DNA of 64,000 nucleotides, taken from the NCBI RefSeq assembly GCF_900110555.1, contig NZ_FOEE01000007.1, forward strand, positions 1 through 64,000, given 5' to 3'. The position numbers were made by a program, and so were the translations under genes. Source of the DNA: Trujillonella endophytica (GTDB taxonomy: Bacteria; Actinomycetota; Actinomycetes; Mycobacteriales; Geodermatophilaceae). Position 1 is the stretch's first letter, and each line of letters opens with the position of its first letter. Below, piece by piece: positions 1 to 64,000 of the stretch. The notes beneath the pieces are model-generated. The model was not told the origin of the DNA and did no database searches. It was given only the letters and a program-made list of their open reading frames with translations.

Positions 1-169
1 CGGTATTAGCCCCAATTTCTTGGAGTTATCCCAGAGCTGAGGGCAGGTTGCCCACGTGTTACTCACCCGTTCGCCACTGATCCCCCCGCAAGCGGAGTTC
101 ACCGTTCGACTTGCATGTGTTAAGCACGCCGCCAGCGTTCGTCCTGAGCCAGGATCAAACTCTCCGTAG
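1..169 (-). rRNA. rrs: 16S rRNA gene, 5' end only
   Basis: Read on the minus strand, this is the start of a bacterial 16S rRNA. The universal 27F primer site is the reverse complement of 143-162 and is followed by the standard helix around 'ACGCTGGCGGCGTGC'. The mature 5' end is placed about 7 bases upstream of that site by analogy with E. coli. The gene continues beyond base 1 of the window, so only about 170 bases are seen. Its leader and promoter lie at higher coordinates. Confidence 0.97.
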
Positions 170-453
170 ATGATTTGATCACAGCTGAGAACCGCGAGCT
201 GACACTCGCGATATCAATCAACCAAAGGAATCCCAAACACCACACAACCAAAGCTGCGCAGTGCACGGGGTAAAACTTGGCACTGACTTTCGGCACGCTG
301 TTGAGTTCTCAAGGAACGGACGCGCGAAGAACCGGACTCCCAGTGGAAGTCGTCGTCAACGGCGGCTTGTCCTGCTCTGCGCCGCATCCGGGGCGACCCT
401 CGCGGGCCCTCCCCCTCGCGGCCCCTCCCGGGGTCCCGCGCGGCGCAGAGAGA
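170..453 (-). promoter_or_regulatory. rRNA operon leader
   Basis: This is the transcribed leader between the rRNA promoter and mature 16S RNA. It is clearly more AT-rich than its surroundings. At 301-312 it holds TTGAG-tt-CTCAA, which on the minus strand reads TTGAGAACTCAA. That element is conserved in actinobacterial rRNA leaders and belongs to the processing and antitermination region. A small hairpin (CGCGAG / CTCGCG) lies at 193-210. No protein gene is credible here. Confidence 0.75.
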
Positions 454-483
454 AAGTTACGCGCCCGCCGGAGCCCGTGTCAA
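454..483 (-). promoter_or_regulatory. rRNA operon promoter
   Basis: On the minus strand a perfect -35 TTGACA (483-478) is separated by 18 bases from a -10 TAACTT (459-454). Near-consensus housekeeping promoters are rare in DNA this GC-rich and are typical of rRNA operons. Transcription would start near 447 and run through the leader into 16S rRNA. Upstream elements, if present, would overlap the 3' flank of tyrS. Confidence 0.75.
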
Positions 484-494
484 ACCGGTCCGGG

Positions 495-542
495 GGTGAC
501 GGTCGACACCCGGCCGGAACCGGCGCGTCACCTCGCGTTCAC
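495..542 (-). terminator. possible tyrS terminator
   Basis: GGTGACG (495-501) pairs with CGTCACC (536-542), and the 34-base loop holds further CCGG complementarity. It lies 16 bases beyond the tyrS stop codon and just upstream of the rRNA promoter, where a terminator is expected. There is no U-tract, which is common in actinobacterial terminators. Confidence 0.4.
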
Positions 543-557
543 ACGCCCGGAGGCTCC

Positions 558-1844
558 TCAGGGCGCTGCCGGGCGTCGCTGCACGCCGGCCACGGCCCGC
601 TTGCCGCGGCGCAGCACGAGCCATCCCCCGGGGAGCCACGCGTCCTCCTGCGGGACGGCGTCGGCGTCGGTCACGCGCTCGTTGTTCAGGTAGGCGCCGC
701 CCTCCTTCACGGTCCGGCGTGCCTCGGAGAGGCTGGCCGCCAGGCCGGTCTGCTGGAACAGCTGCGCGATGGTCGGGACCTCGCCGTCGACGGTCACGCT
801 GCCCGCCTCCTGGAGGGCGGCGCCGAGCGTCTCCGGCCCCAGGGCGGACAGCTCGTCACGGCCGAACAGGGCCCGGCCCGCGGCCTCGGCCTGGCGGAGC
901 TCCTCGGCGCCGTGCACCAGGAGCGTGAGCTCCTCGGCCAGGGCCCGCTGGGCCGCGCGGGACGCCGGCCGTTCCTCGCTCTCGGCCACCAGGGCCGCGA
1001 CCTCCTCCGCCGGCCGCTCGGAGAACAGCGGCAGCCACGTCCGCGCGTCGGCGTCGTCGGCGTTGAGCCAGAACTGGAAGAACGCGTACGGCGACGTCAG
1101 CGCCGGGTCGAGCCAGACGGTGCCGCTCTCGCTCTTGCCGAACTTCTGCCCGTCGGCCTTGGTCACCAGCGGCGTGGAGAGGGCGTGCACGCCCGCGCCC
1201 TCGGTCCGGCGCACCAGGTCGATGCCGGCGGTCAGGTTTCCCCACTGGTCGGAGCCGCCGCTCTGCAGCGTGCACCCGTGGCGCCGGTGCAGCTCGCGGA
1301 AGTCGTTGGCCTGCAGGATCTGGTAGCTGAACTCCGTGTAGCTGATGCCGGCCTCGGAGTTGAGGCGGGCCGACACCGCCTCCTTCGCCAGCATCCGGCC
1401 CACCCGGAAGTGCTTGCCCAGGTCCCGGAGCAGGTCGATCGCCGACAGCGGCGCCGTCCAGTCCAGGTTGTCGACGTAGATCGGTGGTCGCAGGCCGTCG
1501 CGCTCCGCGGGGGCGTCGAGGAAGGGCGCGACCTGGCGGCGGATGCTCGCCACCCACTCGGCGACCGTGGAGCGCTCGGTCAGCTGGCGCTCGGCGGTCG
1601 GCCGCGGATCGCCGATCAGACCGGTCGCGCCCCCGACCAGCACGATCGGCTGGTGCCCGGCCCGCTGCAGGGCCCGCAGGACCATGAACTGCAGCAGGCT
1701 GCCCACGTGCAGGCTGGGCGCCGTGGGGTCGAAGCCGCAGTAGTAGGTGACCGGGCCGGCGTCCAGGTGCGCGCGCAGCGCCTCCTCGTCGGTGGTCTGG
1801 GCGATCAGCCCGCGCCGGTGCAGCTCGTCGATCACATGGCTCAC
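558..1844 (-). CDS. tyrS: tyrosyl-tRNA synthetase
   Basis: This class I aminoacyl-tRNA synthetase charges tRNA-Tyr with tyrosine in the cytosol. The protein is 428 residues, the usual length. The HIGH-type motif appears as HVGS (about residues 46-49), the tyrosine pocket segment as YCGFDPTAPSLH, and the KMSKS-type loop as KFGKS (about 230-234), the normal form in bacterial TyrRS. The last 70 residues match an S4 RNA-binding domain. The GTG start at 1844-1842 overlaps the stop of the upstream mpg gene in a GTGA, indicating translational coupling. The reading frame stays open further upstream, but that part only shadows mpg. The mpg-tyrS order is also found in mycobacteria. Confidence 0.97.
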   Translation of the reverse strand: MSHVIDELHRRGLIAQTTDEEALRAHLDAGPVTYYCGFDPTAPSLHVGSLLQFMVLRALQRAGHQPIVLVGGATGLIGDPRPTAERQLTERSTVAEWVASIRRQVAPFLDAPAERDGLRPPIYVDNLDWTAPLSAIDLLRDLGKHFRVGRMLAKEAVSARLNSEAGISYTEFSYQILQANDFRELHRRHGCTLQSGGSDQWGNLTAGIDLVRRTEGAGVHALSTPLVTKADGQKFGKSESGTVWLDPALTSPYAFFQFWLNADDADARTWLPLFSERPAEEVAALVAESEERPASRAAQRALAEELTLLVHGAEELRQAEAAGRALFGRDELSALGPETLGAALQEAGSVTVDGEVPTIAQLFQQTGLAASLSEARRTVKEGGAYLNNERVTDADAVPQEDAWLPGGWLVLRRGKRAVAGVQRRPAAP

Positions 1845-2485
1845 GGGTGCTGATCCTGCCCCGTGCCGCGCCGGGCCCTCCGGCCACCCGCGCGGAAGGG
1901 GCTCACCGTGTCCGAGTCCGCGTCCCAGAACCGCCACGGCAGGTCCGTCGCCGTGCTGATCCCGACCCGCGGCCCGGCGGTGACCGCCGGCGGCGGCGTG
2001 CCCGCGTGCAGCCGCACCGGGGAGTCGGGGTCGAGCAGGTCCGCGCCGCGGTCGCCCGGACCGATCGCCAGCGCCTGCGTGAGCCGGGCCGGGCCGCGCG
2101 CCAGGTCGCGGGCCACCCGGGCGGCCGGACGGCGGGCGCGCGCCACCCCCTCCCCCGCGACGACCTCGCCGGCCCGCAGGAGCACCGCCGCCCCGCGACC
2201 CTCGGGACCGACGACGACGTTGGCGCACCAGTGCACGCCGTAGCTGAAGTACACGTACAGCCGCCCGGGCGGGCCGAACATGATCGCCGCGCGCGGGGTC
2301 GGGCCGCGGTGGGCGTGCGACGCCGGGTCCTCCCCGGCCCCCGAGTACGCCTCGACCTCGGTCAGCCGCAGCCCGACCCGCCCCTCCGGCCGGTCGGTGA
2401 CCACCCAGCAGCCCAGCAGAGCCGGGGCGACGACGTCGACCGGCCCGAGCAGCTCGTCGGCGGTGAGCAGTCGTCCCGGCGTCAC
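1841..2485 (-). CDS. mpg: DNA-3-methyladenine glycosylase
   Basis: This 214-residue protein belongs to the AAG/MPG family, which removes alkylated purines such as 3-methyladenine and starts base excision repair. Family landmarks are the catalytic segment TEVEAY near residue 43, then a SHAHRGPTPR stretch, the FGPPGRLYVYFSYG strand with the substrate-intercalating tyrosine, and ARGPARLTQAL. It lies 4 bases downstream of argH on the same strand and overlaps tyrS by 4 bases, so it is probably co-transcribed with both. The last 20 residues are arginine- and glycine-rich and probably disordered. Confidence 0.93.
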   Translation of the reverse strand: MTPGRLLTADELLGPVDVVAPALLGCWVVTDRPEGRVGLRLTEVEAYSGAGEDPASHAHRGPTPRAAIMFGPPGRLYVYFSYGVHWCANVVVGPEGRGAAVLLRAGEVVAGEGVARARRPAARVARDLARGPARLTQALAIGPGDRGADLLDPDSPVRLHAGTPPPAVTAGPRVGISTATDLPWRFWDADSDTVSPFRAGGRRARRGTGQDQHP

Positions 2486-2489
2486 CGGG

Positions 2490-7766
<5,277 letters not shown>

Positions 7767-7770
<4 letters not shown>

Positions 7771-8918
7771 GTGGAGTACGCCGAGTTCTCGTGCACGTAG
7801 GCGATGGACAGGTCGTTGGTCCAGATCGTCGCCTGCTCGGCGCCGGCCCGGAGGTCGACGTCGATGGTGATGGTCCGGCCGGTGAGGTCGACGCCCTCCC
7901 GCGGGTCGCCGATCGCCCCGCCGCGGCAGACGGGAACGCCGTTGATGATCACGTCGACCCGGTCGGGCTCGAACGCGGCATCGGTGGTGCCGATCGCGGC
8001 CAGCACCCGGCCCCAGTTGGGGTCGTTGCCGAACAGCGCCGTCTTCAGCAGGTTGTTGCGCGCGCAGGCGCGGCCGGCGGTGAGCGCGTCCTGCACGGTC
8101 GCGGCGTTGCGCACCGTGATCGCGATGTCCTTGGTGGAGCCCTCGGCGTCGGCGAGCAGCTGCATCGCGAGGTCGGTGCAGGCGGCCGTCAGCGCCGCGG
8201 TGAACTCCTCGGCGGTCGGGGTCACCCCGCTCGCGCCGTTGGCCATGACGATCACGGTGTCGTTGGTCGACAGGCAGCCGTCGGAGTCGACCCGCTCGAA
8301 GCTGACCGCCGTCGCCCGCGCCAGGGCCGGCTGCAGCAGCTCGGCCGGCACGACGGCGTCGGTGGTGAGGACGACGAGCATCGTGGCCAGGCTGGGGGCG
8401 AGCATGCCCGCGCCCTTGGCCATGCCGCCGACGGTCCAGCCCGCCCCCTCGACCGCCGTGGTCTTGGGCACCGAGTCGGTGGTCATGATCGCGCGGGCCG
8501 CGGCGGGCCCGCCGTCGGCCGACAGCGCCTGCGCCGCCCCGGTCACGCCCGGCAGGAGCCGGTCCATGGGCAGCCGGACGCCGATCAGGCCGGTGCTGGC
8601 CACGGCGACGTCGATCGCGCCCAGGCCGAGCTGCGCGGCGGCGTGCTCGGCGGTGGCGTGGGTGTCGGCGAAGCCGTCGGCACCGGTGCAGGCGTTGGCG
8701 CCGCCGGAGTTGAGGACGACGGCCCGCAGCCGGCCGGTGGACAGGACCTGCCGGCTCCAGGTGACGGGGGCGGCGGGGAAGCGGTTGGTCGTGAAGACGG
8801 CGGCCGCGGCGTCGTCCGGTCCGTCGTTCACGACCAGGGCGACGTCGGCGGCGCCGCTGGACTTGAGCCCGGCGGCGACGCCGGCGGCCCGGAAGCCCTG
8901 GGGGGTGGTGGTGCTCAC
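7767..8918 (-). CDS. argJ: ornithine acetyltransferase / acetylglutamate synthase
   Basis: ArgJ recycles the acetyl group from acetylornithine to glutamate and often also makes acetylglutamate from acetyl-CoA. The 383-residue protein has the self-cleavage region [14 protein letters not shown]. The Ala-Thr bond there is the expected autoproteolysis site, and the exposed Thr is the nucleophile. The [10 protein letters not shown] and [17 protein letters not shown] segments are also diagnostic. Starts at GTG 8918, 25 bases after the argC stop. Confidence 0.96.
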
Positions 8919-8943
8919 TGGGCGTCCTCGGTTGCGTAGCCGG

Positions 8944-10017
<1,074 letters not shown>

Positions 10018-10102
10018 TCATACCGGTTTCCGGGCGCGGAGCATGTCGCGCGCGAGGGGCTCGCCCGGGCGAGCGTTCCGCGCACGACAGGCTTCCCGGG
10101 CC

Positions 10103-10315
10103 TCAGGAGGCGGTCGACACCCCGTAGCCGGCGAGCTTGGCCGCGGCGTCGGTGACGCCGCGGGAGAACCGGCGCAGGTACTCGGCCTCGAGCTGGTCGG
10201 TGCGCTCGCGGTGGTTGGCCCAGGCGTCGGCGGAGCCGGTCCGCAGGATGTCGTGCCGCTTCTCGTAGAGGTGGTTGAGCTCGCGGTTCAGGTCCTCGTC
10301 GGAGATCTCCGCCAT
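10103..10315 (-). CDS. small DUF6158-like protein
   Basis: A 70-residue charged helical protein of the type MAEISDEDLNRELNHLYEKR, followed by DILRTGSADAWANH and ELEAEYLRRF-like segments. It resembles the small actinobacterial DUF6158 family from memory, with no known function. There is no signal peptide or membrane segment. I chose the ATG at 10315 over one six codons upstream because family members begin near this point. It lies about 90 bases upstream of the argC operator on the same strand, so it is probably a separate unit. Confidence 0.6.
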   Translation of the reverse strand: MAEISDEDLNRELNHLYEKRHDILRTGSADAWANHRERTDQLEAEYLRRFSRGVTDAAAKLAGYGVSTAS

Positions 10316-10373
10316 GGCCGGTGGTTGCAGCATGGCCCCGACCCTAGGCAGCGCGGGGCGCTCCCGCAGCCCG

Positions 10374-11183
10374 TCAGCCGAGCGGATCGCCGTCGCCCCA
10401 GGGGCGCAGCCGCAACCGTCGCGCGTCGCCCTCCGGGCCGCGGCGGGCGAGGTCCTCCGGCGCGTCGTTGTTCACGTGCAGGAACCGCCCCGACCAGGCG
10501 TCGAGCTCCCCGGCCGCGATCGCCGCGACCATCCGCACCACCCGGTCCGGCGGCGTCCAGTCGGTCTGCCCCTGCCACATGGGCATCCCCCGGGTCATCG
10601 GGGTGTCCACCAGCCCCGGGGCGACGTCGAAGGCGTGCACGTCCGACCCCTCCAGCGCGCCCTGCAGCGCCTCGGTCAGCCGCATGAGCCCGGTCTTGGC
10701 CACCGAGTACGCGGAGTACTCCGGCCGGGCCCGCAGGCTCATCCCGCTGGCGAGGTTCACGATCCGGCCGCGGTTGCGCAGGACCATCCACGGCACGACC
10801 GCGCGGCACAGCAGGAAGCCGCCGAGCACGTGGCCGGAGACGACGTCCCACCACTGGTCGGGATCGGCCTCCCACAGCGGCTCCTCGGCCGCGTCGACGC
10901 CGCCGGCGTTGTTGACCAGCAGGTCCACGCGCCCCAGGTGCTCGGTCACCTCGGCGACCGCGGCCTCGACGGCGGCGCGGTCGGTGACGTCGGCGGTCAC
11001 GGCCAGGGTGCGCGCACCGGTGGCGGCGGCGACCTCGTCCATCGCCGTCGCCAGCCGGTCGCCGGTGCGCGCGAGCCCGGCGACGGCCATCCCGCGGGCG
11101 GCCAGGCCCTCGGCGAGCGCCCGGCCGATGCCGGAGCTCGCGCCGGTGACCAGGGCGACCCCGGTCAGGCCGTCGTCAGCCAC
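10374..11183 (-). CDS. SDR family oxidoreductase
   Basis: A classical short-chain dehydrogenase/reductase of about 269 residues. The nucleotide-binding motif is TGASSGIG, followed by NNAGG (instead of NNAG plus A). In the catalytic set, the serine falls in NLASGMS and the YxxxK in YSVAK. The C-terminal 20 residues are arginine-rich. The GTG start at 11183 overlaps the end of pheT by 8 bases; a GTG four codons earlier is also possible. The substrate cannot be told from sequence. Confidence 0.88.
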   Translation of the reverse strand: MADDGLTGVALVTGASSGIGRALAEGLAARGMAVAGLARTGDRLATAMDEVAAATGARTLAVTADVTDRAAVEAAVAEVTEHLGRVDLLVNNAGGVDAAEEPLWEADPDQWWDVVSGHVLGGFLLCRAVVPWMVLRNRGRIVNLASGMSLRARPEYSAYSVAKTGLMRLTEALQGALEGSDVHAFDVAPGLVDTPMTRGMPMWQGQTDWTPPDRVVRMVAAIAAGELDAWSGRFLHVNNDAPEDLARRGPEGDARRLRLRPWGDGDPLG

Positions 11184-13662
11184 GGAGGACCGCACCCGTC
11201 CGCTCGCCGGCCAGCGCGACGGCCCGCTGCCGCACCTCCCCCGCTTCCTCGCCGGTCAGGGTGCGGTCGGGCGCGCGCAGCGTGAGCGCGTACGCGAGGG
11301 ACTTCTGGCCCTCGGGCACCGGCGCCCCCGTGTAGACGTCGAAGAGGCGGATCGACTCCAGCAGCGCGCCGGCACCGTCGCGCAGCGCGGCCTCGACGTC
11401 CGCGGACGCCACCTCCGCCGCCACCACGAGCGCCAGGTCGGTGAGCACCGGCGGGAACGCGGAGATCGGCGGGCCGACCGGCACGGGCGCGGCGGGCAGC
11501 GCGTCGACGTCGAGCTCCATCACCGACGTCCGTGGCGGCAGCTCCAGCGCCGCGCACACCCGGGGGTGCAGCTCGCCCGCGTACCCGACCACCGCGTCAC
11601 CGACGAGGAGCTCGGCGCAGCGGCCCGGATGCCAGGGCGCCCGGTCCCCCGCCCGGACGGTCAGCTCGACCCCGGCGGTCTGCGCGACCAGCCGGGCGGC
11701 CTGGACGGCGTCGGCCCACTCGGCGGGCCGGCCCGCGCCCCACCACCCGCGGGCCTCGCGGGAACCGGTGAGCGCCACGGCGACGTGCCACGGCTGCGCC
11801 GGCACCGCACCGAGCACCGCGGCGAGCGTCGCGTCGTCGGGCCGCCGGTCCACCCCCGGCAGCGGCGCCGGGGCGCGCCGCGCTCCGGGGAACACCGCGC
11901 CGTGCTCGAACAGCGCCACGTCGCGCTGGCCGCGGGCCAGGTTGCGCGCCAGCGTGGCGAGCAGGCCGGGCAGCAGCGTGGTGCGCAGCGCCGGCTCCTC
12001 CTCCGACAGCGGGTTGCGGACGACGACGACCTGCCGGCGCTCGTCGTCGGCGGGCAGGCCGAGCGCGTCCAGCGCCGCCTCGCCGACGAACGGGTAGGCG
12101 GGCGCCTCGACGTAGCCGGCCTCGGCGAGCGTCCGCCCGATGCTGCGGCGGCGGCGCTGACCGTCGGTGAGCCCCCGGCCCGGCGGCGCGGTGGGCAGCA
12201 CCGACGGGATGTCGTCGTAGCCGGCCAGCCGCAGCACCTCCTCGACCAGGTCGGCGGGGTCGGTGAGGTCCGGGCGCCAGGACGGCGGGGTGACCGAGAG
12301 GGGGCCCTCGGCGCCCTCGACCGCGCAGCCGACGGCGGTGAGCAGCTCGACCACCCGCGCCGGCGGGTAGGCCACCCCGGCGACACGGGAGGGCTTCGAC
12401 GCCTCGAGCGGGATGGGCACGCGCGGGCGGCGGGTGTCCACGTCGACCGCCGAGCCGACCACCCGGGCGCCGCCGTACCGCGCCAGCAGCTCCGCGGCGC
12501 GGACCAGCGCGGCCGTCGTCATCTCCGGGTCGACCCCGCGCTCGAACCGCTTGGCCGCCTCGCTGGGCAGCCGGTGCCGGCGGGCGGTGCGGGCCACCCC
12601 GGTGGGCTCCCAGTGCGCCGCCTCCAGCAGGACGGATGTCGTCCCGTCGCCGATCTCGGTCGTGGCGCCGCCCATGACCGCCGCCAGGCCGATCGGGCCG
12701 GTGTCGTCGGTGACGAGCAGGTCGTCGGCGTCCAGTGCGCGGTCGGCGCCGTCGAGGGTGGTCAGCCGCTCCCCCGCCCGCGCCCGGCGGACGACGATGG
12801 GGCCGGTCACCGCGTCGCGGTCGAACGCGTGCATCGGCTGCCCGAGCTCGAGCATCACGTAGTTGGTGACGTCGACGGCCAGCGAGATGCTGCGCACGCC
12901 GGACTGGGCCAGCCGGCGGCGCATCCACCAGGGGCTGGGCGCGGACGGGTCCAGGCCCTCCAGCGCGATCATCGAGAAGCGGTCGCAGCGGTCGGCGTCC
13001 TCGACCCGCACCTGCCAGGCCGGCTCGCCGGACCAGGCGGGGAGCCCGACCGCGCCCGGGTCGCGCCGGTCCACGCCCAGGCCGGTGCCCATCTCGCGGG
13101 CGATGCCGCGCATCGACAGGCAGTAGCCGCGGTCGGGCGTGACCGCGAGCTCGATGACGACGTCGTCCAGGCCGACGAGCGGCCCGGCGGGGGTGCCCGG
13201 CGCCGGAGCGTCGTCCCCCAGCACGAGGATCCCGGCGTGGTCGTCACCGACGCCCAGCTCGCGGACCGAGCAGATCATCCCGTCGGAGATCCGGTCGTAG
13301 GTCTTCCGCGAGGCGATCTCGAAGCCGCCGGGCAGCACGGCCCCGGGCAGCGCGACGACGACGGCGTCGCCGGCGGCGAAGTTCCGGGCGCCGCAGACGA
13401 TGCCGACGACTCCGCCCCGCCCACCGTCCCCGGCAACGGCCTCCCCGACGTCGACCCGGCAGAACCGGATCGGCTTCTTGAAGTCGGTCAGCTCCTCGAT
13501 CTCCAGCACCCGGCCGACCACGAGCGGGCCGGTGACCGGCTCGGGGCGGTGGATCTCCTCCACCTCGAGGCCGAGCCGGACGAAGGCGGAGTCGAGGTCC
13601 TCGACGCTCGTCCCGGCGGGGACGTCGACGTACTCGGCCAGCCAGCCGATGGGGACCCGCAT
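11176..13662 (-). CDS. pheT: phenylalanyl-tRNA synthetase beta subunit
   Basis: PheT forms the alpha2-beta2 synthetase with PheS and does editing and tRNA binding. The 828-residue protein shows the expected order: N-terminal domain (MRVPIGWLAEYVD), an EMAP-like tRNA-binding domain (about 40-150), the B3/B4 editing region, the B5 domain (about 400-470), a catalytic-like core, and a C-terminal anticodon-binding FDX-ACB domain (SAFPPVLTDLALVV onward). Its ATG directly follows the pheS stop. The opposite strand carries a 4.7 kb open frame that is only a GC-rich shadow. Confidence 0.97.
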   Translation of the reverse strand: MRVPIGWLAEYVDVPAGTSVEDLDSAFVRLGLEVEEIHRPEPVTGPLVVGRVLEIEELTDFKKPIRFCRVDVGEAVAGDGGRGGVVGIVCGARNFAAGDAVVVALPGAVLPGGFEIASRKTYDRISDGMICSVRELGVGDDHAGILVLGDDAPAPGTPAGPLVGLDDVVIELAVTPDRGYCLSMRGIAREMGTGLGVDRRDPGAVGLPAWSGEPAWQVRVEDADRCDRFSMIALEGLDPSAPSPWWMRRRLAQSGVRSISLAVDVTNYVMLELGQPMHAFDRDAVTGPIVVRRARAGERLTTLDGADRALDADDLLVTDDTGPIGLAAVMGGATTEIGDGTTSVLLEAAHWEPTGVARTARRHRLPSEAAKRFERGVDPEMTTAALVRAAELLARYGGARVVGSAVDVDTRRPRVPIPLEASKPSRVAGVAYPPARVVELLTAVGCAVEGAEGPLSVTPPSWRPDLTDPADLVEEVLRLAGYDDIPSVLPTAPPGRGLTDGQRRRRSIGRTLAEAGYVEAPAYPFVGEAALDALGLPADDERRQVVVVRNPLSEEEPALRTTLLPGLLATLARNLARGQRDVALFEHGAVFPGARRAPAPLPGVDRRPDDATLAAVLGAVPAQPWHVAVALTGSREARGWWGAGRPAEWADAVQAARLVAQTAGVELTVRAGDRAPWHPGRCAELLVGDAVVGYAGELHPRVCAALELPPRTSVMELDVDALPAAPVPVGPPISAFPPVLTDLALVVAAEVASADVEAALRDGAGALLESIRLFDVYTGAPVPEGQKSLAYALTLRAPDRTLTGEEAGEVRQRAVALAGERTGAVLRG

Positions 13663-15749
<2,087 letters not shown>

Positions 15750-15783
15750 CCTGACCCGGCCGGGTGGGATCGCCCGCGGCCGG

Positions 15784-18105
15784 GTGGAGCCGCGGCCCGG
15801 CCCTGCCGATGGCCCTCTCGTGCACCGAACCGCCCAGGCCGCCCCCCCGGCCGCCGACGCCGCCCTCGACGCCGCCCTCGCCCCCGGCGGGGTGCGCAGC
15901 GTCTTCCAGCCGATCGTCGAGCTCGACACCGGCCGCGTCGTCGCCTACGAGGCCCTCGCCCGCGGACCGCTCGGGCCGCTGGAGCGCCCCGACGAGCTGT
16001 TCGCCGCCGCCCGCGTGGCCGGCCGGCTGGCGGAGCTGGACCAGCTCTGCCGGACCGCCGCCCTGAGCGGCGCCCTCGAGCACGGCCTGGTCGCGCCGCT
16101 GACCCTGTTCGTCAACGTGGAGCCCGAGGTGCTCGACCGCGCGCCGATGGAGACGCTGCTCGGGCTGGCCGAGGCCGCGCCGGACCGGTTGCGCGTCGTC
16201 CTGGAGATCACCGAGCGCGCCCTCGCCACGCGGCCGGCGGAGCTGCTGCGCACCGTGGAGCGGGTCCGGTCGGTCGGCTGGGGCGTGGCGGTGGACGACG
16301 TCGGCGCCGAGCCGATGTCGCTGGCCTTCATGCCGCTGCTGCATCCCGACGTCGTCAAGCTCGACCTGCGCCTGGTCCAGGAGCGCCCCGGACCGGACGT
16401 CGCCGAGATCATGAACGCGGTCAACGCCTACGCCGAGCGCACCGGAGCGGTCGTGCTCGCCGAGGGCATCGAGCACGAGGAACACCTGGACATGGCGCGC
16501 GGGCTGGGGGCCACCCTCGGGCAGGGCTGGTACTTCGGCCGCCCCGCCGACGGCCCGGCCCTCGACCGCGAGACCGCCGAGCTCGTCCTGCCCACGCGGG
16601 GCGGCGACGCCGTTGCGGAGCCGGCCTCGCCGTTCGCCTGCCTGCCCGACGGCGTCGCGCTGCGCTCGGCCCCCAAGGCGCTGCTCATCGAGCTGTCCAA
16701 GCAGCTGGAGCGCGAGGCCCTGCGGATGGGGCAGACCTGCGTGGTCACCGCGGCCTTCCAGGAGGCCCGCCACTTCACGCCGTCGACCACGCAGCGCTAC
16801 CGCGACCTGGTCGAGCGGACCGCGTTCGTCTGCGCCCTCGGCGAGGGCCTGCCCGAGGAGCCGCTGCCCGGCCTGCGCGGCGCCACCCTGGCCGCCGGCG
16901 ACCCGGTGCGCGGCGAGTGGGACGTCACCGTCCTCAGCCCGCACTTCGCCGCCGCGCTCCTGGCCCGTGACCTGGGCGACTCCGGCCCGGACGCGCAGCG
17001 CCGGTTCGAGTACGCGCTCACCTACGACCGGGAGACGGTCGTGCGGGCGACGGCGTCGCTGCTGGCCCGGGTCGCCCCGCACGTGGAGCACGCGGTGCCC
17101 GCGGACGCCCCGGCCCCGGCCGCCGGCGCCCCCCGCCCCGTCGCCGCCCCGCCCGTCGCGCCCGTCGGACCCGGCGGGGACGCCCTGCTGCTGAGCGCGC
17201 TGGCCGCCACCCCGAGCGGGGTCGCCGTCGCCGATCTGCGGCTGCCCGACCAGCCGCTGGTCTACGTCAACCCCGCGTTCGAGCGGCTCACCGGCCTGCC
17301 GCGCGAGGAGCTGCTGGGCCGCAACTGCCGCTTCCTGCAGGACCCCGACACCGACCCGGCCGCCGTCGCGCGCATCCGGGCCGCCGTCGCCGCCGGGGAG
17401 GAGTGCCGGGAGACCCTGCTCAACGTCCGCGGGCCCGACCGGACGCCGTGGTGGAACGAGCTGCACCTGGCCCCGGTCCGCGATGCCGACGGGACGGTGG
17501 TGCAGTACATCGGCGTCCAGGTCGACGTGACCGCGCGGGTCGAGGCCGAGCGGGCGCTGCTGCAGGAGCGCGACCGCACCCGGGTCGCGCTCGCGCGGAT
17601 CGAGGAGCTCGCCGCCACCGACCCGCTCACCGGCCTGGCCAACCGCCGCCGGCTGCAGGAGCAGGCGGAGACCGCGCTGTGGAACGCCCGGGCCTCCGGC
17701 GACGCCCTGGCCCTGCTCTTCCTCGACCTCGACGGCTTCAAGGCCGTCAACGACCGGCTGGGGCACGCCGCCGGCGACGAGCTGCTGAAGGAGGTCGCCG
17801 CCCGGCTGCGGCAGCGGCTGCGGCGGCGCGACCTGGTGGCCCGGCTGGGGGGCGACGAGTTCCTCGTGGCGCTGCCCGACCTGTCGAACGACGCCGGGTC
17901 CGGCAGCGCCGCCGCCGAGGCGGGGCGGGTGGCCGAGGACCTGCTCGCCGCGGTCCGCCGTCCGTTCGCGGTGCAGGGCACCACGGTGACGGTCGGGGCG
18001 AGCGTGGGGATCGCGGTGGCGCCGGAGGACGGCGACGACGTCGCGACGCTGCTGCACGTCGCCGACCTGCGGATGTACGAGGCGAAGGCCGCGCGCGTCC
18101 CCTGA
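15784..18105 (+). CDS. EAL-DICT-LOV-GGDEF c-di-GMP protein, likely blue-light controlled
   Basis: A 773-residue cytosolic protein with four modules. EAL (about 30-260) begins with QPIVELDTG and EAL at 56-58 and keeps the Asn, Glu, Asp-Asp, Lys, Glu and Gln positions (FVNVEP, LEITER, VDDVG, VKLD, AEGIE, GQGWYFGRP). Its loop 6 reads DDVGAEPMS rather than DDFGTGYSS. A DICT sensory domain follows (about 290-410). LOV (about 470-595) has the flavin-adduct motif GRNCRFLQ with Cys515, plus LLNVR, WWNELHL and IGVQVDVT. GGDEF is intact at 689-693, with an RxxD inhibitory site (RRRD) five residues upstream. It may make or break c-di-GMP in response to blue light. The GTG start is somewhat uncertain. 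Confidence 0.93.
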   Translation: MEPRPGPADGPLVHRTAQAAPPAADAALDAALAPGGVRSVFQPIVELDTGRVVAYEALARGPLGPLERPDELFAAARVAGRLAELDQLCRTAALSGALEHGLVAPLTLFVNVEPEVLDRAPMETLLGLAEAAPDRLRVVLEITERALATRPAELLRTVERVRSVGWGVAVDDVGAEPMSLAFMPLLHPDVVKLDLRLVQERPGPDVAEIMNAVNAYAERTGAVVLAEGIEHEEHLDMARGLGATLGQGWYFGRPADGPALDRETAELVLPTRGGDAVAEPASPFACLPDGVALRSAPKALLIELSKQLEREALRMGQTCVVTAAFQEARHFTPSTTQRYRDLVERTAFVCALGEGLPEEPLPGLRGATLAAGDPVRGEWDVTVLSPHFAAALLARDLGDSGPDAQRRFEYALTYDRETVVRATASLLARVAPHVEHAVPADAPAPAAGAPRPVAAPPVAPVGPGGDALLLSALAATPSGVAVADLRLPDQPLVYVNPAFERLTGLPREELLGRNCRFLQDPDTDPAAVARIRAAVAAGEECRETLLNVRGPDRTPWWNELHLAPVRDADGTVVQYIGVQVDVTARVEAERALLQERDRTRVALARIEELAATDPLTGLANRRRLQEQAETALWNARASGDALALLFLDLDGFKAVNDRLGHAAGDELLKEVAARLRQRLRRRDLVARLGGDEFLVALPDLSNDAGSGSAAAEAGRVAEDLLAAVRRPFAVQGTTVTVGASVGIAVAPEDGDDVATLLHVADLRMYEAKAARVP

Positions 18106-18129
18106 TACCGCGGAACTGCACGGGAGGGG

Positions 18130-18759
18130 TCAGCGGTCGGGCAGCGGCGGCAGCAGCGCGGTCAGGCCGCCGGAGGCGAGGTCGGCCAGCTGCTCGACGA
18201 GGTCGGCGGCGGGCACGGCCCGGGTACCCGACCACCAGTGCGCCGTCAGCTGCACCATCCCGACGACGCCGTAGGCCCAGGTCATCGCCGCGTCGGTGGG
18301 CCGCCCGGCCGCGGCGAGGCGCTCGGTCATGAGCATCCCCAGCGCCTCGGCGACCTGCCCCTCGGTGGCCGCGACCAGGTCGGCCCGGCCGGACCGGCCG
18401 GCCTGGGCGTAGGCGAACCGGTACAGCGCCGGCTCCTCCTCGATGAGCTGCACGAACGCGGCGATGACGGCGTGCAGGCGGGCGCGGTCGTCGGCCCGCT
18501 CCAGGGCCAGCTCGCCCAGCAGCCGCGGCAGCAGCACCTCGGAGGAGATGCGCTCGAGGACGGCGTCGACGAGCTCGTCCTTGTCGGTGAAGTACCGGTA
18601 GAGGACGGTCTTCGAGACCCCGGCCGCCCGGGCGACGTCGTCCACGGCGAAGTCCGGGCCCGCCGTCCGGAGCGCGGTCAGCGCCGCGCCGACCAGCACC
18701 TCGCGGCGGCTGCGGCGGTGCTCGGTCCAGCGGGCGCTGCGGCCGTCCGTCTTCGACAC
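18130..18759 (-). CDS. TetR family regulator
   Basis: A 209-residue repressor-type protein. The N-terminal helix-turn-helix (about 20-65) contains VDDVARAAGVSKTVLYRYFTDK, here quoted in part: AGVSKTVLYRYF is the recognition helix region. The C-terminal ligand domain is all-helical. The GTG at 18759 is chosen because upstream codons overlap the divergent promoter and have no family features. It is divergent from the AurF-type oxygenase gene, whose control region holds an imperfect palindrome, so it most likely regulates that gene and itself. Confidence 0.9.
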   Translation of the reverse strand: MSKTDGRSARWTEHRRSRREVLVGAALTALRTAGPDFAVDDVARAAGVSKTVLYRYFTDKDELVDAVLERISSEVLLPRLLGELALERADDRARLHAVIAAFVQLIEEEPALYRFAYAQAGRSGRADLVAATEGQVAEALGMLMTERLAAAGRPTDAAMTWAYGVVGMVQLTAHWWSGTRAVPAADLVEQLADLASGGLTALLPPLPDR

Positions 18760-18773
18760 GCCGACATCCTCTC

Positions 18774-18810
18774 GTACCAGTTGCCTGTGTCCATGGGTAA
18801 CAGCTACCTT
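18774..18810 (+). promoter_or_regulatory. divergent promoter with imperfect palindrome
   Basis: GTACCAGTTGCC (18774-18785) and GGTAACAGCTAC (18796-18807) are inverted repeats matching at 9 of 12 positions around a 10-base spacer. A possible promoter for the oxygenase, TTGCCT (18781-18786) and TACCTT (18805-18810) with an 18-base spacer, lies inside it. Size and position fit a TetR operator between the two divergent genes. Binding is inferred only. Confidence 0.5.
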
Positions 18811-18849
18811 CGGGCACAGGATCGCCCGACCATCCTCGGAGGCACGCCG

Positions 18850-19767
18850 ATGACCGCCACCCTGCCCGCCGCCCGGACGCCGACCCGCTCGGCCGACCGC
18901 CAGGAGCTCTCGACCCGCTTGCTGGGGTCCGCGGCGCGGACGTCGTTCGACCCCGCGGTCGACATCGACTGGTCCGCGCCGATCCCCGAGGACCTGTACG
19001 GCCTGTCCCCCGAGTGGTCCTCGCTGTACGGCACCCCGCTGTGGGACGGGCTCAGCGAGCGGCAGCGGGTCACGCTGACCATCCACGAGTACTGCTCGAT
19101 CTCCGGCGTCGGCATCTGGTTCGAGTGCCTGCTCATGCAACTGGTGCTCAAGGACGTCTACGGCGACGACCCGGCCCAGCCGCACGTGCAGTGGGCGCTG
19201 ACCGAGATCGCCGACGAGTGCCGGCACTCGGTCATGTTCGCGCGGACCGCGCAGACATTCGGGGCGCCGTCCTACCAGCCGCCGCCGTCGATCCTGAAGC
19301 TCGGCAAGGCCTTCGCCGCGCGCGGCTCCGGCCCGGCGGCGTACGCCGCGATCCTGGTCGCCGAGGAGATCCTGGACATCTTCCAGCGCGACCTGATGCG
19401 CGACGAGCGCGTGCAGCCGCTGACCCGCGCGACCAGCCGGATCCACGTCGTCGAGGAGGCCCGGCACATGCGCTTCGCGCGCGACGAAGTCGCCCGCCGC
19501 ACCCCGCGGCTGGGTCGCTGGGCGCTGCGCCGGCACCGCACGGAGGTCGCCGCGGTGGCCGCGATCGTCGCCGACAACCTCGTCCAGCCGCAGGTCTACG
19601 CCTCCGTAGGACTTGACCCGCAGCAGGCCAAGGCCGCCGCCCGCGCGAACGAGGCCTACCGGGCGAAGCTCCGCGACGCGTCGTCGGGGCTGGTCGCCTT
19701 CCTGCGCGAGGTCGGCCTGATCGGCGGCTCCTCGGAGCTGCTCTGGAAGCGCGCCGGCCTGGCCTGA
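18850..19767 (+). CDS. AurF-type diiron oxygenase
   Basis: A 305-residue non-haem diiron protein of the AurF (p-aminobenzoate N-oxygenase) type. Metal ligands are recognisable in four helices: the Glu of TIHEYCS and of WFECLL, EIADECRHSVMF, AEEILDIFQ, and VVEEARHMRFAR. The EExRH-type pairs are the signature of the ferritin-like fold. ATG 18850 has a GGAGG eight bases upstream. It is divergent from a TetR gene, suggesting induction by a ligand. The true substrate is unknown; members oxidise arylamines or act in lipid and natural-product chemistry. Confidence 0.87.
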   Translation: MTATLPAARTPTRSADRQELSTRLLGSAARTSFDPAVDIDWSAPIPEDLYGLSPEWSSLYGTPLWDGLSERQRVTLTIHEYCSISGVGIWFECLLMQLVLKDVYGDDPAQPHVQWALTEIADECRHSVMFARTAQTFGAPSYQPPPSILKLGKAFAARGSGPAAYAAILVAEEILDIFQRDLMRDERVQPLTRATSRIHVVEEARHMRFARDEVARRTPRLGRWALRRHRTEVAAVAAIVADNLVQPQVYASVGLDPQQAKAAARANEAYRAKLRDASSGLVAFLREVGLIGGSSELLWKRAGLA

Positions 19768-19806
19768 TGCAGGCCCGGGACGGGGCCACCGCCGGTCACG
19801 AAGGCC

Positions 19807-20598
19807 TCAGCCCTGCGCCAGTTGCGTGGCGTAGAGGCAGATCGCGGCGGCCGCGGCCAGGTTGAGGCTCTCCGCCCGGCCGCGCATGGGGATCCGCACC
19901 CGCGCGTCGGCCAGCGCGGCGAGGTCGTCCGGCACGCCCCGGGCCTCGTTGCCGAACAGCCAGAGCACCGGCCCGGCGAGCGCGCCCTCCAGCGCGTCGA
20001 GGGACGCCTCCCCCCCGCCGTCGGCGGCCAGCACGGTCACCCCGGCCGCGCGGACGGCGGGCAGCAGGTCGGCCAGCGGCGCGCCACGGACGACGTCGAC
20101 GTGGAACAGGCTGCCGGCGCTGGACCGCACCGCCTTGCCGCCGTAGGGGTCGGCCGACCCCGCGCCGAAGACGACCGCGCCGGCCCCGCACGCGTCGGCG
20201 GTGCGCAGCACGGTGCCGGCGTTGCCCGGGTCGTTGAGCCCGGCCAGCGCCACCGACAGCCGCGGGGGCGACCCCAGCCACGCGTCGGCGGGAATGTCGC
20301 GCAGCGCGCACACCGCCACCAGCCCCTGCGGGGTGACCGTCTCCGACAGCCCGGCCGCCGCCTTCTCCGTGATCAGCCGCACGGGGACGCCGGAGCCGGC
20401 GACGAGACCACCGGACGCGGCCGCGGCGGCCTCGGTGGCGAAGACCTCGCGGACGTCGTCCGGCGCGGTGGCGAGGGCCTCGGACACGGCCTGGCGCCCC
20501 TCGGCCAGGAACAGCCCGGCGGCGTCGCGCCCGGCCCGGCGGGTGAGCTTGCGGGCGGCCAGGACGCGCCCCGACCGCTCGGTGAGCAGCTCGGTCAC
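19807..20598 (-). CDS. TrmH/SpoU family RNA 2'-O-methyltransferase
   Basis: A 263-residue SPOUT methyltransferase that uses S-adenosylmethionine to methylate ribose in rRNA or tRNA. The N-terminal substrate-binding domain (about 1-95) is followed by the knotted domain, with motif 1 LNDPGNAGTVLRTADA, motif 2 LFGNEARGV and motif 3 IPMRGRAESLNLAAA. The GTG start has GGAGGAGA just upstream. It lies downstream of rplT on the same strand, a common place for this gene in actinobacteria. The precise target is not predictable. Confidence 0.92.
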   Translation of the reverse strand: MTELLTERSGRVLAARKLTRRAGRDAAGLFLAEGRQAVSEALATAPDDVREVFATEAAAAASGGLVAGSGVPVRLITEKAAAGLSETVTPQGLVAVCALRDIPADAWLGSPPRLSVALAGLNDPGNAGTVLRTADACGAGAVVFGAGSADPYGGKAVRSSAGSLFHVDVVRGAPLADLLPAVRAAGVTVLAADGGGEASLDALEGALAGPVLWLFGNEARGVPDDLAALADARVRIPMRGRAESLNLAAAAAICLYATQLAQG

Positions 20599-20612
20599 GA
20601 CTCTCCTCCCGA

Positions 20613-20666
20613 CCGACGCCGACGCCGCCGGTGCCCACCCGGGAGGGCGGTCACCGACGGCGTCGG
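20613..20666 (-). terminator. terminator after rplT
   Basis: CCGACGCC (20613-20620) pairs with GGCGTCGG (20659-20666), extended by CGGTG/CACCG inside. The structure starts 15 bases past the rplT stop. No U-tract follows. It could separate the ribosomal operon from the TrmH gene. Confidence 0.55.
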
Positions 20667-20680
20667 AGGGGTGGTCCTGT

Positions 20681-21070
20681 TCAGGCTGCCTGGTTGCCGG
20701 TCGCCTCGGGGTTCGCGAGGAGCGCGGCCCGGGCGGACTCGACCAGCGCGGCGAACGCGGCCGGCTCGTTGACGGCCAGCTCGGCCAGCACGCGCCGGTC
20801 GAGCTCGATGCCGGCGAGCTTGAGGCCCTGCATGAACCGGTTGTAGGTCATGTCGTTCAGGCGGGCCGCGGCGTTGATGCGGGTGATCCACAGCTTGCGG
20901 AAGTCACCCTTGCGCACCTTGCGGTCGCGGTAGTTGTAGGTGGCCGAGTGGAGGATCTGCTCCTTGGCCTTGCGGTACAACCGGGACCGCTGACCCCGGT
21001 AGCCGCTGGCGGCCTCGAGGGTCGTACGGCGCTTCTTCTGGGCGTTGACCGCCCGCTTCACGCGTGCCAC
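20681..21070 (-). CDS. rplT: 50S ribosomal protein L20
   Basis: L20 binds 23S rRNA early in 50S assembly. The 129-residue sequence is unmistakable: [52 protein letters not shown] and [17 protein letters not shown]. Starts at GTG 21070 with AGGAG seven bases upstream. It is the third gene of infC-rpmI-rplT. In other bacteria L20 represses its own operon by binding the leader. The C-terminal 10 residues are a short variable tail. Confidence 0.98.
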
Positions 21071-21105
21071 GTGAGAGCTCCTGTCTGTTCGTTACGGGAC
21101 GGCGG

Positions 21106-21300
21106 TCAGATGCCGAGGAGCTTCTTGATGTTCTTGGCGTCGGCCGGCGAGACCAGCTGGTCCGTGTCGAGGCGGCGCTTGCGCTGCCCCGACTTGTGGG
21201 CGAACTTGTGCTGGTTGTTGGCCTGCTCGTGCATGAGCTTGCCGGTGCCGGTCACGCGCACCCGCTTGACCGTGCCCTTGTGGGTCTTCTGCTTCGGCAT
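21106..21300 (-). CDS. rpmI: 50S ribosomal protein L35
   Basis: A 64-residue basic ribosomal protein beginning MPKQKTHKGTVKRVRVTGTG and containing HKSGQRKRRL, the L35 signature. The ATG at 21300 is the conserved family start. A longer open frame upstream is an artefact of overlap with infC. It lies between infC and rplT, and a perfect 16-base-pair hairpin sits about 30 bases before its start. Confidence 0.98.
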   Translation of the reverse strand: MPKQKTHKGTVKRVRVTGTGKLMHEQANNQHKFAHKSGQRKRRLDTDQLVSPADAKNIKKLLGI

Positions 21301-21329
21301 GTCCTCGCCTGTCCTGGTCGTGGTCGTGC

Positions 21330-21366
21330 GGGTGCGTGCGGCAGCACGTGGCTGCCGCACGCACCC
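21330..21366 (-). promoter_or_regulatory. perfect 16-bp hairpin between infC and rpmI
   Basis: GGGTGCGTGCGGCAGC (21330-21345) is perfectly complementary to GCTGCCGCACGCACCC (21351-21366) around a 5-base loop. It lies between the infC stop (21408) and the rpmI start (21300), inside the operon. No U-tract follows. It may act as a partial terminator or attenuator, a processing site, or an RNA-stability barrier that sets the IF3 to L35/L20 ratio. Confidence 0.75.
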
Positions 21367-21407
21367 GGTGGTCTCGGTCGTGCGGTCCTGCGCCGAGGGG
21401 CAGGGGG

Positions 21408-22049
21408 TCAGGCGCTGGGCGCCTGCTCCGCCGGCTGCTCCTGGCCCTGCTCCTGGCTCTGCTCCTGCGCCCGCTCCTGGTCCTGCTCGGCCTTCGCCTC
21501 GCGGCCCTTGGCGGACTGCGCTGCCTGCTGCAGGGCCTGCGCGTTCCGGTGCGGGGCGATCACCATGACCATGTTGCGGCCGTCCTGCTTGGGGTTGGAC
21601 TCGACGACGCCCAGTTCGGCGACGTCGGCGGCCAGCCGCTGCAGCAGGCGGTAGCCCATCTCCGGGCGCGACTGCTCGCGGCCACGGAACATCACGGTGA
21701 TCTTGACCTTGTCGCCGCCCTTGAGGAAGCGCTCGACGTGGCCCTTCTTGGTCTCGTAGTCGTGCGGGTCGATCTTGAGGCGCAGCCGCATCTCCTTGAT
21801 GACGGTGAGCGCCTGGTTCCGCCGGGCCTCGCGGGCCTTCTGGGCGGACTCGTACTTGAACTTCCCGTAGTCCATGAGCTTGGCGACGGGCGGCCGGGCC
21901 ATGGGCGCGACCTCGACGAGGTCGAGTTCGGAGTCCTGGGCCAGGCGCAGCGCCTCGCCGATCGACACGATGCCGACTTGCTCGCCCTCGGGACCGACCA
22001 GACGGACCTCGGGGACGCGGATGCGGTCGTTGATGCGGGGCTCGGTGAT
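21408..22049 (-). CDS. infC: translation initiation factor IF-3, AUC start
   Basis: IF3 keeps ribosomal subunits apart and checks the start codon. The conserved N domain begins [19 protein letters not shown] and continues in frame from 22049. No ATG, GTG or TTG lies between an in-frame TGA (22067-22065) and a GTG at 21968, well inside the conserved domain. The codon at 22049-22047 is ATC, with AGGAG (22059-22055) five bases before it. The gene must therefore start at AUC, like the AUU start that lets E. coli IF3 autoregulate. The product is 213 residues with a Gln/Glu-rich tail. Confidence 0.93.
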
Positions 22050-22489
22050 GGCCTCTCCTCTGCTTCAGCATGGGGAGGGCTCGCTCGACCACCGGACGCC
22101 GGAAGACAGGAGGCCCCGCGAGCGACTGCTCGTCGGGGCCCACTGGCCGGTGGCACGTCCACCCGAGGGCGGATGTGCGTCGCGGGCACCGACCGAGATC
22201 GGTGCCTGCGAACCGGGGACCTGGGCACCGGATCGGCGCCAGGTGGGAGCGGGCTCCTCTTGGTCAGCGGCCCGGGGCGGGGCCGCTGGGTGGTTCACGC
22301 GCCTCGTGTAGCGGGGAGGCACGCCCATGCTACAGCGTCCGTTCGGCGCTGCACATTCCCCCCTGACGTGCCCGGCGGCGGCCCCCTCGCAGGGACCCGC
22401 GCCGCGCGGAGCGTGGCGTGGGGGGCGAGAAGAAGGACCCCGTCCCCCGCATTCCTCGCGAGCTCGCGGTGAGCCTCCGGACGGGGCCG
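22050..22489 (-). promoter_or_regulatory. structured 5' leader region of infC-rpmI-rplT
   Basis: This 440-base gap lacks a credible protein gene but has four hairpins on the infC side. They are 22112-22140 (12-bp stem with one bulge), 22185-22206 (GGCACCGA/TCGGTGCC), 22224-22240 (GGCACCG/CGGCGCC, one mismatch) and 22265-22288 (CAGCGGCC/GGCCGCTG). A weak -10 candidate TAGCAT lies at 22332-22327. The layout fits a long regulatory leader, for example one recognised by L20 or acting by attenuation. Bases about 22340-22489 show nothing recognisable. Confidence 0.55.
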
Positions 22490-22978
22490 TCAGTCCTCGT
22501 ACAGCAGCGGCGGCCGGGGCGGCTCGGCGGCCTGCGCCGCGGCCAGCAGCGCCCGCAGGTCCTCGACGGCGCGGACGGCGCGCTCGGTGTCCGCGGCCTG
22601 GATCGCCAGCACCGACACCTCGTCGCCGTTGGTGAGCAGCAGGCTGGCCCACGAGGAGTGCCGGTCGAACCGGACCGACCGCACCGCGCTCCAGGGCAGC
22701 ACGTGGCGGACGAAGAGGTTGCGCACCGCCACCCCCGAGGCGTCGGCGTCCACCCGGGACCGCCCGAACGTCAGGATCCCGCCCCCGAGGCACACGCCGA
22801 CGCCGATGATGGCGACCTGGTCGACCCAGCCGAACTCGACGACGCCGACCGAGGAGCTGGGCAGCAGCAGGCCGACGACGGTCATCGCGGCGGTCACCGC
22901 GATCGCCGCCGCGGCGCAGACCAGGCGCAGCCGGCGGGGGACGGCGGAGACGCGGGCGGGGGCTTCCGTGGCGGGCAC
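22490..22978 (-). CDS. PH domain-containing membrane protein
   Basis: A 162-residue protein with two hydrophobic segments near the N-terminus (about 18-40 and 52-70), followed by a bacterial PH-like domain. That domain includes ILTFGRSRVDADASG, VRNLFVRHVLPWSAV and DEVSVLAIQ. This layout, two membrane helices then a bPH domain, is common in actinobacteria, where function is mostly unknown. It starts at GTG 22978 and ends upstream of the infC leader. No operon partner is evident; the next gene is divergent. Confidence 0.75.
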   Translation of the reverse strand: MPATEAPARVSAVPRRLRLVCAAAAIAVTAAMTVVGLLLPSSSVGVVEFGWVDQVAIIGVGVCLGGGILTFGRSRVDADASGVAVRNLFVRHVLPWSAVRSVRFDRHSSWASLLLTNGDEVSVLAIQAADTERAVRAVEDLRALLAAAQAAEPPRPPLLYED

Positions 22979-23025
22979 GGCGCCATCATCCCAGCCGCGC
23001 GGGCGTCCGCTGGCACAGTGCTGGC

Positions 23026-24090
23026 GTGGACAGCGACGTGGAGATCACCGGGACGACCCAGCGCGAGGCGTGGCTGGCGCGACTCACACCGCCGGTGGAG
23101 CAGGTGCGCGAGGACCTGTGGTCGGTGCCGGTCCCGATGCCGGACAACCCGCTCCGCTACGTGACCTCCTACGTGTTCGCGCTGGCCGGCGGCGGGCTCG
23201 GCCTGGTGGACACGGGCTGGGACTCCGACGACGCGTGGACGTCGCTGCAGGCCGGCCTCGCCGCCATCGGTGGGGACGTCGCCGACGTCCGCGGGGTCCT
23301 CGTCACCCACATGCACGGGGACCACAACGGGCTGTCCGCCCGCGTCCGGGACGCCTCGGGCGCGTGGGTGGCGATGCACCCGGCGGACGCCGCGATCGTG
23401 CGGGGCATGAGCGAGACCGACGTCGAGCAGTTCATCCGCGACCAGACGGCGTTCATGGTCTCCCTCGGCGCCGACGAGGAGACGGCGGCGTCCGACGCCC
23501 CCACACCCGAACGGCTGGCCGGCCTGCGGAAGCAGGCGGTCCCCGACCGGCTCCTGGAGGACGGCGAGCTGGCGGACTTCCCCGGGTGGTCGCTGCGCGC
23601 GCTGCACACCCCCGGGCACACCCCGGGACACCTCTGCTTCGCCGAGGAGCGCACCGGGCTGTTCCTCTCCGGTGACCACGTGCTCCCCCGGATCAGCCCG
23701 AACATCTCGGCCGGTCAACGGCTCGAGGAGGACCCGCTGCGCGACTACCTCACGTCGCTGGCCTCCGTCGGCGACCGCGACGAGCCGGTCGAGGTGCTGC
23801 CCGCCCACGAGTGGCGCTTCCGCGGGCTGGGCCTGCGCACCCGGGAGCTCACCGGCCACCACGAGCACCGGCTCACCGAGCTGCTGGACGCGATCCGCGC
23901 GCACCCGCGCAGCACCCCGTGGGAGCTCGCCGGGTACCTGACCTGGTCGCGCCCGTGGGAGCAGTACGCCAACGCGATGCGGATGTTCGCCGTCACCGAG
24001 ACCGATGCGCACCTGCGGCTGCTGGCCAGCCGCGGTCTGGTCGTCGGCAGCGGCGGCCCGGTGCCGACCTGGACCGTCGCCGTCCGCTGA
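23026..24090 (+). CDS. MBL-fold metallo-hydrolase
   Basis: A 354-residue metallo-beta-lactamase fold hydrolase. The metal-binding motif is THMHGDHNG (about 97-105), with further ligands in LHTPGHTPGHLCF, LSGDHVLPR and VLPAHEWRF. The N-terminal strand VPMPDNPLRYVTSYVFAL resembles glyoxalase II-like and lactonase-like members. The C-terminal 60 residues form a helical or winged-helix-like extension often found in this subgroup. GTG 23026 is preceded by a short gap from the divergent PH gene. Substrate unknown. Confidence 0.9.
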   Translation: MDSDVEITGTTQREAWLARLTPPVEQVREDLWSVPVPMPDNPLRYVTSYVFALAGGGLGLVDTGWDSDDAWTSLQAGLAAIGGDVADVRGVLVTHMHGDHNGLSARVRDASGAWVAMHPADAAIVRGMSETDVEQFIRDQTAFMVSLGADEETAASDAPTPERLAGLRKQAVPDRLLEDGELADFPGWSLRALHTPGHTPGHLCFAEERTGLFLSGDHVLPRISPNISAGQRLEEDPLRDYLTSLASVGDRDEPVEVLPAHEWRFRGLGLRTRELTGHHEHRLTELLDAIRAHPRSTPWELAGYLTWSRPWEQYANAMRMFAVTETDAHLRLLASRGLVVGSGGPVPTWTVAVR

Positions 24091-24148
24091 GACCGCGAGA
24101 CGTCAGCAGGTGACCGGTGCCACTGCCCGTGTCGCCGTCCGGACACAT

Positions 24149-24163
24149 ACCCGCAACGCGGGT
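24149..24163 (+). promoter_or_regulatory. small palindrome before nnaR
   Basis: ACCCGC-AAC-GCGGGT is a perfect 6-base inverted repeat with a 3-base centre, 46 bases before the nnaR start. A second weaker symmetry, GTGTC...GACAC, lies just upstream (24130-24146). These could be operator half-sites or a short hairpin. There is no direct evidence for either. Confidence 0.35.
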
Positions 24164-24208
24164 GCCCCACGATGGAGCGGCTACAGCACCGAACCAGGGG
24201 GACGCGGC

Positions 24209-25327
24209 TTGACCGACACCGAGCAGGGAGCCGACGTCGTCCTGCCGCTGGCCGGGTACACCGTCGCGGTCACCGCGGCCCGCCGCAAGGAGGAACTCGG
24301 CGCCCTGCTGGACCGCCGCGGGGCCCGGGTCCTCTACGCCCCCGCGATCCGGATCGTGCCGCTGTCGGACGACACCGAGCTCGTGGCCGCCACCCGCGAG
24401 GTGCTGGCCGCCCCGGTGGACCTGGTGATCGCCACCACCGGCGTCGGCTTCCGCGGCTGGCTGGAGGCCGCCGACGCCTGGGACCTGCCGCTGGTGGAGC
24501 ACCTGCGGACCGCGCGGGTGCTCGCCCGCGGGCCGAAGGCGCGGGGCGCCATCCGCGGCGCCGGGCTGGTCGACGCGTGGTCGCCGGAGTCGGAGTCCTC
24601 GGCCGAGGTGCTCCAGCACCTGCTGTCCGGCGCCGAGGGGTCGCTCGAGGGCCGGCGGATCGCCGTCCAGCTGCACGGCGACCCGCTGCCCGACCTCGTC
24701 GCCGGCCTGCGCGACACCGGCGCCCAGGTGCTCACGGTGCCGGTCTACCGGTGGGTGCTGCCCGAGGACGTCGCTCCCGTGCGCCGGCTCGTGGCCTCGG
24801 TGATCGCCGGTCAGGTGGACGCCGTCACCTTCACCAGCGCCCCCGCCGCCGCGAGCCTGCTGGCGGTCGCCGAGCAGCTCGGCTCGACGGACGCGCTCGT
24901 CGCGGCGATGCGCGACCGCGTCATGGCGGTCGCCGTCGGCGCGGTGACGGCGGGCCCACTGGAGGCCGCCGGGATCCCCACCTGCCAGCCCGAGCGGGCC
25001 CGCCTCGGTGCGCTGGCCCGCGAGGTGGTGGCCCGGCTGCCCGAGCGCGACCCGGTGCTGTGCCTCGGCGACATCACCCTGCAGGTGCGGGGCAGCGCCG
25101 CGGTCGTCGACGGCCGGCTGGTCGAGCTGGCGCCGGGGCCGATGGCGGTGCTGCGCGCGCTGGCCCGCCGTCCCGGCGTCGTGGTCGCCCGCCCGGAGCT
25201 CGTGGGGGGCCTGCCCGGCGGCGGCGACGAGCACGCCGTCGAGATGGCCGTGACGCGGCTGCGGGCGGCGCTGGGCCGCGGCGTCGTCGAGACGGTCGTC
25301 AAGCGCGGCTACCGCCTCCCGGTGTGA
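24209..25327 (+). CDS. nnaR: HemD-like nitrate assimilation regulator with winged helix
   Basis: A 372-residue fusion of a uroporphyrinogen-III synthase (HEM4) domain (about 15-265, with VTAARRKEELGALLDRRGA and ATTGVGFRGWLEA) and a C-terminal OmpR-type winged helix (about 280-372, with VEMAVTRLRAAL and VVKRGYRL). NnaR of Streptomyces and mycobacteria has this design and activates nitrate and nitrite genes together with GlnR. Convergent narK supports the same role. TTG 24209 has AGGGGGA seven bases upstream. A remaining enzyme activity cannot be excluded. Confidence 0.87.
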   Translation: MTDTEQGADVVLPLAGYTVAVTAARRKEELGALLDRRGARVLYAPAIRIVPLSDDTELVAATREVLAAPVDLVIATTGVGFRGWLEAADAWDLPLVEHLRTARVLARGPKARGAIRGAGLVDAWSPESESSAEVLQHLLSGAEGSLEGRRIAVQLHGDPLPDLVAGLRDTGAQVLTVPVYRWVLPEDVAPVRRLVASVIAGQVDAVTFTSAPAAASLLAVAEQLGSTDALVAAMRDRVMAVAVGAVTAGPLEAAGIPTCQPERARLGALAREVVARLPERDPVLCLGDITLQVRGSAAVVDGRLVELAPGPMAVLRALARRPGVVVARPELVGGLPGGGDEHAVEMAVTRLRAALGRGVVETVVKRGYRLPV

Positions 25328-25328
25328 C

Positions 25329-25369
25329 CGGAGGAGATCCGTCGGGGACACACCGACGGATCTCCTCCG
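25329..25369. terminator. bidirectional terminator nnaR / narK
   Basis: A perfect 17-base-pair stem with a 7-base loop: CGGAGGAGATCCGTCGG at 25329-25345 pairs with 25353-25369. It begins two bases after the nnaR stop and ends seven bases before the narK stop, so it serves both convergent genes. No U-tract is present on either side. Confidence 0.88.
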
Positions 25370-25376
25370 ATCGGCT

Positions 25377-26771
25377 TCAGACCCCGGCCATCGGGGCGCC
25401 GCGGCGCAGGTAGACCACCCACGTCACCGCCACGCAGACCACGTAGAAGGCGATGAACGCGATGTAGGCGCCGTCACCGCTGCCGCTGGAGAGGAACGAC
25501 TGGCGGAAGGCCAGGTTCACCAGGACGCCACCGAAGGCGCCCACCGCGCCGGCGATGCCGATGAGGGCGCCGGACATCCGCAGCGCCCGCCGGTCGGCGG
25601 CGACGCTGTCGCCGCCGGCGGCGACCGACAGCTGGGCCTGCGTGCGGAAGATCGCCGGGATCATCTTGTAGGTCGACCCGTTGCCGAGGCCGCTGAGGAC
25701 GAAGAGGACGACGAAGCCGACGACGAACAGCGGCAGCGACTCCACCAGGCTGGCGGTGAGCACGATCGAGGCCCCGACCGCCATCGCGATGAAGTTGACG
25801 AACGTGATCCGGGCGCCGCCGAAGCGATCGGCCAGCGAGCCGCCCAGCGGGCGGATGAGGCTGCCCAGCAGCGGGCCCAGCCACGTCAGGTAGGCCGCCT
25901 TCAGCGGGGTGTCGAAGTCGACGGCGAACTGGTTCTGCAGCACCTGGCCGAAGGCGAACCCGAAGCCGATGAACGAGCCGAAGGTGCCGATGTAGAGGAA
26001 GGACATGATGTAGGTGTGCGGCTCGCGCAGGGCCTGACGCATGGCCCGCGGCTGGTTGCGCGCCGTCGCCAGGTTGTCCATCAGCAGCGCGGCGCCGACC
26101 GCGGCGATGACGATCAGCGGGATGTAGGCGATCAGGATGATCCGCGGGTGCTGGGCACCGGCGGTGGCGAGCACCAGCAGCCCGACCAGCTGGATCACCG
26201 GGACGCCGAGGTTCCCGCCGCCGGCGTTCAGGCCCAGCGCCCAGCCCTTGAGCCGGTCGGGGTAGAAGGCGTTGATGTTGGCCATCGAGCTGGCGAAGTT
26301 GCCGCCGCCGACGCCGGCCAGGCAGCTGACCACCAGCAGCGTGGAGTAGTCGACGCCCGGCTCCAGGACGATCGCCGTGGCGATGGTCGGGATGAGCAGC
26401 AGCGCGGCCGAGACGATCGTCCAGTTGCGGCCGCCGAACTTGGCGACGGCGAACGTGTACGGCAGCCGCACGAATGCACCCAGCGCCGTCGGCAGCGTGG
26501 TGAGCAGGAACTTGCCCGCCGGGTCGATGCCGAACACCGGCTCGGGCAGGAACAGCACGAGCACCGACCACAGGCTCCAGATGGAGAAGCCGATGTGCTC
26601 GGAGAACACGGAGAAGAACAGGTTGCGGCGGGCGACGCCCTTACCCGTGCCTTCCCAGAACTGGGGGTCCTCCGGGCGCCAGTCCTCGATCCAGCGCCCT
26701 CCCCGCGGTGGAGCTGAGGTGGGCGCCGGAGGCGCGGGGACGGCGTCGGTCGGACGGGTGGGGGCAGCCAT
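25377..26771 (-). CDS. narK: NarK-type nitrate/nitrite transporter
   Basis: A 464-residue MFS protein with about twelve membrane segments. The nitrate signatures appear in GGGNFASSMANINAFYP and ALGLNAGGGNLGVP in the first half and GLGNGSTYKMIP in the second. Arg residues for nitrate binding are in FVRLPYTF and SLIRPLGGSLADRFGG. It imports nitrate or exchanges it with nitrite for the reductases coded at 31.6-37.1 kb. ATG 26771 is chosen; the long open frame upstream overlaps the next gene. A 40-residue cytosolic N-terminal tail is proline-rich. Confidence 0.93.
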   Translation of the reverse strand: MAAPTRPTDAVPAPPAPTSAPPRGGRWIEDWRPEDPQFWEGTGKGVARRNLFFSVFSEHIGFSIWSLWSVLVLFLPEPVFGIDPAGKFLLTTLPTALGAFVRLPYTFAVAKFGGRNWTIVSAALLLIPTIATAIVLEPGVDYSTLLVVSCLAGVGGGNFASSMANINAFYPDRLKGWALGLNAGGGNLGVPVIQLVGLLVLATAGAQHPRIILIAYIPLIVIAAVGAALLMDNLATARNQPRAMRQALREPHTYIMSFLYIGTFGSFIGFGFAFGQVLQNQFAVDFDTPLKAAYLTWLGPLLGSLIRPLGGSLADRFGGARITFVNFIAMAVGASIVLTASLVESLPLFVVGFVVLFVLSGLGNGSTYKMIPAIFRTQAQLSVAAGGDSVAADRRALRMSGALIGIAGAVGAFGGVLVNLAFRQSFLSSGSGDGAYIAFIAFYVVCVAVTWVVYLRRGAPMAGV

Positions 26772-26933
26772 ACGGAGACGGTGACGGCAGCCCGTTCCCC
26801 GCCCGTTGCCGTCCGGGGGAACTCGTGTTCCGTTTCGCTCACCGCGGCGGGCGGACGACGGTGAGGTCGGGTGACGCCCCCCGCCGTGGTGAGAGCCGGG
26901 GCCGGCGCGGTGCGCCCGCCGCGCCGTCCCGGG

Positions 26934-27743
26934 ATGATCACCCGCGTGACGGAGATCGTGGACGGCGCGGCGCCCTCGGGGCGGACCCTGGTCGAGACCG
27001 GCGAGCCGGTGGCCGGGTCGATGAGCCGGTCGGCCGCCGCGCTGCTGTTCGACGCGGGCGCGGCCCGGGTGACGGTCGACCCGCGGCTGGCCGCGTGCCT
27101 GCGCCGGGTGGCCGCCGACAGCGCGCTGCTGCCGGTGCCGCGGGAGCGGGTGCGGGCGGGGGCCGCGCTGGCGTTCGCCGTGGAGCTGGCGGTGACGCGG
27201 GGGTCGCAGGGCCGGCCGGTGCGCTCGGACGGGTTCCTGGCCCCGGACGTGGGCGGCCGCGCGCCGGCCGACGAGCTCGCCGAGGCCGCCGTCCTCGCCG
27301 CGCGGCAGACGCCCGAGGAGTGGCGGGTCCGCCACCTGGGATACCTGCTGGCCGAGGCCGCCGTCTCCCCCGACCTCGACGCCGGCGTCGTGCACCGCGG
27401 GCTCCGGCTGGCCGGCGAGCTCACCGGCCGGCAACTGGTGGTGCTGGCGGCCGTCGGCCGCCGGGAGCGGACGCCGCTGCCGATGGCGCCGCTGCCCGTC
27501 GACCCCCGCGGGTGGACGGCGTGGGGCGCGCTCGAGGACGTCGCCGACCTGCAGCGCCGCGGGCTGCTCGACCCGCCGCCGGCCGCCCCCCGCCCCGGCG
27601 GGGCCGCGCTCCCCCGCCTGCGCATGGCCGACCTGCGGCTGACCCGCCGCGGGGTGCTCGCGCACCGCCTGCTCGCGCTGGACTTCGTGCGCGACGAGGC
27701 GATCGCCGCCGCCCTCGCCGCGCTGGACCTCCCCCGGGACTGA
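26934..27743 (+). CDS. conserved protein of unknown function
   Basis: A 269-residue soluble protein I do not firmly recognise. The middle (about 105-175) has the pattern EEWRVRHLGYLLAEAAVSPD followed by GLRLAGELTGRQLVVLAAV. That pattern recalls helical hypothetical proteins in which a stretch like LGYLLANLA precedes LTYRQLCLLAL. A winged-helix-like end (DLRLTRRGVLAHRLLALD) follows. No signal peptide or membrane helix is seen. It is divergent from narK. The ATG at 26934 or a GTG four codons later may be the start. Confidence 0.65.
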   Translation: MITRVTEIVDGAAPSGRTLVETGEPVAGSMSRSAAALLFDAGAARVTVDPRLAACLRRVAADSALLPVPRERVRAGAALAFAVELAVTRGSQGRPVRSDGFLAPDVGGRAPADELAEAAVLAARQTPEEWRVRHLGYLLAEAAVSPDLDAGVVHRGLRLAGELTGRQLVVLAAVGRRERTPLPMAPLPVDPRGWTAWGALEDVADLQRRGLLDPPPAAPRPGGAALPRLRMADLRLTRRGVLAHRLLALDFVRDEAIAAALAALDLPRD

Positions 27744-27805
27744 CCGTGTGGGTGTTCCGCGCCGCTCGACGCGTGTAGAGGGCAGGACCTGCGAGAGGGG
27801 ACTGC

Positions 27806-28324
27806 GTGCGCGCCGACGACGAGCGGGGCTTCGAGGACTTCGTGTCCGACGAGCAGCCCGCGTTGCTGCGCCTCGCCGTCCTCCTGACGGGTGACCGCGG
27901 ACATGCGGAGGACCTCGTGCAGACGGCGTTGCTCACCACCTACCGGCACTGGCCCCGGATCAGCGCGGCCGGCCGGCCCACGGCGTACGTGCGGCGGGTG
28001 CTGGTGACCAGCCACATCGGCTGGCGGCGCCGGCTGATGACCACCGAGCAGGTGGTCGACACGCTCCCCGACCGCGCGGATCCCGCGGCGGGCGCCCCGG
28101 ATCCGGACGAGGCCCTGTCCGCGGCGCTGCGGGCGCTGCCGCCCCGGATGCGCGCAGCCGTGGTCCTGCGGTTCTACGCCGACCTCACCGAGCGGCAGGC
28201 CGCCGAGGTCATGGGCTGCTCGGCCAGCGCCGTCAACACCCAGACCACCCGCGGCCTGGCCCGCCTGCGCGCCGTCCTGGCGACGCCGGCCTCCCCCTCC
28301 GTCCCCGCCGAGGAGCTCTCGTGA
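27806..28324 (+). CDS. SigE-family ECF sigma factor
   Basis: A 172-residue ECF sigma factor of the actinobacterial SigE family (TIGR02983-like). Sigma region 2 covers about 10-80 (LLRLAVLLTGDRGHAEDLVQ, then WPRISA and PTAYVRRVLV). Region 4 covers about 110-160 (LPPRMRAAVVLRFYADLTE, MGCSASAVNTQTTRGLARLR). The GTG start follows GAGAGGGG. Its stop overlaps the next gene's GTG by 4 bases, and that gene encodes a membrane protein likely to be its partner. Confidence 0.92.
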   Translation: MRADDERGFEDFVSDEQPALLRLAVLLTGDRGHAEDLVQTALLTTYRHWPRISAAGRPTAYVRRVLVTSHIGWRRRLMTTEQVVDTLPDRADPAAGAPDPDEALSAALRALPPRMRAAVVLRFYADLTERQAAEVMGCSASAVNTQTTRGLARLRAVLATPASPSVPAEELS

Positions 28325-29754
28325 CCACCGAGGCCGACCTGCGCGAGCAGCTGACCCGCCTCGCCGAGGCGACCGCCCCGCGCGAGGATCCGTTCCTCGC
28401 CGGCCGGATCGCTGCGCTGTCCCGATCGCGGCGGCGCCGGCGGATCGGGCTGACCGCGCTGGTGGCCAGCGTCGCCGCGGTGGTGATCGCCGTGCCGGTC
28501 GTGCTGTCGGGGTCCGGGGCCGAGCCGAGCCGGTCCGCACCGGCGGACGGCCCGACGGCGGTCGACGTCCTCGCCGGTCCGACCCGCGGCTCCCTGGCCG
28601 GGGACGCCGCGTTCCTGGAGGGCGTGCGGCAGCTGCCCTGGGTCGGGTACGGCAGCGGACCGGTGCCGGACCCGCCCGTCGACACCCGGCGGGTGGTGTG
28701 GGCCGGCGACGTGCCCGGTGGCCGCTGGGCCCTCGTCGTCGGCGACAACACCGCCCGGCCCGTGGGCGAGGAGGCCGACCCCGAGCGCCAGACCGACCTC
28801 GACGCGCTGAGCGACGTCGCGATGCTCTGGTTCGCCGGTCCCCCCGGCGCCGACGCCACGCAGATGGGCGCGGCGTCGGTGGCGCACGGCGTCGACGTCA
28901 CCCGGCCGGTCGCGTTCACCACCGGGACGGAAGGCGTGATGGTCGTGATCGCCGCACCCGGGGACACCGTCGAGTTCTCCCGCCGGCCCGATGTCGCCGC
29001 CGACGCGACGGTGAGCCGCGCCTGGGAACCGGCCGGGACGACCGACGGCGTGGCCGTCCTCTCCCTCGGCGAGGGCAGCGGAGAGCCGCGGCCCGCGGTG
29101 CGCTACCGGGTGCTGCGCGACGGTGCGGAGGTCGTGGTCTCCGTCCCCGAGAGCTTCAGCGCCTGGGGTGACGCGGTCGTCGACGCCGAGGTCGAATGGC
29201 TGCGCGGCGGGCCGGAGCCGTCGCCCGGCGTCGACCCGGTGGCCCGCCGCGCGCAGCAGGTGTCGTGGCTGCTCGGCCTGCCGGCGGACGCCGTCCGCTT
29301 CGCCGTCGTCTGGGCCGGTCCGGTGCCCTCCCCCGACGAGCGCCGGGCCGAGGTCTCCCTCCTCGCCGCGACCCTCCCGTCGGGGGCGGTCTACCTGCAG
29401 GCCGACGCCATGCTGTCCGCCCAGGACGGCAGCGTCGCCGGAGCCGGCTGCGGCAGCGCGCTGCAGGCCGCGGGACCCCCGCTGGCCGAGCGGACCTTCG
29501 TGCTGAGCTGCTCGCTGCCGTTCGCCGAGGGCGGGACGCCGGGGCGGCCGAGCCTGGTCGTCGTCGCTCCGCCGTCCGCGACCACGGCGCGGCTGCTGGA
29601 CGCGGACGGCGAGGAGCTCGGCTCGTCGCCGCTGCGGGACGGCGTCGTCGTGGCCGACGTACCTGCCGGGCTCACCACCGTGCAGACGCTCGCCGCCGAC
29701 GGAACCGTGCTCGCCGAGACCGCGCCCATGGGGAACGTCGACTGGGACGAGTGA
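28321..29754 (+). CDS. membrane protein, putative anti-sigma partner
   Basis: A 477-residue protein with a short cytosolic N-terminus (about 1-40, ending in RSRRRRRIG), one membrane helix (about 42-62) and a large extracytoplasmic region without recognised domains. This topology and the 4-base overlap with the sigma gene fit a regulator that holds the sigma factor at the membrane. No zinc anti-sigma motif (HxxxCxxC) is present. The role is inferred from context. Confidence 0.7.
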   Translation: MTTEADLREQLTRLAEATAPREDPFLAGRIAALSRSRRRRRIGLTALVASVAAVVIAVPVVLSGSGAEPSRSAPADGPTAVDVLAGPTRGSLAGDAAFLEGVRQLPWVGYGSGPVPDPPVDTRRVVWAGDVPGGRWALVVGDNTARPVGEEADPERQTDLDALSDVAMLWFAGPPGADATQMGAASVAHGVDVTRPVAFTTGTEGVMVVIAAPGDTVEFSRRPDVAADATVSRAWEPAGTTDGVAVLSLGEGSGEPRPAVRYRVLRDGAEVVVSVPESFSAWGDAVVDAEVEWLRGGPEPSPGVDPVARRAQQVSWLLGLPADAVRFAVVWAGPVPSPDERRAEVSLLAATLPSGAVYLQADAMLSAQDGSVAGAGCGSALQAAGPPLAERTFVLSCSLPFAEGGTPGRPSLVVVAPPSATTARLLDADGEELGSSPLRDGVVVADVPAGLTTVQTLAADGTVLAETAPMGNVDWDE

Positions 29755-29830
29755 CGGGCCGACCGGTCCGCTGACCCGCCGGGCGTGAGCCGAGCGCTCC
29801 CGTCAGGGCAGCCGGGGCGGCGCTCCGCAA

Positions 29831-29887
29831 GCGTCGTCCCCCTACCGGCCACAGGCGGACCGGTTCTGGCCGCTCCAGGGACGACGC
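29831..29887 (+). terminator. long nested hairpin
   Basis: GCGTCGTCCC (29831-29840) pairs with GGGACGACGC (29878-29887). Inside it CGGCCA (29846-29851) pairs with TGGCCG (29867-29872). It lies 77 bases after the sigma/anti-sigma operon and before the SnoaL gene. A terminator is the simplest reading. Confidence 0.5.
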
Positions 29888-29964
29888 CCCCGACCGCGCG
29901 ACCGCCCGCGTGATCACGACATCGCTATGGTCCCGGTCACATCCCCGCATCCCCCGGAGGCCCC

Positions 29965-30417
29965 GTGGACCTGCAGACCCTCGCCGACCGCATCGAGATC
30001 CGCGACGTGCTGACCCGCTACTGCCACGGCATCGACCGCGGCGACTGGGAGATGTACCGCAGCGTGTTCACCGACGACGCGATCGTCGACTACAGCTCCG
30101 CCGGCGCGCCCAAGCTCCCCCGCGACGAGATGGTCGAGTTCCTCTCCGCGGGCTTCGCGGCCTTTCCGTTCACCCAGCACCACGTCACCAACATCGAGGT
30201 CCACCTCGACGGCGACACGGCGAAGGTGATCGCCGACTTCTACAACCCGATGCAGATCCCGGGCGTGCAGGGCTTCACCTACACCGGGGGCTACTACCAC
30301 CACGACATGGTCCGCACCCCGGACGGCTGGCGCTCGCGCCACCTGTACGAGGAGAGCATCTGGTTCGTGAACCCCGTGCAGGCGCCTCCGGAGGGCGTCG
30401 TCGTCAGCCCCTCCTGA
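29965..30417 (+). CDS. SnoaL-like (NTF2 fold) protein
   Basis: A 150-residue protein of the NTF2/SnoaL fold: an N-terminal helix (LQTLADRIEIRDVLTRYCHG), the DRGDWEMYRSVFTDDAI segment and the closing WRSRHLYEESIWF strand. Such proteins are small isomerases, dehydratases or binding proteins, and this one cannot be assigned a substrate. Polyketide-cyclase-like His and Asp positions (RYCHGIDRGDW) are kept. GTG 29965 has GGAGG five bases upstream. It stands alone and ends before a strong hairpin. Confidence 0.88.
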   Translation: MDLQTLADRIEIRDVLTRYCHGIDRGDWEMYRSVFTDDAIVDYSSAGAPKLPRDEMVEFLSAGFAAFPFTQHHVTNIEVHLDGDTAKVIADFYNPMQIPGVQGFTYTGGYYHHDMVRTPDGWRSRHLYEESIWFVNPVQAPPEGVVVSPS

Positions 30418-30434
30418 CCCGCCCCCCGACGGCA

Positions 30435-30468
30435 ACGGGCGCCGCCCCCATCAGGGAGCGGCGCCCGT
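30435..30468. terminator. bidirectional terminator
   Basis: ACGGGCGCCGC (30435-30445) and GCGGCGCCCGT (30458-30468) form a perfect 11-base-pair stem around a 12-base loop. It lies between the convergent SnoaL gene and the siderophore-binding lipoprotein gene. Confidence 0.82.
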
Positions 30469-30496
30469 CGTCGTCCGGATCGGCGGAAGTCCGTGC

Positions 30497-31504
30497 TCAG
30501 GCCTGCACGATCGCCGAGATCTTCGGGACCAGGCTCTCCAGCAGGTACGGCAGGCTCAGGACGCTGCCGAACTGCAGCGCGTCGTAGTCGGCCCCCTCGA
30601 CGAACAGCGCGCGACCCTGCGCCACCGCGGGGATCGAGTTGAGGATCGGGTCGTTCTCGATCTGCGCGCGCTCCTCGTCCGAGCCCGACTGCCACAGCAG
30701 CACGTCGGCGTCGAGCAGGTCGGCCTGCTCCTGGCTGACGGTGCCGTAGAACTCGTCGCCGGCGATCTCGTCCAGCTCCGGGGCGACCACCATGCCGAAG
30801 TCGGTGAAGAACTGGGTCCGGGTGTCGCTCGAGGAGTGGAAGGGGTACTCGCCCTCGTAGGCCACGCCCGACAGGGTGACGGTCCGGTCCGACAGCTCCG
30901 GATGGGCGGCGACCGTCGCCTGGAACTGCGCCTCGACCTCGGCGACCAGCTCCTGGGCCCGCTCCTCCTGGCCCAGCGCCCGGCCGGTGATCAGCGTCTG
31001 GTCCTGCCACGGGGTGCCGAACGCCGGGAACTCCTCCGGCTGGACGACGACGGGCGCGATCCCGCTGAGCGTGTCGTACTCCGCCTCGGTCAGCCCCGCG
31101 GTCACCGCCATGATCAGGTCGGGCTCGAGCGCGGCGATCGCCTCGATGTCGACCTCCTCGCGCGGGATGATCTCCGGGTCGGCGTCCCCGGCCGCCTCGT
31201 CCGCCCACGGGAAGAACACGTCGTCCTCCGGGCCGAAGGCGTAGCGGACGGCGACCGGGACGACGCCGAAGGCCAGGATCGCGTCCTGCTCGGTGAAGCC
31301 CAGGGACACCACGCGCGTGGGCTCCTCGGGGATCTCGGTCTCGCCGTAGGCGTGCTCGATGGTGACGGGGAAGGCCGACGAGCCGCCGGACGACGACGGG
31401 CCGGCGGAGTCGCCGCCGTCGTCGTCGGAGCCGCAACCGGTGAGGACCAGCGAGAGGGTCAGGCCCGCGACGGCGGCGCCGCGCGTGCGAGTGGTGATCG
31501 ACAT
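30497..31504 (-). CDS. iron-siderophore ABC transporter binding lipoprotein
   Basis: A 335-residue FepB/FecB-type substrate-binding protein. The signal peptide ends in the lipobox LTGC, so it is lipid-anchored outside the membrane. A Ser/Gly/Asp linker follows, then two lobes with FPVTIEHAYGETEIPEEP, RVVSLGFTEQDAILAFG and LEPDLIMA. ATG 31504 is chosen because it gives the signal peptide and because a promoter ends 7 bases before it. An iron box overlaps the -35, so iron repression is expected. No permease or ATPase gene adjoins it. Confidence 0.92.
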   Translation of the reverse strand: MSITTRTRGAAVAGLTLSLVLTGCGSDDDGGDSAGPSSSGGSSAFPVTIEHAYGETEIPEEPTRVVSLGFTEQDAILAFGVVPVAVRYAFGPEDDVFFPWADEAAGDADPEIIPREEVDIEAIAALEPDLIMAVTAGLTEAEYDTLSGIAPVVVQPEEFPAFGTPWQDQTLITGRALGQEERAQELVAEVEAQFQATVAAHPELSDRTVTLSGVAYEGEYPFHSSSDTRTQFFTDFGMVVAPELDEIAGDEFYGTVSQEQADLLDADVLLWQSGSDEERAQIENDPILNSIPAVAQGRALFVEGADYDALQFGSVLSLPYLLESLVPKISAIVQA

Positions 31505-31511
31505 GGGTGGA

Positions 31512-31551
31512 GTTGTAGCCGGGCGCCGCGAGTTAGGCAAGCCTCACCTGA
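31512..31551 (-). promoter_or_regulatory. iron box and leaderless promoter
   Basis: TTAGGCAAGCCTCACCTGA (31533-31551) matches the DmdR/IdeR iron box at 15 of 19 positions (consensus TTAGGTTAGCCTAACCTAA). On the minus strand -35 TTGCCT (31540-31535) and -10 TACAAC (31517-31512) have a 17-base spacer. Only 7 bases separate the -10 from the ATG, so the transcript is probably leaderless. The repressor would cover the -35. Confidence 0.82.
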
Positions 31552-31583
31552 CCAGCGTGCCCGTTCCGTGATCGGACCGAGGC

Positions 31584-31994
31584 TCACACGTCGACGACGA
31601 GCATCCCGTCGACCTCGCGCACCGGGTAGGTGCGCACCGCGAGCGCGCCGCTGGTCGCGGCGCCGTCGACCCACCGGTAGGCGTACAGGTGCAGGGGGCA
31701 GACCAGGACGTCGGGATCGGTCTGCCCGTCCGCGAGCGGGCCTCCGGCGTGCGGGCAGGCCGCCTGGGTGGCGTGCAGCGAGCCGTCGCGCAGCCGGAAC
31801 ACCGCCACCTGGATGTCGCCGGCGACGAACGCGCGGCCCTCCCCGGGCGGCACGTCCTCCACGCGGCCGACGGCGTGGGCGCGGCCGCCGGACGGCGCCG
31901 GTGCCCTCCCCGGGACGGCGACCTCGCGGGCGGGACTGCCGAGTTCCGTCCCGGCCGTGGTCGGCTCGGCGATGTCGGACGTGGTGACGCTCAT
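31584..31994 (-). CDS. nirD: assimilatory nitrite reductase small subunit
   Basis: NirD is a 136-residue Rieske-type protein paired with NirB. The cluster motifs are CPHAGG and CPLHLY, with both Cys-x-His and Cys-x-x-His pairs intact. A 35-residue Ala/Pro/Gly-rich N-terminal tail precedes the domain. Its ATG overlaps the nirB stop (ATGA, 31991-31994), so it is translated together with nirB. It is the last gene of the nitrate reductase-nirB-nirD operon. Confidence 0.94.
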   Translation of the reverse strand: MSVTTSDIAEPTTAGTELGSPAREVAVPGRAPAPSGGRAHAVGRVEDVPPGEGRAFVAGDIQVAVFRLRDGSLHATQAACPHAGGPLADGQTDPDVLVCPLHLYAYRWVDGAATSGALAVRTYPVREVDGMLVVDV

Positions 31995-34537
31995 CGGACG
32001 GGCACCTTCGGCAGCGGGATCAGGGGCAGGGAGGAGCGGAACTGACCGGGGGTGGCGGGCTCGCCGCCGTCGGTCCCCCACGGGTCGCGGTAGGCGTCGA
32101 CGGAGCGCTGCATGCCGGCGTCGAGGTCGGCGCAGATGCCCTCGCTGTCGTCCAGCAGGACGGCCTTGATCTTCTCCAGGCCGATCCGCGGCACGAAGTC
32201 GTAGGTGCGCTCGAGCCAGTTGGCGTTCTCGCGGTAGTACTGCATGAACCGGCCCGAGAGCTCAATCACCGCCTCCGGGGAGTCGACGGTGGCCAGCAGG
32301 TCGCCCTTGCGGACCGAGGCGCCGGCCGCGCCGCCGATGTAGACCTCCCACTTGCCGTTGCCGACGGCGACCACGCCGACGTCCTTCACGTAGGCCTCGG
32401 CGCAGTTGCGCGGGCAGCCCACGACGGCGAGCTTCATCTTGGCCGGGCTCTCGATGCCCTGGAACCGGCTCTCCAGGTCGATCCCCAACTGGGTGGAGTC
32501 GCCCAGGCCGAAGCGGCAGAAGTCGCTGCCGACGCAGGTCTTCACCGTGCGCATGCTCTTGCCGTAGGCGTAGCCCGAGGGCATGCCCAGGTCGGCCCAC
32601 ATGGCCGGCAGGTCCTCCTTGCGGACACCGAGCAGGTCGATCCGCTGGCCGCCGGTCACCTTGACCATCGGCACCTCGTACTTCTCGGCGACGTCGGCGA
32701 TCTTCCGCAGCTGCGCGGGCGTGGTCACCCCGCCCTTCATCTGCGGGACGACGGAGAACGTGCCGTCGCGCTGGATGTTGGCGTGCACCCGGTCGTTGAT
32801 GAACTCGCCGTCCTTCTCCGGGACGAAGTCCACGCCCCAGATCATCTTCAGCAGCGAGGTCAGGCCCATCTTCGACTTCGCGTCCTCCTTGCCGCCGGGC
32901 ACCAGGGCGGCGAAGACCTGGGAGACGCTGCGCAGGTCCTGCTCGCGGATGGCCGCCATGAGCTCGGGCTTGGCCAGCGGGACGCCCGGCACGTACCAGG
33001 AGGCCGACGGGTCCTCGACCACGTCGCCGTCGGCGGCCCACTCCACGATCTGCTTGACCAGGCTCTTGCAGGAGCCGCAGCCCTTGCCGGCGCGGGTGCG
33101 GTCCATGACGGCGCCGACGCTGCCGCAGCCGTCGGCGACCGCGCCGCAGATGTCGCCCTTGGAGACGCCGTTGCAGTTGCAGACCTGGCTGTCGGCGGGC
33201 ATCTCGGCGACGCCCACCTCCTCGGCGCCGTCGGAGAGGTCGACCAGCAGCCGGATGCGCTCCTCGGGCAGCGGCGCGCCGCGGTCGAACGCCTGGGTGA
33301 GGAAGGCGACCTTGCGGGTGTCGCCGAGCAGCGTGGCGCCCACGAGCTTGTCGTCGCGGATGACCACCGACAGGTGCACGCCGCGCCGGGGCTCGCTGAT
33401 GACCAGGAACTCGTCGTCGTCCCGCTCGGGGGTGTTGATCCCCATGGTGGCGACGTCGACCCCGGCGACCTTCAGCTTGGTCGCGGTCCGGCTGCCGGAG
33501 TACTCGGCGGCGGGGTCGGTGCCGGTGAGGACGTCGGCCAGCACCCGGGCGTGCTCCCAGGCCGGGGCGACCAGCCCGTAGACCGAGCCGCGGTGCTGGG
33601 CGCACTCGCCGATCGCGTAGACGTCGGGGTCGTCGGTGCGCAGCTGGTCGTCGACGACGATCGCGCGCTCGACCTCCAGCCCGGACCGGACGGCGACGTC
33701 GGTGTGCGGCCGGACGCCGGCGGCGACGACCAGCAGGTCGCAGTCCAGCCGCCTGCCGTCCTTGAGCAGCACGCCCTCGACGGAGTCGGTCCCGAGGACC
33801 TCGCCGGCCATCGCGTCCAGGTGCACGGTGATGCCGAGGGACTCGACGCTCTTCTTCAGGATCGCCCCGGCCTCGGCGTCGAGCTGGGCGTTCATCAGCC
33901 ACGGCATCGCGTGCACCAGGTCGACCTGCAGCCCGTGGCCCTGCAGGGCGCGGGCGGCCTCCAGGCCCAGCAGCCCGCCGCCCATGACGACGGCGCGCTT
34001 GCAGCGGCCCGTGGCCTCGAGCATGGCGCGGGTCTCGTCGATCGTGCGGAAGCCGTAGACCCCGGGCAGCAGCTCCCCGTCGGCGGTGCGGACGCCGGCC
34101 ATCGGCGGCACGAACGAGTAGCTGCCCGTCGCGAGGACCAGGTGGTCGTAGGGGGTGACGCTGCCGTCCGCGGCGTACACCAGCTTGGCGGCGGTGTCGG
34201 TCTTCTCCACCCGGACCCCGGCCCGCAGGTCCACGCCGTTGTCGGCGTACCAGTCGTGGCTGTTGAGGACGATGTCGTCCTCGTGCGACTCCCCGGCCAG
34301 CACCGGGCTGAGCATGATCCGGTTGTAGTTGCCGTGCGGCTCGTCGCCGAACACGGTGATCCGGAACTGCTCGCCGCCGCCGCGCTCGAGCACCTCCTCG
34401 ACGAAGCGGGCGCCGGCCATGCCGTTGCCGACCACCACCAGCCGCGCGCGGGTGTCCAGGTCGTCGTCGCCCAGGCCCAGGGACGTCATGCCCTGCGGGC
34501 GTCCGCCGAGGACCCCGTAGGTCGCCGTGATCGTCAT
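31991..34537 (-). CDS. nirB: assimilatory nitrite reductase large subunit
   Basis: NirB reduces nitrite to ammonium with NAD(P)H. The 848-residue protein has the FAD/NAD domain (LVVVGNGMAGARFVEEVL, VVMGGGLLGLEAARAL), a BFD-type [2Fe-2S] domain (VCNCNGVSKGDI, GKGCGSCKSLV) and a C-terminal sirohaem/[4Fe-4S] half (CVGSDFCRFGLGD, VVGCPRNCAEAYVKD). Its ATG shares one base with the stop of the upstream reductase (TGATG). A second possible start lies 16 codons in. Supports assimilatory nitrate use. Confidence 0.96.
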   Translation of the reverse strand: MTITATYGVLGGRPQGMTSLGLGDDDLDTRARLVVVGNGMAGARFVEEVLERGGGEQFRITVFGDEPHGNYNRIMLSPVLAGESHEDDIVLNSHDWYADNGVDLRAGVRVEKTDTAAKLVYAADGSVTPYDHLVLATGSYSFVPPMAGVRTADGELLPGVYGFRTIDETRAMLEATGRCKRAVVMGGGLLGLEAARALQGHGLQVDLVHAMPWLMNAQLDAEAGAILKKSVESLGITVHLDAMAGEVLGTDSVEGVLLKDGRRLDCDLLVVAAGVRPHTDVAVRSGLEVERAIVVDDQLRTDDPDVYAIGECAQHRGSVYGLVAPAWEHARVLADVLTGTDPAAEYSGSRTATKLKVAGVDVATMGINTPERDDDEFLVISEPRRGVHLSVVIRDDKLVGATLLGDTRKVAFLTQAFDRGAPLPEERIRLLVDLSDGAEEVGVAEMPADSQVCNCNGVSKGDICGAVADGCGSVGAVMDRTRAGKGCGSCKSLVKQIVEWAADGDVVEDPSASWYVPGVPLAKPELMAAIREQDLRSVSQVFAALVPGGKEDAKSKMGLTSLLKMIWGVDFVPEKDGEFINDRVHANIQRDGTFSVVPQMKGGVTTPAQLRKIADVAEKYEVPMVKVTGGQRIDLLGVRKEDLPAMWADLGMPSGYAYGKSMRTVKTCVGSDFCRFGLGDSTQLGIDLESRFQGIESPAKMKLAVVGCPRNCAEAYVKDVGVVAVGNGKWEVYIGGAAGASVRKGDLLATVDSPEAVIELSGRFMQYYRENANWLERTYDFVPRIGLEKIKAVLLDDSEGICADLDAGMQRSVDAYRDPWGTDGGEPATPGQFRSSLPLIPLPKVPVR

Positions 34538-34884
34538 CAGACCTCCACCAGACCCAGGTCGAGCACGAGCTCACCGGTGACGCCCTCGGGCGCCGCGGCG
34601 TGCAGCTCGACGACCGTGCCGCCGGGCAGGTCCTCGACCACCCGCAGCGGCACGTGCACGTCGCCCTTGGCCCCGATCGGGAACCAGCGCATCGCCTCCC
34701 CGTCGCGCAGCAGCAGGACGTAGACCAGCTCGCCGGTGGAGTTGCCGCCGCGGAAGTACAGTGCCTGGGCGCTGCAGCCCGAGGGCACGGTGTACCGCAG
34801 GGCGGCGTCGACGGGGCCGGGCTTGGCCAGCCCCTCGCCGGTGATCGGGTAGACGCCTTGCAGGAAGCGGGGGGTGCTCTTCAC
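34537..34884 (-). CDS. possible separately translated C-terminal domain of the nitrate reductase
   Basis: In the same frame as the nitrate reductase, GTG 34884-34882 is preceded by AGAGGAG with AGGAG seven bases away, an ideal ribosome binding site. It would give a 115-residue protein: FLQGVYPITGEGLAKPG, then a beta-rich region with YFRGGNSTGELVYVLLLRDG and HVPLRVVEDLPGGT. I do not recognise the domain. It could be translated both as part of the fusion and alone, or the fusion could have arisen by loss of a stop codon between two adjacent genes. Confidence 0.45.
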   Translation of the reverse strand: MKSTPRFLQGVYPITGEGLAKPGPVDAALRYTVPSGCSAQALYFRGGNSTGELVYVLLLRDGEAMRWFPIGAKGDVHVPLRVVEDLPGGTVVELHAAAPEGVTGELVLDLGLVEV

Positions 34885-37140
34885 GCGGGTGCTCCTCTGT
34901 GCTGCGGATCGGGATCGGGCCGGGGGCCTGGGCTCGGGGGTCGGAACGGGGGCGTGGGCGCGCGGCCGGGGCTGGGTGGCCGCGGCCGGCGGGTCGATCC
35001 GCTCGGTCGGCCCGCTCACGCGGGTGACGGCGACCGCGCAGACCTTGAAGGCCGGCATGCGGCTGACCGGGTCGAGGGCGGCGGCGTCGGTGAGCGCGTT
35101 CGCGCTGGACCCGCCGCCCCAGTGGAAGGGCGCGAAGACGACGTCGGGCCGGATGGCGTCGGTGACCTGCGCGGCGAACCGGGCGCGGCCGCGGCGGGTG
35201 GCGAGCTCGACGACGTCGCCCTGGCCGATGCCCAGCTCGCGGGCGAGGTCGGGGTGCAGCTCGGCGCGCGGCGTCGGGGCGATGAGCTGCAGGCTGCGCG
35301 AGCGGCGGGTCTGGGTGCCCGACTGGTACTGGGCGAGCACCCGGCCGGTGGTGAGCACGAACGGGTACTCCGCGTCGGGGCGCTCGTGGGCGTCGACGTG
35401 CTCGACGCGGACGAACCGGGCGCGGCCGTCGGGGGTGGCGAAGCGCTCGGTGAACAGCCGCGGCGTCCCGGGGTGGGCGGGATCGGGGCACGGCCAGAAG
35501 ACACCGTCCTCGGCGTCGATCCGGTCGTAGCTGATGCCGGCGTAGTCGGCCACTCCCCCGGCGCTGGCCCGGCGCAGCTCCTCGAACACCGTCTCCGGGT
35601 CGCCGGAGAACCGATCCCCCGCGCCGAGCCGGCCGGCGAGCTCGGCGAGCAGCTGGAGGTCGTCGAGGATGCCGTCGGGCGGGTCCAGCGCCCGGCGCCG
35701 GCGGATCACCCGGCCCTCGAGGTTGGTCATCGTGCCCGCCTCCTCGGCCCACATGGCGCTGGGCAGGACGACGTCGGCGAGCTCGGCGGTCTCGGAGAGG
35801 AAGAAGTCGCTGACGGCGAGGAAGTCGAGGTCGGCGAGCCGGCTGACGACCCGCCGGGCGTCGGGCGCGGAGACGGCGACGTTGGAGGCCAGCACGAGCA
35901 GCGTGCGCACCCCGCCGTCCGTGCCGAGGGCGTCGAGCATCTCGAACGCGCTCTTCCCCGGCACCGGGAGGTCGTCGGGGTCGATCCCCCAGACGGCGGC
36001 GACGTGGGCGCGGGCGGCGGGGTCGCGCAGGCTGCGGTAGCCGGGCAGCTGGTCGGCCTTCTGCCCGTGCTCGCGGCCGCCCTGCCCGTTGCCCTGCCCG
36101 GTGACGGTGCCCCAGCCGCTGCCGGGCCGGCCGGGCAGGCCGAGGGCCAGGGCGAGGTTGATCCACGCCTGCGCGGTGTCGGTGCCGCTGCGGTGCTGCT
36201 CGGCGCCGCGGGCCGTCAGCACGATCGCCCGCTCCGCCCGGGCGAGCGCGAACACGGTCCGCCGCTGGTCGGCGACGGGGACGCCGGTCAGCCGCTCCAC
36301 CCGGTCGGGCCAGTAGGCGGCCACGCCGGCCCGGACCTCGTCGAAGCCGGTGGTGCGGGCGGCGACGTACTCCTCGTCGACCAGCCCCTCGGCGAGCGCG
36401 ATGTGCAGCAGCCCGTTGGCCAGCGCGAGGTCGGTGCCCGGCAGGGGCTGCAGGTGCAGGGCGGAGTTGCGGGCGGTGGCCGTCCGCCGGGGGTCGACCA
36501 CGATGTGCCCGGCGCCGCGCTCGCGGCCGGCGTCGAAGTACTGCATCGCCGGGGGCATCGTGTCGGCCGGGTTGCTGCCGACCAGGACCACGACGTCGGC
36601 CTCGGCGATGTCGGCGAGCGGGAACGGCATCCCGCGGTCCAGGCCGAACGCGCGGTTGGCGGCGCCCGCGGCCGAGGACATGCAGAACCGGCCGTTGTAG
36701 TCGATGGCGGAGGTGCGGAGCGCGACCCGGGCGAACTTGCCGAACTGGTAGGCCTGCTCGTTGGTCAGCGAGCCGCCGCCGAAGCAACCGACGGCGTCGC
36801 GCCCGTGGGTGCGCTGCGTCCGCCGGATGGCGCCGACGAGCCGGCTCAGCGCATCGTCCCAGGTGGTCTCCACCAGCGGGCTGGTGCGGTCGCCCGGAAC
36901 CGCCCGGACGAGCGGGTGCAGGAGCCGCTCCGGGTGGTCCAGCAGCTCGACCGACGACCAGCCCTTCGAGCACAGCCCGCCGCGGTTGGTCGGGAAGTCC
37001 AGCGGCACGAGGGTGGCGGGCCGGTCGCCGGCCGTGACGCTCATGCCGCACTGCAGGGAGCAGTACGGGCAGTGGGTCTTCGTGGTCCGCGAGCCACCCC
37101 GGCCGCGGGCGGCGGAGTCGGGCACGGCTGCTGCGGTCAC
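34537..37140 (-). CDS. nasC: assimilatory nitrate reductase with extra C-terminal domain
   Basis: A molybdopterin bis-MGD oxidoreductase (about 867 residues) that reduces nitrate to nitrite. The N-terminal iron-sulfur motif is THCPYCSLQCGM plus GGLCSKGW, the catalytic domain is NasA/NarB-like (DYNGRFCMSSAAGAANRAFG, NGQGGREHGQKADQLPGYR), and the dinucleotide domain includes VLTTGRVLAQYQSGTQTRRS. A 45-residue Pro/Arg/Ala linker then leads to an added domain (from about 753), FLQGVYPITGEG to the end. An internal GTG at 34884 has AGAGGAG before it. The start (GTG 37140) is uncertain; it must lie downstream of the divergent tetR promoter. Confidence 0.9.
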   Translation of the reverse strand: MTAAAVPDSAARGRGGSRTTKTHCPYCSLQCGMSVTAGDRPATLVPLDFPTNRGGLCSKGWSSVELLDHPERLLHPLVRAVPGDRTSPLVETTWDDALSRLVGAIRRTQRTHGRDAVGCFGGGSLTNEQAYQFGKFARVALRTSAIDYNGRFCMSSAAGAANRAFGLDRGMPFPLADIAEADVVVLVGSNPADTMPPAMQYFDAGRERGAGHIVVDPRRTATARNSALHLQPLPGTDLALANGLLHIALAEGLVDEEYVAARTTGFDEVRAGVAAYWPDRVERLTGVPVADQRRTVFALARAERAIVLTARGAEQHRSGTDTAQAWINLALALGLPGRPGSGWGTVTGQGNGQGGREHGQKADQLPGYRSLRDPAARAHVAAVWGIDPDDLPVPGKSAFEMLDALGTDGGVRTLLVLASNVAVSAPDARRVVSRLADLDFLAVSDFFLSETAELADVVLPSAMWAEEAGTMTNLEGRVIRRRRALDPPDGILDDLQLLAELAGRLGAGDRFSGDPETVFEELRRASAGGVADYAGISYDRIDAEDGVFWPCPDPAHPGTPRLFTERFATPDGRARFVRVEHVDAHERPDAEYPFVLTTGRVLAQYQSGTQTRRSRSLQLIAPTPRAELHPDLARELGIGQGDVVELATRRGRARFAAQVTDAIRPDVVFAPFHWGGGSSANALTDAAALDPVSRMPAFKVCAVAVTRVSGPTERIDPPAAATQPRPRAHAPVPTPEPRPPARSRSAAQRSTRVKSTPRFLQGVYPITGEGLAKPGPVDAALRYTVPSGCSAQALYFRGGNSTGELVYVLLLRDGEAMRWFPIGAKGDVHVPLRVVEDLPGGTVVELHAAAPEGVTGELVLDLGLVEV

Positions 37141-37185
37141 GACGACGAGGTTGCGCGAGCGGCGTTTCCCGGCGTGGGCCTCGGC

Positions 37186-37207
37186 GTCAACGCTGCGTTC
37201 CGTTGAC
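37186..37207. promoter_or_regulatory. palindrome in the divergent nasC-tetR region
   Basis: GTCAACG (37186-37192) and CGTTGAC (37201-37207) are perfect 7-base inverted repeats around 8 bases. It lies 46 bases upstream of the nitrate reductase start and about 90 bases before the TetR gene. This is a likely operator for the divergent TetR protein; a nitrogen regulator such as GlnR or NnaR is an alternative. Confidence 0.55.
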
Positions 37208-37297
37208 CTCACAATCCGAGGGGGGCGGCGGTGCGGTGCGGCGACGACCGGGCAGGATGCAGAGGACGGACCAGCGACCCGACGGCGAGGAAGTGCC

Positions 37298-38116
37298 ATG
37301 GCGAGGGCGGCCGATCCCGACGAGCCGGCCGGCAGCGCGCCCCGGACAGCCGATCCCGACTCCCCCGAGGCGCGCGGCGGCGCCGCCTTCGTGGTGACCT
37401 CGGGGCCCCCCGGCACCGGCCGGGCGGCACTGGACCGCCGGCGCATCCTGGGCGCGGCGATCGAGTTCATCGACTCGCACGGCCTGAGCGCGCTGACCAT
37501 GCGGCGGCTGGGCGCCGTCCTGGGGGTGGAGGCGATGGCCCTCTACCGGTACGTGCCGGGTCGCGAGCAGCTGCTCGACGGCGTCGTCGAGAGCGTCGTC
37601 GACGAGTTGTACGGCGACCCCGACGTCCACATGGAGGCCGCGCACGGCTGGCAGGACTACCTGCAGCGCCTGGCACACGGCGTCCGGCGCATCGCCCTGG
37701 CCCACCCGGAGCTCTTCCCCCTCGTGGCCACCCGCCCGCCGGCGGCCCCGTGGGTGCGCCCCCCGCTGCGCAGTCTGCGCTGGGTCGAGTCGTTCCTCAC
37801 GGCGCTGACCGGCAGCGGATTCTCCGACGAGTCCGCGGTGGCCGCCTACCGGGCCTACAGCAGCTTCCTGCTCGGTCACCTGCTGCTGGAGGTGTCCCAG
37901 AAGGGCGTGGCCATCAACGCGGCCGACACCGGCGAGGCGACCCCTGCCGTCGACCCCGACCTCGGCGAGTACCCCACGGTGGTCCGGCTGCAGGAGCTGC
38001 TCTCCGTGGACGAGTCCGCGGCGGAGTTCGAGGAGGCGTTGGAGAACCTCCTCGGGCGCCTGGAGCACGTCCGCCGCGAGGGCCGCGACCCGCGCGACCC
38101 GGACAGCTTCACCTGA
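37298..38116 (+). CDS. TetR family regulator
   Basis: A 272-residue regulator. After a 45-residue Ala/Pro/Asp-rich tail comes the helix-turn-helix (about 50-100: RRRILGAAIEFIDSHGLSAL, VLGVEAMALYRYVPGREQLL). The long C-terminal domain (about 115-245) resembles TetR_C_1, the type found with antibiotic-sensing regulators. ATG 37298 follows GAGGAA at six bases. It is divergent from the nitrate reductase gene; whether it controls that operon is unknown. Confidence 0.88.
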   Translation: MARAADPDEPAGSAPRTADPDSPEARGGAAFVVTSGPPGTGRAALDRRRILGAAIEFIDSHGLSALTMRRLGAVLGVEAMALYRYVPGREQLLDGVVESVVDELYGDPDVHMEAAHGWQDYLQRLAHGVRRIALAHPELFPLVATRPPAAPWVRPPLRSLRWVESFLTALTGSGFSDESAVAAYRAYSSFLLGHLLLEVSQKGVAINAADTGEATPAVDPDLGEYPTVVRLQELLSVDESAAEFEEALENLLGRLEHVRREGRDPRDPDSFT

Positions 38117-38135
38117 GCGGCCCTCCGCCGGCGGC

Positions 38136-38159
38136 GTTTACAACGTAAACCAGCGGGCA
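38136..38159 (+). promoter_or_regulatory. AT-rich palindrome / possible alternative sigma promoter
   Basis: GTTTAC-AAC-GTAAAC (38136-38150) is a perfect 15-base palindrome. It also begins GTTT-N15-GGGCA, close to the GGTTT-N15-17-GGGTA pattern of SigB/SigF-type stress sigma factors. It lies 77-100 bases before the PRC-barrel/DUF2382 gene, a stress-type protein. Either an operator or a promoter is possible. Confidence 0.4.
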
Positions 38160-38235
38160 CGACTGGAGCAGCGCTCACCCGGTGTACCCGGCCCGGAGGA
38201 GCGCCGAACCCCCGTCGAACCCCTGAGGAGCACCC

Positions 38236-39024
38236 GTGATCACCGAGCAGCAGATCAGCAGCGTCATCGGCAGCATCGCCGTCGGCCCGGAGGGCAAGCT
38301 CGGCACCGTCGGCGAGGTCTACCTCGACGACTCGACCGGCCGCCCCGAGTGGGCGACCGTGCGCACCGGCCTGTTCGGCACCAAGGAGGCCTTCGTGCCC
38401 CTGGCCGACGCCACCGCCTCCGGCGGCGAGCTGCGCGTGCCCTACGACAAGGACATGGTCAAGAACTCCCCGCACCATGACGCGGAGGGTCACCTCTCCC
38501 CCAGCGAGGAGGCCGACCTCTACCGCTACTACGGCCTCGACAGCAGCCGGTCGGTCGCCGACGCCGTCGGCACCGCCCGCGGCCCGGAGCTGGTCGACCG
38601 CGACGTCGATGCGCGCGGCACGGTGGGCCACGACACCTCGGGCCCGACCACCGACGACGCGATGACGCGGTCGGAGGAGCGGCTCACCGTCGGCACCCAG
38701 CGGGTCCAGGCCGGCGTCGCCCGGCTGCGCAAGTACGTCGTCTCGGAGAACGTGACCGAGACCGTGCCGGTCTCCCACGAGGAGGTCCGGGTCCAGCGCG
38801 AGCCGATCACCGAGGGCAACGCCGGCCGCGCGATGGACGGCCCGGCGATCTCCGAGGAGGAGCACGAGGTCGTGCTGCACGCCGAGCGCCCCGTCGTCGC
38901 CAAGGAGGCCGTGCCGGTCGAGCGCGTCCGCCTCGACACCGAGACCGTCACCGGGCAGGAGACCGTCAGCGACACCGTGCGCAAGGAGCAGATCGAGCTC
39001 GACGGCGACTCGACCACCCGATGA
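38236..39024 (+). CDS. PRC-barrel and DUF2382 protein
   Basis: A 262-residue cytosolic protein with a PRC-barrel (about 5-85: GKLGTVGEVYLDDSTGRPEW, FVPLADA) and a DUF2382 (YsnF/AvaK) domain (about 145-260: EERLTVGTQRVQAGVARLRKYV, VPVSHEEVRVQREPI, ETVSDTVRKEQIEL). Such proteins are widespread in desiccation- and radiation-tolerant actinobacteria and are often stress induced, but their biochemistry is unknown. GTG 38236 follows GAGGAG. Its stop overlaps the next gene by 4 bases. Confidence 0.92.
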   Translation: MITEQQISSVIGSIAVGPEGKLGTVGEVYLDDSTGRPEWATVRTGLFGTKEAFVPLADATASGGELRVPYDKDMVKNSPHHDAEGHLSPSEEADLYRYYGLDSSRSVADAVGTARGPELVDRDVDARGTVGHDTSGPTTDDAMTRSEERLTVGTQRVQAGVARLRKYVVSENVTETVPVSHEEVRVQREPITEGNAGRAMDGPAISEEEHEVVLHAERPVVAKEAVPVERVRLDTETVTGQETVSDTVRKEQIELDGDSTTR

Positions 39025-39629
39025 GCGGCAGCATCGCTCCCGACAGCGAGGTGGGCACGGGGGCCCGTGCGAGCCGCGGCCCCGCCCGTGACGCGGTCGA
39101 GGCCCAGCACGCCCGCTTCGGCGGCATCAAGTGGGGCGCCGCGTTCTTCGGCTGGCTGTCCGCCAACGGCCTGGCCGTCATCCTCATCGCGCTCGTGGCG
39201 GCGGCCGGGGTGGCCGTCGGGCTCACCCAGGGCGTGGACACCGACACCGCCGTGGACGACGCCGCCGCCATCGGCCTGGGCGGCGGCATCGCGCTCGTCG
39301 TCGTGCTGTTCCTCGCCTATCTGGCCGGCGGCTACGTGGCCGGGCGGATGTCCCGCTTCGACGGCGTCCGCCAGGGTCTGGCGGTCTGGCTGATCGGGCT
39401 GCTCGTCGTCGCCGCGTTGGCGATCGCCGGGCTGCTGTTCGGCTCGGAGTACAACGTGCTCGAGCGGCTGAACCTGCCGCGCATCCCGATCGACGAGGGC
39501 ACCGGCACCACCGGCGGGATCGTCGCCCTCGCCGCCGTGCTGCTGGCCACGCTCATCGGTGCGGTACTCGGCGGAAAGCTCGGCACCCGGTACCACCGCA
39601 AGGTCGACCGCGCGGGCTTCGACGCCTGA
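39021..39629 (+). CDS. multi-pass membrane protein
   Basis: A 202-residue protein with four hydrophobic segments (about 48-70, 84-108, 120-142 and 165-190), a basic end (RYHRKVDRAG) and an acidic N-terminal tail. It overlaps the PRC-barrel/DUF2382 gene by ATGA, a pairing that suggests a shared role in envelope stress. Glycine-rich packing (GGYVAGRMSR) resembles small YrzE/TIGR04086-type proteins. No enzyme motif is visible. Confidence 0.78.
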   Translation: MSGSIAPDSEVGTGARASRGPARDAVEAQHARFGGIKWGAAFFGWLSANGLAVILIALVAAAGVAVGLTQGVDTDTAVDDAAAIGLGGGIALVVVLFLAYLAGGYVAGRMSRFDGVRQGLAVWLIGLLVVAALAIAGLLFGSEYNVLERLNLPRIPIDEGTGTTGGIVALAAVLLATLIGAVLGGKLGTRYHRKVDRAGFDA

Positions 39630-39699
39630 GCGACGACCCGCTCCCCCGCCGCCGGACCACCCCAGCCGGGGCGGTCCGGCGGCGTGGTCGAATGCCGGG

Positions 39700-40359
39700 G
39701 TGAGCGACGTCCCCACCGTGGTCCGCGTGGGCATCCCGTCCGTGCGCCCGGCCGAGCAGCGCGACGTCCCGCGGATCGCCGCGACGCTCACCGTGGCCCT
39801 GGCCGACTCCCGCTGGACGCGCTGGGCGCTGCCCGAGGACGGCCGGATCCAGCGGCTGACCCGCTGGCACGAGCTCTCGGGGGGCCACCGCGGCGTCTCC
39901 ACCCGCAGCGCCTGGGTCACCGAGGACGTCACCGCCGTCGCCACGTGGGTCCCCCCCGCCGGCGCCCCCGGGACGACGCCGATGCCGGCCGACGTCCGTG
40001 CGGCGCTGGACCGGGAGCTGCCGGTGCTGTCGGGGGCCCACGCCGCACGCGTGGCCGCCACCCGGGAGCTGGTGGACGCCGCGCGCCCCGCCGGGCCGCA
40101 CTGGTGGCTGGAGCACCTGGGCACCCGACCGACGGCGCGCCGCAAGGGCATGGGCCGGGCGGTGCTCGCCCCCGCGCTGGCCCGCTGCGACGCGGACGGG
40201 CTCCCGGCCGCGACCTCGGTCCACACCTGGGCCGGCGTCCGCTTCCTGCGCGGTTCCGGGTTCGCGGTGAGCGCCGCCCTGCACACCGCCGACGGCGAGC
40301 TGCCGGTCTGGGTGCTGGTGCGCGAACCCGGTGCCACGCCGGATGTCGATCCGGGCTGA
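39700..40359 (+). CDS. GNAT acetyltransferase
   Basis: A 219-residue N-acetyltransferase of the GCN5 family. The acetyl-CoA loop is ARRKGMGRAVLAPAL, preceded by HWWLEHLGTRP, and the last strand pair is VRFLRGSGFAV with VWVLVRE. The N-terminal part (RPAEQRDVPRIAATL) is the usual first strand and helix. GTG 39700 is supported by family length. Substrate unknown. It lies between the stress pair and the ECF42 cluster. Confidence 0.88.
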   Translation: MSDVPTVVRVGIPSVRPAEQRDVPRIAATLTVALADSRWTRWALPEDGRIQRLTRWHELSGGHRGVSTRSAWVTEDVTAVATWVPPAGAPGTTPMPADVRAALDRELPVLSGAHAARVAATRELVDAARPAGPHWWLEHLGTRPTARRKGMGRAVLAPALARCDADGLPAATSVHTWAGVRFLRGSGFAVSAALHTADGELPVWVLVREPGATPDVDPG

Positions 40360-40371
40360 GCCCGTTCGTAC
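40344..40371 (+). promoter_or_regulatory. ECF42-like promoter
   Basis: TGTCGA (40344-40349) and CGTAC (40367-40371) are 17 bases apart, 50 bases before the YciI gene. Group ECF42 sigma factors are reported to use TGTCGA at -35 with a CGA/TC-type -10, and the ECF42 gene is the second gene downstream. Autoregulation of the YciI-ECF42 operon is therefore likely. It overlaps the last codons of the GNAT gene. Confidence 0.5.
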
Positions 40372-40420
40372 AGGGGGTGAGCGGGCGGAGGAGCCGCCCG
40401 CCGGACGGCGAGGAGACGCC

Positions 40421-40780
40421 ATGCCGCACTACCTGCTGACCGTGGTCCAGCCCGGCGACGGGACCCCGCCCCCGCCGGAGGTCCTGGAGCCGATCATGCG
40501 CGACACCGACGCGGTACACCGGGCGATGGTGGACGCCGGCTGCTGGGTCTTCGGGGGTGGGCTGCACCCGCCCGCGGCCGCCACGACGCTGCGCCCGAAG
40601 GACGGGGAGGTCCTGCTCGTCGACGGGCCGTTCGCCGAGGCCAAGGAGCACGTCGGCGGGTTCTCGGTGATCGACGTCCCGGACCTGGACGCCGCGCTCG
40701 ACTGGGGCCGGCGCCTGGTCGCCGCCACCACCCTGCCGATCGAGGTGCGCCCGTTCCACGACGGCTCGGGCACGCCCTGA
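40421..40780 (+). CDS. YciI/DGPF-domain protein
   Basis: A 119-residue dimeric ferredoxin-like alpha-beta protein. The DGPF signature is present (VDGPFAEAKEHVGGFSVID), with the N-terminal strand MPHYLLTVVQP. DGPF proteins sit next to ECF42 sigma genes in most actinobacteria and are their main targets, but their function is unknown. ATG 40421 has GAGGAG six bases away. The sigma gene follows after 5 bases. Confidence 0.93.
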   Translation: MPHYLLTVVQPGDGTPPPPEVLEPIMRDTDAVHRAMVDAGCWVFGGGLHPPAAATTLRPKDGEVLLVDGPFAEAKEHVGGFSVIDVPDLDAALDWGRRLVAATTLPIEVRPFHDGSGTP

Positions 40781-40785
40781 CCGGG

Positions 40786-42018
40786 ATGACCCCCGAGCTC
40801 GTCGAGGCCGTCTTCCGCGAGGCGTACGGCCGCGCGGTCGCCGTCCTGACCCGCCTCCTCGGTGACATCGGATCCGCCGAGGAGGCGGTGCAGGACGCCT
40901 TCGTGGTCGCGCTGCAACGGTGGCCCGCCGACGGCGTGCCGCCCGCCCCGGCCGGCTGGATCGTGACGACCGCCCGGAACCGGGCGATCGACCTGATGCG
41001 GCGCGAGGCCACCCGCGACGACCGGCACCGGCAGGCGGCGCGGCTGGCCGAGCCCGATCCCCCGCCCGAGGAGGGCGCCGTGCGCGACGACCGGCTCCGC
41101 ATGCTGTTCACCTGCTGCCACCCGGCGCTGGCGCTCCCCGCCCGCGTGGCGCTGACCCTCCGCCTCGTCGGCGGCCTGACCACCGCCGAGATCGCGCACG
41201 CCTTCGGGGTGCCCGAGGCGACGATGGCCCAGCGCCTCGTCCGGGCCAAGGGCAAGATCCGCGACGCGCGGATCCCCTACCGGGTGCCCACCGAGGCCGA
41301 CCTGCCCGACCGGCTGCCCGGCGTGCTCGCGGTCGTCTCCCTCGTCTTCACCGAGGGGCACACCGCGAGCTCCGGGTCGGGGCTGGTGCGCCCGGACCTG
41401 TGCGCGGAGGCGATCCGGCTGGGCCGGCAGCTGGTCGAGCTGATGCCCGACGAGCCGGAGGCACTCGGGCTGCTGGCGCTGATGCTCCTGACCGAGGCGC
41501 GGCGCCCGGCGCGGGTCTCGGCCACGGGCGACCTGGTGCCGCTGACCGAGCAGGACCGCTCCCGCTGGGACGCCGCGCTGATCGCGGAGGGGCAGGACCT
41601 GGTGCGCCGCTGCCTGCGCCGCAACGCCCCGGGGGCGTACCAGGTGCAGGCGGCGATCCAGGCGGTGCACGACGACGCCGCGACGGCGGCGGACACCGAC
41701 TGGCGGCAGGTCGTCGTCCTCTACGACCACCTGCTGACCCTGGCGCCCTCGCCGGTCGTCGCGCTGAACCGCGCGGTGGCCGTGGCGGAGGTCGACGGAC
41801 CGGCGGCGGGGCTGGCCGCCCTGGAGGGGGTGGAGCTACCCCGGTCGCACCTGCTGCCCGCCGTCCGCGCCGACCTGCTGCGGCGGCTGGGGCGCACCGG
41901 CGAGGCGCTGGACGCCTACGCCGCGGCGCTCGACCTGACCGGCAACGCGTCCGAGCGGGCGTTCCTGGAGCGCCGGCGCGACGAGCTGTCGGCAGCCCAC
42001 CGGTCGGCGCAGGCCTGA
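40786..42018 (+). CDS. ECF42-group sigma factor
   Basis: A 410-residue ECF sigma factor with a long C-terminal extension. Sigma region 2 spans about 1-80 (VEAVFREAYGRAVAVLTRLLG, SAEEAVQDAFVVALQRWP). Region 4 spans about 105-165 (LPARVALTLRLVGGLTTAEI, AFGVPEATMAQRLVRAKGKI). A DUF6596/TPR-type region follows (LTEARRPAR, YDHLLTLAPSPVVALNRAVA, RRLGRTGEALDAYAAAL). Group ECF42 lacks a classical anti-sigma factor and needs this extension. Runs on from the YciI gene. Confidence 0.93.
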   Translation: MTPELVEAVFREAYGRAVAVLTRLLGDIGSAEEAVQDAFVVALQRWPADGVPPAPAGWIVTTARNRAIDLMRREATRDDRHRQAARLAEPDPPPEEGAVRDDRLRMLFTCCHPALALPARVALTLRLVGGLTTAEIAHAFGVPEATMAQRLVRAKGKIRDARIPYRVPTEADLPDRLPGVLAVVSLVFTEGHTASSGSGLVRPDLCAEAIRLGRQLVELMPDEPEALGLLALMLLTEARRPARVSATGDLVPLTEQDRSRWDAALIAEGQDLVRRCLRRNAPGAYQVQAAIQAVHDDAATAADTDWRQVVVLYDHLLTLAPSPVVALNRAVAVAEVDGPAAGLAALEGVELPRSHLLPAVRADLLRRLGRTGEALDAYAAALDLTGNASERAFLERRRDELSAAHRSAQA

Positions 42019-42079
42019 GCCCGCGCCCGCCCGGCGACGGCGCCCCGCCGTGGCCCCCGGCTGGATAGCGTGCGCGCTC

Positions 42080-42922
42080 GTGGCCATCGACGACGACGCG
42101 CGGTACCAACTGCCCCCCGGCGCGCGGGGGGCCCGGCTGCAGGGCCGGGTCGCCCTCGTCACCGGCGGAGGGTCCGACGGGGAGTTCCTGGGCATCGGCG
42201 CGGCGACGGCGATCCTCTTCGCTGCCCAGGGCGCGCGGGTGGGGGTCGTCGACGTCTCCCCCGAGCGGGCGGCCCGGACCGTCCAGCGGATCAGCGACCT
42301 CGGCGGCGAGGGGCTGGTCGCCGAGGCCGACGTGACGGACACGCTCGCCTGTGCCCGGGCCGCCGATGCCGTGGCCGAGCGGTTCGGGCGCCTGGACGTG
42401 CTCGTCAACAACGCCGCGGTGTCCGGTGGCGGCACGGTCGTGGACATCGACGAGGAGGAGTGGGAGCGCCTGCTGCGGGTCAACCTCGGCGGCGTCATGC
42501 GGATGAGCCGCGCGGCGATCCCGCACCTGGTCCGGGCCGGTGGCGGCTCGGTCGTGCACGTGTCGTCGATCGCCGGTATGCGGGGGCTCGGCACCGCTGC
42601 CTACGCGGCGGCCAAGGGCGGCGTGCAGGCGCTGACCGCGGACATGGCCTACTCGCACGGGCCGGAGGGGATCCGGGTCAACTGCATCGTGCCGGGGCAC
42701 CTGCACACGCCCATGGGCTTCCATGGGTCGGCGCAGACGCGGCAGGTCCGGCGGCAGTCGGGCCTGCTGGACCGCGAGGGCGACGCCTGGGACGCCGCCT
42801 GGGCCGCCCTGTTCCTCGCCTGCGACGAGTCGCGGTGGATCACGGGGGTGCTGCTGCCCGTGGACGCCGGGACGACCGCGACGACGCACTTCGCCGTCCG
42901 CCGCCGGCTGGGCGATGTGTAG
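42080..42922 (+). CDS. SDR family oxidoreductase
   Basis: A 280-residue short-chain dehydrogenase/reductase. The cofactor motif is split by a short insertion: TGGGSDGEFLGIGAATA. NNAAVSG, HVSSIAGM (catalytic Ser) and YAAAKGG (YxxxK) are all present. The C-terminal WITGVLLPVDAG is the usual final strand. GTG 42080 gives a 26-residue lead-in. It follows the sigma gene by 61 bases and may be part of the ECF42 cluster. Substrate unknown. Confidence 0.89.
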   Translation: MAIDDDARYQLPPGARGARLQGRVALVTGGGSDGEFLGIGAATAILFAAQGARVGVVDVSPERAARTVQRISDLGGEGLVAEADVTDTLACARAADAVAERFGRLDVLVNNAAVSGGGTVVDIDEEEWERLLRVNLGGVMRMSRAAIPHLVRAGGGSVVHVSSIAGMRGLGTAAYAAAKGGVQALTADMAYSHGPEGIRVNCIVPGHLHTPMGFHGSAQTRQVRRQSGLLDREGDAWDAAWAALFLACDESRWITGVLLPVDAGTTATTHFAVRRRLGDV

Positions 42923-42978
42923 CGGCCGCCTTCGCACCGTCCGCGATGAGTTCCCGGGCGGGGCGCGGTCGGAGGGGT

Positions 42979-43254
42979 ATGAGCTCCCCCCTGGACGTCA
43001 CCTTCACCGCGCCGATCGAGAAGGACGGCGCCTTCGCCACCTACCTGACCGTGCCGCGCTCGGCGGAGCTCCTGGGCACCCGCCGCGCGGTCAAGGTCAC
43101 CGGGACCACCGACGGGCATCCGTTCGCCGCGACCCTCATGCCGTCGGGCGCGGGGCCGCACTGGCTGCCGCTGCGCGCGGCGATCTGCACGGCGATCGGG
43201 AAGAGCGCGGCCGGCGAGCAGGTCACCGTCCACCTGCAGCAGCGGCTGAGCTGA
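42979..43254 (+). CDS. DUF1905 domain protein
   Basis: A 91-residue beta-rich protein of the DUF1905 family: LDVTFTAPIEKDGAFATYL, VPRSAELLGTRRAVKVTGT and ATLMPSGAGPHWLPLRAAI. Members are often fused or next to a YdeI-type domain, absent here. ATG 42979 has GGAGG close upstream. It is followed by the broken VOC gene and the RibD-like gene. Confidence 0.87.
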   Translation: MSSPLDVTFTAPIEKDGAFATYLTVPRSAELLGTRRAVKVTGTTDGHPFAATLMPSGAGPHWLPLRAAICTAIGKSAAGEQVTVHLQQRLS

Positions 43255-43265
43255 GGGCGCCCGCC

Positions 43266-43364
43266 GTGCGCGAGGTGGACGAGGACGGGGGCCGGCACGC
43301 GACGTTCCGCGACCCATACGGCAACGAGGTCTCCTTCGGCGGACCTCCCGAGGAGGACTCCTGA
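43266..43364 (+). pseudogene. C-terminal remnant of a VOC/glyoxalase gene
   Basis: Thirty-two codons read VREVDEDGGRHATFRDPYGN followed by EVSFGGPPEEDS and a stop. This is the last strand of a VOC (glyoxalase/bleomycin-resistance) protein, where a DPxGN segment precedes the metal-site glutamate. The other 80-90 residues are missing; the upstream bases belong to DUF1905. The remnant stop overlaps the next ATG (TGATG). VOC genes are common ECF42 targets, so this is probably a decayed member of the cluster. Confidence 0.75.
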
Positions 43365-43924
43365 TGCGCGACGTCACGTACTCGCTCAGCGCCACGCTCG
43401 ACGGCTTCGTCAAGGGACCGGACGGCGGTTTCGACTGGTCGGTGCCCGACGAGGAGGTCTTCCGCCTCGCCACCGACGAGGTGCGGCGGGCCGGCGTCCA
43501 CCTGATGGGCCGTCGGCTGTACGAGGCGATGCTGTACTGGGAGCCGGACCGGGCGCCGGCCCTCGGCGACCTGGAACTCGTGTTCGCCGACCTCTGGCGG
43601 CGGCTCCCCAAGGTGGTGTTCTCCACGACGCTGACGTCCGTGGAGGGCAACGCCCGGCTGGCCTCCGGAGGCCTGGCGGAGGAGATCGACCGGCTGCGCG
43701 CCGAGCCGGGCGAGGGCGACATCGCGATCGGTGGTGCGGCCCTCGCCGCCCAGGCGGCCGACCTGGGGCTCATCGACGAGTACCGGGTCCGGGTCTACCC
43801 GGTACTCGTCGGCGGTGGCACGCCCTACTTCGCCCGGAACGAGCGCCAGGTCGGCCTCGAGCTCGTCGAGAGCCGCGCCTTCGACTCGGGCGTCGTCTAC
43901 CTCCGCCACCGCGTGGTGCGTTGA
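43364..43924 (+). CDS. RibD C-terminal / DHFR-like reductase
   Basis: A 186-residue protein with the dihydrofolate-reductase-like fold of RibD C-terminal domains. Landmarks are YSLSATLDGFVKGPDGGFDW, HLMGRRLYEAM, the NADPH-binding GDIAIGGAALAAQAADLGLI and YPVLVGGGTPYF. Such proteins are frequent ECF42-cluster members of unknown substrate. The ATG at 43364 overlaps the stop of the VOC remnant, so translation may still depend on read-through from the fragment. Confidence 0.9.
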   Translation: MRDVTYSLSATLDGFVKGPDGGFDWSVPDEEVFRLATDEVRRAGVHLMGRRLYEAMLYWEPDRAPALGDLELVFADLWRRLPKVVFSTTLTSVEGNARLASGGLAEEIDRLRAEPGEGDIAIGGAALAAQAADLGLIDEYRVRVYPVLVGGGTPYFARNERQVGLELVESRAFDSGVVYLRHRVVR

Positions 43925-43979
43925 CCCCGGACGGCGAGTCGCCTGCCCGGCGACCACTCTGCGAGCAGGTTCCCGACCC

Positions 43980-44045
43980 TGCCGGCGGGATCCGGCCGGC
44001 AACGACCCGAACCCGCCCGCAGCGTGCTGCCGGCCGGGCGGCCGG
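43980..44045. terminator. hairpins between convergent genes
   Basis: TGCCGG (43980-43985) pairs with CCGGCA (43996-44001), and CCGGCC (44030-44035) pairs with GGCCGG (44040-44045). Both lie between the convergent RibD-like gene and arfB. The stems are short, but the place is right for a two-way terminator. Confidence 0.35.
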
Positions 44046-44057
44046 TCGGGCGGCGGG

Positions 44058-44510
44058 TCAGTCCCAGGTGGTGCGGCGGCGCTTGAGCTCGCCGCGCTGC
44101 TTCTTCGCCGTGATCCGCCGCTCCTGCGAGCCGCGGGTGGGCTTGGTGCGCCGCCGGGCCGGCGGCGGTGGTGCCAGGGCCGCCCGGAGGACGGCGGCCA
44201 GCCGCTCGCGGGCCGCCTGCCGGTTCCGCAGCTGCTGACGGTGCTCGGACGCGACGACGGTGAGGACGCCGTCCACCAGCCGGCTCCCCAGCCGCTCGGT
44301 CAGCCGGGCCCGCTGCGCGTCGCGGAGCCCCGGGATCGAGAGGGGCGCCACGGAGAGCTCGACCCGCGAGTCGGCCGTGTTCACGCCCTGCCCACCCGGG
44401 CCGGACGAGCGGGAGAACCGCCAGCGCAGGTCCGCCGCGGGGACGACGAGCGCGCCGGTGACCGGGAGGTCACCCGCGGCGTCGTCGGACCGGGAGGCGT
44501 AGGAGGGCAC
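44058..44510 (-). CDS. arfB: alternative ribosome-rescue factor ArfB
   Basis: A 150-residue class I release-factor-like peptidyl-tRNA hydrolase that frees ribosomes stalled on mRNA ends. The GGQ catalytic motif is in SRSSGPGGQGVNTADSRV. The C-terminal tail is highly basic (RRITAKKQRGELKRRR), as needed to enter the mRNA channel. GTG 44510 is chosen from family length, with GGAG nine bases upstream. The open frame further upstream has no family similarity. Confidence 0.93.
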   Translation of the reverse strand: MPSYASRSDDAAGDLPVTGALVVPAADLRWRFSRSSGPGGQGVNTADSRVELSVAPLSIPGLRDAQRARLTERLGSRLVDGVLTVVASEHRQQLRNRQAARERLAAVLRAALAPPPPARRRTKPTRGSQERRITAKKQRGELKRRRTTWD

Positions 44511-44898
44511 CGGAACATTCTCCGCGCGGCGGCAAGCGGGTTCTCGGCCGGCGGCCGGAACCGGGTCGGCTCCCCCGGCCACGCCCGGCCGGCAGCGCAC
44601 GAGCCGGCAGCGCACCAGCCGGCGCAGCGTCGGCCAGGAGCCCCGCCGGTTCCGTGACCGCTGCGCCGTCGTCGTCCCCCACCGCTGCTCCGGATGAACA
44701 CCACGTGCCGAGCTCCGTTCCGTGCGGGAACGGGCTGGCACTGCCGCGCGACGGCGACGGCCACGGCGCGGCCGATGCGGCGCTGCGTCTCGGGGCGGGG
44801 TGACGACACGGGGGTTCCTCCTGCGGCGCGCGGCGCGGGGGCTGCTCCCCCGCCGCCTCGCCTGCCCGGCCGACCGCGGCAGGACCCCCGGACAGCAC
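44511..44898. other. gap without a recognised gene
   Basis: Nearly 390 bases upstream of arfB with several open frames but no family-like protein. It contains a 15-base direct repeat (44588-44623) and a CCGTTCC/GGAACGG hairpin at 44715-44733. The sequence looks like intergenic or decayed DNA. Confidence 0.5.
44588..44623. repeat. 15-bp tandem repeat
   Basis: GCCGGCAGCGCAC occurs at 44588-44600 and 44603-44615, and a third partial copy GCCGGC starts at 44618, all at a 15-base period. No function is apparent. Confidence 0.6.
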
Positions 44899-44932
44899 GG
44901 AACCGGCCGAGCGGAGTGCGTCGGCCGGTTCC
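44899..44932 (-). terminator. terminator of the 40-residue gene
   Basis: GGAACCGGCCGA (44899-44910) and TCGGCCGGTTCC (44921-44932) form a perfect 12-base-pair stem with a 10-base loop. It lies 22 bases past the stop of the small minus-strand gene and supports that gene being real. Confidence 0.75.
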
Positions 44933-44954
44933 CGTTCGTGCGTGTGCCGCGCGG

Positions 44955-45077
44955 TCAGACCGCGCGCGATCCCTGCTGCGCCGCCGTCGGCAGCTCCCAG
45001 CGCATCTCCATGTGCCGGTGCCCCGCCTTGTCGACGACGAGCACCCACCTCACCAGCGGTCGTTCCTCAACCCGCAT
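44955..45077 (-). CDS. 40-residue conserved-looking small protein
   Basis: A small gene reading MRVEERPLVRWVLVVDKAGH then RHMEMRWELPTAAQQGSRAV. The arrangement (strand, D-x-G-H turn, HMEMRWELP) recalls short actinobacterial proteins of unknown function. Support comes from ATG with a purine-rich GAGAGGTGG upstream (45093-45085), a possible -10 TAAGGT (45122-45117) and a perfect terminator after the stop. It has no signal peptide or membrane helix. A PHO box ends 17 bases before its ATG. Confidence 0.65.
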   Translation of the reverse strand: MRVEERPLVRWVLVVDKAGHRHMEMRWELPTAAQQGSRAV

Positions 45078-45093
45078 CGCCGCGCCACCTCTC

Positions 45094-45137
45094 GTTCACC
45101 TGTTGTTCACCTTCTGACCTTAGTCGGTTCACCCCAC
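45094..45137 (+). promoter_or_regulatory. PHO box, four 11-bp units
   Basis: GTTCACC occurs at 45094, 45105 and 45127, with a degenerate unit GACCTTA at 45116: four consecutive 11-base direct repeats, three with a perfect GTTCACC. This is the Streptomyces PhoP operator design (also bound by RegX3-type orthologues). It lies between the divergent 40-residue gene and the helicase. A further 11-base pair, GTGAC-N6-GTGAC (45155-45170), follows and resembles a GlnR half-site pair. Which gene is controlled is not clear. Confidence 0.78.
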
Positions 45138-45245
45138 ACATCTCGGGAGGTTCTGTGACCGTTTCGTGACGGAGGGTCCGACGAGCGGGACGGAACGGGC
45201 GCCTGCGCGGGAAGCCACGGGCCGTCAGGCACGCTGGTGCGCACG

Positions 45246-47807
45246 ATGACCACCACCTCCGCCCCTCCCCTGCTGGACGACCCGGCCGACCTCGCGCCGC
45301 TGCGGGCCCGCGGGGACGACGCCGACGAGCTGTTCACCGCCTTCGCCGCCTGGGCCGAGGCCGGCGGGACGACGCTCTACCCGGCGCAGGAGGAGGCGCT
45401 GATCGAGCTGCTCAGCGGCGCGAACGTCGTCCTCGCGACGCCGACCGGCTCCGGCAAGTCGCTGGTGGCGACCGGCGCGCAGTACGCGGCGCTGGCCGGC
45501 GGGCGGCGCAGCTACTACACGGCGCCGATCAAGGCACTGGTCAGCGAGAAGTTCTTCGCGCTGTGCGGGGTCTTCGGCGCGGCCAACGTCGGCATGCTCA
45601 CCGGCGACGCCGCGGTGAACCGGGACGCGCCGATCATCGCCTGCACCGCCGAGATCCTCGCCAACATCGCGCTGCGCGAGGGCAACGAGGGCATCGGCCG
45701 CGAGCACCCGCTGGTCGTCATGGACGAGTTCCACTTCTACGGCGACCCCGACCGCGGCTGGGCCTGGCAGGTGCCCCTGCTGGAGCTGACCGGGGCGCAG
45801 TTCCTGCTGATGAGCGCCACCCTCGGCGACACCACCGACCTGCGCGAGGACCTCACCCGGCGCACCGGCCGGCCCACCGCGCTGGTGGCCAGCGCGCAGC
45901 GGCCGGTGCCCCTGCACCACTACTACGCGACGACCCCGATGCACGAGACGATCCAGGAGCTGCTGGACACGCGGCAGGCGCCGGTCTACGTCGTCCACTT
46001 CACCCAGGCCTCCGCACTGGAGCGCGCCCAGGCGCTGATGAGCGTGAACGTCTGCAGCAAGGAGGAGAAGGCCGCGATCGCCGACATGATCGGCGGCTTC
46101 CGCTTCACCTCCGCCTTCGGGACGACGCTCTCTCGGCTGGTCCGCCACGGCATCGGCGTCCACCACGCCGGGATGTTGCCCAAGTACCGGCGGCTGGTGG
46201 AGCAGCTGGCCCAGGCGGGGCTGCTCAAGGTCATCTGCGGCACCGACACCCTCGGCGTCGGGATCAACGTGCCGATCCGCACGGTCGTGTTCTCCGCGCT
46301 GAGCAAGTACGACGGCACCCGCACCCGGTTGCTGCAGGTGCGCGAGTTCCACCAGATCGCCGGGCGGGCGGGGCGCGCCGGGTACGACACGGCCGGCACC
46401 GTCGTCGTCCAGGCGCCCGAGCACGAGGTGGAGAACCTCAAGCAGTTCGCCAAGGTCGCCGACGACCCGAAGAAACGCCGCAAGCTGGTCCGCAAGAAGG
46501 TGCCCGACGGCATGGTGCCGTGGAGCGAGGCGACGATGAACCGGCTGGTCGAGGGCGAGCCCGAGAAGCTGACCAGCCACATGCGGGTGACGACGGCGAT
46601 GGTGCTCGACGTCGTCGACCGCCCCGGCGATCCCTTCGCGGCGATGCGCCGGCTGCTGACGGACAACCACGAGCCGCGCGCCAAGCAGCTGAAGCTCATC
46701 CGCGACGCGATCGGCATCGCCCGATCGCTGCTGCAGGCCGGCGTCCTGGAGCGCCTCGCCGAGCCGGAGCCCGACGGCCGGCGCTACGACCTGACGCTGG
46801 ACCTGCCGCCGGACTTCGCCCTCAACCAGCCGCTGTCGACCTTCGCGCTGGCCGCGATCGAGCTGCTGGACCCCGAGAGCGACACCTACGTCCTCGACGT
46901 GGTCAGCGTGATCGAGGCGACCCTCGACGACCCCCGGCAGATCCTCGCCGCGCAGCTGAACAAGGCCAAGGGCGAGGCCGTCGCGCAGATGAAGGCCGAG
47001 GGCATCGAGTACGAGGAGCGGATGGAGCTGCTCGAGGAGATCAGCTACCCCAAGCCGCTGGCGGAGCTGCTCGGCCACGCCTTCGAGGTCTACCGGCGGA
47101 CCAACCCCTGGGCCGCCGACGGGCAGCTGTCCCCGAAGTCGGTGGTGCGGGACATGTGGGAACGGGCGATGACGTTCCGCGAGCTGGTCAACGACTACGG
47201 CCTGACCCGCGCCGAGGGGGCCGTGCTCCGCTACCTCTCCGACGCGTTCAAGGCGCTGCGGTCGGGCGTGCCCGCGGCCGCGCGCACCGAGGAGGTGACC
47301 GATCTCGTCGAGTGGCTGGGCGAGCTCGTGCGCCAGGTCGACTCGTCGCTGCTGGACGAGTGGGAGTCCCTCACCGATCCCGACCATCCCCTGGACCAGC
47401 CGGTCGCCGTGCCCGCGAGGCCGCGGCCGCTCACCGGCAACGCGCGGGCGTTCACCGCGATGGTCCGCAACGCGCTGTTCCTCCGCGTGCAGCTGTGGGG
47501 CCGCCGCCGCTGGTACGACCTCGGCGAGCTCGACGCCGGCGCCGGGTGGGACGCCGACCGCTGGGGCGAGGTCGTGCGGGCCTACTTCGCCGACCACGAC
47601 GAGCTGAACACCGGCGGGGACGCCCGCGGGCCGGCCCTGCTGATCTGGGACAAGGACTCCCCCGGCGTGTGGCGGGTCCGGCAGATCGTCGACGATCCGG
47701 CCGGCGACCACGACTGGGGCATCGACGCCGAGGTCGACCTCGAGGCCTCTGACGACGAGGGCGCGCTCGTCCTCCGGGTGGTCGACGCCGGGCGCCGCGA
47801 CGGATGA
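45246..47807 (+). CDS. DEAD/DEAH-box helicase with DUF3516
   Basis: An 853-residue superfamily 2 helicase. Motif I is ATPTGSGKS, motif II DEFH (VVMDEFHFYGD), motif III SATLGD and motif VI QIAGRAGRAGYD. The region 240-300 has VHHAGMLPKYRRL. The C-terminal half is the DUF3516 type (LEEISYPKPLAELLGHAFEV, LIWDKDSPGVWRVRQIVDD) found only with this actinobacterial Ski2-like group. A probable RNA or DNA helicase of unknown target. ATG 45246 is used; a GTG lies three codons earlier. Confidence 0.92.
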   Translation: MTTTSAPPLLDDPADLAPLRARGDDADELFTAFAAWAEAGGTTLYPAQEEALIELLSGANVVLATPTGSGKSLVATGAQYAALAGGRRSYYTAPIKALVSEKFFALCGVFGAANVGMLTGDAAVNRDAPIIACTAEILANIALREGNEGIGREHPLVVMDEFHFYGDPDRGWAWQVPLLELTGAQFLLMSATLGDTTDLREDLTRRTGRPTALVASAQRPVPLHHYYATTPMHETIQELLDTRQAPVYVVHFTQASALERAQALMSVNVCSKEEKAAIADMIGGFRFTSAFGTTLSRLVRHGIGVHHAGMLPKYRRLVEQLAQAGLLKVICGTDTLGVGINVPIRTVVFSALSKYDGTRTRLLQVREFHQIAGRAGRAGYDTAGTVVVQAPEHEVENLKQFAKVADDPKKRRKLVRKKVPDGMVPWSEATMNRLVEGEPEKLTSHMRVTTAMVLDVVDRPGDPFAAMRRLLTDNHEPRAKQLKLIRDAIGIARSLLQAGVLERLAEPEPDGRRYDLTLDLPPDFALNQPLSTFALAAIELLDPESDTYVLDVVSVIEATLDDPRQILAAQLNKAKGEAVAQMKAEGIEYEERMELLEEISYPKPLAELLGHAFEVYRRTNPWAADGQLSPKSVVRDMWERAMTFRELVNDYGLTRAEGAVLRYLSDAFKALRSGVPAAARTEEVTDLVEWLGELVRQVDSSLLDEWESLTDPDHPLDQPVAVPARPRPLTGNARAFTAMVRNALFLRVQLWGRRRWYDLGELDAGAGWDADRWGEVVRAYFADHDELNTGGDARGPALLIWDKDSPGVWRVRQIVDDPAGDHDWGIDAEVDLEASDDEGALVLRVVDAGRRDG

Positions 47808-47889
47808 CGACGGACCCCGCCGCCCCCCATCGCCACCCGCAGGCCCGCGGCGGAGCCCTGTGGCTCAGCCGACCCACCGGACGACGTGC

Positions 47890-48675
47890 ATGACCGTCTG
47901 GGAGATGCTCGCCGTCGCCGCGGCGGGCCTGGCCGCGGGCGGCATCAACGCCGTCGTCGGCTCGGGCACGCTGGTGACCTTTCCCGTGCTGCTGGCCACC
48001 GGGCTGCCGCCGGTCACCGCCAGCGTGTCCAACAGCCTGGGCCTGGTGCCCGGCAACGTCGCGGGGGCGATCGGTTACCGCCGCGAGCTGACCGGCCAGC
48101 GCCGGCTGCTGCTGACCCTGCTGCCGGCCTCGGTGCTCGGCGCCCTGACCGGCGCGTTCCTGCTGCTGCACCTGCCGGCCGCCGCGTTCGAGGCGATCGT
48201 GCCCGGGCTGGTCGCGCTGGCCGTCGTCCTCGTCGCCGTGCAGCCGCTGCTGCAGCGCTCCCTGGCCCGCCGGCGCGCGGCGGCCGGCGAGGCCGGCCCG
48301 GTGACCGTCGGGCGCGGCCGGCGGGCCGCGCTCGTCGCGGGCGCCTACGCCACCGGTACCTACGGCGGCTACTTCTCGGCCAGCCAGGGGATGCTGCAGA
48401 TCGGCGTCTTCGGCCTGCTGCTGCCCGAGCCGCTGCAACGGCTGAACGCGATCAAGAACGTGCTGACCTCCGCCGTCAACGCGGTCGCCGCGGTGACCTA
48501 CATCGTGGTCGCGAGCGACCGGGTGGACTGGGCGGCGGCCGGGCTCGTGGCCGCCGGCTCCGTGGTCGGCGGCTACCTCGGCGGGCGCTTCGGCCGGCGC
48601 CTGCACCCCACCGCGCTGCGGGCCGCCATCGTCGCGCTGGGCCTCGTGGCGATCGCCGTGCTGCTGACCCGATGA
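47890..48675 (+). CDS. TauE/SafE family transporter 1
   Basis: A 261-residue integral membrane protein with about seven to eight helices. The TauE/SafE signature appears twice, as GGINAVVGSGTLVTFPVLLA near the start and TGTYGGYFSASQGMLQIG in the middle. The family moves sulfite, sulfoacetate and other organic anions across the membrane. ATG 47890. Its stop overlaps the start of a second TauE gene (ATGA). Confidence 0.9.
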   Translation: MTVWEMLAVAAAGLAAGGINAVVGSGTLVTFPVLLATGLPPVTASVSNSLGLVPGNVAGAIGYRRELTGQRRLLLTLLPASVLGALTGAFLLLHLPAAAFEAIVPGLVALAVVLVAVQPLLQRSLARRRAAAGEAGPVTVGRGRRAALVAGAYATGTYGGYFSASQGMLQIGVFGLLLPEPLQRLNAIKNVLTSAVNAVAAVTYIVVASDRVDWAAAGLVAAGSVVGGYLGGRFGRRLHPTALRAAIVALGLVAIAVLLTR

Positions 48676-49442
48676 GCCCGCTCGACTTCGGCTTCCTCGT
48701 CCTGGCCGGCGTCGGGGCCGGGCTCGCCGGCAGCATCGCCGGGCTGGCCTCGCTGTTCAGCTACCCGGCCCTGCTCGCCACCGGCATCGCGCCGGTGACC
48801 GCCAACGTGACCAACACGGTGGCGCTGGTGATGACCGGGGTCGGCTCGGTCAGCGCGTCCCGGCCGGAGCTGCGCGGCCAGGGGCGCCGGCTCGTGCCGC
48901 TGCTGGTCGCCGCCGTCGTCGGCGGGGCCGCGGGGGCCGCGCTGCTGCTGCTCACCCCGGCGGACTCCTTCGAGCGGATCGTGCCGTTCCTCATCGCCGC
49001 GGCGTCGCTGGCGATCCTGGTGCAGCCACCGCCGCGCGACCTGGCCGCCGAGGGAGCCGCGGCCCACGCCGGGCGGCGGGGCGATCCCTCGTGGCTGCCG
49101 GCGGTGATCTTCGCCATCGGCATCTACGGCGGCTACTTCGGCGCGGCGGCCGGCGTGCTGATGCTGGCCACGCTGCTGTTGAGCACCGGCGAGGGCCTGC
49201 CGCGCAGCAACGCGATGAAGAACGCCGTCCTGATGGTCGCCAACGGGGTCGCGGCGCTCGCCTACGTCGTCCTCGCCGACGTCGCCTGGGCGGCCGCGCT
49301 GCCGCTCGCCGTCGGGCTCCTCGCCGGCGGCCTGGCCGGGCCGCGGGTGGTGCGGCGCAGCCCGCCCACGGCGCTGCGCCGGCTGATCGCGCTCGCGGGG
49401 CTCGGGCTGGCCGTCTACCTGGGCATCGAGGCCTTCGCCTGA
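48672..49442 (+). CDS. TauE/SafE family transporter 2
   Basis: A 256-residue membrane protein paralogous to the gene just upstream: GLAGSIAGLASLFSYPALLA, ANVTNTVALVMTGVG and GIYGGYFGAAAGVLMLATLL align with it. Overlap of start and stop makes equal synthesis likely, so the two may form a heteromer. Substrate unknown. There is no sulfur gene next to them. Confidence 0.9.
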   Translation: MSPLDFGFLVLAGVGAGLAGSIAGLASLFSYPALLATGIAPVTANVTNTVALVMTGVGSVSASRPELRGQGRRLVPLLVAAVVGGAAGAALLLLTPADSFERIVPFLIAAASLAILVQPPPRDLAAEGAAAHAGRRGDPSWLPAVIFAIGIYGGYFGAAAGVLMLATLLLSTGEGLPRSNAMKNAVLMVANGVAALAYVVLADVAWAAALPLAVGLLAGGLAGPRVVRRSPPTALRRLIALAGLGLAVYLGIEAFA

Positions 49443-49493
49443 GCGGTGCGCGCTGAGTGGTGCGCGGCGCGGGCGGACCGCAAGCTGTCGGGC

Positions 49494-50216
49494 GTGACGA
49501 CGACGGACGATCCCGGGGCCCGATTCCTCGAGGCGCTGCAGGCTCCGGTCCCCGAGGACCTGGCCGGCCCGGACATGCTGCCCACCCGCCTGGCGCGTGC
49601 CGCCGCCGACGCGCTGCCGGTGGACGGCGCCGGCCTGAGCATCCACGAGGGCGCGGGGCTGCGGACGCCGGTCGGGGCGAGCGACCCGGCGGCCGCGCTG
49701 GCCGAGCGGCTGCAGTTCACCCACGGCGACGGGCCCTGCCTGCGGGCGCACGACACCGGTGAGCGCATCGCCTTCGACCTGGAGGCCATCGCCCGCAACT
49801 GGCCGGACCTGCACGCCTCGCTGGTCGGCCGGACCCCCTTCTCGGGCGTGCTCTCGCTGCCCTTGGCCCCGCCGCTGGGCCCCACGGTGGTGCTCGACCT
49901 CTACGTGTCGGACCCGGTGCGGCTGACCCAGGTGCCGCGCGGCGACGTCGAGACCGTCCTGCTGTGCCTCACCGAGGAACTCGTCCGGGCCAGCGACAGC
50001 CCCGCCGGCGGGCCGCGGTGGTGGGACGCCCCGGACGCCCGGCGACGGGTCGCCGTGTGGCAGGCGACCGGGATGCTGAGCGTCGTCCTGGGCATGGACG
50101 TCGTCGCCGCGCTCGCCGTGCTGCGGGCCCACGCGTTCGCCACCGGCCGGGTCGTCGACGACGTCGCCGCCGACCTGGCCGCCGGCCGTCTGGACCCGGC
50201 GGACCTGCAGTACTGA
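49494..50216 (+). CDS. GAF-ANTAR regulator
   Basis: A 240-residue protein with a GAF-like sensory domain (about 25-160: LTRAAADALPVDGAGLSIHE in form, with FTHGDGPCLRAHDTG) and a C-terminal ANTAR RNA-binding domain (about 180-235: RRRVAVWQATGMLSVVLGMD, AHAFATGRVVDDVA). ANTAR proteins stop transcription termination by binding paired hairpins. Which RNA it targets is unknown. GTG 49494. Confidence 0.86.
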   Translation: MTTTDDPGARFLEALQAPVPEDLAGPDMLPTRLARAAADALPVDGAGLSIHEGAGLRTPVGASDPAAALAERLQFTHGDGPCLRAHDTGERIAFDLEAIARNWPDLHASLVGRTPFSGVLSLPLAPPLGPTVVLDLYVSDPVRLTQVPRGDVETVLLCLTEELVRASDSPAGGPRWWDAPDARRRVAVWQATGMLSVVLGMDVVAALAVLRAHAFATGRVVDDVAADLAAGRLDPADLQY

Positions 50217-50223
50217 CGCGGCC

Positions 50224-50243
50224 GGGCGCCGGGTGCGGCGCCC
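50224..50243 (+). terminator. terminator after GAF-ANTAR gene
   Basis: GGGCGCC (50224-50230) and GGCGCCC (50237-50243) form a 7-base-pair stem with a 6-base loop, followed by TTT, eight bases after the stop codon. Confidence 0.7.
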
Positions 50244-50270
50244 TTTCCGGCGCCGGCCGCAGGCGCCCCC

Positions 50271-51071
50271 TCAGCGCCCGACGTAGGCGGCCAGGAAGAG
50301 CACGAAGGCGCTGGAGACCAGCAGCAGGCGGGCCGGGGTCAGGCCGTTGAGCAGCCCGGCCGTCGCCTCCACCCACGCGGGGCGGACGGCGGCCTCGCGG
50401 GCACCGCGGCGCACCAGCCGCACCTCGTCGGCCAGCAGCGCGCCGGCCGCGCCGAGCATGGTCAGGCCGACGGTGAGGAAGACCAGCGCCAGCCCCTCCG
50501 CGAAGGCGTCGGCACGCCCGGCCAGGACGGCGACGACGACCAGCCCGGCGACCAGCCCGAGCAGCGCGCCGGCCGCGGGCGCCCACGGGCCCATCCGGAC
50601 CATCGGGGCGCGCCGGCGGGCCCGGACGGAGGGCCGGGTCGAGACCGGGGTGGTGGGGAAGGCGCCCGGCGGAGCCGGCGGCTCGTCCGGGCCGGGCGCC
50701 GGCCCGTCACCGGTCAGGGCCCAGGCGGCCACCGGGACGTCGTCGGGCCCGCCGTCGGCTGCGGGCCGGTCGACGGTGCGTGCCTCGGCGGTGGGCGCGT
50801 CGGCCAGGGGCGCGTCGGCCAGAGGCGCGTCGGCGGGGCTCGCGGCGGCGCCCGCGGCCGTGGCCCCCGCCGGCATGCCTCCGGCCGGGGGCATGCCGGT
50901 CGGACGGGTGGCCGGGTCGTCCGGAGCGACGTCGCCCTCGGCGGCCCGCGGAGCCGGGGTCTGCGCGGTAGCCGTGCGCTCCGAGCGGCTCATCGGGCCG
51001 AAGTACGGCGGGATGGGGCCGGTCAGGTGATTCGTGCCGGCCGGGACGTGGGGTGCGGTGGGCTCGGACAT
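50271..51071 (-). CDS. Ala/Pro-rich membrane protein
   Basis: A 266-residue protein: a disordered Ala/Pro/Asp/Gly-rich N-terminal 150 residues, including an ADAPL repeat of 15-base period near 50800-50833, then three hydrophobic segments (about 165-185, 190-215 and 245-265) separated by a basic loop. No family is recognised. ATG 51071 (MSEPTAPHVPAG) is chosen over an earlier in-frame codon. A TAGCGT element 7 bases upstream suggests a leaderless transcript. Confidence 0.65.
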   Translation of the reverse strand: MSEPTAPHVPAGTNHLTGPIPPYFGPMSRSERTATAQTPAPRAAEGDVAPDDPATRPTGMPPAGGMPAGATAAGAAASPADAPLADAPLADAPTAEARTVDRPAADGGPDDVPVAAWALTGDGPAPGPDEPPAPPGAFPTTPVSTRPSVRARRRAPMVRMGPWAPAAGALLGLVAGLVVVAVLAGRADAFAEGLALVFLTVGLTMLGAAGALLADEVRLVRRGAREAAVRPAWVEATAGLLNGLTPARLLLVSSAFVLFLAAYVGR

Positions 51072-51121
51072 CGCCGCGACGCTAGGCCCGACCGCCGACG
51101 GTCCCGGGACCTGCGCCCCGT

Positions 51122-51159
51122 GTGTCGACATCTCGCCGTGTCGCCACCTCACCGTGTCG
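51122..51159. repeat. three GTGTCG repeats at 16-bp period
   Basis: GTGTCG occurs at 51122, 51138 and 51154, each followed by similar bases (acatctcgcc, ccacctcacc, acgaggtgac). The exact 16-base period between the membrane protein gene and the GH13 stop codon looks like a direct-repeat binding site or a remnant. No regulator is known to match it. Confidence 0.5.
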
Positions 51160-51201
51160 ACGAGGTGACTCATGGACACGGGACGAGGACGGCGCCCGTC
51201 C

Positions 51202-52881
51202 TCAGAGGAGGCGGCGGCTGTCCTGCGCCACCACCCGCAACCACCGGTGGCCGTAACCGTCGAGGGTCAGCTCGACCGAGCCGTCGTCGGCGATCTCCGT
51301 CGTCTGCGTGACCAGCAGGTCCTCCAGCCGGTGGGTCGAGTCGCAGCCGCCGAGGGTCAGCGGCACCGTGCGCGGCTCGGCGCCGAGGTTGTGCAGCGCG
51401 ATCAGCGTGCCGTCGTCCCAGGTGGACAGGCTCGCCAACACCTCCGGGTGGGGCTGGCCGAGGACCTCGTAGGTCCCCCAGCCGAGTTCCGGCGACTCGC
51501 GGTAGCGCCGGATCAGCAGCCGGATGAACGACAGCAGCGAGTCGGGGTCGCGGCGCTGGTCGGCGACGTTGACGAACTCCGGCGAGAAGCCTCCCTCGAC
51601 CACCGGCCCGGGCAGCTTCGAGGGCCTGGCCGTGGAGAAACCGCCGTTGCGGCCCGACGTCCACTGCATGGGCGTGCGGACGGCCAGCCGGCCCTCCGCG
51701 GCGAGGTTCTCGCCCATGCCGATCTCCTCCCCGTAGAAGAGCACCGGCGTGCCGGGCAGGGAGAACATCAGGCTGTAGACCATCCGCACCCGCCGCGGGT
51801 CGCCGTCCAGCATCGGCGGCAGCCGGCGGGTCAGGCCGCGGCCGTAGACCTGCATCCGCTCCTCGGGGCCGAACGCGGCGAAGACCTCCTGCCGCTCCTC
51901 CTCGCCCAGCTTGTCGAGGGTGAGCTCGTCGTGGTTGCGGACGAACATCCCCCACTGGTTGTCCGGGGAGACCTGCGGCCGGGAGGTGAGCGCGTCGACC
52001 AGCGGGGCGACGTCGCCGCGGGCCAGGGAGAGGTACATCGCCTGCATCGCGATGAAGTCGAACTGCATGGTCAGCTCGTCGCCGTCGACACCGCCGAAGA
52101 ACTGCTGCTGCTCCTCGTGCGGGAGGTTGACCTCGCCGAGCAGGACGGCGGCCTCGGCGCGGCGGGCGATCAGGGCGCGCAGGGCCCGCAGGTACTGGTG
52201 CGGGTCCTGGAAGTGCTCGACCTCCTGCTCGTCGATGCCGGCGGTCTCCAGCAGGAACGGGACGGCGTCCACCCGGAACCCGTCCAGCCCGAGCTGCAGC
52301 CAGAAGCCGATGACCTTGGCGATCTCGTCGCGGACCCGCGGGTTCGCGACGTTGAGGTCGGGCTGCTCCTTGTAGAACTTGTGCAGGTACCACTCACCCG
52401 TCGGCTCGTTCAGCGTCCAGATGCTGTCCTCCTGGTCGGGGAAGACGACCTGGTCGGAGGTGTCCGGCGGCTCGTCGTCGCGCCAGACGTAGAAGTCGTG
52501 GAAGGGCGACTCCTTGCTCCTGCGCGCCTGCTGGAACCACGGGTGGCGGATCGAGGTGTGGTTGACGACCAGGTCGGCGATCACCCGCATGCCGCGGTCG
52601 TTCGCGATGCGGATCACCTCGACGAGGTCGCCGTGGGTGCCCAGCCGCGGGTCGACGCCGTAGAAGTCGGTGATGTCGTAGCCGTCGTCGCGCTCCGCCG
52701 TCGGATAGAAGGGCATCAGCCACAGGCAGGTGACGCCGAGGTCGGCGAGGTGGTCGATGCGCTGGGCGAGGCCGGCGAAGTCGCCGATGCCGTCGCCGTT
52801 CCAGTCCATGTAGGTCTCGACGTCCAGGCAGTAGACGACGGCCGTCTTCCACCAGAGGTCACTCGTGTCGGTGATCCGCAT
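51202..52881 (-). CDS. GH13 alpha-amylase / trehalose-synthase-like enzyme
   Basis: A 559-residue glycoside hydrolase family 13 enzyme of the trehalose synthase-like subfamily. The barrel signatures are ADLVVNHTS, GFRVDAVPFLL (Asp nucleophile), LLGEVNLP (Glu acid/base) and VRNHDELTLDKL (stabilising Asp). The N-terminus (WWKTAVVYCLDVETYMDWNG) and the FYGVDPRLGTHGDLVEV segment fit that group. It follows the LLM gene by 32 bases on the same strand. Role in trehalose or maltose conversion is inferred. Confidence 0.9.
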   Translation of the reverse strand: MRITDTSDLWWKTAVVYCLDVETYMDWNGDGIGDFAGLAQRIDHLADLGVTCLWLMPFYPTAERDDGYDITDFYGVDPRLGTHGDLVEVIRIANDRGMRVIADLVVNHTSIRHPWFQQARRSKESPFHDFYVWRDDEPPDTSDQVVFPDQEDSIWTLNEPTGEWYLHKFYKEQPDLNVANPRVRDEIAKVIGFWLQLGLDGFRVDAVPFLLETAGIDEQEVEHFQDPHQYLRALRALIARRAEAAVLLGEVNLPHEEQQQFFGGVDGDELTMQFDFIAMQAMYLSLARGDVAPLVDALTSRPQVSPDNQWGMFVRNHDELTLDKLGEEERQEVFAAFGPEERMQVYGRGLTRRLPPMLDGDPRRVRMVYSLMFSLPGTPVLFYGEEIGMGENLAAEGRLAVRTPMQWTSGRNGGFSTARPSKLPGPVVEGGFSPEFVNVADQRRDPDSLLSFIRLLIRRYRESPELGWGTYEVLGQPHPEVLASLSTWDDGTLIALHNLGAEPRTVPLTLGGCDSTHRLEDLLVTQTTEIADDGSVELTLDGYGHRWLRVVAQDSRRLL

Positions 52882-52913
52882 GCTCGGGGCTCCCTGTGCT
52901 GAGGAGTGCGCGG

Positions 52914-53963
52914 TCAGGCCATCGAGGAGCGCAGGGGCTCCTGCTGCGGGCGCCACGGCCCGTCCGGGCCGGCCGGGTCGATCGCCTGCGCCGGGGCGGG
53001 GGCGGTGACGCCGAGCTGCGGCAGCACGTGCTCGCCGAAGGCGTCGAGGAAGGCCGTCTGCTCCTTGCCGACGTGGTGCAGGTAGATCTCCTCGAAACCG
53101 AGGTCCACGTACTCGGAGATCCACGCGGCGTGCCGGTCGAGGTCGGCCGACACCCGCACGGCGTCGGTCACCGCCTGCGGGGTCACGTGCGCGCTGGCCT
53201 GCTCGAAGGCCTCGGGGCTGTCCAGGTCCCAGCACAGCGGCGGCGGGAACACGTTGCTGCGCCACTGGTCGTGGGCCAGGGCCAGTGCGCGGTCGGCGTC
53301 GGGGTCCCAGGAGACGTGCACCTGGAGGACGAGCTTGCCGCGGCCGCCGGCGTCCCGGTACGCGGCGATCATCTCGCGCAGCTTGTCGTGCGGCTGGTTG
53401 ATGGTGACCAGCCCGTCGGCCCAGTCGGCGCCGCGGCGGGCGGTCTCGACGCTGACCGCGGGGGCGATGAGCGCCGGCTGCGGATCGGCGAGCGTGTACA
53501 TCTTCGCGCGGTCGACGCGGACCAGCCCGTCGTGGCTGACCTCCTCACCGGCCAGCAGGGCGCGGATGACGTCGACGCACTCGCGCAGCCGGGCGTCGCG
53601 CAGGTCCTTGCGGGGCCAGACGTCGCCGGTGACGTGCTCGTTCATCGCCTCCCCGCTGCCCAGCGCCACCCAGAAGCGCCCGGGGAACATCGCGCCGAGG
53701 GTGGCGATCGCCTGGGCGACGATCACCGGGTGGTAGCGCTGCCCCGGGGCGTTGACCGCGCCGAACGGCAGGCTCGTGGTGGCCATCGCGGCGCCGAGCC
53801 ACGACCAGGCGAAGCCGGACTCCCCCTGCCGCGGGTTCCACGGAGTCAGGTGGTCCGAGCACATGGCCGCGGTGAAGCCGACGTCCTCCGCGTGTCGGAC
53901 GGCGGCCAGCAGCTCGCGCGGGTGCACCTGCTCGTGCGAGTTGTGGAACCCGATGACGGTCAT
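52914..53963 (-). CDS. LLM-class flavin oxidoreductase, TIGR03885-like
   Basis: A 349-residue luciferase-like oxidoreductase. It begins MTVIGFHNSHEQ and contains AAMCSDHLTPWNPRQGESGF and the GRFWVALGSGEAMNEHVTG segment, both strongly like TIGR03885 (a group thought to use FMN, not F420). It precedes the GH13 gene and probably shares its operon; this pairing recurs in actinobacteria. Substrate unknown. The ATG at 53963 fits the family start. Confidence 0.88.
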   Translation of the reverse strand: MTVIGFHNSHEQVHPRELLAAVRHAEDVGFTAAMCSDHLTPWNPRQGESGFAWSWLGAAMATTSLPFGAVNAPGQRYHPVIVAQAIATLGAMFPGRFWVALGSGEAMNEHVTGDVWPRKDLRDARLRECVDVIRALLAGEEVSHDGLVRVDRAKMYTLADPQPALIAPAVSVETARRGADWADGLVTINQPHDKLREMIAAYRDAGGRGKLVLQVHVSWDPDADRALALAHDQWRSNVFPPPLCWDLDSPEAFEQASAHVTPQAVTDAVRVSADLDRHAAWISEYVDLGFEEIYLHHVGKEQTAFLDAFGEHVLPQLGVTAPAPAQAIDPAGPDGPWRPQQEPLRSSMA

Positions 53964-54041
53964 GCAGCCCTGCCTACCCGGGTCACGGTCGTCCACCCGC
54001 CGGAGCGCGGACGGAGTCGTCCCGCAGGCGAGACTGGGCCC

Positions 54042-56546
54042 GTGCTGCCGCCGCCGGGGACGCCCGGGACCGACCTGCCGGTCCGCTCCGCGCTGCCGGC
54101 GCTGGCCGACGCGCTGTCGGCGCGGGGCACCGCGGTGGTGGTGGCTCCGCCCGGCACCGGGAAGACGACGCTCGTGCCCCTAGCGCTGGCCCGGGACGTC
54201 CCCGGGCGCGTCCTCGTGGCCGAGCCGCGCCGCGTGGCCGCCCGCGCCGCCGCCCACCGCATGGCCGCGCTGCTGGGCGAGCGCGTGGGGGGTCGGATCG
54301 GCTACAGCGTCCGCGGCGAGAGCCGGCGCAGCGCCGCCACCCGGGTCGAGGTCGTCACCACCGGGCTGCTCGTCCGCCGCCTCCAGGCCGATCCAGAGCT
54401 GCCCGGGGTGGGCGCGGTGGTCCTGGACGAGTGCCACGAGCGGCACCTCGACACCGACCTGGCCCTGGCCTTCGGCCTCGACGTCCGCGGCGCGCTGCGC
54501 CCGGAGCTACGGCTGCTGGCGATGTCGGCGACCGCCCAGGCCGGCCGGCTGGCCGCCCTCCTCGGCGGGGAGGGCGATCCGGCCCCGGTCGTCGAGGCGC
54601 ACGGCGCCGTGCACGACGTCGACGTGGTCTGGGCGCCGCCGACCGGTCCGGTCGATCCGCCGCACGGCCTGCGGGTCGATCCGCGGCTGCTGGCGCACGT
54701 CGCGGCGACGGTCCGCCGGGCGCTGGCCGAGCGGTCCGGCGACGTCCTGGTGTTCCTGCCCGGCGCCGGCGAGATCGGCACGGTGGCCGGGCAGCTGGGC
54801 GGGATCGACGCCGACGTGCTGCCGCTGCACGGCCGGCTGCCGGCCGCCGCGCAGGACGCCGCCCTGCGCGCCGGTCCCCGCCGCCGCGTCGTGCTGGCGA
54901 CCGCGCTGGCGGAGAGCAGCCTGACCGTGCCCGGCGTCCGGGTCGTCGTCGACGCCGGGCTCGCCCGCGGGCCCCGGGCCGACCTGGCGCGGGGCCTCGG
55001 GGCGCTGGTCACCGTGCGGGCCTCCCGCGCGTCGGTCACCCAGCGCGCCGGCCGGGCCGGCCGGGAGGGCCCCGGTGCCGTCTACCGCTGCTGGACCGCC
55101 GCCGAGCACGACCGACTCCCTGCGCACGACGAGCCGGAGGTCGCCGTCGCCGACCTCACCGCTTTCGCCCTGGAACTGGCGGTCTGGGGTGCGCCCGGCG
55201 GCGCGGGCCTCGCCCTGCTCGACCCGCCCCCGGCCGCGGCCCTGCTGGTCGCCGGGCGGACGCTGCGCAGCCTCGGCGCCGTGGACGACGACGGCCGGGC
55301 GACCCCCCGCGGGCGCGCCCTGACCGCCGTCGGGGTGCACCCGCGGCTGGCCCGCGCGCTGCTCGACGGCGCTCCGCTGGTGGGCCGTCGCCGCGCGGCC
55401 GAGGTGGTCGCGCTGCTGTCCGCGGACCTCTCCCCGCGGGGCGACGACCTGGTCGCGACCTGGCGGGGGCTGCGGTCGGGGACCGACCGGGGCGCGACCG
55501 TGCGCTGGCGGGACGAGGTCGCCCGCCTGGAGCGCTCGGTCGGCGACGGCACCCCGCCGCGCTCGCCCGGAGAGCCCCTGCCCGACGACACGGTGGCCGG
55601 GCTCGTCGTCGGCCTGGCCCATCCCGAGCGGCTGGCGCGGCGGCGGCCGGGCAGCACCACGACCTACCTGATGACCGCCGGCACCGGCGCCGAACTGGCC
55701 CCCGGCACGGCGCTGACCGGGGCGCCGTGGCTGGCCGTCGCCGTGGCCGACCGCTCCCCGGGACGCCGGGACGCGCGGGTGCGGGCGGCGGTCGCGATCG
55801 ACGAGGCGACCGCGCTGGAGGCCGGCGGTCCGCTGCACGCCGAGCTCGACGAGGTGTCGTGGCGCGACGGCACGGTGCACGGCGCGCGGGTCGAGCGGCT
55901 GGGCGCGATCGTGCTGGCCGAGCGGCCGCTGCCCGATCCCGATCCCGCCGCCGTGACGGCCGCGGTCGCCGAGGGACTGCGCGCCGAGGGCCTCGGCGTG
56001 CTGGCCTGGACGCCGGCGGCGCTCCGGCTGCGCGACCGGCTGGCCGCGGCGCACGCCGGGCTCGGGGCGCCGTGGCCCGCCGTCGGCGACGGTGACCTGC
56101 TCGCCGCGATCGACGTCTCCGCCGCCCGCAGCCGCGCCGACCTTGCCCGCGTCGACGTCGCCGCGGCGCTGCGGGCGCTGGTGCCCTGGCAGGTAGCCGG
56201 CGACCTCGACGCCGTCGTGCCCGACTCCGTGACGGTGCCCACCGGCTCCCGCATCCGCGTCGACTACACCGATCCGGCCGTCCCCACCCTGTCCGTGCGG
56301 GTGCAGGAGGTGTTCGGCTGGGCGCGGACGCCGCTGGTGGCCGGGCGACCGCTGCGGCTGCAACTGCTCTCCCCCGCCCGCCGGGTCGTCGCCACCACGA
56401 CGGACCTCGCCGGGTTCTGGGTCACCGGCTATCCCGCCGTGCGCAGCGAGCTCCGCGGCCGCTATCCCCGCCATCCCTGGCCGGAGGACCCCGCCGCGGC
56501 CGCCCCCACCACCCGGGCCACCCCCCGGGCCCGCCCCCCGCGCTGA
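54042..56546 (+). CDS. hrpB: ATP-dependent RNA helicase HrpB
   Basis: An 834-residue DEAH helicase. Motif I is APPGTGKTT, motif II DECH (VLDECHERHLDTDLAL), motif III SAT, motif VI QRAGRAGREGPG, then the HA2-type region and the HrpB C-terminal domain (ARTPLVAGRPLRLQLLSP, FWVTGYPAVRSELRGRYPRH). HrpB is a widespread nonessential helicase. GTG 54042 leaves a short lead before motif I. It is divergent from the LLM gene. The final 20 residues are Pro/Ala/Arg-rich. Confidence 0.93.
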   Translation: MLPPPGTPGTDLPVRSALPALADALSARGTAVVVAPPGTGKTTLVPLALARDVPGRVLVAEPRRVAARAAAHRMAALLGERVGGRIGYSVRGESRRSAATRVEVVTTGLLVRRLQADPELPGVGAVVLDECHERHLDTDLALAFGLDVRGALRPELRLLAMSATAQAGRLAALLGGEGDPAPVVEAHGAVHDVDVVWAPPTGPVDPPHGLRVDPRLLAHVAATVRRALAERSGDVLVFLPGAGEIGTVAGQLGGIDADVLPLHGRLPAAAQDAALRAGPRRRVVLATALAESSLTVPGVRVVVDAGLARGPRADLARGLGALVTVRASRASVTQRAGRAGREGPGAVYRCWTAAEHDRLPAHDEPEVAVADLTAFALELAVWGAPGGAGLALLDPPPAAALLVAGRTLRSLGAVDDDGRATPRGRALTAVGVHPRLARALLDGAPLVGRRRAAEVVALLSADLSPRGDDLVATWRGLRSGTDRGATVRWRDEVARLERSVGDGTPPRSPGEPLPDDTVAGLVVGLAHPERLARRRPGSTTTYLMTAGTGAELAPGTALTGAPWLAVAVADRSPGRRDARVRAAVAIDEATALEAGGPLHAELDEVSWRDGTVHGARVERLGAIVLAERPLPDPDPAAVTAAVAEGLRAEGLGVLAWTPAALRLRDRLAAAHAGLGAPWPAVGDGDLLAAIDVSAARSRADLARVDVAAALRALVPWQVAGDLDAVVPDSVTVPTGSRIRVDYTDPAVPTLSVRVQEVFGWARTPLVAGRPLRLQLLSPARRVVATTTDLAGFWVTGYPAVRSELRGRYPRHPWPEDPAAAAPTTRATPRARPPR

Positions 56547-56616
56547 GCGGCGATCGAGAGCGGCGCCACTGCCGGCTTGCACTGCGGGCACCGGGAGCGG
56601 TGGGGAGTATCAGGGG

Positions 56617-58461
56617 GTGACGCGCACCCCGACGACCGACGAGTGGGGCATCGACGCCACGTGGCTCGATGCCTTCGACGAGGAGCACGAGGTCGACCAG
56701 GCCACCATCGACCGGCTGCGGGAGGTGATCGGCAGGCCGCCGGCCGACCTGGAGGACCGCGCGCCGATCGTGGCCCTGCCCGGCGACGCCCTCGAGGTGG
56801 ACGAGGCCGAGGTGACCCTGGAGGACGGCTCGACCCGGCACGTCGACGGCGAGCTCGACGACGACTTCCCACTGGGCTACCACTGGCTGCAGGCGCCGGG
56901 CGGGCACCGGCGGCGGCTGATCGTGACGCCCGGGCGGTGCTGGCTTCCGGAGCGGTCGTGGGGCTGGGCGGTGCAGCTGTACGCCACCCGCGGCCGGGAC
57001 AGCTGGGGCATCGGCGACCTCGCCGACCTGCGCGCCGTCCGGGAGATGGCCGCCGCGCAGGGGGCCGGGTTCGTGCTCGTCAACCCGCTGCACGCCGTCG
57101 CCCCGACCCCGCGGCAGGAGGCCAGCCCCTACCTGCCGGCCACCCGCCGCTTCCGCAACCCGATCTACCTGCGGGTGTCCGAGGTCCCCGGCGCGTCCGC
57201 CGTCGAGGTGGACGAGGACGCCGGCCGGGCGCTGTCCGATGGCGAGCTGATCGACCGCGACGCGGTCTGGGCCCGCAAGCGCGAGGTCCTCCGCCGGGTG
57301 TTCGACACCACCGGCCGCGACGACCCGGCCTTTCCCGACTGGTGGTGGCACCAGGGGCAGAAGCTGCAGGACTGGGCGACCTGGTGCGCGCTCGCCGACC
57401 GGCACGGCCCGGACTGGCGCGCCTGGCCCGAGCCGCTGCAGGACCCGCGCAGCGAGGACGTCGGCCGGTTCGTCGCCGAGCACGAGCGCGACGTCGCCTT
57501 CCACGCCTGGCTGCAGTGGGCCCTGCAGCTGCAGCTGGAGCGGGCCACCGAGGGCATGACCGTGATCCAGGACCTGCCCATCGGCGTCGACGGCGGCGGC
57601 GCCGACGCCTGGACGTGGCAGGGCGTGCTCGCCCGGGGCGTGAACGTCGGCGCGCCGCCGGACGCGTTCAACGGCCAGGGGCAGGACTGGGGCTCCCCGC
57701 CACTGGTGCCGTGGCGGCTGCGGCTGACCGGCTACGAGCCGTTCGTCGAGTCCATCCGCGCCACGATCGCCGGGGCCGGGGGGCTGCGCATCGACCACGT
57801 GATGGGCCTGTTCCGGCTGTGGTGGGTGCCGGCGGGTGGCACCGCCGCCGACGGCGCCTACGTCCGCTACCCGGCCGAGGACCTGCTCGGCATCGTCGCG
57901 CTGGAGAGCGCCCGCGCGCGGGCGCTGGTCGTCGGCGAGGACCTCGGCACCGTCGAGGAGGGCGTCCGCGAGGCGATGGCCGAGCACGGGGTGCTGAGCT
58001 ACCGGCTGCTCTGGTTCGAGGACGACGCGCCCGCCGCGTGGCCGGCCGAGGCGATGGCCGCCGTCACCACCCACGACCTGCCGACCGTCGCGGGCCTGTG
58101 GAGCGGCGCCGACCTCGCCGAGCAGCGGGAGCAGGGCACCGGCACCGACGCGGAGCTCGAGCGGGGCCGGACCGAGCTGCTGGGCCGGCTGACGGGCGCG
58201 CCGAAGAAGGCGGGATCGGGGACGGCGGTGCGGCGGGCGCACGAGGCGCTGGCGACCGCGCCGTCGCTGCTGCTGTCGGCCACGCTGGAGGACGCCGTCG
58301 CCGACGAGCGCCGGCCCAACATGCCCGGGACGACCGGCCGGCCCAACTGGTCGCTGCCGCTCCCGGTGCCCGTGGAGGACCTTCCGCAGCACGAGCTGCT
58401 GCGAGAGGTCGCGCGGACGCTGGCCGATGGCGTCCGCGGGGGCGGGCCCGCCGCCGGCTGA
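56617..58461 (+). CDS. malQ: 4-alpha-glucanotransferase
   Basis: MalQ (GH77) moves glucan chains between maltodextrins. The 614-residue protein has an N-terminal actinobacterial domain and then the catalytic barrel with LPRQEASPYLP-type loop (PRQEASPYLPATRRF), PPDAFNGQGQDWGSPPL, LRIDHVMGLFRLWW (Asp nucleophile), VVGEDLGTV (Glu) and VTTHDLPTVAG. GTG 56617 lies 70 bases after hrpB. Ends before a strong terminator. It complements the GH13 enzyme in glucan metabolism. Confidence 0.95.
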   Translation: MTRTPTTDEWGIDATWLDAFDEEHEVDQATIDRLREVIGRPPADLEDRAPIVALPGDALEVDEAEVTLEDGSTRHVDGELDDDFPLGYHWLQAPGGHRRRLIVTPGRCWLPERSWGWAVQLYATRGRDSWGIGDLADLRAVREMAAAQGAGFVLVNPLHAVAPTPRQEASPYLPATRRFRNPIYLRVSEVPGASAVEVDEDAGRALSDGELIDRDAVWARKREVLRRVFDTTGRDDPAFPDWWWHQGQKLQDWATWCALADRHGPDWRAWPEPLQDPRSEDVGRFVAEHERDVAFHAWLQWALQLQLERATEGMTVIQDLPIGVDGGGADAWTWQGVLARGVNVGAPPDAFNGQGQDWGSPPLVPWRLRLTGYEPFVESIRATIAGAGGLRIDHVMGLFRLWWVPAGGTAADGAYVRYPAEDLLGIVALESARARALVVGEDLGTVEEGVREAMAEHGVLSYRLLWFEDDAPAAWPAEAMAAVTTHDLPTVAGLWSGADLAEQREQGTGTDAELERGRTELLGRLTGAPKKAGSGTAVRRAHEALATAPSLLLSATLEDAVADERRPNMPGTTGRPNWSLPLPVPVEDLPQHELLREVARTLADGVRGGGPAAG

Positions 58462-58525
58462 GCCGGGGACGACGCTCTGCCGGCCGGGAAGCCGTCCCTC
58501 GCCTCCTTCCCGGCTCCGGCTTGTC

Positions 58526-58557
58526 CGTGCTCTGCGTACGGGAGGACGCAGAGCACG
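58526..58557 (+). terminator. terminator after malQ
   Basis: CGTGCTCTGCGT (58526-58537) and ACGCAGAGCACG (58546-58557) form a perfect 12-base-pair stem with an 8-base loop, 65 bases past the malQ stop and just before a LexA box. Confidence 0.82.
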
Positions 58558-58581
58558 ACGACCCTGGTCCGCCGTGTCGGG

Positions 58582-58595
58582 CGAACATGTGTTCG
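58582..58595 (+). promoter_or_regulatory. LexA (SOS) box
   Basis: CGAACATGTGTTCG is a perfect match to the actinobacterial and Gram-positive LexA palindrome (CGAAC-N4-GTTCG). It lies 23 bases upstream of the next gene. A -10-like GATGGT overlaps its 3' edge at 58595-58600. LexA would repress this gene until DNA damage. Confidence 0.82.
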
Positions 58596-58617
58596 ATGGT
58601 CGTGCCAGACTTCCTCC

Positions 58618-59016
58618 GTGGCGGGTGGCATGCAGCGGGGGCGGTCCGGGCGCTCCCTGAGCGAGCGCGCGGCCCGGTCGGGCGTCCCCGCGCCGGACGA
58701 GGACTGGGACGCCCCTTTCCCCCGGGCGGCACCCGCGCAGGCCGGGCACGCCGACCAGCCGGCGGCGCCCGCACCCCCGCCCGACGTCCGCGACCTCCCG
58801 CCCCCACCGCCGGTGGTGCGCCGCGCCGACGGGCGGGGGCGGCACTGCTGGGTGCACGACCCGCCCGGCGCGCCGGGGGTCTGGCCCGGGCTCCTGGTGG
58901 AGTGGCGACAGACGGACGAGGGGTGGCACGGCCGGGTGGCGTTCACCGTGGCCGGCCGGGCCGGGTCGGTGCTGATGGAGGCGTGGCTGCCCGCCGCCTC
59001 GCTCGAGCAGCGCTGA
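58618..59016 (+). CDS. conserved hypothetical protein behind a LexA box
   Basis: A 132-residue protein, 40% disordered, Pro/Ala-rich, followed by a compact C-terminal domain (about 75-132: GRHCWVHDPPGAPGVWPGLL, WHGRVAFTVAG, MEAWLPAASLE). I recall similar sequences in many actinobacteria but no function. It has no signal peptide or membrane segment. GTG 58618 or ATG 58630 could be the start. The LexA box points to induction by DNA damage. No polymerase gene (dnaE2/imuB) follows. Confidence 0.72.
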   Translation: MAGGMQRGRSGRSLSERAARSGVPAPDEDWDAPFPRAAPAQAGHADQPAAPAPPPDVRDLPPPPPVVRRADGRGRHCWVHDPPGAPGVWPGLLVEWRQTDEGWHGRVAFTVAGRAGSVLMEAWLPAASLEQR

Positions 59017-59109
59017 GCCGCCCCGCCCCGCCCCGCCGGGGTGGTTACGGCGGGTGGCGCCGGGCTATGCCCGGGACGGACACATCCGAAGAGGAAGCGG
59101 AGGACCGCG

Positions 59110-59310
59110 ATGAGCACCCCGGACGAGCCGACGCTCGACGACGTCATCGACCCGCAGGAGTCGGCGCCGCGCGACCGCAGCCAGCACGCCGGCGGCTACG
59201 ACCGTCCCGACGACGACGCGCTGCAGCACCGCACGGAGCAGGAGCGCCGGGCGGTCGGCTCCGACGACGCCGCCCCCACCGGCGACCAGTCGCATCCGGC
59301 GACGGACTAG
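59110..59310 (+). CDS. small acidic disordered protein
   Basis: A 66-residue, highly polar and acidic protein (Asp, Glu, Gln, His, Arg), with DPQESAPRDRSQHAGGYDRP as its central stretch. It has no hydrophobic core, so it is likely disordered. ATG 59110 has GGAGG six bases upstream. Its stop (TAG) overlaps the stop of the convergent transporter gene by 4 bases. Function unknown. Confidence 0.65.
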   Translation: MSTPDEPTLDDVIDPQESAPRDRSQHAGGYDRPDDDALQHRTEQERRAVGSDDAAPTGDQSHPATD

Positions 59311-60578
59311 CTGCGGTCCGGCGGGGCGAGCGCCCGGGTACGCCCGAGGACGGCGGTGAGCACCACCGCGGCCGCGCTCGTCCCGCCGGCCAGCCAGACG
59401 ACGGCGGGCCAGCCCCCGGTGGCCCACGCGCGTCCGGCGACCGTCCCGCCCACGGACGACCCGACGTAGTACCAGAACGAGTACAGGGACGCGGCCTGCC
59501 CGACCGCCCGCTCGCCGTAGGCAGCCCGCGCGGCCACCCAGGAGCTGGCCACCCCGTGCGCGGCGAAGAACCCCGTCGTCAGCACGCACAGCCCGAGGAC
59601 GAACAGCGCGAGCGGCGCCGCCAGCGTGAGCAGCACCCCGCCGAGCATGACCACCGCGGCCGCCGGCACGACGCGCCGCGGGGTCCACCGGGCGGCCAGC
59701 GCGCCGGCCACCGGGGAGCTGACCGAGCCCAGCAGGTAGGCCAGGAAGACGAGGCCGGCCACGGACGGCGCGAGCGCGTACGGCGGGGCCTCCAGCCGGA
59801 AGGTCGCCGCGTTGTAGACGGCCACGAAGCCACCCATCAGCAGCGCGGCCACCGCGTACAGGCCGAGCAGCACCGGATCGGTGAACGCCGCCGCCAGTTG
59901 CCGGACCAGCCGGCCGGTCCGCGGCACCGGCCGGAACCGGCGCGAGGGCGGCAGCAGCACCCACACCGCGACGGCGCACACCGCCGCCAGCGCGGCGATG
60001 CCACCCATGGTCGCCCGCCACCCGCCCGCGTCGGCGAGGAAGCCGCCGAGCACCCGCCCCGACAGCCCACCGATGGCCGTGCCGCCGATGAACAGCCCGA
60101 TCGCCCGCGCCGACACCGACGGATGCAGCTCCTCGCGCAGGTAGGCCACGCCGACGGCGGGCAGCCCGGCCAGCGCGAAGCCCTGCAGCGCCCGGACGAC
60201 CAGCAGCAGCTCCCAGCTCGGGACGACGGCCAGCAGCGCCGCCAGCACCACCGAGGAGACCAGGCTCGCCCGGAGGATGACCGTGCGCCCCCGCCGGTCG
60301 GAGACCGGGCCCAGCACGAGCAGGCCCAGGGCCAGCCCCGCCGTCGCCACCGACACGGCCAGCGTGGCCGCCCCGGGGCTCACCCCGAACGCCCGGGTCA
60401 GCTCGGGCAGCAGCACCTGCGGCTCGTAGAGCATCGCGAAGACCGCCAGCCCGGCCAGGAAGACCGCGAGCGAGGCGCGGCGCAGTTCCGGCGACCCCGC
60501 TCGGTGGCCCAGCGGCGCGCCGTCCGCGGAGGCCTCCGGCGCCGCCCGCGGCCGGGGAGCGGACGCGGGCGAGGGCAC
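59307..60578 (-). CDS. MFS transporter
   Basis: A 423-residue membrane protein with about twelve helices. Motif A occurs as GPVSDRRGRTVILRAS, and the segment LQGFALAGLPAVGVAYLREEL is typical of arabinose-efflux (YnfM-like) members. The N-terminal 30 residues are a Pro/Ala-rich tail and the central loop is basic. GTG 60578. Likely an efflux pump for small molecules, substrate unknown. Convergent with the small acidic gene. Confidence 0.88.
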   Translation of the reverse strand: MPSPASAPRPRAAPEASADGAPLGHRAGSPELRRASLAVFLAGLAVFAMLYEPQVLLPELTRAFGVSPGAATLAVSVATAGLALGLLVLGPVSDRRGRTVILRASLVSSVVLAALLAVVPSWELLLVVRALQGFALAGLPAVGVAYLREELHPSVSARAIGLFIGGTAIGGLSGRVLGGFLADAGGWRATMGGIAALAAVCAVAVWVLLPPSRRFRPVPRTGRLVRQLAAAFTDPVLLGLYAVAALLMGGFVAVYNAATFRLEAPPYALAPSVAGLVFLAYLLGSVSSPVAGALAARWTPRRVVPAAAVVMLGGVLLTLAAPLALFVLGLCVLTTGFFAAHGVASSWVAARAAYGERAVGQAASLYSFWYYVGSSVGGTVAGRAWATGGWPAVVWLAGGTSAAAVVLTAVLGRTRALAPPDRS

Positions 60579-60633
60579 CCGCCCATGGTCCTCCCCCCGG
60601 ATCGCCCCCGGCCTCCCAGGAGGGGCTGGGACG

Positions 60634-61446
60634 ATGGCGGGCGTGACCTCCGTGCGGCTCCGCCTGGGCGCCCTCCTCTGGCTGCTGACCCTGCAGTTCT
60701 TCGTCGTCGAGGCCGTGGCCGCGGCCCGCTACGACGGCTACTCCCGCACCGACCTCACGATCAGCCTGCTGGGTGCCTCCACCTCCCCCGCCCAGGTGGC
60801 GATGAACGTCTCGTTCGTCGCGCAGGGGCTGCTGATCGCCGGCGGCCTGCTGCTGCTGCGGCCGGCGCTGAGCGGCCGGGGCACCTCGGTGGTCACCGCG
60901 ATGCTCTCGGCGGCCGCTCTCGGCGTGATCGTCGTCGGGACGGTGCCGCTCGGGGACGGCGAGACCTGGCACGAGCTCGGCGCGTTCCTCTACCTGGTCG
61001 GCGGCGGTCTCGGGCTGATCGGGCTGGCCTACGCCGTCCGGCACCGGTCCGAGGCGCTGGGCACGATCCTGGTCCTCCTCGGGCTCGTCGCCACCGCGAT
61101 GACCGTCTTCTACCTGGCCGCCGTCACCGGCTATCTCGGCGAGGGCGGCACGGAGCGGGCGGCGGCCTACCCGCTGCCCGTCGGGCTGGCCCTGGCCGCG
61201 GTCGGGCTGGTCCTGCTGGCCCGCCGTCCCGCGCCCGCCGACGGCGAGCCGGACCGGCGCGCCCGCAAGGAGCAGGAGCGCGCGGAGCGGGCCCGCATGG
61301 CCGAGGAGCGCGACGCGGCGCTGGAGGCGGCCGCCGCCCGCGCCGAGGGCCGGGGCGGCCGCGACCCCGAGCCCGCCCGGGACGCCGACGACGACTTCGA
61401 TCCCGACGACCCGTGGGCCACCCCTCGCCGCCGCGACGACACCTGA
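60634..61446 (+). CDS. DUF998-like membrane protein
   Basis: A 270-residue protein with six hydrophobic segments in residues 10-205, like the DUF998 family. FVVEAVAAARYDGYSRTDLT and DLTISLLGAS-type features near residues 25-50 match that group. A charged, helical C-terminal tail (Arg/Glu/Ala repeats, then DDDFDPDDPW) extends into the cytosol. The start ATG is 60634. Function unknown. Confidence 0.75.
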   Translation: MAGVTSVRLRLGALLWLLTLQFFVVEAVAAARYDGYSRTDLTISLLGASTSPAQVAMNVSFVAQGLLIAGGLLLLRPALSGRGTSVVTAMLSAAALGVIVVGTVPLGDGETWHELGAFLYLVGGGLGLIGLAYAVRHRSEALGTILVLLGLVATAMTVFYLAAVTGYLGEGGTERAAAYPLPVGLALAAVGLVLLARRPAPADGEPDRRARKEQERAERARMAEERDAALEAAAARAEGRGGRDPEPARDADDDFDPDDPWATPRRRDDT

Positions 61447-61460
61447 CCCAGGATGGCCCC

Positions 61461-61919
61461 ATGAGCGCCGACGAGTCCGCCGCCACCATGCACGTCATCC
61501 CCGCCGACGAGTGCCACCGGCTGCTGGCCACGCAGGAGATCGGCCGGCTGGGGGTCAACGCCGAGCACTTCCCGATCATCGTCCCCGTCAACTACGCCAT
61601 GGACGGGACGACGATCGTCATCCGGACCCAGCCGGGCAGCAAGCTCACCGCGGCGCAGCACGCCAACGTCGCGTTCGAGGTGGACGAAATCGACCGGCGC
61701 ACCCGCAGCGGCTGGAGCGTCCTGGTCCGTGCGCTGGCCGAGGAGGTCGGCGAGGAGCACCGCGCCGACCTCGTGGCCCGCACGCACGCGACCGGGGTGG
61801 AGCCCTGGGCGCCCGGGGAGCACGGCCACTGGCTCCGGCTCATCCCCCAGGAGATCTCCGGACGGCGGATCGTGCCCGGCGAGCTGCCCCCGGCCGTCGA
61901 CCCCCGCGCCTACCTCTAG
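61461..61919 (+). CDS. pyridoxamine 5'-phosphate oxidase-like protein
   Basis: A 152-residue flavin-binding split-barrel protein. It contains the family segments EIGRLGVNAEHFPIIVPVNY, IVIRTQPGSKLTAA and NVAFEVDEID, then WSVLVRALAEEV. Such proteins bind FMN or F420 and reduce nitro- or other small compounds. The ATG at 61461 follows directly on the DUF998 gene. Exact activity cannot be inferred. Confidence 0.88.
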   Translation: MSADESAATMHVIPADECHRLLATQEIGRLGVNAEHFPIIVPVNYAMDGTTIVIRTQPGSKLTAAQHANVAFEVDEIDRRTRSGWSVLVRALAEEVGEEHRADLVARTHATGVEPWAPGEHGHWLRLIPQEISGRRIVPGELPPAVDPRAYL

Positions 61920-61971
61920 GAGACCGCCGACCTCGGCTCGGGACGAGCGCCTGGACCGGGCCGACGCGAGG

Positions 61972-62724
61972 TCAGGCCGCCAGGTGGTCGGCGTAGCTGC
62001 GCTGTCCGCGCTCGCCGCCGATGGGGAGCGCCGCGCCGTCCCGGAGGGCGCTGCTGAGCCGGCCGGGGAACGGCGTGGACACCACGTGGGCACCCGGCTC
62101 CCGCGCCGCGGCCCACATCCGCGCGAGGTCGGCGACCGCCAGTTCCTCCGGGCCGCCGAAGTCCACGATCGCGCCGCTCGGCGCCTGCCGGGCCACCCCG
62201 GCCAGGTACCGGGCGGCGTCGGCCACGTCGACCGGTTGCACCCGCCAGCCCATCGGCACCGGTAGCACCGGCCCCTTGCGGGCGGTGGCGAGCAACTCGT
62301 CGACGAAGCCGTGGAACTGGGTGACCCGCACGATCGTCACCGGCAGACCGGAGGCCAGCAGGACCTGCTCGGTGGCGTACTTGGCCCGGTAGTAGGACCA
62401 CGGGATCCGGTCGACGCCGACGATCGACACGTACACGAGGTGCTGGAGCCGGCCGCGGTCGACGGACTGCACCAGCCGCCGCGTCCCGGCGACGTCCACC
62501 GCCCATGCGTTGCGGGGATCGGAGGCCGCGTGCACCACGACCTCCGCCCCGGCCAGGGCCGCCGGCAGGTCGGCGCCGGTGGCGAGGTCGCCGCGCACGG
62601 CGTCGGGGCCCGTGCCCCGGCGCGACAGCTGCCGCAGCCGGTCGCCGTCGCGGTGCAGGGCCTGCACGAGCGAGGGGCCGAGCCGCCCGGACGCGCCGGT
62701 GACGAGGAGGTCCACGGGGACCAT
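61972..62724 (-). CDS. NAD(P)-binding NmrA/SDR-type protein
   Basis: A 250-residue atypical SDR. The nucleotide motif is VTGASGRLGPSLVQAL near the N-terminus, then VVHAASDP, and VDRIPWSYYRAK with the Tyr-x-x-x-Lys-like pair. C-terminal YADHLAA ends it. Such proteins act as NAD(P)H-dependent reductases or redox sensors. ATG 62724 and GTG 62715 are both possible; a CAGAAT element before the GTG suggests a leaderless start there. Function unknown. Confidence 0.85.
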   Translation of the reverse strand: MVPVDLLVTGASGRLGPSLVQALHRDGDRLRQLSRRGTGPDAVRGDLATGADLPAALAGAEVVVHAASDPRNAWAVDVAGTRRLVQSVDRGRLQHLVYVSIVGVDRIPWSYYRAKYATEQVLLASGLPVTIVRVTQFHGFVDELLATARKGPVLPVPMGWRVQPVDVADAARYLAGVARQAPSGAIVDFGGPEELAVADLARMWAAAREPGAHVVSTPFPGRLSSALRDGAALPIGGERGQRSYADHLAA

Positions 62725-62770
62725 TCTGGCCGGACCGGTCCGTCCGCGACAGCGGCGTGGTGTCGCAGGC

Positions 62771-62790
62771 CTATCTCACATGCGAGATAG
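62771..62790 (+). promoter_or_regulatory. palindrome in the HTH-MurA promoter
   Basis: CTATCTC-ACATGC-GAGATAG: 7-base perfect inverted repeats, with a CATG core leaving one mismatched pair in 20 bases. A -10 candidate TAGCGT (62788-62793) overlaps its right edge and lies 8 bases before the GTG of the HTH-MurA gene. Autoregulation by the gene's own N-terminal HTH domain is the simplest explanation. Confidence 0.65.
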
Positions 62791-62801
62791 CGTGGCCCAT
62801 C

Positions 62802-64000
62802 GTGACGGTGACCCCCCTGCCCCTCGAGCCAGCCGACACCCCCCAGCCGGAAACCGAGGGAACCGCCATGCAGCGCGTGGGCGCCCTCGTCCGCGACGCC
62901 CGCCGGCACCGGGGCCTCACCCAGGCCCAGCTGGCCGAGCGGCTGGGCACCAGCCAGAGCGCCGTCGCCCGCATCGAGCAGGGCGGGCAGAACCTCACCC
63001 TCGACCTGCTGGACCGGCTCTCCCAGGCCCTCGACAGCGAGCTGATCACCCTCGGCCCGGCCGGCCCCACCCACCTGCGCGTCACCGGCGGGACGCCGCT
63101 GCAGGGCAGCGTCACCGTGAAGTCGTCGAAGAACGCCGCCGTCGCCCTGCTGTGCGCCGCGCTGCTCAACCGCGGCCGCACCACGCTGCGCAACGTGGCC
63201 CGCATCGTCGAGGTCGAGCGGATCCTCGACGTGCTGCGCTCCATCGGCGTCTCGGCCGTCTGGAACACCGCCGGCCACGACCTCACCCTGGTCGTCCCCG
63301 ACTCACTCGACCTGGCCGGCATCGACGCCGACGCCGCCCGCCGGACCCGCAGCATCATCATGTTCCTCGGCCCGCTGCTGCACCGCGCCGACAGCTTCCG
63401 GCTGCCCTACGCCGGGGGCTGCGACCTGGGCACCCGCACCGTCGAACCGCACATGATCGCGCTGCGCCGCTTCGGCCTCGAGGTCGAGGCGCACGCCGGG
63501 GAGTACCGGGCCAGCGTGTCGCCCCCCACCACCGCCGACCGCACCATCGTGCTGACCGAGCGCGGCGACACCGTCACCGAGAACGCGCTGCTGGCCGCCG
63601 CGCGCACCGACGGCACGACGACCATCCGCAACGCCAGCTCCAACTACATGGTCCAGGACCTGGTCCTGTACCTGCAGCTGCTCGGCGTGGACATCGAGGG
63701 CCTCGGGACGACGACGCTGGTGGTGCGCGGCCGGCCGGTGCTCGACGCCGACGTGGACTACACGATCAGCGAGGACCCGGTGGAGGCGATGAGCCTGCTC
63801 ACCGCGGGCATCGTCACGCGCTCGGAGCTGACCGTGTGCCGCGCGCCGATCGAGTTCCTCGAGATCGAGCTCGCCGTCCTCACCGAGATGGGGCTGCGCT
63901 ACTCGCTGTCGCCGGAGTACCGGGCCGCGAACGGCCACACCCGGCTGGCCGACATCACCCTCGAGCCCTCGGACCTGCGGGCGCCGATCGACAAGGTCCA
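62802..64000 (+). CDS. XRE-type HTH fused to MurA-like enolpyruvyl transferase (partial)
   Basis: About 399 residues are in the window; the gene continues past 64000. An N-terminal Cro/C1-type helix-turn-helix (about 25-80: LVRDARRHRGLTQAQLAERL, SQSAVARIEQGGQNLTLDLL) is followed by an EPSP-synthase-fold domain like UDP-GlcNAc 1-carboxyvinyltransferase. It keeps KSSKNAAVALL (Lys/Asn pair) and YAGGCDLGTRTVEPH with the catalytic-type Cys207. GTG 62802 suits a leaderless start; ATG 62868 has its own Shine-Dalgarno sequence. It may be a sensor of UDP-GlcNAc or PEP rather than an enzyme. Confidence 0.9.
   Translation, partial: MTVTPLPLEPADTPQPETEGTAMQRVGALVRDARRHRGLTQAQLAERLGTSQSAVARIEQGGQNLTLDLLDRLSQALDSELITLGPAGPTHLRVTGGTPLQGSVTVKSSKNAAVALLCAALLNRGRTTLRNVARIVEVERILDVLRSIGVSAVWNTAGHDLTLVVPDSLDLAGIDADAARRTRSIIMFLGPLLHRADSFRLPYAGGCDLGTRTVEPHMIALRRFGLEVEAHAGEYRASVSPPTTADRTIVLTERGDTVTENALLAAARTDGTTTIRNASSNYMVQDLVLYLQLLGVDIEGLGTTTLVVRGRPVLDADVDYTISEDPVEAMSLLTAGIVTRSELTVCRAPIEFLEIELAVLTEMGLRYSLSPEYRAANGHTRLADITLEPSDLRAPIDKV

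Follow-up and report, generated by a model that had tools for sequence, protein, structure and literature searches.

Can a single protein chain read both blue light and a DICT signal and switch between making and degrading c-di-GMP? A gene near the start of a contig of the soil actinobacterium Trujillonella endophytica raises this question, because the original prediction saw in it an EAL, a DICT, a LOV and a GGDEF domain, in that order. We analysed the gene within its window, the whole 64,000-nucleotide stretch of DNA, together with its relatives in other genomes. Translation of the window gives an open frame of 773 codons followed by a stop, and Pfam matches, each above its cut-off, place EAL at residues 27-254 (3e-39), DICT at 297-396, PAS_9 at 487-584 and GGDEF at 610-770 (2e-46), so the domain order is as predicted (Table 1). 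Among the best 25 NCBIfam families listed, TIGR00254, the GGDEF domain model, alone passes its cut-off. The start codon is uncertain: a clear Shine-Dalgarno sequence was not seen, and an alternative in-frame GTG lies at 15820. The genome has 21 EAL matches in 20 frames and 30 GGDEF matches; 16 proteins carry both domains and, judged by coordinates, EAL comes first only in this one, which makes the order real and unique among them. Its DICT domain is the sole DICT match in the genome.

Table 1 Features of the EAL-DICT-LOV-GGDEF gene (positions in the window) and of second genes downstream of it in five Blastococcus loci (positions in the locus named).
Feature	Position	Strand	Remark
EAL-DICT-LOV-GGDEF protein, 773 aa	15784..18105, stop included	+	open frame and Pfam domains
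EAL domain, residues 27-254	15862..16545	+	13/13 catalytic/metal positions kept
Variant EAL loop 6, DDVGAEPMSL, residues 171-180	16294..16323	+	
DICT, residues 282-432	16627..17079	+	predicted phospholipase-D-like fold without HKD motif
Predicted disordered Pro/Ala-rich DICT-LOV linker, residues 437-462	17092..17169	+	
LOV domain, residues 465-582	17176..17529	+	
LOV Cys515 codon, predicted flavin adduct site	17326..17328	+	
LOV-GGDEF linker helix, residues 583-612	17530..17619	+	Gln579-Asp613 = 35 residues
GGDEF domain, residues 610-770	17611..18093	+	
RxxD inhibitory-site motif, Arg680-Asp683	17821..17832	+	
GGDEF motif, residues 689-693	17848..17862	+	
Second downstream EAL-DICT-GGDEF genes	L069 10242-12143; L073 10015-12162; L076 10624-13098; L110 9201-11375; L122 9180-11354		

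The gene has close counterparts in the same surroundings elsewhere. A near relative, L047, lies in Blastococcus endophyticus; its best-matching segment reaches 91% with the EAL-DICT query. In the window the gene's upstream neighbour encodes an EamA-like transporter and pheST adjoins, both names being read from translations without family searches. We found pheS in 50 of the 80 named loci that hold a relative of the gene: Blastococcus (27/28), Geodermatophilus (14/14), Modestobacter (7/14), Goekera (1/1) and one Geodermatophilaceae isolate. It was present in none of the remaining named loci, some of whose contigs are short. The gene therefore occupies an old chromosomal site in much of the Geodermatophilaceae. 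About 16 kb away, a 16S rRNA gene on the minus strand has its 5' end at the edge of the window (positions 1-170), a possible reason for the breaks that several related contigs show at a similar distance from the gene.

The C-terminal half looks like a photoswitch. The PAS stretch can be assigned as LOV, since LOV proteins are frequent among its PDB relatives and it carries GRNCRFLQ at residues 512-519 along with Asn547, Asn558 and Gln579; the adduct Cys and the flavin-contacting Asn and Gln residues are thus all where they were said to be. It is very improbable that this LOV domain chiefly senses redox state through its flavin, or chiefly dimerises the protein, instead of sensing light: all eight LOV positions examined, Cys and Gln included, are kept in 99 of 100 aligned rows, and a redox-only flavin domain needs no Cys. 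Nothing specific speaks for a redox or dimerising role, and these organisms are not known to be phototrophs. The one LOV domain lacking Cys is in L124 (3221-5566, Kineococcus siccus), where GRSARHLD replaces GRNCRFLQ; this may be a light-blind relative. The GGDEF domain is intact and retains its RxxD site, again in keeping with the prediction, and at 162 bits it is the top scorer of the genome's 30 GGDEF matches. Besides the motif itself, it has the cyclase residues Asp648, Asn656 and Asp665, which we take to be, as in PleD, the metal Asp and the guanine-contacting Asn and Asp.

Counted from the LOV Gln to the Asp that opens GGDEF, 89 of 97 rows have a spacer of 35 residues, seven have 21 and one has 33, this last being L124, whose linker is also odd in composition. 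The alignment to PDB 8c05, presumably MsLadC, runs gap-free over this linker, and the spacing between the same anchors in 8c05 is also 35. AF2 models residues 583-610 as a single helix. For the LadC proteins, the accessible text of the source reports light activation beyond 10,000-fold in MsLadC and SfLadC, which have 35-residue linkers, and about 15-fold in AoLadC and DpLadC, which have 21-residue linkers (PMC10396304). Taken together, linker length, the gap-free alignment, the single helix and the pattern in L124 indicate that the cyclase of the present protein probably works and is gated by light.

The EAL domain is harder to read. It scores 138.7 bits, among the weakest EALs of the genome, yet it keeps every metal and catalytic position that had been claimed; the roles of these 13 positions, with Glu227 as the presumed base, are our assumption. 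Binding-only EALs such as LapD and FimX usually lose some catalytic residues. Loop 6 is altered, as predicted, although its length is unchanged. The usual loop, DFG(T/A)GYSS, is described in the accessible text of one source as essential for activity and dimer formation (PMC12943098), and DDVGAEPMSL departs from it. PDE activity may for that reason be low or absent, and we speak here of an EAL domain rather than of an established PDE.

What does not hold is the notion that loop 6 is a peculiarity of this protein. The lineage mostly reads DDVGA, followed by Asp or Glu, where Gly is usual, in 89/89 four-domain rows. Among the EAL-DICT proteins of the class that stand alone, ten carry loops such as DDVGVNPDSL and DDIGAHPDSL, and all ten keep 13/13 EAL residues. 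We read loop 6 for 15 of the genome's 19 other EAL proteins, and DDFG is kept in 14 of them. Decay of this one protein is rejected as the cause, given that DDVG or a near variant occurs in nearly the whole lineage, including stand-alone proteins with the full catalytic set. Because the variant is lineage-wide, these alignments mark it as an old lineage trait that neither proves nor excludes hydrolysis. The same facts bear on the second of two rival readings, in which EAL has lost hydrolysis and serves as a c-di-GMP receptor, the protein sensing c-di-GMP, light and a DICT ligand with the cyclase as its sole enzyme. A loop that is non-canonical throughout the lineage, in a genome whose other EALs keep DDFG, speaks for it, but retention of Glu227 with the other 12 positions and of the loop length speaks against, and we consider it quite unlikely. 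An EAL domain with an intact catalytic set and a fixed non-canonical loop 6 offers a test of whether hydrolysis requires that loop. Four divergent EAL-DICT proteins (L138, L145, L146 and L152) have lost several EAL catalytic residues and kept DICT.

DICT (PF10069) is matched at 45.2 bits, against a Pfam cut-off of 23.8, and the family matched 52/52 DICT stretches scanned. An AF2 model built from 52 DICT sequences is confident (pLDDT 91, pTM 0.83). In a Foldseek search of the PDB with this model, ranks 1-17 were all PLD-fold structures (E 1e-4 to 4e-2, TM 0.34-0.51), among them NucT, Zucchini, FAM83A, TrmB, PPK1 and NgoAVII R, whose membership of the PLD superfamily we assume; E fell below 0.001 in five only, and from rank 18 the matches were mostly unrelated and weak. 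VIA-align over the Foldseek candidates placed the TrmB sugar-binding domain first (PDB 2f5t, 3qph; Z 10.7, 3.5 Å over 122 residues, 11% identity), but TrmBL2, NucT and others lay no more than 1 Z unit lower, effectively a tie, and 50/50 entries listed were PLD-fold. With this method a top Z of 7-8 often arises where no clear match exists, a level that 10.7, backed by a uniform list, exceeds.

Sequence comparison gave no such link. The HxKxxxxD (HKD) motif is absent from DICT in 136 of 136 sequences. Set against 19 PLDc_2 domains picked for their HKD motif (one of 20 was dropped), DICT reached a probability of 0.5% in hhalign, with EAL, LOV and GGDEF controls at 0.1-0.3%. A Pfam scan of 52 DICT members at E up to 10 returned no PLD family, only DICT and four weak others: CHASE6_C (15/52 members, best 0.029), AAA_33, PGM1_C and DUF5560. 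The DICT profile found two chance-level matches among PDB sequences, and TrmB profiles gave partial matches in 4 of the 119 genomes searched across the phylum, too few for a comparison. A search of open-access literature found no paper tying DICT or TrmB to PLD. DICT is thus predicted to have a PLD-like fold with no sequence homology to PLD domains that these profiles detect. With HKD missing, PLD-type catalysis is unlikely; TrmB's PLD-like fold binds a ligand, and to expect the same of the modelled DICT domain is the natural inference.

A 2022 review, in its accessible part, lists DICT among putative sensory domains without discernible physiological purpose (PMC8846402), and a DICT gene was once noted beside a heliorhodopsin gene, with a DICT role in light responses predicted there (PMC8612252, likewise in its accessible part). 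Since DICT is kept both with and without LOV, a second signal is its more likely contribution. The confident TrmB/PLD-like model turns an orphan domain into a testable ligand-binding question, and no other side result of the analysis is as interesting as this lead on its fold.

We surveyed relatives with an EAL-DICT query, using the best 80 of 172 relatives in named genomes plus related genomes. The 128 DICT-bearing ORFs reduced to 112 after merging identical ones: 89 EAL-DICT-LOV-GGDEF (the window's own included), nine EAL-DICT-GGDEF, nine EAL-DICT (some truncated where the contig stops) and five EAL-DICT-LOV. The original prediction had proposed a search for the same domain order in related genomes, and many relatives have it; relatives occur in Geodermatophilaceae, Kineococcus, Quadrisphaera and Cellulomonas. 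Across the class, 47 of 394 genomes hold a relative of the DICT region; the 30 loci listed comprise 10 with four domains (two already counted, namely the window gene and one known locus), 15 with EAL-DICT alone, four with DICT and no detected EAL, and one cut at its start. On these domain counts EAL-DICT alone is the more widespread form and the wider core, to which LOV-GGDEF looks like a C-terminal addition, though a tree rooted on EAL-DICT cannot prove it. That tree was made by a quick method, has long deep branches, and covers rows at least 85% filled, leaving aside L001, L002, L042, L138, L145, L146 and L152. In it L121 (Streptomyces sp. NP160) clusters with Quadrisphaera, and its record name looks wrong; so does that of L120 (titled Candidatus Melainabacteria), which agrees in length and ORF with a contig of an actinobacterial genome.

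The three catalytic or sensory parts have fared differently. Of the 109 rows that have LOV or GGDEF, 107 retain all 13 EAL positions, and in the two exceptions, L020 and L021, the missing residues were found in another frame, which marks them as frameshifts. Frame breaks within the EAL region of L020, L021, L028 and L042 are either real pseudogenes or assembly errors. Against this constancy, and that of LOV, stand eight GGDEF positions changed in 26 of 105 rows. Mapped on the tree, intactness of the GGDEF motif requires a minimum of eight changes among 110 rows and LOV presence two, with GGDEF judged by its five-letter motif only and 20 rows with neither LOV nor GGDEF (of which contig ends truncate two) set aside. 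Some changes are mild, such as Phe693Leu alone in L121. Clear loss or decay is seen in a clade of 11 rows (eight named Blastococcus) with a degenerate motif (TRDSF and the like) and LOV kept, in a clade of eight rows without LOV (GATRF and the like), in L025, in L074 and in four Modestobacter-type rows with LOV whose GGDEF is gone. Proteins of this Modestobacter EAL-DICT-LOV type are found in L033-L035, L103 (7737-9836) and L104; that of L103 stops soon past the LOV linker helix, which it retains, where GGDEF would start.

Judged by conservation, EAL is the output that selection steadily maintains and the cyclase the one that can be dispensed with. As LOV outlives the cyclase, it probably acts on something else in GGDEF-decayed lineages, most simply EAL, unless the degenerate GGDEF is still regulatory. 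The LOV-less rows with GGDEF have a degenerate motif in 9/9 cases, but a link between LOV loss and GGDEF decay comes down to two independent pairs (sign test, median p 0.5) and is suggestive only. The LOV-less, GGDEF-dead and GGDEF-less relatives amount to a natural dissection of which output the photoreceptor drives. Separately, in five Blastococcus loci the gene is closely followed by another, for a LOV-less EAL-DICT-GGDEF protein whose GGDEF is degenerate and EAL intact (Table 1); this second product is a possible heterodimer partner.

How, then, might the chain work? The full-length AF2 model, a monomer with pTM 0.61, leaves the domain arrangement unsure. The DICT-LOV linker has pLDDT below 50 and spans 57-96 residues between anchors across rows, and a disordered segment of such variable length suggests two separately gated, tethered modules. 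We give about an even chance to a dual-input c-di-GMP turnover enzyme built in this way, its domains, residues, linker lengths and conservation being observed and its photochemistry, activities, DICT ligand and directions of effect inferred. The first module would be an actinobacterial EAL-DICT unit in which DICT, as a pseudo-phospholipase-D-fold ligand sensor, gates an EAL domain that hydrolyses, or at least binds, c-di-GMP. In the second, LadC-like module, blue light would form the Cys515-flavin adduct and act through a coiled coil of the 35-residue linker, so that paired GGDEFs make c-di-GMP, subject to c-di-GMP feedback at RxxD. Light would raise c-di-GMP, and the hydrolysis that counters it would be set by the DICT ligand.

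The main rival is one reciprocal switch, in which LOV (and DICT), acting via the dimer, push EAL one way and GGDEF the other. Persistence of LOV with GGDEF degenerate (11 rows) or deleted (four rows) points away from pure module separation and towards another output, as does the linker helix kept in L103; Synechococcus SL2, a LOV-GGDEF-EAL protein, has a blue-light-driven EAL according to the accessible text of PMC8846402. A disordered, length-variable linker, however, provides no rigid path for such coupling, and EAL is intact where LOV is missing, in the eight-row clade and in L025. We regard reciprocal control as unlikely in the present protein and return to the tethered modules. Of the switch first proposed, in which light and DICT shift one chain between making and degrading c-di-GMP, the LOV residues, the competent-looking GGDEF and the EAL residues all stand; equal outputs do not, given repeated decay of GGDEF, and so flexible a linker speaks against a single reciprocal switch, although LOV kept beside dead GGDEFs points the other way. 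More tentatively, and with the balance somewhat against it, DICT may be an HKD-less, TrmB-type PLD-fold pocket that gates a PDE with a private loop 6, tethered to a LadC-like cyclase; sister lineages would then have let the cyclase die and given their photoreceptor over to the PDE.

Among the open-access matches listed, read as titles and abstract openings, the four-domain combination was not found, which is weak evidence of absence; those listed included no LOV domain in these genera, and the open-access search found no biochemistry on any family member. EAL-first order was considered as a novelty and rejected, since an Azospirillum hybrid already has EAL before GGDEF, both conserved, with neither LOV nor DICT named in the accessible text (PMC5845226). 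Each domain, LOV-GGDEF-EAL proteins and the EAL-first order are thus already known; their combination with DICT is little studied. SL2 of Synechococcus elongatus likewise unites LOV, GGDEF and EAL in one chain for blue-light c-di-GMP turnover, but in the order LOV-GGDEF-EAL, with no DICT given in the accessible text and with PDE as its output (PMC8846402). Ten actinobacterial EAL-DICT proteins (L140-L144 and L147-L151) share the EAL-DICT unit, a DDVG or DDIG loop 6 and 13/13 EAL residues, and differ in having neither photoreceptor nor cyclase. Closest in the C-terminal half are the LadC blue-light cyclases such as MsLadC, whose LOV-linker-GGDEF build, 35- or 21-residue linkers and RxxD recur here; by our own residue mapping, Arg585 occupies the position where most LadCs have Arg and MsLadC has Gln122 (PMC10396304, accessible text). 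LadCs have no EAL or DICT, whereas some relatives of the present protein have GGDEF degenerate or lost. With EAL and DICT preceding LOV-GGDEF, we describe the protein as LadC-like in its predicted working and do not class it as a LadC.
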